Source of the DNA: Bacillales bacterium
Lineage (GTDB): Bacteria > Bacillota > Bacilli > Bacillales > DASSOY01
Length of the DNA stretch: 35,531 nt
NCBI GenBank assembly: GCA_035700025.1
Contig: DASSOY010000021.1
Coordinates: 1-35,531, forward strand
Direction of reading: 5' to 3'
Every line of letters begins with the position of its first letter. Positions within the stretch are counted from its first letter, which is position 1. The position numbers and the translations under genes are program-made. Positions 1-35,531 of the stretch are shown here, in pieces. Under the pieces are notes generated by a model. The model was not told where the DNA came from, made no database searches, and saw only the letters and a list, made by a program, of their open reading frames with translations.

Positions 1-400
1 TCCCCATGATCTTTCCAAGGGTATGGAACAATTGATCATTCCAGTCTTCCGGTTTAGCCGGACCGCCGGCCGCTTTCGCAAAACAAACCGCATGGAATTC
101 GCCCGCTGTCGTCCGGAGCGATTCAACCAGTCGATCATTCAAGGAAGGCAGCGGTTGCGAAACAGGGATGTCGTTCTTAAACAAGTCGACGACCCAATCG
201 ACCTCTGCTTGCAGTTGATCGGCCGACCGATGCCCGCCGTGGCTGATTCGCAAGACGCGTGAATGGTCGCCGTCCCCGAATGTGTAAACGAAATTTTCAA
301 ATCCTCCCAATGATTGCAAGTCTTCGATCTTCACTCTATAACGCCCGGCCAACGCCGCCAAGATTTCATCGGAAAAAGCCTCATGCATATGCGATTCCAA
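1..400 (-). CDS. APH-family (aminoglycoside phosphotransferase-like) kinase, N-terminal part only
   Basis: Open minus-strand frame that runs off the left edge; about 133 codons of the N-terminal lobe are visible. Reading back from TTG at 400, the protein begins MESHMHEAFSDEILAALAGR and continues with LGGFENFVYTF and SRVLRISH. This is the glycine-loop plus lysine/arginine strand pattern of the APH/choline-kinase/homoserine-kinase fold. TTG at 400 is preferred because a GGAGG ribosome binding site lies 7 bases upstream; the ATG at 388 is an alternative with no suitably placed site. The substrate cannot be told because the catalytic loop lies outside the window. Bacillus relatives with this architecture (YerI-like) are uncharacterised, and a resistance role should not be assumed. 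It is separated from the SDR gene by two hairpins. Confidence 0.72.
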   Translation of the reverse strand, partial: MESHMHEAFSDEILAALAGRYRVKIEDLQSLGGFENFVYTFGDGDHSRVLRISHGGHRSADQLQAEVDWVVDLFKNDIPVSQPLPSLNDRLVESLRTTAGEFHAVCFAKAAGGPAKPEDWNDQLFHTLGKIMG

Positions 401-511
401 AGTGGTGCCTCCATCCAAAAAATATTTTTTAAAAAAAGGTTTAACAATCAGTGAGACGGGTAATATGGTTTATGTAACCAACACCTCTATACCCCTTAAC
501 CCCCTTTTTTG

Positions 512-541
512 GAGATGAGCTGGCTCATCTCTCTTTTTTTT
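512..541 (+). terminator. Plus-oriented terminator-like hairpin with no plus-strand gene upstream
   Basis: GAGATGAG, loop CTGG, CTCATCTC, then TC and eight T residues on the plus strand. The T tract is on the right-hand side, so it would stop transcription coming from the left. However, both neighbouring genes are on the minus strand and I see no plus-strand coding frame before it. It may protect against antisense transcription or end a short unrecognised RNA. Confidence 0.5.
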
Positions 542-542
542 G

Positions 543-569
543 AAAAAAAACCGCCGCCATCAGCAGCGG
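543..569 (-). terminator. Rho-independent terminator of the SDR gene
   Basis: On the minus strand CCGCTGC, loop TGATG, GGCGGCGG-type 3' arm (7 pairs, one G-T), followed directly by eight T residues. It begins a few bases after the SDR stop codon at 577-579. Confidence 0.8.
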
Positions 570-576
570 GATTTGC

Positions 577-1317
577 TTATCTCTGCGAGGTCGGACGCAC
601 GATGATTTCATTGACCGATACGGAATCCGGCTGTTCGATGGCATACCGAATTGCCCGGCCGATGTCTTCCGAGCGAATCGGCTCAAGTCCTTTTTTCGCG
701 AACATTCGTTTCACATCTTCGTCGGTAATTGTATCTGTCAATTCCGTTGCTACGGCGCCAGGAGAAATAATCGTCGTGCGAATGCGGCTGCGCGGCGACT
801 CTTCTTGGCGCAAACCTTCCGTAATTGCTCTGACTGCAAACTTCGTTCCGCTGTAAACGGCTCCTCCAAGACCGACTTCATGGCCTGCGACAGACGACAC
901 GTTGATGATATGTCCTTGCTTTCTCTCCTGCATGTGCGGCAAAACCGCAGCTATGCCGTACAACACCCCTTTGATATTGACGTCGACCATCCGATCCCAT
1001 TCATCCACTTTCCGTTTGTTCATGAACGAAAGCGGCATTAATCCGGCATTGTTAATCATGACGTCGATCTTTCCATACGTGTCTAAAGCGAATTCGGCAA
1101 GCTCGAACATTTCTTCTTTTGAAGTCACATCGGTCACGCGAAAGCTTGCGACACCTCCGGAAGCCTCGATTTCGCGTTGCAATTGCTCTAACCGGCTTTT
1201 CCTTCTCGCCGCCAATACGAGCTTCGCGCCGTGTGCGGCAAGCTCCCGGGCTGTTCCTTCCCCAATTCCGCTCGAAGCGCCTGTCAATATAACGACTTTG
1301 CCTTCTACGTTTGCCAT
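577..1317 (-). CDS. Short-chain dehydrogenase/reductase (classical SDR)
   Basis: A 246-residue classical SDR, the usual family length. Visible motifs are the nucleotide-binding TGASSGIG near residue 12, the structural NNAG, the catalytic serine in INVSSVAG, and YSGTK, the Tyr-x-x-x-Lys catalytic pair. It should oxidise or reduce a carbonyl or alcohol with NAD(P), but the substrate cannot be read from sequence. The start at ATG 1317 is chosen because AAGGA lies 8 bases upstream; a longer frame to 1344 lacks this. It follows bkdB on the same strand but is separated by a hairpin terminator, leaving almost no room for a promoter of its own. It is therefore probably expressed by read-through from the bkd operon or from a promoter inside bkdB. 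It is not part of the B. subtilis bkd operon. Confidence 0.88.
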
Positions 1318-1335
1318 GTCACTCATCCTTTCATG

Positions 1336-1363
1336 AAAAACCACTGCCTCAATTAGACAGTGG
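1336..1363 (-). terminator. Hairpin terminator after bkdB
   Basis: On the minus strand CCACTGTCT, loop AATTG, AGGCAGTGG (9 pairs with one T-G), followed by TTTTTC. It starts 8 bases after the bkdB stop and ends about 18 bases before the SDR start. Confidence 0.75.
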
Positions 1364-1371
1364 CTGTTGAA

Positions 1372-2616
1372 TTAATAAATGGACGTAGTGTCCTCATTCA
1401 TCGTTTCCAACTTTTCTTTCACGCTTGCAAGGAATCGGCCGCAAACGAGACCGTCCAGCACGCGATGATCCAAAGACAAGCAAAGATTGACAATGTCACG
1501 GATGGCGATCATTCCATCCTTAATCACTGGTCGTTTCACAATCGCTTCGACCGACAAAATGGCCGCTTGCGGATGATTGATGATTGGAGTCGACAACACC
1601 GATCCGAACGAGCCGGTATTGTTCACCGTAAACGTGCCGCCTTCCATATCGGCCGAACCGAGACGTCCGCCGCGCACTTTTCCGGACAGGTCATGCACAC
1701 TTTTCGCGAGCCCTTTAATGCTTTTTTCATCCGCGTCATGAATGACCGGGACATAAAGCGCGTCGTCCGTCGCAACCGCAACAGAGATGTTGATCGCTTT
1801 CTTGCGAATAATTTTGTCTCCCGCCCACATCGCATTCATTTGCGGGAATTCCTGCAGTGCTTCGACGACCGCTTTGATGAAAAACGGCAGAAACGTCAAA
1901 CTATAGCCTTCCTTCTGCTTAAACTCGCCTTTCACGCGATTTCGAAGCTGAACGAGGTCCGTAACGTCGACCTCAACCATCATCCACGCGTGCGGCGCTT
2001 CGTGCTTGGATTTCACCATATTTGCCGCAATCGCTTTTCGGACGCCGGACACTGGAATCTCGACGTCGCCTTGGGAAGCGGATACCGGCGCTTGTCTTTC
2101 CGACGTTACTTGCTGTTTCACACGTTCTTCCGATTTCGCAGCGCCGCCCGATTCGAGCCATTTTTCAACGTCTTTTCGCGTGATCCTTCCGCCGCGTCCC
2201 GTGCCCTCGACTTGTTCGAGATCAATGCCGTTCTCTTGCGCAAGACGAAGCACTGCCGGCGAATAACGTTTTTTCATCGATTCGTCGCCGCCTGTACTTT
2301 CACTCCCGCCAGTCTCTGACGGCTTCTCCCTTACCTGCGTCGATTGCGGCACGTCTTCAGCCGGAGTTGCGGCACCTTCAACTTCAATATAAGCGACAAG
2401 TTCGCCGACTTCGAGCGTTTCGCCTTCACCGGCAACGAGCTCTTTGATCGTTCCCGTAAAAGACGACGGGATTTCGGCGTTGACTTTGTCCGTCATCACT
2501 TCGGCGATTGGATCGTATTTTTTTACGGAATCGCCTTCTTTGACGAGCCATTTGCTGATCGTCCCCTCTGTCACGCTTTCTCCGAGCTGGGGCATGTTTA
2601 TTTTTTCCGTAGCCAT
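1372..2616 (-). CDS. bkdB: Branched-chain 2-oxoacid dehydrogenase E2, lipoamide acyltransferase
   Basis: A 414-residue E2 component that transfers the branched acyl group from lipoamide to CoA, forming the core of the dehydrogenase complex. Domains in order: lipoyl domain at 1-78 with the lipoyl lysine in MTDKVNAEIP (K44), a flexible Gly/Ser/Glu linker, the E1/E3-binding domain around 120-160 (SPAVLRLAQENGI, GRGGRITRKDV), and the catalytic acyltransferase domain ending with the active-site DHRVLDG. The start is ATG 2616, with AGGAGGG 6 bases upstream; an upstream in-frame extension to 2634 has no such site. It is the last gene of the bcd-lpdV-bkdAA-bkdAB-bkdB unit, 33 bases after bkdAB, and is followed by a terminator. 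Confidence 0.96.
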   Translation of the reverse strand: MATEKINMPQLGESVTEGTISKWLVKEGDSVKKYDPIAEVMTDKVNAEIPSSFTGTIKELVAGEGETLEVGELVAYIEVEGAATPAEDVPQSTQVREKPSETGGSESTGGDESMKKRYSPAVLRLAQENGIDLEQVEGTGRGGRITRKDVEKWLESGGAAKSEERVKQQVTSERQAPVSASQGDVEIPVSGVRKAIAANMVKSKHEAPHAWMMVEVDVTDLVQLRNRVKGEFKQKEGYSLTFLPFFIKAVVEALQEFPQMNAMWAGDKIIRKKAINISVAVATDDALYVPVIHDADEKSIKGLAKSVHDLSGKVRGGRLGSADMEGGTFTVNNTGSFGSVLSTPIINHPQAAILSVEAIVKRPVIKDGMIAIRDIVNLCLSLDHRVLDGLVCGRFLASVKEKLETMNEDTTSIY

Positions 2617-2649
2617 TGTATCCCTCCTGCACATATGTCCGAGAATCGC

Positions 2650-3633
2650 TTAAAATTCCGCTAAATCACGCATCGCCGTCTCGACTTTTTCGCCGTTGAC
2701 CATAAAGAACTTCTCCATCGGCGACGCAAAAGGCATTGCCGGGATGTCGGGCCCCGCCAATCGGTGGATCGGTGCGTCCAAATCGAACAAACAATGCTCG
2801 GATATGATCGCAGCCACTTCCCCGATCACGCTGCCTTCTTTATTGTCTTCAGTAATCAAAAGCACTTTGCCGGTTTTGGAAGCCGCTTCGATGATCGCTT
2901 CTTTATCGAGCGGATAGATTGTGCGCAAGTCGAGAACATGCGCCGATATACCATCGGCTTCGAGCTTCTCGGCCGCTTGCATCGCCAAATGCGTACAAAG
3001 CCCGTACGTAATAACGGTGATATCGTTCCCTTCCCGCTTTACATCGGCTTTGCCGATTTCCAAAACGTAATCGTCTTCGGGCACTTCGCTTTTTAACAGC
3101 CGATACCCCCGTTTATGTTCGAAAAACAACACCGGATCGTCATCACGAATCGCCGCTTTCAGCAATCCTTTTGCATCATAAGGAGTGGATGGCATGACAA
3201 TTTTCAACCCCGGAGTGTTCGCGAAGATCGCTTCCACCGACTGTGAGTGATACAACGCTCCATGCACACCTCCGCCGTAGGGGGCACGTATGGTCAGCGG
3301 GCAGTGCCAATCGTTGTTAGAACGATATCGAATTTTCGCGGCTTCGGAGATGATTTGATTCACCGCAGGCATGATAAAATCAGCAAATTGAATCTCTGCG
3401 ACCGGCCGTTTGCCGTACATCGCAGCACCGATGCTTACGCCGACGATCGCCGATTCCGAAAGCGGCGAATCGATGACCCGCTCCTCGCCGAATTGTTCAA
3501 TCAAACCGCTTGTGGCACGAAATACGCCTCCGCGAACGCCGACATCTTCGCCGAACACGAAAATATTTTCATCTCGTTCCATTTCTTCTCTTAACGCTTG
3601 TGTAATCGCATCAATATATGAAATGACAGGCAT
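2650..3633 (-). CDS. bkdAB: Branched-chain 2-oxoacid dehydrogenase E1 beta subunit
   Basis: A 327-residue transketolase-like E1 beta subunit, the standard length. It pairs with BkdAA to decarboxylate the 2-oxoacids of valine, leucine and isoleucine using thiamine diphosphate. Visible family features are MPVISYIDAI at the N-terminus, FVFGEDVGVRGGVFRATSGL, DSPLSESAIVG, and PYGGGVHGALYHSQS with the conserved histidine region. The C-terminal transketolase domain includes VITYG and LDLRTIYPLD. ATG 3633 follows GGAGGGG 7 bases upstream and overrides the longer frame that begins at 3648. It lies 26 bases downstream of bkdAA. Confidence 0.96.
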   Translation of the reverse strand: MPVISYIDAITQALREEMERDENIFVFGEDVGVRGGVFRATSGLIEQFGEERVIDSPLSESAIVGVSIGAAMYGKRPVAEIQFADFIMPAVNQIISEAAKIRYRSNNDWHCPLTIRAPYGGGVHGALYHSQSVEAIFANTPGLKIVMPSTPYDAKGLLKAAIRDDDPVLFFEHKRGYRLLKSEVPEDDYVLEIGKADVKREGNDITVITYGLCTHLAMQAAEKLEADGISAHVLDLRTIYPLDKEAIIEAASKTGKVLLITEDNKEGSVIGEVAAIISEHCLFDLDAPIHRLAGPDIPAMPFASPMEKFFMVNGEKVETAMRDLAEF

Positions 3634-3659
3634 CGTTTTCCCCTCCATCTACAACTGTT

Positions 3660-4652
3660 TTACTTTTCCGCATACACGTAGTGCATCGCAGATTCCGCCT
3701 CTGCAAAAGCCGCGTTTTCCGCATAATCCGTCGCCTCGTCAACGAGACGATCGATGGTTTCGACGATGGCTTTTTCTTTTGCTTCATCCATGACGCCGTT
3801 TTCCCGTAAATAAGCGGAAAATATCCGCAAAGCATCTTTGTTCTTCGCTTCTTCCACTTCCGCTTTTTCGCGGTAAGTCATATCGTCATCGTCGCTCGAG
3901 TGAGGAGTTAAGCGATACGAAACCGTTTCGATCAAGGTCGGTCCTTCACCGTTTCGCGCCCGGTCCGCCGCCTTTTTCACAGCTTCGTAAACCGCCAAAG
4001 GATCGTTGCCGTCGATCGTTTCGCCCGGCATGCCGTAACCAATCGCGCGGTCGGAAACTTTCGCACAGGCGAGTTGCTTATGAATGGGAACTGAGATCGC
4101 GTACTTGTTGTTCTCACACATGAAAATGACGGGAAGCTTATGAACCCCGGCAAAATTCGCTGCTTCGTGAAAATCTCCCTGATTTGAAGAACCTTCTCCG
4201 AATGTTGTCAAACTAACGATCGCCTTTCCGTCCATTTTCGCCGCCAACGCAACGCCGACGGCATGAGGAATTTGCGTTGCCACCGGAGAGGACTGGGTTA
4301 AAATCCGATTTTTCTTTTGCCCGAAATGTCCCGGCATTTGTCGACCGCCTGAATTCGGATCTTCGGCTTTGGCAAAACCGGAGAGCATGATGTCCTTCGC
4401 CGTCATTCCAAACATGAGTACCATTCCAAGGTCGCGATAATAGGGGGCAATGTAATCCTTCCCGCGGTCAAGCGCCATCGCTGCACCTATCTGGGCGCCT
4501 TCTTGGCCTTGACAGGAAATGACGAACGGAATTTTTCCCGAACGGTTCAACAACCACATCCGTTCGTCGATCTTTCGCGCCAATAACATTTGTTCGTACA
4601 TTTCCAATACTTGTTCGTTCGTCAATCCAAGCTGTTCATGCCGTAGTGCCAT
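3660..4652 (-). CDS. bkdAA: Branched-chain 2-oxoacid dehydrogenase E1 alpha subunit
   Basis: A 330-residue E1 alpha subunit. The thiamine-diphosphate motif runs from GEGSSNQGDFHEA to the ENN at about residues 152-182. YRLTPHSSDDDDMTYR near the C-terminal third matches the loop that in animal homologues is the phosphorylation loop. QGQEGAQIG at 48-56 is also typical. The product forms a heterotetramer with BkdAB. It sits between lpdV and bkdAB in the usual Bacillus order, with a 35-base gap after lpdV. Confidence 0.96.
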   Translation of the reverse strand: MALRHEQLGLTNEQVLEMYEQMLLARKIDERMWLLNRSGKIPFVISCQGQEGAQIGAAMALDRGKDYIAPYYRDLGMVLMFGMTAKDIMLSGFAKAEDPNSGGRQMPGHFGQKKNRILTQSSPVATQIPHAVGVALAAKMDGKAIVSLTTFGEGSSNQGDFHEAANFAGVHKLPVIFMCENNKYAISVPIHKQLACAKVSDRAIGYGMPGETIDGNDPLAVYEAVKKAADRARNGEGPTLIETVSYRLTPHSSDDDDMTYREKAEVEEAKNKDALRIFSAYLRENGVMDEAKEKAIVETIDRLVDEATDYAENAAFAEAESAMHYVYAEK

Positions 4653-4687
4653 AATCGATAGACCTCCTTCTTCCTGTCACTGAATGT

Positions 4688-6109
4688 TTAATAATGAATC
4701 GCTTTTCCATCAACGGCGAGTGCGGCTTCGCCAATGATTTCCGCGAGCGACGGATGAGGATGTATCGTTTCCGCCACTTCCCACGACGCGGCATCCAACA
4801 CGCGCGCCAACGCAGCTTCGGAAATCATGTCGGTGACATGGGGACCGACCATGTGAACGCCGAGCAGATCATCGTTCTTTTTATTGGAAACCAATTTCAC
4901 GAATCCGTCGGATTCCCCGTATATCAACGCTTTTCCGATTGCCGCGAACGGAAATTTGCCGATTTTGACGTCGTATCCTTGATCGAGCGCTTGCTTTTCT
5001 GTCAATCCGACACTGGCGGTTTCCGGACGGGAATAAACACAGCGAGGGACGAGCGTCTCGTCAATCGGTTGAGGATTTTGGTCGCACATGTGCTCCACGG
5101 CCACGATGCCTTCGTGTGAAGCCGCATGAGCCAATTGCAACCCTCCGACGACATCTCCAATCGCATAAATGTGTGATTCGGCCGTCTGATAATAGTCATT
5201 CGTTTGAATGAAACCGCTTTCAGTCTTAACGGAACTGTTTTCGAGACCGATTCCTTCAATATTCGGCGCTCTCCCAACGGAAACGAGCATTTTATCAGCG
5301 GCAAACGTTTCATTCTTTCCACCGCGTTCCGCCTCAATCTTCACATCGTCACCAATCTTCAGCGTATCGGCAAGTACTTTTGCTTCCGTAACGATGTTCA
5401 CGCCTTTTTGCCGCATCAATTTCGTCATTTCACTTGAAATGTCTTCGTCTTCCAAAGGCAAGATGCGGTCGGCATATTCAAGAATCGTTACGCTCACACC
5501 AAAGTCGGCAAACATCGATGCCCATTCGATTCCGATGACGCCTCCTCCAACGATGATGATCGACTCGGGCAGGCGATCTAAGTTCACAGCTTCGTCCGAT
5601 GTTAAAACCCGTTCTCCGTCGATTTCAAGCCCAGGCAATGAACGCGGACGCGAACCGGTAGCAACAATAACATTTTTCGGTACGAGCATTTCATTTTCCT
5701 CGCCGTTGTTCATCTCAACCGATATCGTTCCCGGCATCGGAGAAAAGATGGAAGGACCGAGAATGCGGCCCGTGCCTTCATAAACATCGATTTTTCCTTT
5801 ACGCAGCAAACCGCGCACGCCGTTATGGAGCTGATCAATGATTTTCTTTTTCCGCTCATGCGCTTTTTCGTAATCAAGCGTGATTTCTTTTACATTTATC
5901 CCGAATGACTCGGCATTTTTCGCCGTCGCATACACTTCCGCGCTGCGAAGCAATGCTTTGCTCGGAATGCAGCCGCGATGCAAACACGTGCCTCCGAGCC
6001 GGTCCTTTTCCACAATCGCCGTTTTCAATCCGAGCTGTGAAGCGCGAATCGCTGCGACGTAACCGCCTGTACCGCCGCCGAGCACGACGAGATCATATTC
6101 TTTTGCCAT
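4688..6109 (-). CDS. lpdV: Dihydrolipoyl dehydrogenase (E3) of the branched-chain complex
   Basis: A 473-residue flavoprotein disulfide reductase that reoxidises dihydrolipoamide with NAD. It shows the FAD-binding GGGTGGYVAA at 11-20, the redox pair C42/C47 in GGTCLHRGCIPSK, the NAD-binding VGGGVIGIEWASMF, a second FAD motif ending in YAIGDV, and the catalytic histidine motif HPHPSLAEIIGEA at about 450-463. ATG 6109 has AAGGAGGG upstream. The gene is called lpdV rather than pdhD because it is embedded in the bkd operon; other E3 genes may exist elsewhere in the genome. Confidence 0.95.
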   Translation of the reverse strand: MAKEYDLVVLGGGTGGYVAAIRASQLGLKTAIVEKDRLGGTCLHRGCIPSKALLRSAEVYATAKNAESFGINVKEITLDYEKAHERKKKIIDQLHNGVRGLLRKGKIDVYEGTGRILGPSIFSPMPGTISVEMNNGEENEMLVPKNVIVATGSRPRSLPGLEIDGERVLTSDEAVNLDRLPESIIIVGGGVIGIEWASMFADFGVSVTILEYADRILPLEDEDISSEMTKLMRQKGVNIVTEAKVLADTLKIGDDVKIEAERGGKNETFAADKMLVSVGRAPNIEGIGLENSSVKTESGFIQTNDYYQTAESHIYAIGDVVGGLQLAHAASHEGIVAVEHMCDQNPQPIDETLVPRCVYSRPETASVGLTEKQALDQGYDVKIGKFPFAAIGKALIYGESDGFVKLVSNKKNDDLLGVHMVGPHVTDMISEAALARVLDAASWEVAETIHPHPSLAEIIGEAALAVDGKAIHY

Positions 6110-6137
6110 GGCGAAACCCTCCTTCGATATGCGGCGA

Positions 6138-7235
6138 TCAACCGCGTCTGCTTAATATGTGATGACCATTTAATAAAAACTGCGAGCGCGAGTTTTTCAT
6201 GCGCGCGATTCTTTCTTCGGCAAGCCTGTCTGCCGCTGCATAAGTAGGAATGCCGTCCCTTTTTGAAATTTCAAAAACACGTGCGACGTTATCATAAATC
6301 GCTTCGACCTTTTTCATGGCTCGCTCGCGATTGTAACCGTGCAATTCGTCGGCGACATTAATGACTCCGCCGGCATTTATGACGTAATCGGGGGCATAGG
6401 CCACGCCCATTTCATGCAGCTGTTCCCCGTGAGATTCGTCTTTCAGCTGATTATTCGCTGAACCTGCAACCACTTTTGCTTTCAATTGCGTGATCGTTTC
6501 GTCATTGATGATCGCTCCGAGCGCGCATGGAGCGAAAATGTCGCATTGGACTCCGTAAATTTCATCGGGATCGACGGCTTTCGCATCGAAATCGTTCACC
6601 GCGCGGTCAACCGCCGCTTTGTTAATGTCAGTTACAATCAAATTCGCACCTTCTTCGTGCAAATGATTGCACAATTCATAGGCAACATGACCAACGCCCT
6701 GTACGGCAACGGTCTTGCCGCTCAACGAATCCGTTCCGAATGCTTCATACGCCGCAGCTTTCATGCCGCGGTAAACCCCGTAAGCCGTTACCGGGGAAGG
6801 ATTTCCTGAAGAACCGAAAGCCGCCGAAATTCCCGTGACAAAATTCGTCTCTTCATGAATCGTATCCATGTCTTCTACCGTCGTTCCAACGTCTTCTGCC
6901 GTAATGTATCGGCCGTTTAAACTTTGAATGTACCGTCCAAACGCGCGAAACATTGCTTCATTTTTGTCTTTCCGCGGATCACCAATGATGACCGTTTTTC
7001 CACCGCCGAGATTCAACCCAGCCGCGGCATTTTTATACGTCATGCCTTTGGCCAACCGCAAAGCGTCTTCAATGGCTGCCTCTTCCGAATCGTATTTCCA
7101 CATTCTCGTCCCGCCGAGCGCCGGTCCCAAAGTCGTGTCATGGATGGCGATGATCGCTTTCAATCCCGAATCTTGATCCTGGCAAAACACGAGTTGTTCG
7201 TAGTCATAACGTTCCATATAAGAAAATAGTTCCAT
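6138..7235 (-). CDS. bcd: Leucine (branched-chain amino acid) dehydrogenase
   Basis: A 365-residue Glu/Leu/Phe/Val dehydrogenase, one residue longer than the B. subtilis enzyme and very similar throughout. It deaminates leucine, valine and isoleucine with NAD, producing the 2-oxoacids used by the downstream complex. The glycine-rich substrate motif [18 protein letters not shown] contains catalytic K80, and the second lysine is K68 in MTYKN. The NAD motif is [13 protein letters not shown], with a histidine where B. subtilis has asparagine. The start has TAAGGAGG 9 bases upstream. It is the first gene after the sigma-54 promoter, with a leader of about 115 bases. In B. subtilis, ptb precedes it and buk follows it; neither is here. 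Confidence 0.97.
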
Positions 7236-7360
7236 CTATGAAGACCTCCTTAATTAAAATCAAAACTCACAGCTGAACGAGAGAGACAGTCGTAATCAAA
7301 GGGGACGAGAACTTTTTTATAAAAATAACCGCCTCTCCACCCTCCCGCCATAGAAACTCA

Positions 7361-7376
7361 TGCAATTTTCGTGCCA
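7361..7376 (-). promoter_or_regulatory. Sigma-54 (SigL) -24/-12 promoter of the bkd operon
   Basis: The minus strand reads TGGCACGAAAATTGCA, an exact match to the sigma-54 consensus TGGCAC-N5-TTGCA. The invariant GG (7374-7375) and GC (7362-7363) have the required spacing. The predicted transcription start is near 7350. It lies between bkdR, whose product is a sigma-54 activator, and bcd, as expected for SigL-dependent branched-chain amino acid catabolism. Confidence 0.93.
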
Positions 7377-7426
7377 AACGCAGCGAACGTGCAAAGCTTG
7401 AAAAATAAACTCGTTTGCCCGAAAGA

Positions 7427-7441
7427 AACATGAAATATGTT
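7427..7441. promoter_or_regulatory. Candidate BkdR upstream activating dyad
   Basis: Perfect inverted repeat AACAT-GAAAT-ATGTT about 60 bases upstream of the -24 element, in the gap after bkdR. Its position suits an enhancer for a sigma-54 activator, but the BkdR site is not known to me and the arms are short. Confidence 0.25.
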
Positions 7442-7470
7442 GCAGGGTATGATATTTTTTGCATGCTAAA

Positions 7471-9522
7471 TTATTCAATCCCGTACTTCTCCATCTTGTA
7501 ATACAGGTTTCTTACGGATATTTTTAATGCTTGCGCCGTTTTCGTTTTATTGTGGTTTTGTTGATGCAGCGTTTCAGAAATGATTCTTTTTTCAAAAGAG
7601 GACATGAGCTGCGACAAGGATTGTTGACCTTCTCTTTCCTCGATTGGCGGGCGCCGCCTTCCGTAATCGGACGTTCCAAGCAAAGGGATGTCCTCGCGAT
7701 CCAACAGCCTGGCATGAAAACCCATGTGAATCATTGCGCGTCCGAGCACGTTTTCGAGTTCCCTGACGTTTCCCGGCCAATCGTAACGATGCAAGTAGTC
7801 CAAGGCGGGTTCGGTCAACCCTTCCACATTCCGACCGAACTCTTGGTTCAATTTGTGAAGCAAATGCCGGCATAACCATTTAAGATCTTCTTTTCTTTCT
7901 CGCAAAGGCGGGATTTGTATCGGCATGCGGTTCAATCGGTAAAATAAATCTTTACGAAACGTGCCGGCCTTCAGGCGCTTGTCCAATTCAACATTTGTCG
8001 CCGCGATCACGCGCGAGTCAATGGAGACTGGTTTCGTTCCTCCGACGCGGACAATTTCGTTTTCCTGCAAAACCCGCAACAATTTTGCTTGAATGGCCGG
8101 GGACAGCTCGCCGATTTCATCCAAAAAAATACTGCCGCCGTTCGCTTCTTCGAACAACCCGGTTTTTCCGCCTTTGCGAGCGCCGGAAAACGCACCTTCT
8201 TCGTAGCCGAATAATTCGCTCTCCAACAACGACTCGGACAAGGCGGCACAGTTGACCCGGACAAATTTGCCGTTTTTTCGATCGCTCGCATTATGAATCG
8301 CATGCGCAAACAATTCTTTCCCTGTACCGGACTCTCCACGAAGCAAAATCGTCACAGGAGTCGACGCGGCAGCTTTTGCCTGTTCGACCACCTGTTGCAT
8401 CCGTGTGGACGAGGCACAGATGATATCGTCGAACGTATACTTCGCCTCGAGTGTTCGAATGATTTGTTTCGCGCGGTTCAATTCGTCCGTCAATCGCTGA
8501 ATTTCCGATACGTCATGCAAAATGCCGACGCTTCCTTTGATTTCACCGTCCACGATCACCGGGGCTACGTTGACGACCACGTTCCTGCCTCTCGGCCCGA
8601 CTTTCATATGTACACCGCGGACCGGTCGTTTCGTTTTCAATACTTGCATGTGCATGCTTTCGCCTTCGGAGATGTCTTCCGTTGCCGGCTTTCCTACGAC
8701 ATCTTCGCTATTTAGTCCGGTCATTCGCGTATAAGCCGGATTAATCATCATTCCTAATCCGTTTTCGTCAACGACGGAAATCGCTTCTTCCGAAGACTGA
8801 ATGATCGCTTCCAACATCGTGCGGATGCTTTTCAAATTCGTGACTTCTTCTGCCATTTCGACGATTTCGGTAATGTCGTTGAACGCGGCTAATGCACCGA
8901 CGGTACGTCCGCGTTCATCCGTCATCGCAATCCGCGTCGTGATGATTTTTCTGCCGTTCTCAAGCATTTGCTCTTGATGGAATTCCGACTTCCCCGACTT
9001 CAGCACTCGCGGCAAATTCGTTGACGGCATCACTTCGGAAATTCGTTGGCCGATCACCTTATCTCGAGACAAACTCGTCATTCTCTCGGCGCTTTTGTTG
9101 AACAGCGAAATCCGTTCATCTGCATCGACTGCAATCATGGCATCTTTCGTTGAATTTAAAATAACCTCTTGCAAATACGATTGGTCTTTCAGCCGCCGAA
9201 TGAGGTTTTCTTTTTCTTCAACCAATTCAGAAACGCTCGAAACGATGAACGCCGGAATCACCGTCGTTTTTTCAAACCGGCGGGCAACAGCACGATAAAC
9301 GGATTCGTCCCCGGTCGTTTCAATGATGACATCCGCGTTTGACAGCAGCACATCCTTCCAGTGTTCATATACGGGAATTCCGTGTTTCCGTGCCAGTGCA
9401 GTCCCAGACGAACATTCATCGCCATCGATAACGGCAGTGACGTCGACTTTCTCGCTTTCCAGGAACATGTTTAAAAACGCCGTTCCTTGTTTGCCAGCGC
9501 CGATGATCATCACATTCTTCAT
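7471..9522 (-). CDS. bkdR: Sigma-54-dependent transcriptional activator of the bkd operon
   Basis: A 683-residue enhancer-binding protein. In order it has a Rossmann-like NAD(P)-binding segment at 1-105 (MIIGAGKQGTA), two PAS domains at about 113-225 and 235-345, and an AAA+ domain with Walker A GESGTGKE at 396-403, the sigma-54 contact loop GAFSGA at 443-448 and Walker B SIFLDEIGE. A Fis-type helix-turn-helix follows at 658-683 (ALKISVRNLYYKMEKYGIE). The contact loop is usually GAFTGA; serine replaces threonine here. ATG 9522 has GGGAG 8 bases upstream, so the longer open frame to 9615 is not used. It would bind upstream of the -24/-12 promoter at 7361-7376. The Rossmann and PAS parts suggest sensing of a cofactor or small ligand; which one is unknown. 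Confidence 0.93.
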   Translation of the reverse strand: MKNVMIIGAGKQGTAFLNMFLESEKVDVTAVIDGDECSSGTALARKHGIPVYEHWKDVLLSNADVIIETTGDESVYRAVARRFEKTTVIPAFIVSSVSELVEEKENLIRRLKDQSYLQEVILNSTKDAMIAVDADERISLFNKSAERMTSLSRDKVIGQRISEVMPSTNLPRVLKSGKSEFHQEQMLENGRKIITTRIAMTDERGRTVGALAAFNDITEIVEMAEEVTNLKSIRTMLEAIIQSSEEAISVVDENGLGMMINPAYTRMTGLNSEDVVGKPATEDISEGESMHMQVLKTKRPVRGVHMKVGPRGRNVVVNVAPVIVDGEIKGSVGILHDVSEIQRLTDELNRAKQIIRTLEAKYTFDDIICASSTRMQQVVEQAKAAASTPVTILLRGESGTGKELFAHAIHNASDRKNGKFVRVNCAALSESLLESELFGYEEGAFSGARKGGKTGLFEEANGGSIFLDEIGELSPAIQAKLLRVLQENEIVRVGGTKPVSIDSRVIAATNVELDKRLKAGTFRKDLFYRLNRMPIQIPPLRERKEDLKWLCRHLLHKLNQEFGRNVEGLTEPALDYLHRYDWPGNVRELENVLGRAMIHMGFHARLLDREDIPLLGTSDYGRRRPPIEEREGQQSLSQLMSSFEKRIISETLHQQNHNKTKTAQALKISVRNLYYKMEKYGIE

Positions 9523-9581
9523 GCCGCCCACTCCCGCTCGTTCAAAACGATCTTCGCGAATGCAAAATCTTTCATGGTTAT

Positions 9582-9611
9582 ATTTTACCTGTTTTCCTTG
9601 AACGAAGGCAA
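9582..9611 (-). promoter_or_regulatory. Probable sigma-A promoter of bkdR
   Basis: Minus strand -35 TTGCCT (9606-9611), 18-base spacer, -10 TAAAAT (9582-9587), about 60 bases upstream of the bkdR start. It is a moderate match only. Confidence 0.4.
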
Positions 9612-9683
9612 CCATTTATCGGCGGCCGCATGTAGGCTTATGATAAAATAAAGGCTGTTGACATGTCGAAGGAGTGGTGTGCG

Positions 9684-9911
9684 ATGCGTCTCATTGCCTG
9701 GCTGATCTTAATCATACCGGGCCTTTTGGCCGGTTACGGCATCAAGTGGATGCGCGATACGTTTTTCAACGAATTATCGGCGATTTTTCCTTATTTATGG
9801 GTGCAATTCTTGTGCGGCAGCGCAGCTTTTCTCTTTGGAATGAGCTTTATTGGAGGATTTTTAATGTTTCGGGAGAAAAAGAAACGCCAAAACCGCAAAA
9901 AGGACGGCTGA
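9684..9911 (+). CDS. yqzF: DUF2627 small membrane protein, YqzF family
   Basis: A 75-residue protein, one of only three plus-strand genes. It begins MRLIAWLILIIPGLLAGYGI, a first membrane segment, followed by KWMRDTFFNE. A second membrane segment lies at about 38-63, then a basic cytoplasmic tail (EKKKRQNRKKDG). ATG 9684 is chosen because AAGGAG lies upstream; ATG 9663 would place the ribosome site inside the gene. Its position between bkdR and spo0A matches yqzF of B. subtilis. The function is unknown. Confidence 0.85.
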   Translation: MRLIAWLILIIPGLLAGYGIKWMRDTFFNELSAIFPYLWVQFLCGSAAFLFGMSFIGGFLMFREKKKRQNRKKDG

Positions 9912-9925
9912 GCGCCGTCCTTTTT
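9897..9925. terminator. Bidirectional terminator between yqzF and spo0A
   Basis: A perfect 12-base-pair stem, AAAAAGGACGGC / GCCGTCCTTTTT, with loop TGAGC. The yqzF stop codon (9909-9911) is in the loop, and the spo0A stop on the opposite strand starts a few bases away. T tracts are present on both strands, so it serves both convergent genes. Confidence 0.92.
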
Positions 9926-9928
9926 ACA

Positions 9929-10714
9929 TTATCCCGCTTTATGTTCGATTCTCAGCTTGTCGGCTACCATTGCGATGAACTCGCTGTTCGTCGGCTTCGC
10001 TTTCGACATTGAAATCGTGTAGCCAAACAAGGAGGAAATCGAATCGTAGTTCCCTCTGCTCCAAGCCACTTCGATGGCGTGGCGAATGGCTCTCTCGACC
10101 CGGCTCGAGGTCGTTTTGTATTTTTTCGCGATATCAGGGTACAACACTTTCGTGATCGATCCGAGCAGTTCGATGTCGTTATACACCATCGAAATCGCTT
10201 CCCGCAAATACATGTAGCCTTTAATGTGCGCCGGCACGCCGATCTCATGAATGATGCTTGTGATGCTTGCGTTTAGATCGAGCGGTTTGTCGCCGCCGAC
10301 CGACGTGATGCTGGAGGTTCTATGTACGGCAGGTTTCGGTTTTCCGCTCACTTGGCGGATGTTGCTGGCCAAATTCTCCATGTCGAACGGTTTGAGTATG
10401 AAATACGATACGCCGAGACTGACCGCTTTTTTCGTGACGTCTTCTTGTCCGAACGCCGTCAACATGATAACTTTCGGCTGCGGCATATCCGGATGATCCC
10501 GCAACCTTTCAAGCACGCCGAGCCCGTCAAGATGAGGCATGATTATATCTAAAACAAGAACGTCGGGATTTGTTTCCTCCATCTTATTCAAACATTCTTG
10601 CCCGTTGTAAGCTTTCGCCACAACCTCCATGTCATTCTGTTTCGAAAGGAAATCATCCACAATGCTCACCAGTTCTTGATTGTCGTCGACCAAACATACT
10701 TTAATTTTCTCCAC
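9929..10714 (-). CDS. spo0A: Sporulation master response regulator Spo0A
   Basis: A 261-residue response regulator at the end of the sporulation phosphorelay. The receiver domain at 1-125 has the acidic pocket D10/D11, the phosphoacceptor D56 in [14 protein letters not shown], and conserved Thr (MLTAFG) and Lys (FILKPFD). The C-terminal DNA-binding domain at about 150-261 contains the recognition-helix region [20 protein letters not shown], nearly invariant in Spo0A. The start is GTG at 10714, preceded by GAGGAGG; B. subtilis spo0A also uses GTG. The gene lies immediately downstream of spoIVB, the conserved arrangement, with its own regulatory region between. Confidence 0.98.
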
Positions 10715-10750
10715 AAAGGTTCCTCCTCATTTTTTGTGCTCCACGTTATA

Positions 10751-10778
10751 TTTTCGACAATTACCCGATAATTCCTTT
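10751..10778 (-). promoter_or_regulatory. Candidate sigma-H promoter of spo0A overlapping a Spo0A box
   Basis: Minus strand AAAGGAATT, an 11-base spacer, then GTCGAAAAT. This resembles the sigma-H pattern RnAGGAwWW-N11-12-RnnGAAT, with GAAA in place of GAAT. The -10 overlaps TTGTCGAAAA, a perfect match to the Spo0A box (TGTCGAA at 10753-10759). It lies about 40 bases upstream of the GTG start, as expected for the Ps-type promoter. Confidence 0.55.
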
Positions 10779-10885
10779 TCTAAAATGAAAAATTAGGTCA
10801 TTTTTCTTATTTTCTGATCGTTTCTTCATTTTACTCTGTATTTCGACGTGATGCGTCAGTTGACAAATCGAATTTTATAATTTTT

Positions 10886-10892
10886 TGTCGAA
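10886..10892 (+). promoter_or_regulatory. Spo0A box (0A box) upstream of spo0A
   Basis: Exact TGTCGAA on the plus strand in an AT-rich stretch just after the spoIVB terminator, about 130 bases from the other perfect 0A box at 10753-10759. This supports autoregulation of spo0A. A related TTTCGAC (10841-10847 region) lies between the two. Confidence 0.6.
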
Positions 10893-10902
10893 TTTTCTAT
10901 TG

Positions 10903-10944
10903 AAAAAAGACGAAGAGACAAGCGGTTAACTTGCCTTTCGTCTT
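10903..10944 (-). terminator. Terminator of spoIVB
   Basis: On the minus strand AAGACGAA pairs with TTCGTCTT, with an inner GGCAAG/CTTGTC stem and then TTTTTT. The left arm overlaps the last codons of spoIVB. Confidence 0.7.
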
Positions 10945-12203
10945 GCCGTCGTATAACCGGCTTCATCGAGCATCCATTCAATGTGAACACCGTACCCGCT
11001 TGTTGGATCATTCACGAACACATGAGTCACGGCACCGATGAGTTTGCCGTTTTGAATAATGGGACTTCCGCTCATGCCTTGAACGATTCCGCCGGTTTTT
11101 TTTAACAATTCGGGATCGGTGACTTTGATCACGAGCCCTTTTGTTGAAGGAAATTTTTGCGGAACAGAGTTGACGATCTTGATGTCGAACGCTTCGACTT
11201 CATTGCCGTCGACGACAGTATAGATCTTTGCCGGTCCCTCTTTGACTTCTCGTGACAAACCGATCGGAATCGGTTTATGCGTCAACGCGACATTCGGATC
11301 GTGCTTTAATTTCCCGAAAATGCCGAACGGACTGTTTTCGCGCACACTGCCGAGAATTTCCTCGCTGCGCGTCAAATGTGCGATTTTCTCTCCAGGTTTT
11401 CCATGACTTCCTTTATCAATGGACGTGACCGTGGAGCCGACGATTTTACCCTTATTGACGATGACCGGCTTTTTCGTATCGATATCGGAAATGACATGAC
11501 CCAAAGCGCCGTAAACCATAGTTTTTGGATCGTAAAACGTCAAAGTTCCGATGCCCGCTGCTGAATCACGAATATAAAGACCGATTTGATAAGCATCGTC
11601 ATGCCGATCCTTCAACGGAGTTACTTTCTTGTTGATTTTCTTGTCTCCGCGCAGCAATGTAAGGGTTAACGATTCATCGTTCTTTCCTGCCTCTTTCACG
11701 AAAGGGGCCACATCTTCGAGTTCATGGATGGGATGTCCGTTGATCTTCGTGATCATGTCGCCGATTTTGATACCGGCGTTCTCTGCAGGGGAATGTTCTC
11801 CCGACTTTGTGGTAACCAAATGATACCCGACGACGAGCACGCCTACCGTATTCAGCTTCACGCCGATCGACTGACCGCCGGGAATGACTTTCAAGTCGGG
11901 AAGAACGTGAACGTTCGTCTTTTTGATCGGAAAGTCGCCGACGGACAATGCCAAACTTGTGGTGCCGATGTTTTCGCCTTTAACTTTTCCATCTGATACG
12001 GTTGCAATGCTCGATTCACCTGACACGTGTGTGGATGATGACAACAACGATTCCGAATCAAGCCATTGCAACGTCTCATTCTTCAATACGGCTACATGAT
12101 TCGGAAGGCTGAAATATTGTTGAACGGGTTTAACAAATAAAATTCCAAGCAGTACGGCAAGGAGAACGAACCCTATCCAACGTCGTATATGCTCTGACTT
12201 CAA
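10926..12203 (-). CDS. spoIVB: SpoIVB serine peptidase (S55), sigma-K checkpoint signal
   Basis: A 425-residue forespore-secreted serine peptidase. In B. subtilis it crosses the inner forespore membrane and cleaves SpoIVFA to trigger pro-sigma-K processing. A membrane anchor lies at 10-28 and a PDZ domain at about 115-200 ([17 protein letters not shown]). The catalytic triad falls at exactly the B. subtilis positions: H236 in [11 protein letters not shown]363 in VTDPE, S378 in GMSGSP. The start is TTG at 12203, with GAGGAG 11 bases upstream. I see no clear sigma-F or sigma-G promoter in the 126-base gap to recN. It is upstream of spo0A, the conserved context. Confidence 0.97.
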
Positions 12204-12301
12204 TCCGCTTCACTCTCCTCGTCCAGCCCAACACCTCCGTTTTTTTGGCTGCATTTATAATCTTGCCTTACGCCGGCCCAAATATAACTGGGAAAACAGA
12301 G

Positions 12302-12330
12302 AAGTGCTGCCCATTTATAGGGCAGCACTT
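12302..12330 (-). terminator. Strong hairpin after recN, weak T tract
   Basis: An 11-base-pair perfect stem, AAGTGCTGCCC / GGGCAGCACTT, with a 7-base loop, starts at the last base of the recN stop codon. On the minus strand the following bases are CTCTGTTTTC, a poor T tract. Termination may be incomplete, or the hairpin may only stabilise the mRNA end. Confidence 0.6.
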
Positions 12331-14021
12331 CAAACGGTCGATTTAAGCCGACCCGCAAGATCAAGTAATTCTTTTGCATGTTGTTTCGTCAATTCCGTCA
12401 TTTCCGCTCCGGAAATCATCCGGCCGATTTCATCAATTTGCTGTTCGGTGTTCAAGGATTCGACCGATGTAATCGTCCGATCGCGGCTTTCCTTTTTCGT
12501 AATAAACAAATGCGTGTCCGCCATCGCTGCCACTTGCGGCAAATGCGTGATGCAAAAGACTTGGGAATGAGCGGAAAGGCGGTGAATCTTTTCAGCCATC
12601 GCTTGCGCGGCTCGTCCGCTCACACCTGTATCGACTTCGTCGAAGATGATCGACGTGATTCCCTCACCTTTGGAAAAGATGCTTTTCAACGCAAGCATGA
12701 TCCGCGACAACTCTCCTCCGGAAGCCACTCGTGCCAGCGGCTTAAGCGGTTCACCCGGATTCGTCGAAATGAGAAATTCCACATCGTCGAGTCCGTCGCG
12801 GGCAAAATCGGAACGTTCGGAAAATTGGACGTCAAACCTTGTTTTTGCCATTTGCAATTCAGCCAATTCGTTCGTGATCGCCTCGATTAACCGGTTGGCC
12901 GTCTCCTTTCGGGCTTCGGTTAAACGCTTTGCGTCGACACGCAATTGCTCTTTGATCGATGCCAAGGCCGCTTTCGTTTCTTCCACTTGCCGGTCTCGGT
13001 TCGTTAATTGGTCCAGTTCGGCAGCAGCTTGGCGGCGGTATGCCAAGATGTCATTGACAGAATCACCGTATTTTTTCTTAAGTTTTTGAAGATCATGCAA
13101 TCTCGATTCCAATTCATTCAAGCGTTCCGGATCATATGCAAGCGATTCGAACGTATCACGAATGGAAAACGTCATTTCTTCCAATAAATAATAATGATCG
13201 GCAAGCCGTTCGTGCATTTGCCGATAATCATCGTTGACGTTGGCGATCTGGGACAACGACTGCATCGCTTCTCCTACCCATTCCAATCCCCGCTGCTCCC
13301 CATTCAACGATTCGTACGATTTTTTCAGCGCGGCAAAAACGCGCTCGTAATTCGCAAGCACCGCCCGTTCCTCTTCCAGTTGTTCGTCTTCATTTGGAAC
13401 GAGCGCCGCTTCGTCGATCTCTTCGACTTGAAAGCGGATCAAGTCGATCCGCTGCGCCGCTTCTTTTTCATTTTCATGCAGTTGTTTCCATCTTTTGCGC
13501 AATTCGACATAAGATTCGAATCGTTCACGGTATTTTTCAGACGTCTCGTCTACTTTCGTCCCGCCGAAGTTGTCGAGCAACGACAAATGCCGTTCGCTTT
13601 GGAGCAAATCTTGGTGTTCGTGCTGTCCATGAATGTCGATCAACTTCTTGCCGGTTTGTTTCAGCGCAGCGAGCGTAACCATTTTTCCATTGATCCGGCA
13701 CACCGACTTGCCGGCCTTCGAAATTTCGCGACGCAATACAATCATCTCGTCGTCCGTTTCTAAACCGAGCGATGCCAATTCTTCGCGGCACGGATGTCCG
13801 TTGTCAATGTAAAATAAACCTTCAATTTCCGCCTTCTCTGCGCCGTGCCTGACAAATTCCGCCGAACCACGGCCGCCGATCAACAAACCGATCGCATCAA
13901 TGATCATCGATTTTCCCGCTCCGGTTTCACCGGTAATTACCGTCATTCCTTTGTCGAACGAAAGATCGACGGATTCGATAATTCCGAAATGCCGAATCGA
14001 CAATTCTCCTAACAAACGCAC
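12330..14021 (-). CDS. recN: DNA repair ATPase RecN
   Basis: A 563-residue SMC-like protein that acts early at double-strand breaks. The N-terminal ATPase half has Walker A GETGAGKS at 31-38. A long charged coiled coil spans roughly 150-370. The C-terminal half has the ABC signature ASGGELSRIMLALK, Walker B SIIFDEVDTGVSG, and FCITHLPQVAAMADTH. The start is GTG at 14021, after AAGGG 5 bases upstream; a TTG two codons later is possible. It follows argR by 25 bases on the same strand, the conserved Bacillus order. I looked for but did not find a convincing LexA box in the short gap. Confidence 0.97.
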   Translation of the reverse strand: MRLLGELSIRHFGIIESVDLSFDKGMTVITGETGAGKSMIIDAIGLLIGGRGSAEFVRHGAEKAEIEGLFYIDNGHPCREELASLGLETDDEMIVLRREISKAGKSVCRINGKMVTLAALKQTGKKLIDIHGQHEHQDLLQSERHLSLLDNFGGTKVDETSEKYRERFESYVELRKRWKQLHENEKEAAQRIDLIRFQVEEIDEAALVPNEDEQLEEERAVLANYERVFAALKKSYESLNGEQRGLEWVGEAMQSLSQIANVNDDYRQMHERLADHYYLLEEMTFSIRDTFESLAYDPERLNELESRLHDLQKLKKKYGDSVNDILAYRRQAAAELDQLTNRDRQVEETKAALASIKEQLRVDAKRLTEARKETANRLIEAITNELAELQMAKTRFDVQFSERSDFARDGLDDVEFLISTNPGEPLKPLARVASGGELSRIMLALKSIFSKGEGITSIIFDEVDTGVSGRAAQAMAEKIHRLSAHSQVFCITHLPQVAAMADTHLFITKKESRDRTITSVESLNTEQQIDEIGRMISGAEMTELTKQHAKELLDLAGRLKSTV

Positions 14022-14046
14022 TCACACCCTTTGCCTCCATAATTCG

Positions 14047-14499
14047 TTATTGCAACAAGCTTAAAAAGCGTTCAGAAATTTCGGGGGCGTGTTGTTTCGA
14101 ACGGCAGATGAGCAAAATCGTATCGTCCCCGCACAGCGTGCCGACCAGCCCGTCCCAATCGAGATCGTCAAGCAAATCCCCGATTGCATGTGCGTTGCCG
14201 GGCAACGTTTTCACGACAATCAATTGCTCAGCTTCGTCGAGACGAACAAACCCGTCTCTGAGCACTCGTTTCAAACGCGAAAGCGGATTCGTTCTTTGCC
14301 CGGAAGGCAAACTGTATTTATATCTGCCGTTTTGCATCGGCACTTTCACGAGACTAAGCTCTTTAATGTCCCTGGACACCGTTGCCTGCGTAACGTTGTA
14401 TCCTTGCCGCCGCAACGTATCGACAAGCTCGTCCTGCGTTTCGATCTCCTTTTGCGCAATCAGTTCCATAATTTTGATATGTCTTTGCGATTTGTTCAT
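14047..14499 (-). CDS. argR: Arginine-responsive repressor ArgR/AhrC
   Basis: A 150-residue arginine repressor. The N-terminal winged helix includes [18 protein letters not shown], the usual DNA-reading segment. The C-terminal hexamerisation and arginine-binding domain has [15 protein letters not shown] with the conserved Asp-Asp pair. The start [14 protein letters not shown] at ATG 14499 has GGTGG upstream and matches the family start. A 50-residue upstream extension reading through promoter-like sequence is rejected. It represses arginine biosynthesis and activates catabolism in B. subtilis. It is 82 bases downstream of tlyA, with a promoter and inverted repeat between. Confidence 0.96.
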
Positions 14500-14530
14500 C
14501 ATGACCACCCTTATGGTTTCCTCTTTCATT

Positions 14531-14572
14531 ATGATAGCCGATGGAAAAGAAAATGTACACGCATGGTACATT
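14531..14572 (-). promoter_or_regulatory. Candidate argR promoter with operator-like inverted repeat
   Basis: Minus strand -35 TGTACA (14554-14559), 17-base spacer, -10 TATCAT (14531-14536). Overlapping the -35 is a perfect 7-base inverted repeat, AATGTAC / GTACATT, with a 7-base spacer (14552-14572). It is not a clear match to the usual ARG box, so autoregulation is only a suggestion. Confidence 0.45.
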
Positions 14573-14581
14573 GAATGAGCA

Positions 14582-15415
14582 TTAAGAGGAAGAGGACGAA
14601 GAAAATTCGCGGTGTGCTTGCTCGACGACCCGTCGGACGTGCGCATCATCCATGCAATTCTCCCCTGCAGAGGGCGGCAATCGCAAATGCAATAAAAATT
14701 CGATGTTGCCGTCGCCGCCGGTTATCGGCGAATACGACAAAGCCTGGACGGCGAATCCCGTCGCTTCCGCAAAAGCAACGATGTTTCTGACGACCATCTC
14801 ATGGACGCGGGCATCCTTGACGATGCCTTTGCGGCCGACTTGTTCCCTGCCGGCTTCAAATTGCGGTTTCACAAGGGCAACGACATTTCCGTTCAGCTGC
14901 AAAATCTTCGCGAGCGGCGGCAAGATTAATTTTAACGAAATAAAAGATACATCGATCGTCGCGAAGTCCGGCAATCCTTGCGTGAACCATTGTTTTTCCG
15001 CATAGCGGAAATTCGTTCTTTCCATGACAATCACGCGAAGATCCGTGCGTAATTTCCATGCCAATTGATTATAACCGACATCCAGCGCATAGACGCGTTC
15101 AGCCCCGTGCTGCAAACAGCAATCGGTAAACCCGCCCGTTGATGCGCCGATGTCCAATACCGTCTTGTCCTTCGGGTCTAGATTGAATACCGATAGGGCC
15201 TTCTCCAACTTCAATCCGCCTCTGCCGACATACCGCAAGGTTTCGCCTTTTATCTCAAGCGGGCTCGTCCGATCCACTTTCGTCCCCGGCTTGTCAACGC
15301 GTTCATTGCCTGCAAACACAATGCCTGCCATGACCGCCCGTTTCGCCTTTTCCCGTGATTCAGCCAGTCCCGTTTCGACCAACAATACATCAATTCTCTC
15401 TTTGTCCTTTTTCAT
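14582..15415 (-). CDS. tlyA: TlyA-family RNA methyltransferase (YqxC)
   Basis: A 277-residue protein with an N-terminal S4 RNA-binding domain at about 8-65 ([20 protein letters not shown]) and a FtsJ-like methyltransferase. The SAM motif is [16 protein letters not shown] at about 86-101, followed by [14 protein letters not shown] and [18 protein letters not shown]. Homologues 2'-O-methylate rRNA; in Mycobacterium this confers capreomycin sensitivity, but the Bacillus target is not established. The start is ATG 15415, just 5 bases after the dxs stop; the longer frame to 15481 would overlap dxs. The C-terminus ends in a run of six serines, which is odd but short. The link to dxs is conserved in Bacillus. 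Confidence 0.93.
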
Positions 15416-15419
15416 GATT

Positions 15420-17312
15420 TCACGCCTGCTGTTGTTTTTTGCCGGGTACAAGACTCCGAATGTTCTTGCATATGCCTTCAACGGTCAACCCGACTTCATT
15501 TAACAAATCGCCGACGCTGCCGTGCTCGATATAACGGTCCGGCAAGCCCATCCGCCGGATTTGTGACGTATCGTACCCTTGTTCATTGAAATATTCCAGC
15601 ACCGCCGTACCGAATCCGCCTTTCAAGACGCCTTCTTCAACCGTAAGGATCGGCATGTGCTCATCCGCCAAACCGGACAACATCGCTTCATCCAACGGTT
15701 TCAGAAAACGCGCATTGATGATTTTTACGGAACAGCCTTCCAATGCGAGTGTTTCCGCTGCTTTTTCGGCGGTCTGGATCATCGGTCCGAACGAAAGAAT
15801 CGCGGCATCGTATCCTTCGCGCACCACTTCCCAAGTGCCGATCGGAATTTCATGAAAATGCTCGTCCAATTCAACACCGATCCCGTTTCCGCGCGGCAGT
15901 CGTACAGCGATCGGTCCTTCATCGTAATGCACAGCAGTCGAAATCAAATGCTGCAGTTCGTTTTCGTCTTTCCCCATCGCAATTACCATGTTCGGCAAGG
16001 AACGCATGAAGGCGATGTCGAACACGCCATGATGCGTCTCCCCATCTGCCCCAACAAGACCGGACCGATCGACGGCAAAAACGACGTTCAGCTTTTGCCG
16101 GCATACGTCGTGGACAAGCTGATCGTACCCGCGTTGCAAAAACGTCGAATAAATGGATAATACCGGTTTCATCTTTTCGGCGGCCAGACCTCCGGCCATC
16201 GTCGTAGCATGTTGTTCGGCAATCCCGACATCGAAAAGGCGGTTGGGGAATTCCTTGCGAAAAGCTTCCAATTTCGACCCTACCGTCATCGCCGGCGTGA
16301 GAACGACAATGCGCTCGTCTTTCCTCGCCAGCTTGCGCAAAGCTTCGCTGACGACTTGGCTGTAGGCCGGCGGCGCCCCGACCGGCTTGATCAAATCCCC
16401 GGATTCGATTTTGTACGGTCCCGTGCCGTGCCATGTTCCAACGGTGTCGGACTCAGCAGGTTTGTACCCTTTCCCTTTTTGCGTCAAAACGTGCACGAGT
16501 TTCGGTCCGTGCATTTTCTTCGCATATTTCAGGTTTTCCGTTAAATCGGTGATGCTGTGCCCATTCACAGGACCGAGATACGTATAGCCGAGTTCTTCGA
16601 AAAACATTCCGGTCACAAACAAGTATTTCAACGAATCTTTCAACCGTTCAGCCGTGGATGCGAGACGGCCCCCGACCGGAACTTTTTTCAAAAACGTTTC
16701 AAATTCGTCTTTGGCGCGATTGTATTTCCCTGCCGTACGCAAACGGCCGAGTATGTTGTGAAGCGCCCCGACATTTGGAGCGATCGACATTTCATTATCG
16801 TTGAGAACGACGATTAAATCTTTCTGCTCATGCCCAATGTGATTCAATGCTTCAAGAGCCATACCGCCGGTCAATGCTCCGTCGCCGATGATCGCGATGA
16901 CCGATTCGTTGCCGCCTTTTAAATCGCGGGCAGCCGCAATCCCCATCGCTGCCGAGAGCGATGTTGAGCTATGACCCGTTTCCCAATGATCATGTTCGCT
17001 TTCGGACCGTTTCGGAAATCCAGCCAGCCCTTTGTATTGCCGAAGCGAATCGAACTTGTCTGCACGGCCGGTCAAAATTTTGTGCACATATGACTGGTGT
17101 CCGACATCCCAAATGAATTTGTCTTTCGGGCTTTCGAACAATTTGTGCAAGACGAGCGTCAGTTCGACGACGCCAAGGTTCGGCCCGAGATGTCCGCCGG
17201 TGCGCGACAGTTTTCGGATGAGAAATTCCCGGATTTCCGCTGCCAATTGTTCAAGATCTTCGCTTGAATAAGATTTCATAAACGACGGATCATGAATGCT
17301 TTCAAGATTCAT
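15420..17312 (-). CDS. dxs: 1-deoxy-D-xylulose-5-phosphate synthase
   Basis: A 630-residue thiamine-diphosphate enzyme. It condenses pyruvate with glyceraldehyde 3-phosphate, the first step of the MEP isoprenoid pathway. Visible motifs are [18 protein letters not shown] near 35-52, GDGALTGG at 143-150 with [10 protein letters not shown] (TPP/Mg binding), [10 protein letters not shown], and [18 protein letters not shown] in the pyrimidine domain. The start [12 protein letters not shown] at 17312 aligns with B. subtilis Dxs; AAGGAAG lies about 13 bases upstream, inside the end of oapA. It lies 10 bases downstream of oapA and directly upstream of tlyA, so the three are probably one transcript. 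Confidence 0.97.
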
Positions 17313-17322
17313 TTGGATGATG

Positions 17323-17931
17323 TCACTTCCTTTTAACGCCAGATTGGGTCGCATTGAACTTCTTTTGCGTCAATGAAAGCTTCAGCTTGCTTTCGATGAA
17401 GTAAAACAGCTTGCCAACCTGGAAGATGATTTGTGTCGCGTATCGTATGGCAAACGTTTTGCCAAACGCTTTACCTCCGACCGTCAACGCCGCGACGACG
17501 CTCGTAAATATGACGGAGACGACATATTGAAACGTGGAATCGCTTCCATATTCCAATTGTAAAGTGAGTTGCAAAACTACAGCCGCGACTGCGGTTCCGC
17601 TGACGATACCGGAAATGTCTCCAACGACGTCATTACAAAAGTTCGCCATCCGATCGGCATTTCTAGCGATGTAAATCGACTGTTTCGAACCGTGAATTCG
17701 TTTTGAAGCCATCGCGTGAAATGGTTTTTCGTCCACCGCAGTGGCGGCGACGCCGATGATGTCAAAAATGATCCCGATGGCAACGATGAACAGCACGATT
17801 AACGTGCCGGCGCCCCATGTGACGCCATCGAGGACAAACGTAGATACGACTGAAAAAATAGCCGCTAACACGAGCGTGATAACGGCAATCCCAGAACTCC
17901 ATTTTATGGATTTTTTAAACATTAATTTCAT
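17323..17931 (-). CDS. oapA: OapA, OLE RNA-associated membrane protein (BH2780-like)
   Basis: A 202-residue membrane protein from ATG 17931 (AGGAG about 13 bases upstream; ATG 17922 is an alternative). The longer open frame to 18108 would run back into the RNA gene and is not protein-like there. Four likely membrane segments lie at about 13-33, 40-65, 102-124 and 134-152. The second runs into [20 protein letters not shown] and a basic region ([19 protein letters not shown]), resembling the DUF21/CNNM-type fold found in magnesium transporters. The C-terminus is strongly basic ([16 protein letters not shown]), suited to RNA contact. In B. halodurans the homologue (BH2780) binds OLE RNA and places it at the membrane. 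Identification rests on sequence character and the exact ispA - RNA - oapA - dxs context. Confidence 0.88.
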
Positions 17932-17949
17932 ACTTAGCTTCAATCTCCT

Positions 17950-18560
17950 AACAACGTTAACACAATAGGGAAGTGGTCGTTCGAAGAGTAAACATTGCAG
18001 CTTAGGTCCAGTAGGTTTTCCCGAAAGGATACCGAATCGTTGCCGCTCCGGCGGTTTCCCTTTAAACCCTTTCCGGCCCCGTCGCCGGCAGCCGAACTGG
18101 ATCGCCACTCAGTCTGCACTATAATCCCCTTCAAACGTCATCGGAACAGTCTAGGAGTTTTCCTCAACAGCCCTTCCATTTCCTAGCCTCTTTTGCAGAA
18201 CGGATTTCATACGGATCAGAAAACACTATCCGCCGGCCAAGCGGACTTTTTCCACAATGCCCGTAATCCCCTCCGACTCCACTCAAGGCAGGCTACGCTG
18301 AACGTGAATTCCCAGAACTCACGATTCAGGGTTATCTCCCAACATACGCATGCACGTATGAATGGGGCCTCCGCGGACTGCAGGGTCATCGCCCACATGC
18401 CATTGTGGATCGCCCTACGTCCTTAACTCCCAGCATTGACCCAAGGCTGGGCGCCTCAAGCCGACACCAGAAGCTTCATCGATGTGCCCTTTGGCGGATT
18501 TTTAGGCCCGCCCTCAGAAATGGGAAGCCGACTAGAATACTGCACCACTTGCGTATTGCA
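17950..18560 (-). ncRNA. ole: OLE RNA (Ornate, Large, Extremophilic)
   Basis: About 690 bases between ispA and oapA hold no credible gene but a strong promoter and dense secondary structure. Reading the minus strand, visible hairpins include CCCAGC/GCTGGG (18429-18451), CATACG/CGTATG (18343-18360), and a long one pairing CTGAA with TTCAG and CGTGA with TCACG (18298-18329). GGCGG/CCGCC lies near the 5' end and CCGC/GCGG near 18230. The size, the position between ispA and a four-helix membrane protein preceding dxs, and the promoter all match OLE RNA of B. halodurans (about 610 nt). The 5' end is set from the promoter; the 3' end is estimated from the known length. No terminator is visible before oapA, so the RNA may be processed from, or share, the oapA-dxs transcript. 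I have not matched it to a covariance model. Confidence 0.88.
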
Positions 18561-18566
18561 CATCTT

Positions 18567-18595
18567 ATTATACCACGAATAGCAGATTTTCTCAA
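18567..18595 (-). promoter_or_regulatory. Sigma-A promoter of OLE RNA
   Basis: Minus strand -35 TTGAGA (18590-18595), exactly 17 bases, -10 TATAAT (18567-18572). It is the best vegetative promoter in the window and lies 22-51 bases beyond the ispA stop codon. It predicts transcription starting near 18560 and indicates that the RNA is made independently of the upstream xseAB-ispA genes. Confidence 0.88.
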
Positions 18596-18617
18596 CGAGG
18601 TTATTACGTTGCCGCGG

Positions 18618-19499
18618 TCAAACGTCGCGGTTTACGATGTAATCGCTCAACGCCGACAATCGCCGATGATCGACAGCTGCTTCCGACAAATGATGCTTCG
18701 CTTGAATGAAATGTTCTTCGAGTTTCCGTTTCGCGCCGTCGAGCGACAACAGTTGCGGATACGTACTTTTTTGTTTGTTCAAGTCGCTGCCGGCCGTCTT
18801 TCCCATCGTATTCGTATCCCCAATGATGTCGAGAATGTCGTCGCGGATTTGAAAGGCGAGACCGAGATGTTGCGCGAAATTTCGCAATTGGTTTGTTTGA
18901 AATTCATCAGCGTCGGCAAGCAAAGCGCCGGCTTCAATCGAGAACGCCAGCAATTTTCCGGTTTTTCGTAAGTGCACTTGCTCAAGCTCTTCGAAGGTCA
19001 GTTTTTTTCGTTCCGCCTCGAGATCGAAACATTGCCCGCCGACCATTCCTTCCGCCCCTGCCGCACGCGCCATCATCGCGATCAGCTGTGTCTTCTTGGA
19101 TCCGTCAATGTCCGCGTCGCCGATTTCAGCGACCGCTTCGAAACTTAACGTCAACAAAGCGTCCCCGGCGAGAATTGCCGTCGCTTCTCCGTATATTTTA
19201 TGGTTCGTCGGTTTTCCTCTTCTCAAGTCGTCATCGTCCATGGCAGGCAAGTCGTCGTGAATCAAGGAATACGTGTGGATCAATTCAATCGCAGAAGCGA
19301 CTGGAAGTCCCGATTGTGAATTTTTCCCGAAAGCTTCCATCGTGGCTAGCAGCAAGATTGGGCGAATTCGTTTGCCCCCGGCTTGTACCGAGTAATGCAT
19401 CGCTTCTTTTAACCGATCCGCTGTATCCAGCCGATCGATTTGCGCAAAAAGGATTTCGTCAATTCTTTCCTTTTGCCGTCGAAAATAAGCATCGATCAC
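18618..19499 (-). CDS. ispA: Farnesyl (polyprenyl) diphosphate synthase
   Basis: A 293-residue all-alpha trans-prenyltransferase that makes farnesyl diphosphate from IPP and DMAPP. The first aspartate-rich motif [18 protein letters not shown] is at about 81-98 and the second, [10 protein letters not shown], at 219-228. GGKRIRP at 41-47 binds the diphosphate. The start is GTG at 19499, overlapping the xseB stop as GTGA, so translation is coupled. It is followed within about 30 bases by the OLE RNA promoter. Confidence 0.96.
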
Positions 19500-19747
19500 G
19501 TTTTGTCTTCCTCCTGAATGACCAACGTTTCCATTTCACCATCGTCGTTCAAAATTTGATCCATTTGCTCCTCGACTTTCTTTAACTTCGAATGGCACGT
19601 TTTCGATAAATTCATGCCTTTCTGAAACAGCTCAATCGCCTTTTCAAGCGGGACGTCCCCCTCTTCGAGGCGCTCGACGATTTTTTCCATTTGTTCCATC
19701 GCTTCTTCGAAGGACATCTCGCGTGTTTCGTGTTCCGTTTCTTTCAC
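19496..19747 (-). CDS. xseB: Exodeoxyribonuclease VII small subunit
   Basis: An 83-residue small helical subunit of exonuclease VII with the family core [20 protein letters not shown] and [19 protein letters not shown]. The start is GTG at 19747, overlapping the xseA stop as GTGA and preceded by GAGGGGGAG. A longer frame to 20080 lies inside xseA and is rejected. Confidence 0.93.
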
Positions 19748-21099
19748 TGCGTCTCCCCCTCTTCGATTCCCCAAACTTGACAATCCAATGTTCCGTCCTT
19801 GAGCCTCACATTGACGAGATCTCCGGGCTGCACTTGATGAACCGTTTGGATCAACTGCTTGTCTTTTCCATACGTTAAACTGAAGCCCCGCTCCATGACA
19901 TTGAGCGGACTCAAGACATTCAATTTCGATACCGTTTGACGAAACGCGTTTTGTTGCAGCACAAGCAACTGGTTCATTTCCCGCCGCAGTTGTTTCGCGA
20001 CACGATCGGTTGCAGCAAAGGCGTCTTTCACCGCTTGTTGTGGATGGTATTTCGACAAAACACGAACGGTATTTCTCCATTCGTAGCTTTTGTTCTCAAC
20101 TTGACGACGCATGTTCCTCGTCAACCGCTCCAAACATTGATCCAAAGCTTGTTCCTTCTCACGCAACGTTTGTGCTGGAGAGCGAAATGCATAGGAGGAT
20201 TCCAGTCGTTGCAATCGGGCTCGCTGCGTCTGCATCCGCTCGTTCATCGCCCGTTTCATGCGAATGATTCTTTCATTGATGCGTTCTCGTAATTCGCCGA
20301 CGTGGGGAACGGCCAACTCAGCAGCCGCAGTCGGCGTTGGAGCACGAACGTCGGAAACGAAGTCGGAGATCGTGTAGTCGGTTTCGTGCCCAACGGCGGA
20401 AATGATCGGGAGACGGGAACGAAAAATCGCCCGGGCGACGATTTCTTCATTAAATGCCCATAATTCTTCGATGGAACCGCCTCCGCGGCCGATGATCAAA
20501 ACATCGAGAAAGGAGTGCAAGTTCGCTTGTTTGATGGCATCGGCGACCGACGCGGCTGCTGCTGTTCCTTGCACGAGAGCAGGAAATACCGTGATGCGGG
20601 CGGCGGGGTAGCGTCGTTTGATTGTCGTGCAAATATCGCGCAAGGCTGCGCCTGTCGGCGAAGTGACAACACCGATTTCCGTTGCATACGTCGGAAGCGT
20701 TTTTTTATGTGCTACGGCAAACAGGCCTTCCTGTTCCAATTTGCGTTTCAATTCTTCGAAAGCGAGATACAAATTGCCGACCCCGTCCGGCTGGATTTCT
20801 TTCGCGTACAATTGGTATTGGCCGTACGGTTCATAAACCGAAACTTCGCCTCGTACGAGCACCTTCATTCCGTCTTCCGGCCGGAAACGGAGCGAACGAT
20901 TTTGACTGGAGAACATGACCGACTGGATTCTTGACTGGTTGTCTTTCAAGGTGAAGTACATATGGCCGCGGCTGTGGTGTTTAAAGTTCGAGAGTTCGCC
21001 GCGCACCCATACGTTTCGGTATTTCGGCTCTTTCTCAAACAATCGTTTGATCGAACGAGTTAAGGCGGTAACCGTCATATAACGGTCGGCATCGTTCAT
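19744..21099 (-). CDS. xseA: Exodeoxyribonuclease VII large subunit
   Basis: A 451-residue nuclease subunit. The N-terminal OB-fold (tRNA_anti-like) at about 8-105 includes [23 protein letters not shown]. The catalytic domain has [31 protein letters not shown], and [31 protein letters not shown] in two parts. A long coiled coil at about 260-400 precedes the C-terminus. With XseB it degrades single-stranded DNA. AAAGGAGAA lies upstream of ATG 21099. The 42-base gap to nusB is where B. subtilis has folD. Confidence 0.96.
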
Positions 21100-21141
21100 G
21101 GAAACATTCTCCTTTGAATGACAAGTTCAATCGTTGGCGAC

Positions 21142-21534
21142 TTATTTTTCAACGTCGCGGGCAATCTTTGACAAAACACCGTTCACAAAACGTCCCGACT
21201 GTTCGCCTCCGAACGTTTTCGCCAACTCGACGGCCTCGTTTAACGTTACGTTCCGCGGTATGTCACCAAGAAATTTGAGTTCGAACACGGCCATGCGCAA
21301 AATGCAGCGATCGACGTTTCCGACTCTTGACAAATTCCAATGCTCCAAGTTCGCGACGATGACTGGATCGATGGCAGCCTGATGGTCCAACGTACCTTCC
21401 ACGAGCTTATTTAAAAATTCGTCTTGCTGTCCCTCTTCGAGCACATTTTCAATCGCTTCCGCCGCCTCTGCGCCGCCGATTTCCACTTGAAACAAAGCTT
21501 GTACCGCTTTTTCGCGGGCCATTCGTCTGTTCAT
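21142..21534 (-). CDS. nusB: Transcription antitermination factor NusB
   Basis: A 130-residue all-helical NusB, the normal length. It begins MNRRMAREKAVQALFQVEIG and ends with the conserved LGDIPRNVTLNEAVELAKTFGG...FVNGVLSKI. With NusE (S10) it binds boxA RNA for rRNA antitermination. AAAGGAAG lies upstream of ATG 21534. It is separated from yqhY by a terminator, so it is the first gene of the nusB-xseA-xseB-ispA group. No clear promoter is visible in the 60 bases upstream. Confidence 0.95.
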   Translation of the reverse strand: MNRRMAREKAVQALFQVEIGGAEAAEAIENVLEEGQQDEFLNKLVEGTLDHQAAIDPVIVANLEHWNLSRVGNVDRCILRMAVFELKFLGDIPRNVTLNEAVELAKTFGGEQSGRFVNGVLSKIARDVEK

Positions 21535-21599
21535 TCGTTAACTTCCTTTCTCCGTGGGCAAGCGAAACAAGCAAACACACGACAAATGGTCATTCGTGC

Positions 21600-21639
21600 A
21601 AAAAAATCAAAGGGAAGCCGCCTCCCCCTTGATTTTTTT
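21600..21639. terminator. Terminator between yqhY and nusB
   Basis: A 12-pair stem (ATCAAGGGGGAG with CTTCCCTTTGAT, some G-T pairs) lies at 21606-21633, flanked by A/T runs so it has T tracts on both strands. It ends the accB-accC-yqhY transcript. Confidence 0.85.
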
Positions 21640-21646
21640 CATTCAT

Positions 21647-22051
21647 TCATTCGCTTTCTTCTTTCGCATCTTCTGCTTCGTCGGTTTGTTCGAATTGGAT
21701 GCCGGTTACGTGAATGTTGACCGCTTTCACATCAAGCGACGTCATCGTTCGCAACGTTTGGCAAATGTTGTCTTGAATCTTTTGGCCGGTTTCGGGAATG
21801 GACACGCCGTATTTCAACAGCACGTAAACGTCGATTGTGATGCCGTCTTCTGCGAGCTCCACCTTCACCCCTTTGCGGTGATTACGTCTGCCTAATCTCT
21901 CAGCGACTCCCGTCGCGAAACTTCCGCGCATTTCCGAAACGCCGGTTACCTCATTGGCCGCAATGCTTGCGATCACCTCAATGACCTCCGGCGAAATTTC
22001 CACCTTCCCGAGATCGTGCTCTTCCATTTCAAAAGTGGTCGACTCCGTCAT
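21647..22051 (-). CDS. yqhY: Asp23/Gls24 family protein YqhY
   Basis: A 134-residue Asp23/Gls24 domain protein with GKVEISPEVIEVIASIAANE, VTGVSEMRG and VYVLLKYGVSIPE. It is acidic at both ends. The start is ATG 22051, with GGAGGTGA 5 bases upstream; a GTG at 22069 is a less likely alternative. The ribosome site overlaps the end of accC. In B. subtilis, loss of YqhY unbalances fatty acid synthesis and selects acetyl-CoA carboxylase mutations. The accB-accC-yqhY linkage seen here fits a role tied to that enzyme. Confidence 0.92.
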   Translation of the reverse strand: MTESTTFEMEEHDLGKVEISPEVIEVIASIAANEVTGVSEMRGSFATGVAERLGRRNHRKGVKVELAEDGITIDVYVLLKYGVSIPETGQKIQDNICQTLRTMTSLDVKAVNIHVTGIQFEQTDEAEDAKEESE

Positions 22052-22065
22052 ATCAGTCACCTCCG

Positions 22066-23418
22066 TCACCGACTCGTTAATGGGTATTGTTCGAGAAATT
22101 TCGTATTGAAATTCCCCTCGACGAATTTTTCGTGATTCAACAGCCGCAAATGAAACGGAATGGTCGTATGAACGCCTTCGACGACAAATTCGTCCAGCGC
22201 CCTTTTCATCCGCGCAATGGCTTCTTCGCGCGTTTTTCCATAGCTGATCACTTTAGCGATCATTGAATCATAAAACGGCGGAATTTTGTAGCCGGTATAG
22301 GCCGCTGAATCCACGCGCACACCGAATCCGCCGGGCGGGAGAAACATTTCCAGCCGTCCGGGCGAAGGCATGAAATTTTTATCCGGGTTTTCCGCGTTAA
22401 TGCGGCATTCGATCGCCCAACCTTCATAGGTGACGTCTTCCTGCCGGAGTGAGAGTTTCTCGCCCGAAGCGACGCGAATTTGTTCCTTGACTAGATCGAC
22501 CCCGGTTACCCATTCCGTGACGGGATGCTCCACCTGGATGCGTGTGTTCATTTCCATAAAATAAAAATTCCCGTTGTTGTGGTCGTAAATAAATTCGATC
22601 GTTCCGGCGCCGGTGTAATCGACCGCTTGAGCCGCTTTCACCGCCGCGTTGCCCATTTCCTCGCGCTTATCGGCGTCGAGCGCCGGAGACGGGGATTCTT
22701 CCAACAGTTTTTGCAGGCGCCGCTGAATCGAGCAATCCCGTTCCCCGAGGTGAATCGTGTTTCCGTGCGTATCGGCCAACACTTGGATCTCCACATGACG
22801 GAAATCTTCGATGTATTTCTCAAGATATACGCCGTCATTTCCGAAAGCGGTCGCCGCTTCCCGCTGCGTCACGCGCACCCCTTTCACGAGATCCTCTTTC
22901 GTGCGTGCCACGCGGATGCCTTTGCCGCCGCCGCCGGCCGTCGCCTTGATAATGACCGGATAACCGATTTCATCGGCGACCTTAAGCGCCTCTTCCTCAT
23001 CAGCCACGATGCCGTCGGAACCAGGCACGACCGGCACGCCGGCTTTCTCCATCGTTTTCCGGGCGACGTCTTTCGTACCCATCTTCGCGATCGCTTCCGC
23101 ACTCGGTCCGACAAACGTGACGTTGCACTCGGCACATATTTCCGCAAAATCGGCGTTTTCGGAAAGAAATCCGTAGCCGGGGTGGATCGCATCCACGCCG
23201 GTAAGCTTTGCGATACTCATGATATTTGTGAAATTTAAGTAGCTGTCTTTCGAAGCAGCCGGCCCGATGCAGTAGGCCTCATCGGCCATTCTCGTATGGA
23301 GGGCGTCTTCGTCTGCCTTCGAATAGACGGCAACCGTCTCAATGCCAAGCTCTTTGCAAGCGCGAATAACGCGAACGGCAATTTCTCCGCGGTTGGCAAC
23401 GAGCAATTTTTTGATCAT
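22066..23418 (-). CDS. accC: Acetyl-CoA carboxylase, biotin carboxylase subunit
   Basis: A 450-residue ATP-grasp biotin carboxylase, the standard length. It opens [20 protein letters not shown]. The ATP loop [14 protein letters not shown] contains GGGGKG at 162-167, and the catalytic region has [19 protein letters not shown]-terminal biotin-carboxylase domain follows. It carboxylates biotin on AccB. AAGGAG precedes ATG 23418, 82 bases downstream of accB in the same operon. Confidence 0.97.
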
Positions 23419-23499
23419 GTTAAACGCTCCTTCGTGAATCTCAATTCAAATGTAAGGAAATCGATCTCGTCGATCGCGTAAATTTACAACCGATTTTCC

Positions 23500-24015
23500 T
23501 TATGCAGGTTTGACAAGAAAGAGCGGTTGACCGTATTCAACCAGTTCTCCGTTGTTGACAAGAATTTCGACGATTTCCCCTGATACGTCAGCCTCGATTT
23601 CATTGAATAGTTTCATCGCCTCAATGATGCACACCACAGAGTCTTCCTGCACTTTGTCGCCGACTTTGATGTAAGCGTCCGCATCCGGCGAAGGCGACGT
23701 GTAAAACGTCCCGACCATCGGAGATTCGATTTTATGTAAATGCTCGTCCTCTTTTTGCGAATCCCCGCTCGATTCCGGTTGTTTCGTTGATTCTGTTTGC
23801 GCCTGCGGCTCGTGATTGGCCGTTACGCCGGCCGGCTGCGTCATCACAGCTTGCTCTTCCTTGGAAGGCGCAGTCACCATCGTCGTTACGCTTTCCGAAT
23901 TTTTCTTCAGTTTGATTTTCGCGCCGTCGAGTTCATATTCGAATTCGTCGATCGATGATTCGTCGATCAATTTAATCAACTCGCGAACTTCTTGAATTTT
24001 CAAGTCCTTGTTCAC
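23500..24015 (-). CDS. accB: Biotin carboxyl carrier protein of acetyl-CoA carboxylase
   Basis: A 171-residue carrier. The N-terminal part ([20 protein letters not shown]) is typical of Bacillus AccB. A Pro/Ala/Gln/Glu-rich linker follows at about 45-92, then the biotinyl domain at 96-171 with the biotinylation motif [10 protein letters not shown] (K135). The start shown is GTG at 24015. TTG at 24003 is an alternative, giving MKIQEV as in B. subtilis with GAGGGAG better spaced. It is the first gene of accB-accC-yqhY. Confidence 0.94.
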
Positions 24016-24054
24016 TCCCTCAACAAATGTCTTAGTCTTACGGCAATCATAATT

Positions 24055-24063
24055 ATTATATCA
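24055..24063 (-). promoter_or_regulatory. Extended -10 promoter element of accB
   Basis: Minus strand TGATATAAT, a TGN extended -10 with a perfect TATAAT, lies about 40 bases upstream of accB. The -35 position falls in the T tract of the spoIIIAH terminator and is a poor match, as is common for extended -10 promoters. Confidence 0.55.
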
Positions 24064-24076
24064 TGGGATTCACAAA

Positions 24077-24107
24077 AAGAAAAAGCTGTTGATTGAATCA
24101 ACAGCTT
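24077..24107 (-). terminator. Terminator of the spoIIIA operon
   Basis: A perfect 12-base inverted repeat, AAGCTGTTGATT / AATCAACAGCTT (24083-24107), is followed on the minus strand by TTTTTC and more T residues. It starts at the spoIIIAH stop codon. Confidence 0.9.
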
Positions 24108-24705
24108 ACTCCGCAGCTCCCGCCTTGTACGTGACCATAATGTTATGTGTCGGAACATTCACTTTGTCTACAACTAAGTCCAAAATCTCCGCCGCTTGCT
24201 CGTTGGACAATTGTTTCGTTTGGACGTAAATGCGGATTTTTTCGCCGTCGACGCTTACGAGCGCATCGTTGAATCCTTTCGCAACAATAAGCGACTCGAG
24301 CATTTTTTCTTTCGCCGACATTTGGCTCAACTCATCCAATTTCGCTTTCGCTTCCGCTTTTTCTTCCGGCGTCGCCTCACTAGATGCGATGACGGCCGTA
24401 TAATGTTCCTGGAGTTCCTCCCGTGCTTCCATCTTCTTCAACTTTGCCGATGCAAACGTGGCTTCCCCGGTTATGCTCGTCGCGGTCGGACTGTCCGTTT
24501 TCGTATCTTCTTTTTTCGACGGGGATTCTGATTCGCTGTTGTTCGACGACGAGTCTTCGCCTTGTTTTTTCTCCTGTTTATCATCTTCGCCGACAGCCGT
24601 CTGCTGTCCGGGATTCGGCACCGGCGACGTCATATAATACACACTCAATACGATGATCAGACTCAGCATCGTGAGCAGCCAAACCGTTTGTTTCTTCAAC
24701 ATCAT
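24106..24705 (-). CDS. spoIIIAH: Stage III sporulation protein AH (SpoIIIAH)
   Basis: A 199-residue mother-cell membrane protein with a single N-terminal segment at 7-25 and an acidic Ser/Glu/Lys-rich linker. The C-terminal ring-building domain resembles YscJ/FliF secretion-ring proteins (EAKAKLDELSQMSAKEKMLESLIVAKGFNDALVSVDGEKIRIYV). In B. subtilis it binds forespore SpoIIQ across the intermembrane space. The start at ATG 24705 overlaps the spoIIIAG stop and follows AAAGGGGGAA; a longer frame to 24792 lies inside spoIIIAG. Confidence 0.93.
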   Translation of the reverse strand: MMLKKQTVWLLTMLSLIIVLSVYYMTSPVPNPGQQTAVGEDDKQEKKQGEDSSSNNSESESPSKKEDTKTDSPTATSITGEATFASAKLKKMEAREELQEHYTAVIASSEATPEEKAEAKAKLDELSQMSAKEKMLESLIVAKGFNDALVSVDGEKIRIYVQTKQLSNEQAAEILDLVVDKVNVPTHNIMVTYKAGAAE

Positions 24706-25343
24706 TGTTCGTTCCCCCTTTGTTTTTTCGGCAGTACGGCGATTCGATAATCCGGAATGCCGAGCAAACTGTTCACGGCATTCTTGATCCACAACTTCAC
24801 CTGAGCGTTGTCCGCCCCGCCCGCAACGACGAGCACGCCGCTGATTTTCGGCTGTTCAGTTCCGATCACTAACGGTTTCTCGCCTTCCTGCCCATCTATG
24901 ATGACAGCGTCCTTTTGTTCGCTGTTTTCTTTAATTTCGCGGCTTCCGCCTTTTTGATCCGTTTCAGAAGTTGACTTTGTTGATCCGTCAACGTTTTTTT
25001 CGACGATCTTTGTTTCCGACGTCGCAATGTACACCGTCACCGTAACGTCCGTGACGCCGTAAACGTCTTCGATCGCCTCTTCCAACTGTTGCTCGTAATA
25101 ATGCTCGTACTCGATCGGCGTGGAAGGAGAAGCCTCGTTTTTTTTTCCTATGACAGATTCGCTTCCATCCGCTGGTGTCACCGCCGTCTTGACGGCTTTC
25201 GTTTCGCCGCTGTCTTTCGACTGAAAACTCCCAAACAACATGAGTGCGACTCCGACGATGAGAACGAGGATGACATAGCGATAGGACTGAAGCTTTTGCG
25301 GCGATTTGGTTTTAGTGAACAGGTCTTTCCACCGTTTCATCAC
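24702..25343 (-). CDS. spoIIIAG: Stage III sporulation protein AG (SpoIIIAG)
   Basis: A 213-residue protein with one membrane segment at about 22-42 (YRYVILVLIVGVALMLFGSF) and a mother-cell/intermembrane domain containing YEQQLEEAIEDVYGVTDVTVTVYI. The C-terminal half has GVLVVAGGADNAQVKLWIKNAVNSLL. In B. subtilis it forms the large ring of the feeding-tube channel. Its start overlaps the spoIIIAF stop by 4 bases (ATGA), and its stop overlaps the spoIIIAH start. Confidence 0.93.
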   Translation of the reverse strand: MMKRWKDLFTKTKSPQKLQSYRYVILVLIVGVALMLFGSFQSKDSGETKAVKTAVTPADGSESVIGKKNEASPSTPIEYEHYYEQQLEEAIEDVYGVTDVTVTVYIATSETKIVEKNVDGSTKSTSETDQKGGSREIKENSEQKDAVIIDGQEGEKPLVIGTEQPKISGVLVVAGGADNAQVKLWIKNAVNSLLGIPDYRIAVLPKKQRGNEQ

Positions 25344-25993
25344 TTGGAATCCTCCTTCCCGCCTTCAACCCCGCCTTCAACGATGACAACGATGACTTGA
25401 TTTTCGCCCAACCGCCATAAGTCGGCGAGCCGACGGCGGATTTCCTGTGCATGCGAATGTGTATCACCGTCTGTCGTTGTCTTCTCGTCAATATCGATCG
25501 TCACCGGTTCCACAGGTTCAATATCGGCAGTCGTTTCGTTTCCCGTGTCGTCCTTGCTGAGCGTGACCTTAACCCATTTGATCGTCATCTGCGGTCTTTC
25601 TTCACCGGTCGGCATCAGTTCGACATCCACCCCGGCGACGTGCAAACGCGAACGGTCATGCACCTCCTTTTCCGCTTCATTCTTCAATTGGACAGCCACT
25701 TGTTTTTCAATATATGCACGGTGAGAGGCTTGTATTTCTCTTTTCGTGTTTTTTATCGTATTTTTCATTTCGCTCCCGCTTATCGCCGGCCTCCTCGTCA
25801 TCTTTTCGACCCACTCATCGACATCCGCATCCAAAATCGACAAAACCGGATTGAGCAACGCCAACAACAGCAAAAGACCGACGACAAGCCGAACATAACG
25901 TTGCAAGCTGTTATTCGGCAATAACAACTCCAAGACAACCGCGAGCAAAATCAACAGGATGATGCCTTTGATCCACTCCGTCAAATAATCCAC
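25340..25993 (-). CDS. spoIIIAF: Stage III sporulation protein AF (SpoIIIAF)
   Basis: A 217-residue protein with two close N-terminal membrane segments at about 8-28 and 33-52 (IILLILLAVVLELLLPNNSL, LVVGLLLLLALLNPVLSIL) and a soluble C-terminal domain of the ring-building type. The start at 25993 appears to be GTG, 12 bases after spoIIIAE. The C-terminus ends GGVEGGKEDSK. The mother-cell channel role is inferred from the operon and family. Confidence 0.92.
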   Translation of the reverse strand: MDYLTEWIKGIILLILLAVVLELLLPNNSLQRYVRLVVGLLLLLALLNPVLSILDADVDEWVEKMTRRPAISGSEMKNTIKNTKREIQASHRAYIEKQVAVQLKNEAEKEVHDRSRLHVAGVDVELMPTGEERPQMTIKWVKVTLSKDDTGNETTADIEPVEPVTIDIDEKTTTDGDTHSHAQEIRRRLADLWRLGENQVIVVIVEGGVEGGKEDSK

Positions 25994-26005
25994 GTTTCGC
26001 CTCCT

Positions 26006-27193
26006 TTACCGCACCATGAGAGACAAATCCCCCGCGGCAATGATGATCGTCACGGCAAGAAAGAACATAAGGGAAACCGTTGCAAGCGCCGCGAATATAA
26101 AAATGACGCCTTTGCCGATGATGCTCAAGCATTCAATGATCGGACCGCCGCCGAGCGGCTGCAAAATGGCGGAAGCGAGATTGTAAATGAGCGCGAGCGA
26201 GAAGATTTTGATCGCCGGGAAGGCGGCGATCGCGAGCAAGATGACGACGCCGATGATGCCGACGGAGTTGCGCAGCAACGCGGATGCGCTCATGACGGTG
26301 TCGGTGGCATCGGTGAACATGCGGCCGATCACCGGGACGAAGTTGCCGGTGATGAATTTCGCGGTTTTGACGGTAATGCCGTCGGCGATGGCGGCGGAAG
26401 CGCCTTCGACGGACATGACGCCGAGAAAAATGGCGAAAAAGACCGCGAGCGTGCCGATGCTGATGTTGCGAAGCAGCTTAGCGAGCTGTGTGACTTTGTA
26501 GGAGTCGCTCAGCGTGCTGACGACGGACAACAGCGTTGAAAGAAACAAGAGCGGCAAGACAAATGATTTGACGAGCAAGCCGCTCGTGTTAATCAAAAAG
26601 ATGATGATCGGATGAAAAAAAGCGACCGACGTAACGCTTCCGACGGAAGCCATTAACGCGAGAATTAACGGGATGAGCGCGACAAGAAAATTGGTCATGC
26701 TGGAAATTGCCTGGTTCGTATAGCTGATCGCGATGTGAAAACTGTTTAACGCAAGGATGATGATCACCATGTAGACGATGGCGTAGGCTACTTTCGACAC
26801 CGTTTTTTGTTCAAATGCGTTTTGCAAGTTTTGCAAAATTACACTGAAGACGGTGAGAAGGATGATCATGCCAAGCAATTTTCCGTTGGCGAGCAGTTCG
26901 TGAAACAAAAATTTCACGAAAGCGATCATCCATTCTTTCAACGATAACTGTTTGTCGCCTCTCAAGTACTCAAAAAGATTGCCTTTTTGGCTTTCTGGTA
27001 AAAATCCGCCGTATTTACTGACTAGATTTTGCCAATATGCGCGCACATCATTCAGTTCCAAGCTGTTCAATTCTGTCTGTTTGACCGCATCAAGCGGTGA
27101 ATCCGCGAACACGGTGGTCGGAGCGATAACGAGGAAGATGAAAACCGCAAGCATCACCAATCGTTTCCTGTTGTTCCGGCACAGCTCGTCCAT
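26006..27193 (-). CDS. spoIIIAE: Stage III sporulation protein AE (SpoIIIAE)
   Basis: A 395-residue polytopic membrane protein. An N-terminal hydrophobic signal-like segment (LVMLAVFIFLVIAPTTVFAD) is followed by a soluble part to about residue 100 and then some seven membrane segments. Distinctive stretches are LVALIPLILALMASVGS and PVIGRMFTDATDTVMSAS. ATG 27193 has AAGGAGGAGG immediately upstream; the longer frame to 27229 would overlap spoIIIAD and has no ribosome site. It is probably the main membrane core of the channel. Confidence 0.94.
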   Translation of the reverse strand: MDELCRNNRKRLVMLAVFIFLVIAPTTVFADSPLDAVKQTELNSLELNDVRAYWQNLVSKYGGFLPESQKGNLFEYLRGDKQLSLKEWMIAFVKFLFHELLANGKLLGMIILLTVFSVILQNLQNAFEQKTVSKVAYAIVYMVIIILALNSFHIAISYTNQAISSMTNFLVALIPLILALMASVGSVTSVAFFHPIIIFLINTSGLLVKSFVLPLLFLSTLLSVVSTLSDSYKVTQLAKLLRNISIGTLAVFFAIFLGVMSVEGASAAIADGITVKTAKFITGNFVPVIGRMFTDATDTVMSASALLRNSVGIIGVVILLAIAAFPAIKIFSLALIYNLASAILQPLGGGPIIECLSIIGKGVIFIFAALATVSLMFFLAVTIIIAAGDLSLMVR

Positions 27194-27209
27194 GCTTCCT
27201 CCTCCTTGA

Positions 27210-27608
27210 TCAGCCCGGCAGTAATCCAATCACCGTTTGGATCACGGCAGTAATGATCGGGATCGCCAGCAACAAAATCAACACTTTTCCGGCGAGCTCG
27301 ATTTTTGACGCGATCGCCCCTTGTCCAGCATCTCTCGTCATTTGCGCCCCAAATTCGGCAATGTAAGCAATCCCGATAATTTTTAAGATCGTTTTCACAT
27401 AAATCATGTTTAAATGGGCGCTCTCCGCCAACTGCTCGACCATCGCTATGATTTTTTGAATTTGTCCAATCAAAAACAGAAAGATGACGGCACCGACGAA
27501 CAATACGAGCAAAAAGGCGAAAACCGGCTTTTGCTCTTTCAACAACAGGACGAGGAAGGTTGCGATCAAACCGAGCCCGACGATTTGCACGATTTCAATG
27601 GCAACCAC
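27210..27608 (-). CDS. spoIIIAD: Stage III sporulation protein AD (SpoIIIAD)
   Basis: A 132-residue protein with four hydrophobic segments, very close to B. subtilis SpoIIIAD (EIVQIVGLGLIATFL, KTILKIIGIAYIAEFGAQ, GQGAIASKIELAGK). The start is GTG at 27608. The best ribosome site (GGGGAGG) runs right up to it, which is unusual, so the true start may be a few bases away. It is 9 bases from spoIIIAC. Confidence 0.92.
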   Translation of the reverse strand: MVAIEIVQIVGLGLIATFLVLLLKEQKPVFAFLLVLFVGAVIFLFLIGQIQKIIAMVEQLAESAHLNMIYVKTILKIIGIAYIAEFGAQMTRDAGQGAIASKIELAGKVLILLLAIPIITAVIQTVIGLLPG

Positions 27609-27617
27609 CTCCCCGCT

Positions 27618-27824
27618 TTACCCTTGTAACAAAAACACATTTTTAATTTTGTCAAACAAATCGCCGATCATATTGGCTACCATATAAAGGACGACGATAA
27701 ATCCGATCAATGTCACCCAGTGCGCCCAATCTTCTTTCCCCATTTGCTTCAGAACGGTATGCAGCATCGCGACAATGATCCCGATCCCGGCTATTTGAAA
27801 TATCGTGTTTACGTCGTAAGCCAT
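27618..27824 (-). CDS. spoIIIAC: Stage III sporulation protein AC (SpoIIIAC)
   Basis: A 68-residue protein with two membrane segments: NTIFQIAGIGIIVAMLHTVL, then WVTLIGFIVVLYMVANMIGD. The middle motif GKEDWAHW is conserved in the family. It is the third gene of the operon, 22 bases after spoIIIAB. Confidence 0.93.
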   Translation of the reverse strand: MAYDVNTIFQIAGIGIIVAMLHTVLKQMGKEDWAHWVTLIGFIVVLYMVANMIGDLFDKIKNVFLLQG

Positions 27825-27846
27825 CGAGCCCTTTTCCTCCCGTCAT

Positions 27847-28362
27847 CTAGATCAATAAAAGCGCCAGCAACAACCCAGCCAACAAGCCGAGACTCTTGAT
27901 CATTTGCTCATTGCGCCGCTGCTCGTCCCTCGCTTCCGCCTCTTCCCTTTCCAAGTGAGTAAGCGCCAACCGGATTTGTTTTTGCTGCTGCAAAGGATCA
28001 TGCTGACCCAAAGTCGACCCAAATTGCTTCAACACTTCCCGTTCCGGCCGGCCGAGCGCCGTCCGCGGCCAATTTTCCGAAAGTGCCGTTTCCCAAGCGG
28101 TCCTTGCGTCGCTGCTTCCGTTCGCGAGTTCATCGGCAAACGCCGCGAATAAACCACTTACCGGCTCGCGCGTTTGCCTCGCCAAGTGCGCGCATGCCTC
28201 TCCGAGCGGCGTCAAGCCATACATAATTTCCGCTTCCAACGCCTGCAGCGCCGCCTTCATTTGTCGCAATTGCGCCGGCCGCTCGCTGTACCGTTTCGCC
28301 CATCTGAAACCGATTGACGTCGTCGCCGCAATAATGCATAACGCTCCGAGCCATTGCGTCAT
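27847..28362 (-). CDS. spoIIIAB: Stage III sporulation protein AB (SpoIIIAB)
   Basis: A 171-residue protein with a membrane segment at each end and a helical middle containing RPAQLRQMKAALQALEAEIMYGLTPLGEA, the family signature. It resembles GspF-type secretion proteins. The start overlaps the spoIIIAA stop as ATGA. The central region is richer in arginine and alanine than in B. subtilis, matching the higher GC of this stretch. Confidence 0.92.
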   Translation of the reverse strand: MTQWLGALCIIAATTSIGFRWAKRYSERPAQLRQMKAALQALEAEIMYGLTPLGEACAHLARQTREPVSGLFAAFADELANGSSDARTAWETALSENWPRTALGRPEREVLKQFGSTLGQHDPLQQQKQIRLALTHLEREEAEARDEQRRNEQMIKSLGLLAGLLLALLLI

Positions 28363-29303
28363 CGGACGGTTACCTTTTGCTGCCGCCGCACTTCCCTGCC
28401 TTTGCCGTCGAGGATCGTGTCAATCACTCCCGGTTTGGCACGGTGTGCCAAGACGATACAACGTTCAAACACACCCGAAGCCAACAACGGTTCAAGCGAC
28501 GGCCGCCTGCGCAACGAATCCCAATTCTCGGCATGCGCGGTGATCATCAGCTTTACGCCTGCGTTGACCGCCTCGCGGACGGCCGCAACGTCTTCCGCTC
28601 CTCCGATTTCATCGACCACGATCACTTCGGGACTCATCGATCGAATAAGCATCATCATGCCCTCCGCTTTCGGACAGGCGTCAAGCACATCAACCCTTTC
28701 ACCGAGGTCGTGCTGCGGCACACCGTTCAAGCAGCCGGCGATTTCCGACCGTTCGTCGACAATGCCGATTTTCGCTGGACGGAGCAGCCTTCGTGCATCT
28801 CCGCTGCTAATGATGCGGGCAAGATCTCTAAGCAGCGTCGTTTTCCCGGTCAGCGGCGGACCGATGATAATCGTGTTCAACCATCCGTTCTCATTCACGT
28901 ACGGAAGACAAGCGTCAGCAGCCCCGATCTTTTGTTTGGCGATCCGTATGTTGAAAGAACAAATGTCACGAATCCGTTTCACTTTTCCGTTTTCCGTGAT
29001 CACCTTTCCAGCCAGCCCGACTCGATGTCCTCCGGAGATCGTCACGTAACCTCGCTTCAATTCCTCCTCGAAGGCATAAAGCGAATAGCGGCTCAGTTTA
29101 TTCGTCAATTGCCGTACGTCTTCTTTTGTCACCCGGTAAGGCACATTGCCGTGAAGCGGATAAATTGTTTCGCGCCCGGCGACGACTTCCAGCTTCCTGT
29201 TGAGCCTGACGCGAATTTCTTCCACCTTTCGCAAACGTTCTTCGGACCAGCCCCGAAACAATTCGGCGATCGATTCGGGCAACAGGTCATAGGCTTCGCG
29301 CAT
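28359..29303 (-). CDS. spoIIIAA: Stage III sporulation protein AA (SpoIIIAA), secretion-type ATPase
   Basis: A 314-residue ATPase that powers the SpoIIIA-SpoIIQ channel from the mother cell. Walker A is GPPLTGKT at 148-155, and the Walker B region is SPEVIVVDEIGGAEDVAAV. An N-terminal domain resembles type II secretion ATPases. ATG 29303 is preferred because GGTGG lies 8 bases upstream; GTG at 29315 is possible. A sigma-E promoter lies about 40-70 bases upstream. Confidence 0.95.
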   Translation of the reverse strand: MREAYDLLPESIAELFRGWSEERLRKVEEIRVRLNRKLEVVAGRETIYPLHGNVPYRVTKEDVRQLTNKLSRYSLYAFEEELKRGYVTISGGHRVGLAGKVITENGKVKRIRDICSFNIRIAKQKIGAADACLPYVNENGWLNTIIIGPPLTGKTTLLRDLARIISSGDARRLLRPAKIGIVDERSEIAGCLNGVPQHDLGERVDVLDACPKAEGMMMLIRSMSPEVIVVDEIGGAEDVAAVREAVNAGVKLMITAHAENWDSLRRRPSLEPLLASGVFERCIVLAHRAKPGVIDTILDGKGREVRRQQKVTVR

Positions 29304-29343
29304 GGCATTTCCCACCCGATTTTTATAAGGTTATTTATTGTTC

Positions 29344-29371
29344 AATGTATGCACGTCTTGTCCCAATATGA
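29344..29371 (-). promoter_or_regulatory. Sigma-E promoter of the spoIIIA operon
   Basis: Minus strand -35 TCATATT (29365-29371), 13-base spacer, -10 CATACATT (29344-29351). Both elements agree with the mother-cell sigma-E consensus (KMATATT and CATACAHT). The start site would be near 29337. The element lies between the efp terminator and spoIIIAA. Confidence 0.82.
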
Positions 29372-29389
29372 CCGGAAAGAAAACTCCAC

Positions 29390-29424
29390 AAAAAAACAAC
29401 CTTATGCTTTCGCATAAGGTTGTT
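29390..29424 (-). terminator. Terminator of efp
   Basis: A perfect 13-base stem, AACAACCTTATGC / GCATAAGGTTGTT, with loop GAAA is followed on the minus strand by seven T residues. It lies about 18 bases after the efp stop. Confidence 0.92.
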
Positions 29425-29441
29425 TTTCGTGCGATTCCGTT

Positions 29442-29999
29442 TTACGCGCGAGACACATAGTCGCCCGAGCGCGTATCGATGACGAGAACATCGCCTTCGT
29501 TGATGAACAACGGAACTTGCAGTGAATACCCTGTTTCCACCGTCGCGGATTTCGTCCCGCCCGATTGTGTGTCGCCCTTGATGCCCGGTTCCGTTTCCGT
29601 GACAGCTAGTTCAACGGTGTTCGGGAGTTCGATGCCCAACGTTTCGCCTTCGTATGTAACGATTTTCACTTCCATGTTTTCTTTTAAGAAATTCAGTTCC
29701 CGGCGAATTTGACTCGCGGGCAGTTCCAACTGCTCGAACGTGTTTGAATCCATGAACGTATGCGCGTCACCGGACGAATATAAGTATTGCATCGTTCGCG
29801 TTTCAATATGTGCTTTTTCGACTTTTTCGCCAGCACGAAACGTCTTTTCCTGAATCGCTCCCGTACGCAAATTTCTTAATTTCGAACGGACAAAGGCAGA
29901 ACCCTTACCTGGTTTGACATGCTGAAATTCAATCACTTGCCAAATGGACTGATCGTATTGAATCGTCAGTCCGGTTCGAAAATCGTTTACAGAAATCAT
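29442..29999 (-). CDS. efp: Translation elongation factor P
   Basis: A 185-residue three-domain factor that rescues ribosomes stalled at polyproline. It begins [16 protein letters not shown]. The tip loop [11 protein letters not shown] has lysine 32, the residue modified to 5-aminopentanol-lysine in B. subtilis. The conserved C-terminal end is [28 protein letters not shown]. It is 61 bases downstream of aroQ on the same strand. In B. subtilis the peptidase gene yqhT lies in that position; here it is missing. Confidence 0.97.
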
Positions 30000-30060
30000 T
30001 CTCTTTTCATCCTTTCCGGCTTATCCCGTTTCAAAAGTAGTCAATCGGGCATCGGTTTCA

Positions 30061-30501
30061 TCAGTTTTTGTCAACCAATGCCGCCAATGCGAGGATCGCA
30101 AGTTTGTAGCCGGTAAATCCGAATCCAGCGATTTGGCCGTCAACAACGGGAGCAATCACCGACTGCTTTCGGAACGGTTCCCTGGCGTGAATGTTGGAAA
30201 TGTGAACCTCAATGACAGGGATGGAAATGCTGGCGATCGCATCCCTGATCGCATAACTATAATGAGTAAAGGCTCCCGCGTTCAAGACGATGCCGTCGGC
30301 TCTCTCATCTGCTTCGTGAATCCAATCGACAAGTTCACCTTCATGGTTCGACTGTTTGCAATCGATTCGGCACTGTTGTTCGTTCGCAAACGCTTCCAGC
30401 ATTCGTTCCAAATCTGAAAGCGAGGAAGCGCCGTAAACGTCCGGCTCGCGAACGCCGAGCCGATTCAAGTTTGGTCCGTTGACAATGAGAAAGCGATTCA
30501 T
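30061..30501 (-). CDS. aroQ: Type II 3-dehydroquinate dehydratase
   Basis: A 146-residue type II dehydroquinase for the third step of the shikimate pathway. It has NGPNLNRLGVREPDVYG with the catalytic arginine and tyrosine (R18, Y23), NAGAFTHYSYAIRDAI, and EVHISNIHAREPFR with the catalytic histidine near residue 100. AAGGGG precedes ATG 30501. It is upstream of efp and divergent from yqhQ. It is yqhS in B. subtilis. Confidence 0.95.
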   Translation of the reverse strand: MNRFLIVNGPNLNRLGVREPDVYGASSLSDLERMLEAFANEQQCRIDCKQSNHEGELVDWIHEADERADGIVLNAGAFTHYSYAIRDAIASISIPVIEVHISNIHAREPFRKQSVIAPVVDGQIAGFGFTGYKLAILALAALVDKN

Positions 30502-30574
30502 CTTCCGATCCCCTTATTTCACGAATCCCGGGCCGTTCGTTTCGAGGTACCCGGCACGAAACACTCTATCTTTC

Positions 30575-30603
30575 ATCTTAGCATTGCACCCGTATGGATT
30601 CAA
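30575..30603 (-). promoter_or_regulatory. Sigma-A promoter of aroQ-efp
   Basis: Minus strand -35 TTGAAT (30598-30603), 17-base spacer, -10 TAAGAT (30575-30580), about 75 bases upstream of aroQ. Confidence 0.6.
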
Positions 30604-30740
30604 GATTTAGCTCAACCGATAAAAAGGAGTGTATAGAATGATAAAATTGGGAAAAATAAAGGGGAAAGACCTAGTGGATTGGCGTGCTTTCATGTAAAAT
30701 AGAAGCATAACAGCATGATCCAGTTAGGTTGGTGAAAGAA

Positions 30741-31682
30741 TTGTCAAACGATCAAAAACCCGCTTACGGCGGTCAAGCGGTTGTCGAAGGTGTCATGTTC
30801 GGCGGCAAGCATACGACCGTTACCGCGATTAGACGCAAAGACGATTCAATCGAATATTTCGAAGTTCCGAAACCGGCGGGAAACCGGTTGGCAAAATGGA
30901 AGAAGATTCCCTTCGTACGCGGCATCGCCGCCATCATTGAAGCAAGCGCCGTCGGAACAAAGCATTTGAATTTTTCAAGCGAGCGGTACGACGTCGATCC
31001 CGAAGATGACGACGCCATCGATGCCTCACCTTCGAAGTTAACGTTAATTCTCGGTGTAGCCGTCGTCGGCGTATTGTCGTTCTTATTCGCCAAGTTCGTT
31101 TTCGTCATCGTGCCGGCCTTGCTGGCCGAAGCCTTTCGTCCCATCTTCCCGGGGCACATTATGCAGAACATTATTGAAGGTGTTTTTAAATTCGCGCTGC
31201 TCCTCGGATACATTTATTTTATATCGCTCACGCCGCTCATGAAAAGAGTATTCCAATATCACGGCGCGGAGCATAAAGTAATCAATACGTATGAAAACGG
31301 TCAGGCTTTAACCGTCGACAACGTAAAAAAACACTCACGCCTGCATTATCGGTGCGGCAGCAGTTTCATTTTGTTTACGGCGATCATCAGTATCATGCTT
31401 TACTTTTTTGTGCCGACCGAACCGCTCTGGCAACGTCTGCTGTCGCGTGTCGTCTTGATTCCGGTCGTGCTCGGCATCGCTTTTGAAGTTTTGCAATGGA
31501 CAAACAAATTCCGCGATCATCCGCTGTTGAAATATCTCGGTTATCCGGGACTTTGGCTGCAATTGTTGACGACGAAGGAACCTGATCCTCATCAAGTGGA
31601 AGTCGCCATCGCTTCGTTTGAGGAAATGAGACGCCGGGAACAAGCTCTTGATTCCGACCCGGCCTCCAGCAAAATCGGTTAA
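30741..31682 (+). CDS. yqhQ: DUF1385 membrane protein YqhQ
   Basis: A 313-residue protein on the plus strand. The family signature YGGQAVVEGVMFGGKHTTVTAI is at the N-terminus, and YHGAEHKVINTYENG followed by HYRCGSSFILF in the middle. Four or so hydrophobic segments lie between about 95 and 260. The start is TTG at 30741, with GGTGA 6 bases upstream; TTG 30729 and GTG 30732 are in frame but lack a spaced site. The function is unknown; the C-terminal tail is polar. It is followed by yqhP. Confidence 0.9.
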   Translation: MSNDQKPAYGGQAVVEGVMFGGKHTTVTAIRRKDDSIEYFEVPKPAGNRLAKWKKIPFVRGIAAIIEASAVGTKHLNFSSERYDVDPEDDDAIDASPSKLTLILGVAVVGVLSFLFAKFVFVIVPALLAEAFRPIFPGHIMQNIIEGVFKFALLLGYIYFISLTPLMKRVFQYHGAEHKVINTYENGQALTVDNVKKHSRLHYRCGSSFILFTAIISIMLYFFVPTEPLWQRLLSRVVLIPVVLGIAFEVLQWTNKFRDHPLLKYLGYPGLWLQLLTTKEPDPHQVEVAIASFEEMRRREQALDSDPASSKIG

Positions 31683-31706
31683 ATCCCCTTTGAGGAGGTG
31701 AGTCCG

Positions 31707-32105
31707 TTGTTTGGCCGCATGTACCACCCTATCGCCTTAATTTTGATCGGACTCGGTGCTCTTGGCTTTCTCGTGAAACTGTTTACAAATCCAGTCGGCC
31801 TGCTCGTAACGCTCGCCGCCGCCGCAGCTGTCATCACGATTTTCGCACTTTTGTACAGACGGTTCGTTCTCAAGTCGGACGGCCGCGGCATCTCGAAATA
31901 CCGGCGCGCCGCAAAACAGTCGGCCAAGCTTCAAAAAAAGCGCGGACATAAATCGCGTCGTCCCGCCTATTTGAAATTGGTCAACTCGAAAGGCGGATTG
32001 GCGAAGAAAAAGGATCGGGACACCCTTTTAAAACGGAAAAAAGACCACCATTTAACCGTCATCGACGGAAAGAAGAGGAAGAAAAGAAACCGCGCGCTTT
32101 TTTAA
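31707..32105 (+). CDS. yqhP: YqhP-like small membrane protein (SA1362 family)
   Basis: A 132-residue protein with two hydrophobic segments near the N-terminus (IALILIGLGALGFLVKLF, GLLVTLAAAAAVITIFALLY), then a long strongly basic tail (KKRGHKSRRP, KKKDRDTLLKRKKDHH). TTG at 31707 is chosen because GAGGAGG lies 8 bases upstream; GTG at 31698 is an in-frame alternative that overlaps the ribosome site. The family has no known function. It is adjacent to yqhQ as in B. subtilis, and a terminator overlaps its end. Confidence 0.82.
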   Translation: MFGRMYHPIALILIGLGALGFLVKLFTNPVGLLVTLAAAAAVITIFALLYRRFVLKSDGRGISKYRRAAKQSAKLQKKRGHKSRRPAYLKLVNSKGGLAKKKDRDTLLKRKKDHHLTVIDGKKRKKRNRALF

Positions 32106-32116
32106 GCACGCGGTTT
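32087..32116. terminator. Bidirectional terminator between yqhP and the patatin gene
   Basis: AAACCGCG pairs with CGCGGTTT, with one mismatch and an inner GCTT/AAGC around a TTTT loop. It overlaps the yqhP stop and abuts the patatin stop, serving both convergent genes. The T tracts are short. Confidence 0.75.
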
Positions 32117-33004
32117 TCAATAGCGCCATTTCTTCAAAAACTTTTCCGCCCTTTCCCTTCCGAGCGCGATCAACTGCTCGCGCTCTTCGTCGGAAACGTG
32201 AAATTGTGTTGTCGATACGTGGGAAACAGGGATGAAAACGATGTTGTTGGCTTCATGTTTGGAGATATATCGCGCGTCGTGGGCTTGTTTCATAGTACTG
32301 AACAATGAATGATACAATTCGACGGCGTTGCGGATGTTGCGATTTTTTTGGTTTTCGAGACTGTGGCTCAGCTGAAGACCGAGCACGGGCCGCTGCAACA
32401 TGCATGCGGCATTGTCGAACAACCATAATGGAAAATTGCTCAATACGCCGCCGTCGACGATGACATTTTTGTCGCCATTGCGATCATACAACAAGACCGG
32501 TTCGTAAATAAAAGGCAAACTGCTGCTCATTCGCACCGCGCGAGCCACAGAAAATTTTTCCGGCAACACCCCGTATTGAGGCAAATCGTCCGGCAAAACG
32601 AGAATTCTCCCCCTCGACAAATCAGAAGCGACGATTTTCAAAGCGCCTCGCGGCAAATCCGCGAACGTATCCACCCCTTTTTTCCGTAACCATCGGCGAA
32701 CCCATTTTTCAAGCGCCTCACCTCGGTGCATGCCAAGCTTTTTGTAAACGCGAATCCACTTCATGAACGGAAACGGGATCACGCTTTTTCTGGCGTCAAG
32801 CAATTGTTGGAATTCCGTTTCGTTTAAAATTTCCGTAATCCCGCGGCTGTCGTACCCCGACGCAAGAAGTGCGGCAACGAGCGCGCCTGCGCTTGTTCCG
32901 GCCGTACGATGAAACCGATAGCCTTCTTCTTCGAGCACTTGCAAGGCCCCGACCAGAGCGACCGCTTTCATGCCTCCCCCGGAAAACACGCCGTCGATAA
33001 GCAC
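32117..33004 (-). CDS. yqhO: Patatin-like phospholipase (YqhO/RssA family)
   Basis: A 295-residue patatin-fold hydrolase. It has the oxyanion loop DGVFSGGGMKAVALVGAL, the nucleophile elbow GTSAG (S38), and the dyad aspartate in DGGVLSNFP (D184). These are the Ser-Asp catalytic pair of bacterial patatins. The natural substrate is unknown. The start is GTG at 33004, with GGGGGGA 7 bases upstream. It is between yqhP (convergent) and mntR, as in B. subtilis. Confidence 0.9.
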   Translation of the reverse strand: MLIDGVFSGGGMKAVALVGALQVLEEEGYRFHRTAGTSAGALVAALLASGYDSRGITEILNETEFQQLLDARKSVIPFPFMKWIRVYKKLGMHRGEALEKWVRRWLRKKGVDTFADLPRGALKIVASDLSRGRILVLPDDLPQYGVLPEKFSVARAVRMSSSLPFIYEPVLLYDRNGDKNVIVDGGVLSNFPLWLFDNAACMLQRPVLGLQLSHSLENQKNRNIRNAVELYHSLFSTMKQAHDARYISKHEANNIVFIPVSHVSTTQFHVSDEEREQLIALGRERAEKFLKKWRY

Positions 33005-33073
33005 GCATCCGTCCCCCCATCTGCCAATGAATGCTCTACAACATGTTTAGTGGGCCGAACACCGATTTAGAAC

Positions 33074-33111
33074 AAAAAAACAACCATCGCCCTCACGGCT
33101 TTATGGTTGTT
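33074..33111 (-). terminator. Terminator of mntR
   Basis: The stem AACAACCAT / ATGGTTGTT encloses a smaller GCC/GGC stem, followed on the minus strand by TTTTTTTG. The left arm overlaps the last codons of mntR. Confidence 0.88.
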
Positions 33112-33538
33112 CTTCCGGTTGTTCGTTTTTCGCACGGATCTCTTCCAACGCCTTGACATGGGTTTCGTTTTCCTCGAAATATTGAACGAGATCGCCGATT
33201 CTGTCGATCGAATCCCAACTTAAGTGATGCTCAATGCCTTCAACATCTTTATAGATATTTTCGTGGCTGACGCCGATCACTTTCAAGAAACTTTCCAGCA
33301 ACTCATGCCGATAAACGAGCCGCTTTCCGAGTTTTTTCCCTTTCGGGGTCAACATGAACCCGCGATATTTTTCATAGATCAAGTAGTTGTCGTGATCGAG
33401 TTTCTGAATCATTTTCGTCACGGAGGAGGGATGAACGTCAAGAGCTTCCGCTATATCCGATACTCTTGCATAACCCTTGGCTTCCATTAACAAATAAATG
33501 CGCTCAATGTAGTCTTCCATGCTCGCGGTTGGCGGCAA
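33101..33538 (-). CDS. mntR: Manganese-responsive transcriptional regulator MntR
   Basis: A 145-residue DtxR-family repressor of manganese uptake. The N-terminal winged helix has [24 protein letters not shown]. All six metal ligands of B. subtilis MntR are present, shifted by one residue: D9, E12, H78, E100, E103 and H104. The start is TTG at 33538, with GGGGGGA upstream, giving [12 protein letters not shown], one residue longer than B. subtilis. It has its own promoter and terminator, so it is a single-gene unit. Confidence 0.96.
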
Positions 33539-33567
33539 AACAATCCCCCCAATCGTTGTCCCTTAAA

Positions 33568-33596
33568 ATGATACAACAGTTTACTAGGCGTGACAA
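33568..33596 (-). promoter_or_regulatory. Sigma-A promoter of mntR
   Basis: Minus strand -35 TTGTCA (33591-33596), 17-base spacer, -10 TATCAT (33568-33573), about 30 bases upstream of the TTG start. I see no clear MntR operator overlapping it. Confidence 0.75.
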
Positions 33597-33602
33597 GAAC
33601 AG

Positions 33603-33631
33603 AAGGATTGGACACGGCTCGTCCAATCCTT
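33603..33631 (-). terminator. Hairpin after the ribonucleotide reductase gene
   Basis: A perfect 11-base stem, AAGGATTGGAC / GTCCAATCCTT, with a 7-base loop lies 16 bases after the reductase stop. It lacks a T tract on either strand, so it is terminator-like only. Confidence 0.5.
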
Positions 33632-33646
33632 CCGTACAATCATCTG

Positions 33647-35531
33647 TTATAGTCCACACTTCAACTGTGCATTGCAGTTCGTACATGTGTTGCAACCGCC
33701 GATTTCCTCAACGGTCCCTTTTCGGCATACCGGGCATGTATTGCCGACTTCGGAACCGATGGTCACGTCCGTTGAACGCAGATCGGCAATCGTATCGACG
33801 AGAACGACGTGCTTTTCCTTCTCTTTGTTTTCCTCTTCAAATAAGCTTTCTTGATGCGCTTCTTCAAACCGATTATCTTCCGCCTTCAGCGTCAACACTT
33901 GCGCGTCGCGGCTGCCGTCTACGTAAACGGTCCCGCCTTTTGCTCCGCCGCGGTACAACCGCTCATAAACCGCTTGCACTTGCTCGACACTGTACCCTTT
34001 CGGGGCGTTTACGGTCTTGCTGATTGAGCTGTCTACCCAATTTTGAATGACGCATTGCGTGTCGGCATGTTCTTCCGGCGTTAAATCCATCGCCGAAACG
34101 AACCATTCCGGCAATTCCTTTTCGCTCGCTTCCGGATGCGCGTCCAAATATTCCTTGACAATGTCCGCCTTTACTTCGATGAATTTCCCAAGGCGGCCGC
34201 TCCGGTAATAAGAAAACGAAAAATACGGTTCGAGTCCAGTGGATACGCCGACCATCGTACCGGTGGATCCCGTCGGCGCCACCGTCAACAAATGGGAATT
34301 GCGAATCCCGTATTTCAAGACGCCTTGGCGAATGTCTTCCGGCATTTTCTTCATGTAACCGGAGTCGACAAACCGTTGCCGCAGCTGTTGTGTTTCTTCC
34401 TCGGTTTTTCCGACGAGGAATGGAAAACTGCCTTTTTCCTTGGCAAGTTCGATCGATTCCCGATAAGCGGTCGTCGCAATCGTTTCAAACACTTCGTCGA
34501 CGACTTCGTTCCCCTTGGCCGAGCCGTATTTCGTTTCACAATAAATAAGCAAGTCATGCAATCCCATGACTCCGAGCCCCACTCGGCGTTCGCCGAGCGC
34601 CTGCACACGGTTTTCTTCGAGAAAGTAAGGGGTCGCGTCTATGACGTTGTCTTGCATGCGTACACCGGTACGCACCGTTTGTTTCAATTTTTCCAAATTG
34701 ACGTGTTTTGTTTTCTTGTCGGCCATGTTCGCCAAATTGACGGCCGCTAGGTTGCATACGCTGTATGGCGCAAGCGGTTGCTCCCCGCACGGGTTTGTCG
34801 CAACGACTTTTTGTCCATAGGCTTTCGCATTCGTCATGTCATTGGCGTTGTCGATAAAGAATATCCCCGGTTCTGCGGAATAAGTGGCGCAAATATTTAT
34901 CAAATTCCACAATTCGCGAGCTTTGATTTTCCGATACGTGCGCACCGCATATCCGCGTCTTTCCCATTCGCGAACGTCGCCGCATTTGTGCCATTCTTCG
35001 TTGAAAACGTCCATTTCCGTCTTCGAATAATGTTCGACGTCAGGAAAACGCAAGGCGTACGCTTCGTCGTTCTCAACTGCTTCCATAAATTCTTTTGTGA
35101 TGCAGACGGAAATGTTCGCGCCCGTCAAAAATTCGGGATTGTGAACGGTATAGTTGCCGCCGCGCTTTAAAGCTGCTTCCGCGTCTTGGATGACTTCATC
35201 GCTGAAACCGCCTTGCCCCGGAATGTGCTTGTAATTGACAATGCCTTGGTACATGACTTCTTCCGTCTTCGTCAGCGGAGTAAATTTCAATTTCTCGTTC
35301 GCGATTTTCTTGATTTGCTCGTCATGGCTCGTCTCAAGCAAGAACCGCAAGATTCGCGGGTTTTGCATTTTCGAAATGATGAAATCGATGATGTCCGGAT
35401 GCCAATCGGCAAGCATGATCATTTGCGCGCCGCGCCGCGATCCGCCTTGTTCGACGAGATGTGTCAGCTTGGCGATGTCATCGAGCCAGGAAACCGAGCC
35501 GGAAGATTTCCCGTTGACGCCGCGCGCCAAC
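33647..35531 (-). CDS. nrdJ: Adenosylcobalamin-dependent (class II) ribonucleotide reductase, C-terminal part
   Basis: About 627 codons of a class II reductase that runs off the right edge; the start is outside the window. It converts ribonucleotides to deoxyribonucleotides using vitamin B12 to make the radical. Visible are SRRGAQMIML, the active-site region NPCGEQPLAPYSVCNLAAVNLA with the conserved cysteine and glutamate, VGLGVMGLHDLL, and VAPTGSTGTMVGVSTGLEP. The C-terminus has two Cys pairs (CPVC, CNTC-x2-C) and ends KCGL, the zinc-ribbon and reducing-cysteine tail typical of NrdJ. A cobalamin riboswitch, if any, would lie upstream outside the window. It is on the same strand as mntR, which has its own promoter. 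Confidence 0.95.
   Translation of the reverse strand, partial: LARGVNGKSSGSVSWLDDIAKLTHLVEQGGSRRGAQMIMLADWHPDIIDFIISKMQNPRILRFLLETSHDEQIKKIANEKLKFTPLTKTEEVMYQGIVNYKHIPGQGGFSDEVIQDAEAALKRGGNYTVHNPEFLTGANISVCITKEFMEAVENDEAYALRFPDVEHYSKTEMDVFNEEWHKCGDVREWERRGYAVRTYRKIKARELWNLINICATYSAEPGIFFIDNANDMTNAKAYGQKVVATNPCGEQPLAPYSVCNLAAVNLANMADKKTKHVNLEKLKQTVRTGVRMQDNVIDATPYFLEENRVQALGERRVGLGVMGLHDLLIYCETKYGSAKGNEVVDEVFETIATTAYRESIELAKEKGSFPFLVGKTEEETQQLRQRFVDSGYMKKMPEDIRQGVLKYGIRNSHLLTVAPTGSTGTMVGVSTGLEPYFSFSYYRSGRLGKFIEVKADIVKEYLDAHPEASEKELPEWFVSAMDLTPEEHADTQCVIQNWVDSSISKTVNAPKGYSVEQVQAVYERLYRGGAKGGTVYVDGSRDAQVLTLKAEDNRFEEAHQESLFEEENKEKEKHVVLVDTIADLRSTDVTIGSEVGNTCPVCRKGTVEEIGGCNTCTNCNAQLKCGL

Follow-up and report, generated by a model that had tools for sequence, protein, structure and literature searches.

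In Halalkalibacterium halodurans, the structured noncoding RNA OLE is reported to be bound by the protein OapA, which brings the RNA to the membrane. The ole gene of this species is described as lying in an operon, having its own promoter and giving a transcript that is presumably processed to about 630 nucleotides (PMC9723947); operon placement, own promoter and processing are therefore not new here. A further report describes the OLE 3' end as processed and the RNA as susceptible to RNase P, and calls OapA 'weakly homologous' to the CNNM (DUF21) proteins (PMC11332333). Of the other OLE partners, OapB is given as a KOW protein and OapC as an L7Ae-like protein (PMC9723947, PMC12054373). OLE is reported to be abundant without stress.

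The endoribonuclease EndoA (MazF) is a toxin well known from the stress biology of these bacteria. According to a 2025 transcriptome study of B. subtilis, it cuts U^ACAUA, solely when UACAU precedes A; in the data described there the cleavage signal vanishes with loss of ndoA and is absent in wild-type unstressed cells, and the same source gives the consensus of RNase Y as weak (PMC11780869).

We analysed a 35,531-nucleotide stretch of DNA from a Bacillales bacterium (assembly GCA_035700025.1, contig DASSOY010000021.1; hereafter the window), the minus strand of which carries, in order, an ispA-like gene, an OLE RNA, oapA and a dxs-like gene (Table 1). The two outer genes are presumably of the ispA type and dxs. 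The OLE match covers the full-length model (507.6 bits against a gathering score of 50; E 3.2e-146) and is the sole Rfam match in the window; the genome has one OLE.

Table 1. Features of the ole-oapA region, in positions of the window
Feature	Positions	Strand	Basis or remark
dxs (name presumed)	15420..17312	-	ORF list; start 10 nt past the oapA stop
oapA	17323..17931	-	ORF, homology; membrane protein of 202 aa
Gap from OLE model end to oapA ATG, 25 nt	17932..17956	-	without terminator, without TACATA
Shine-Dalgarno-like TTAGGAG of oapA	17945..17951	-	read from sequence
OLE RNA (ole gene)	17957..18564	-	Rfam RF01071, 507.6 bits, model 1-616
-10 hexamer TATAAT, ole promoter	18567..18572	-	promoter scan
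-35 hexamer TTGAGA, ole promoter	18590..18595	-	promoter scan
ispA-type prenyl synthase gene (name presumed), upstream of OLE	18618..19499	-	ORF list

The locus consists of an OapA gene and an OLE RNA, an assignment that we regard as practically certain. The original prediction, made without database searches, had named the protein OapA from its four helices, basic tail and DUF21-like character, and the identity was borne out: over its whole length the protein is 69% identical to the OapA of H. halodurans and 40-70% identical to those of other relatives, and ole adjoins its gene on the same strand. An alignment with 12 relatives has 24 invariant residues. Hydropathy picks out four hydrophobic stretches, of which the last two are weaker, and the sequence closes with a basic tail. 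The DUF21-like character is real but weak, as the protein matches the Pfam CNNM profile with E 0.0055 and 16.8 bits, below the cut-off of 28.4, and no other Pfam domain was matched. At E<=0.1, 10 of 13 OapA proteins match CNNM, 8.4e-07 being the best value, which agrees with the weak homology described in print. MpfA-type CNNM proteins thus resemble OapA in this profile match, and differ from the window's protein in that the latter is short and falls under the Pfam cut-off.

The genome also holds genes for OapB (7k9b as best PDB match, 7.8e-34), upstream of infA, and OapC (NF010125, 127.9 bits versus a cut-off of 113), between rpoC- and rpsL-like genes. Both had been anticipated, with their L7Ae-like and KOW identities swapped.

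For comparison, OLE was found in 225 of 397 genomes sampled from the order, 87 of 398 from the class and 284 of 398 from the phylum. A tblastn search of genome contigs yielded 289 OapA relatives, of which 80 were kept, and these together with 250 loci fetched by OLE gave the 330 loci compared. OLE lies on the same strand in 78 of the 80 kept OapA loci, and a same-strand OapA is present in 244 of the 250 loci fetched by OLE. No OLE was found for L116 and L125. In L116 (3868-4594; Virgibacillus sp. AGTR 9) the OapA is 41% identical to that of the window and a hairpin-like stretch lies upstream of its gene, with no OLE within the fetched 4 kb upstream. The fetched flank lacks oapA in six loci (L012, L177, L202, L204, L206 and L209), where hairpin-T stretches follow OLE.

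The ole gene of the window is preceded by a promoter-like site, TTGAGA-17-TATAAT, that matches the sigma-A consensus at 11 of 12 positions and has TG ahead of the -10 hexamer, which ends 3 nucleotides upstream of the OLE model start. It is the only site exceeding 9/12 in a scan of positions 14000-22500. Similar sites are common at the OLE start (-70 to +12): 224 of 264 non-redundant loci have one of at least 9/12 and 143 of at least 10/12, compared with 43 and 5 of 264 in mononucleotide shuffles. Because OLE has its own strong promoter-like site, it is not just the leader of an operon message. The suggestion that OLE is the processed 5' part of an oapA-dxs message therefore stands in part: read-through and processing are the best reading of the locus, but the RNA has its own promoter too.

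No T-run hairpin was found on scanning positions 17932-17956, and the 101-nucleotide junction stretch folds no better than its shuffles (z -0.27); neither gives a sign of an intrinsic terminator here, and the original prediction had likewise noted no T-tract hairpin before oapA. The minus strand has no promoter-like site of at least 9/12 between 17932 and 18560. The gap between OLE and oapA could be obtained for 253 of 270 loci (in one gap set the start codon was missing in 10 of 167); its median is 40 nucleotides and it is at most 60 in 69%. Transcription very likely reads through from OLE into oapA without a stop signal. The window's short, terminator-free junction, the promoter of ole, the direct succession of ole and oapA and the presence of OapB and OapC genes are all shared with H. 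halodurans.

The tails of OLE RNAs were compared as 75-nucleotide segments reaching from -15 to +60 of the OLE end. These were obtained from 328 loci and reduced to 270 by dropping tails that share at least 30% of their 8-mers with an earlier tail. TACATA occurs in 153 of the 270, against a mean of 10.3 and a maximum of 17 in 100 dinucleotide shuffles, and is the top-scoring hexamer, above ribosome-binding-site and start-codon words. It is found in 50 of 55 tails from the window's own order (3.9 expected), 42 of 58 from the class (1.8) and 31 of 92 from the phylum (2.9). The reverse complement TATGTA is present in only 1/55, 2/58 and 1/92, at or below chance, which places the signal on the strand of the RNA. 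The word is also exact, since each of its 18 one-letter variants occurs in 0-14 of 133 tails and TACATA itself in 73. Its flanks carry nearly no information (0.02 bit before, 0.04 after; at most 0.05 at -1 and +6), with a mild pyrimidine bias farther upstream, and its predicted openness is only modestly raised (0.60 versus 0.50), a point against the cleavage scheme set out below.

The position of the word is fixed relative to OLE. TACATA peaks between -20 and 0 from the OLE model end, is nearly absent from the OLE body and is rare in oapA. It follows the conserved ACCTAAG at a median distance of 43 nucleotides (interquartile range 41-49, n=138), and in gaps of at least 70 nucleotides, the motif is no more than 25 nucleotides from the end of OLE in 27 of 32 cases and no more than 40 from the start of oapA in 3 of 32. 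UACAUA is thus anchored to the ACCUAAG of OLE, not to the start of oapA. On a tree of OLE RNAs (241 rows) its presence changes at least 38 times; the word has been lost and gained often, yet it is common. We consider it nearly certain that UACAUA is a selected element of the OLE tail. In the Rfam OLE consensus the tail reads AcCAcuuuuuuuuaauauuuu, in which UACAUA is not shown, and as far as our searches show, the conserved tail is undescribed. No paper was found that mentions both OLE RNA and EndoA; the one that mentions OLE RNA and MazF is, to judge from title and abstract, on a Staphylococcus phage, and those that mention toxin-antitoxin systems do not, by their titles, deal with OLE processing.

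Several simple roles for the word were considered and set aside. It is not a general mark of noncoding RNA 3' ends to judge from RNase P RNA, a single class examined in the same order, in which 0 of 30 3' ends contain it. Pairing with UAUGUA inside OLE can have no general role, since TATGTA occurs in just 13 of the 153 OLE bodies whose tail has the word, and in 1 of the other 117. The word does not alternate with terminators, as 15 of 30 terminator-like loci carry TACATA as well. Nor does the word form a clear peak where OLE begins; TACATA stands at the very 5' end in scattered cases (L028, L088, L089, L102 and L119).

The window itself differs here from H. halodurans, in which the U of UACAUA is nucleotide 619 in the published 1-637 numbering (primers from PMC12054373), in the range of the published OLE size of about 630 nucleotides. 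The window's gap has no TACATA, and the 7 occurrences in the window all lie elsewhere. In the OLE tree the window's RNA stands on a long branch, and its genome is the only one of its family in the comparison. The original prediction had allowed for an RNA end at a structure not visible in the sequence; most relatives have the word UACAUA in that place and no hairpin, and the window has no UACAUA.

The tail word equals the EndoA recognition hexamer letter for letter, and this suggests an EndoA-type cut between OLE and oapA. On balance we favour a scheme in which OLE is freed from a read-through transcript by a cut in its tail, made by EndoA at UACAUA in most relatives. Transcription would start at the sigma-A promoter of ole, possibly with operon read-through from ispA as well, and the transcript would comprise OLE RNA followed by oapA and dxs with no terminator between. 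OLE would be freed when an endonuclease cuts the short tail past the last helix. In most relatives EndoA would make this cut at U^ACAUA, most plausibly when stress frees the enzyme, parting the stable RNA from the mRNA of oapA and thereby setting the RNA:protein ratio. At the window's own locus, release would fall to another nuclease. Computation supports the identity of the locus, the promoter, the missing terminator and the conserved hexamer with its position; the choice of EndoA as the enzyme, the stress dependence of the cut and its effect on the ratio are what we infer.

Taken singly, cleavage of the OLE tail by EndoA at U^ACAUA is a possibility that we put at slightly less than an even chance. 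Compared with the mRNA cleavage described in B. subtilis, the word is the same and nearly every OLE genome tested has an orthologue of the enzyme, but here the word sits at the end of a structured noncoding RNA, where the cut is a proposal. An EndoA orthologue was found in 224 of 240 OLE genomes (of the 250, L162-L170 were left out, as was the window's genome, which was tested separately). The window's genome has an EndoA gene as well, preceded by a short ORF that we take for the putative antitoxin. TACATA is present in 138 of the 224 genomes with EndoA and in 3 of the 16 without an intact orthologue (p 0.001), a difference that is confounded because the genomes are related. Outside the class the figures are 33/95 and 2/15 (p 0.14), EndoA changes 6 times on the tree, and independent pairs give no trend; we therefore rejected co-loss with EndoA as proof of the link. 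TACATA is missing in 86 of the 224 EndoA-bearing genomes and is kept in L232 and L242, which have no EndoA orthologue, and in L028 despite a broken EndoA frame. In the genome of L028 (G086) EndoA lies in two frames, with pieces 97% and 80% identical, through decay or an assembly error.

EndoA is silent in unstressed B. subtilis, yet OLE is abundant without stress, so EndoA can hardly make every 3' end. The window has EndoA and no hexamer, so OLE release there must use another nuclease or route. Somewhat more tentatively still, a toxin of the MazF/EndoA type might be a built-in maturation or release enzyme of this conserved noncoding RNA: by way of the selected U^ACAUA at the 3' end, stress-activated EndoA would part OLE from the oapA mRNA, and the OLE stress particle would thereby be coupled to the chromosomal toxin-antitoxin system in much of Bacillota. 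If so, a stress ribonucleoprotein would offer that system a target both specific and conserved. The exact conserved site makes OLE 3'-end formation, and the amount of OLE relative to OapA, testable, and even if EndoA is the wrong enzyme, UACAUA is a conserved feature of OLE missing from the Rfam consensus.

The strongest competing explanation, to which we give roughly one chance in three, is that OLE is freed by a general nuclease (RNase P or RNase Y, or exonucleases that trim the 3' end back to the last helix) and that UACAUA has some other function, for instance as a protein-binding site or as a functional 3' tail of the particle. It draws on the report that the 3' end of OLE is processed and the RNA susceptible to RNase P (PMC11332333) and on the lack of the word in the window and in the EndoA-bearing genomes counted above. 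It also fits the anchoring of the word to OLE and its persistence in 3 of the 6 loci without a nearby oapA, where hairpin-T stretches follow; the role of the word is thus not just to free oapA. Against it, we know of no other factor with UACAUA specificity. Nor would an exact, context-free EndoA hexamer be expected of RNase Y, with its weak consensus (PMC11780869).

It is improbable that OLE ends at an intrinsic terminator missed by the scans, with oapA read by leakage. Terminator-like sites do occur after OLE, within -20 to +150, in 30 of 264 loci (some inside coding sequence), and by eye in the 6 loci without a nearby oapA, but the window has none by scan or fold, and most gaps, at a median of 40 nucleotides, are too short for one. 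We dismiss as very improbable that UACAUA is the -10 element of a promoter of oapA's own, for although the word is A+T-rich and lies upstream of oapA, and CATAAT occurs in 38 of 270 tails (11 expected), TATAAT is not enriched (19 versus 20.7), the final letter is a fixed A where a -10 hexamer needs T, the flanks have no spacing signal, the distance kept is that to OLE and not to oapA, and the window has no promoter-like site in this region.

Further elements were seen in some OLE-oapA gaps. A GC-rich element, GGCCGTTGGC...CCGGTCAAGCC then GCCGGCC...GGCCGGCA, followed in some by a T run, is present in the gaps of L030 (2093-2229), L098, L103, L183, L188, L190, L191, L194, L195 and L210. It could be aligned across four loci and has no Rfam match at E<=0.5 in the five searched (L030, L098, L188, L195 and L210); it is possibly an attenuator of oapA. 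Oscillospiraceae metagenome-assembled genomes have OLE-oapA gaps of 170-393 nucleotides (L104, L106, L107, L109, L110, L112, L114, L118, L123, L126 and L139), most with a GCCGCG-type hairpin and T run shortly before oapA and several with TTTTTCCGACGTACATGCCGCCGGAAAAA upstream. Finally, one genome in the comparison has two strong matches to type-B RNase P RNA, at G344:C28:477699-478081 (348 bits) and G344:C14:57173-57685 (287 bits).

Follow-up and report, generated by a model that had tools for sequence, protein, structure and literature searches.

OLE is a large bacterial RNA that contributes to stress tolerance in partnership with membrane proteins and RNA-binding proteins. The member from Halalkalibacterium halodurans is already known to have its own promoter (PMC9723947), and according to the literature ole and oapA are almost always found in tandem. 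In P6 of the H. halodurans RNA, the sequence CCUCCU exactly reproduces the anti-Shine-Dalgarno of 16S rRNA, and this match has been proposed to explain the binding of bS21; inversion of the P6 G-C pairs weakens or abolishes this binding, while mutants M1–M3, in which the mimic is changed and pairing is kept, still bind bS21 (PMC12054373). In cryo-EM structures of clostridial OLE, the RNA is a dimer whose contacts lie in L4, L5.1/L6.1 and L9, and P3 has been proposed to cross the membrane beside OapA (PMC12286853, PMC12265935). The window analyzed here is the whole 35,531-nt stretch of DNA from a Bacillales bacterium, for which an OLE RNA gene had been predicted from sequence.

Identity, gene neighborhood and fold

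The original prediction placed the OLE RNA gene at 17950–18595 and proposed a search with the Rfam covariance model as a check. When this search was run with cmscan, the OLE model RF01071 matched 18564–17957 on the minus strand, inside the predicted range, over model positions 1–616 of 616 (507.6 bits against a gathering score of 50, E 3.2e-146), and no other Rfam family reached its threshold in the window. Position, length, own promoter and downstream oapA all fit OLE, and the copy is the only one in the genome. We consider it almost certain that the interval is a typical, apparently intact, full-length copy of OLE RNA, the ole gene of a deep-branching Bacillales species, and thus one more ordinary member of an already well-known RNA family. 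A variant type that has lost P7/P8 was rejected because the match covers every model position. The window copy shares the conserved core with the variant 1 and variant 2 OLE RNAs of the TANB77 and RF39 clades (PMC11332333), but differs from them in being full-length, with P7, P8, P9 and the P13 region. The features of the locus are collected in Table 1.

Table 1. Positions of the ole gene, its neighbors and its putative functional elements in the window.
Feature	Position	Strand	Basis
ispA, farnesyl diphosphate synthase, upstream neighbor	18618..19499	-	NF045485, 415.7 bits
OLE promoter: TTGAGA, 17 nt, TATAAT, extended -10 TGG	18567..18595	-	Best-matching pair likewise positioned in 42 of 44 OLE loci
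OLE RNA gene, full-length type, 608 nt	17957..18564	-	RF01071 full-model match
P4 loop CCUAAAAAUCC, A-rich dimer contact B1 in cryo-EM structures	18496..18506	-	UAAAAAUC core invariant in 36 sequences; role from PMC12286853, PMC12265935
J4a/5 k-turn strand AUCGAUGAAG, predicted OapC site at P5 base	18474..18483	-	Invariant in 36 sequences; function from PMC9723947
P6/P6.1 region (bS21 site in H. halodurans)	18372..18422	-	Conserved G-C pairs kept; CCUCCU replaced by CCUGCA, one inserted base
P9 loop GGCC palindrome, kissing-loop dimer contact B3	18235..18238	-	Sequence positions 327-330, at least 90% conserved; role from PMC12286853
oapA, 202-aa OLE-associated membrane protein A	17323..17931	-	69% identity with the matched part of H. 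halodurans OapA
dxs, downstream neighbor	15420..17354	-	TIGR00204, 898 bits; ORF start overlaps oapA end

Genes in the window follow the order ispA-OLE-oapA-dxs-tlyA-argR-recN, an isoprenoid, repair and translation cluster that contains OLE, and the order xseA-xseB-ispA-OLE-oapA-dxs-tlyA is common to nearly all Bacillales loci examined. Of the 49 oapA loci tested, 48 have OLE immediately upstream, and the membrane-protein gene expected downstream of the window RNA is indeed oapA. The minus-strand ispA gene ends with a stop codon at 18620–18618, and oapA starts at 17931 on the same strand; the true start of dxs is probably a little further in than that of the called ORF. The distance from ispA to OLE is about 870 bases in Bacillus sp. 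FJAT-50079 (locus L021, 2492–3360) versus fewer than 160 in most other Bacillales loci. Five loci from Cerasibacillus, Halolactibacillus and Streptohalobacillus (L026, L030, L032, L034 and L035) lack dxs between oapA and tlyA, so that ole-oapA stays with tlyA without the downstream isoprenoid gene.

The original claim that no plausible gene lies between ispA and oapA agrees with what we find there, namely only short, overlapping and mutually contradictory ORFs, several of them of 60–77 aa. These ORFs, along with an in-frame GTG extension of oapA that reaches 18108, are what could be cited for a protein-coding gene overlooked by annotation, but the ORFs overlap one another in opposing frames and the interval evolves through compensating base changes in stems, and we put the probability of such a gene close to nil. 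It had also been expected that standard gene callers would leave the region blank or fill it with false ORFs. The false-ORF part holds for mechanical calls, which return the short overlapping frames, yet an Rfam scan detects OLE at once.

The description of the stretch as densely structured is justified by the stability of the window RNA relative to shuffled sequences (z -4.7, 20 shuffles) and, more tellingly, by the RF01071 match over its whole length. With about 600 nt and many paired substructures supported by covariation, the RNA is as expected of OLE. On a 36-sequence OLE alignment, 90.2% of cells are paired in the consensus structure and two-sided changes are seen in 90 of 146 pairs; none of 500 shuffles reach the observed values, and pairing falls to 39–47% in a control in which partners are slid by 1–3 columns. 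The consensus OLE fold therefore covaries strongly across the 36 relatives. As this alignment is sequence-based (MAFFT), it undercounts pairs in P7 and P9, stems that vary in length, and their low pair counts (helices 6, 7 and 11), which follow from this variation and from poor alignment, speak neither for nor against those stems.

The window copy resembles the H. halodurans OLE (RF01071; locus L009, 3309–3936) in length class, in its complete consensus fold, in the ispA-ole-oapA-dxs order, in the TTGAG-N17-TATAAT promoter and in OapA, and both hosts have genes for OapB, OapC and bS21. It differs in 21 stem pairs that are changed on both sides in a compensating manner, in a P6 that lacks the exact CCUCCU mimic and has one extra base, and in a short P7. 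The closest OLE in our sample, at 77% identity, is that of another Bacillales genome of the same taxonomic order (G052, locus L099), which has the same TTGAGA-N17-TATAAT promoter, but a different sequence in P6 and P7.

In the window OLE, 146 of the 159 consensus pairs are standard, 7 are non-standard and 6 fall in gaps, and 269 of the 274 alignment columns that are at least 97% conserved in other OLE RNAs are kept. The seven non-standard pairs, the shortened P7 and the five departures at highly conserved columns might be read as signs of a decayed, non-functional ole relic. However, this is extremely improbable in view of the pairs and conserved columns that have been retained, the intact promoter, an intact oapA with its key residues, and the presence of all partner genes.

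A promoter site conserved at OLE loci

The near-consensus promoter that had been reported just past the ispA stop is present as described: TTGAGA at 18595–18590, a 17-nt spacer and TATAAT at 18572–18567 on the minus strand, 22 nt past the stop codon. TGG directly precedes the -10, placing a TG one base ahead of TATAAT, and this is the sole site with 11 of 12 matches in 17200–19600. Among 44 OLE loci with enough upstream sequence, in which the best -35/-10 pair was sought within about 120 nt, the end of the pair falls between -10 and +8 relative to OLE position 1 in 42, compared with 8% when the upstream sequence is shuffled; the OLE promoter is therefore not a chance match.

The promoters of these loci resemble each other in detail. 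The fifth position of the -35 is G (TTGAG), not the C of TTGACA, in 35 of the 42, and TATAAT is the usual -10. A rough pattern search puts TG ahead of the -10 in at least 40 of the 44 loci, a lower bound because this search picks an incorrect hexamer for the window and for two other loci. This conserved departure from consensus, together with the extended -10, may tune or condition the OLE promoter. We found no statement on the conservation of the OLE promoter in the accessible OLE literature.

The interval immediately precedes oapA and is read in the same direction, and we saw no obvious terminator at the OLE 3' end, as would also be the case if it were only a structured leader, that is, a cis-regulatory 5' UTR of the oapA-dxs mRNA from which no separate RNA is made. 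That interpretation is very improbable, however, as the interval matches over its full length a family represented in H. halodurans by a discrete RNA of about 630 nt that has a promoter of its own (PMC9723947), and predicted binding sites for trans-acting partners are conserved. A leader role and a separate-RNA role are in any case mutually compatible.

Constant and variable features of the predicted dimerization and partner-binding sites

Judged by sequence, the loops that make the dimer contacts are all present in the window OLE: L4 (UAAAAAUC), L5.1 (GCCCA), L6.1 (CAAUGGCAUG) and L9 (GGCC). At the k-turn, the window OLE keeps the nucleotides that correspond to C85 and to its partner G144 in H. 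halodurans. In the OapB region, P12.2/P13, which we compared at the level of stem-loops and not of contact residues, the stem-loops are present and covarying (helices 17 and 19).

The P6 region is more variable. The CCUCCU mimic is found in 7 of 36 OLE RNAs and is absent from 29, the window OLE among them, while the P6 G-C pairs are invariant in the 36-sequence alignment. Possession of the mimic thus does not seem to define the OLE class. Given this distribution, and given that mutants M1–M3 still bind bS21, the anti-Shine-Dalgarno mimic looks lineage-specific and the G-C pairs look like the general feature. The absence of a perfect mimic makes binding of bS21 to the window OLE less certain.

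Drawing the promoter and P6 patterns together, we tentatively propose that Bacillales OLE RNAs have one promoter design (TTGAG with its unusual G5, a 17-nt spacer and an extended -10), which would make independent, probably tuned transcription a property of the class in this order, and that the bS21 contact rests on the P6 G-C pairs rather than on a true anti-Shine-Dalgarno mimic, which most members, including the window OLE, lack. We regard the two parts of this proposal, taken jointly, as plausible but falling somewhat short of probable.

Distribution and host

The RNA had been called rare, which does not hold among relatives: with OLE in 125 of the 199 genomes sampled from the order, it is not rare there. 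The host genome (2.84 Mb, 90 contigs, 97.7% complete) is the only member of its family in the sample, and a literature search found no papers on the organism. In a tree of IspA, OapA and Dxs, the host forms a long branch whose sister, of the named relatives sampled, is Fictibacillus gelatini (support 0.999). The window OLE leaves the picture of the class unchanged; what it adds is a long-branch lineage with a compact genome, useful mainly as a further independent case for telling variable features (the P6 mimic and P7) from constant ones (the promoter, k-turn and dimer loops).

Protein partners and probable mode of action

The genes for the protein partners are all found in the host. OapA has the aspartates D101 and D105, corresponding to D100 and D104 of H. 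halodurans, which are altered in the PM1 mutant; both are invariant in 14 sequences. OapB is a KOW protein encoded by a 99-codon frame just upstream of infA, and matches PDB 7k9b, OLE-associated protein B (E 2e-31). OapC/YbxF is encoded between rpoC and rpsL, with a YbxF match at E 1e-24 and Gly15 present, and there is also a bS21 gene.

By analogy with other species, the window RNA likely acts as in H. halodurans, as a dimeric, OapA-tethered membrane ribonucleoprotein for stress and Mg2+ tolerance; its transcription, processing, dimerization, membrane location and role in stress are all extrapolated from those systems. An RNA of about 600 nt would be transcribed from its own extended -10 promoter, which its sequence suggests is strong, and read-through out of the operon upstream would probably contribute as well. 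Judging from its H. halodurans homolog and the cryo-EM structures of clostridial OLE, this RNA would take on the OLE architecture and dimerize through the P4, P5.1/P6.1 and P9 loops. It would then be tethered to the membrane by OapA, the product of the next gene, and would bind OapB, OapC and probably bS21, with the resulting complex expected to support growth under cold, alcohol, Mg2+ and carbon-source stress.

Although OapA is well studied, no Pfam or NCBIfam model matched the window protein at E 0.001, so that profile-based annotation would label it hypothetical, and a sequence search found no solved structure of OapA. A second, divergent OapA (42% identity, aspartates conserved) is encoded in Virgibacillus sp. 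AGTR 9 (locus L056, 4001–4594) with no OLE within 4 kb; the same genome (G199:C161 and C205) also has an ordinary ole-oapA pair elsewhere.
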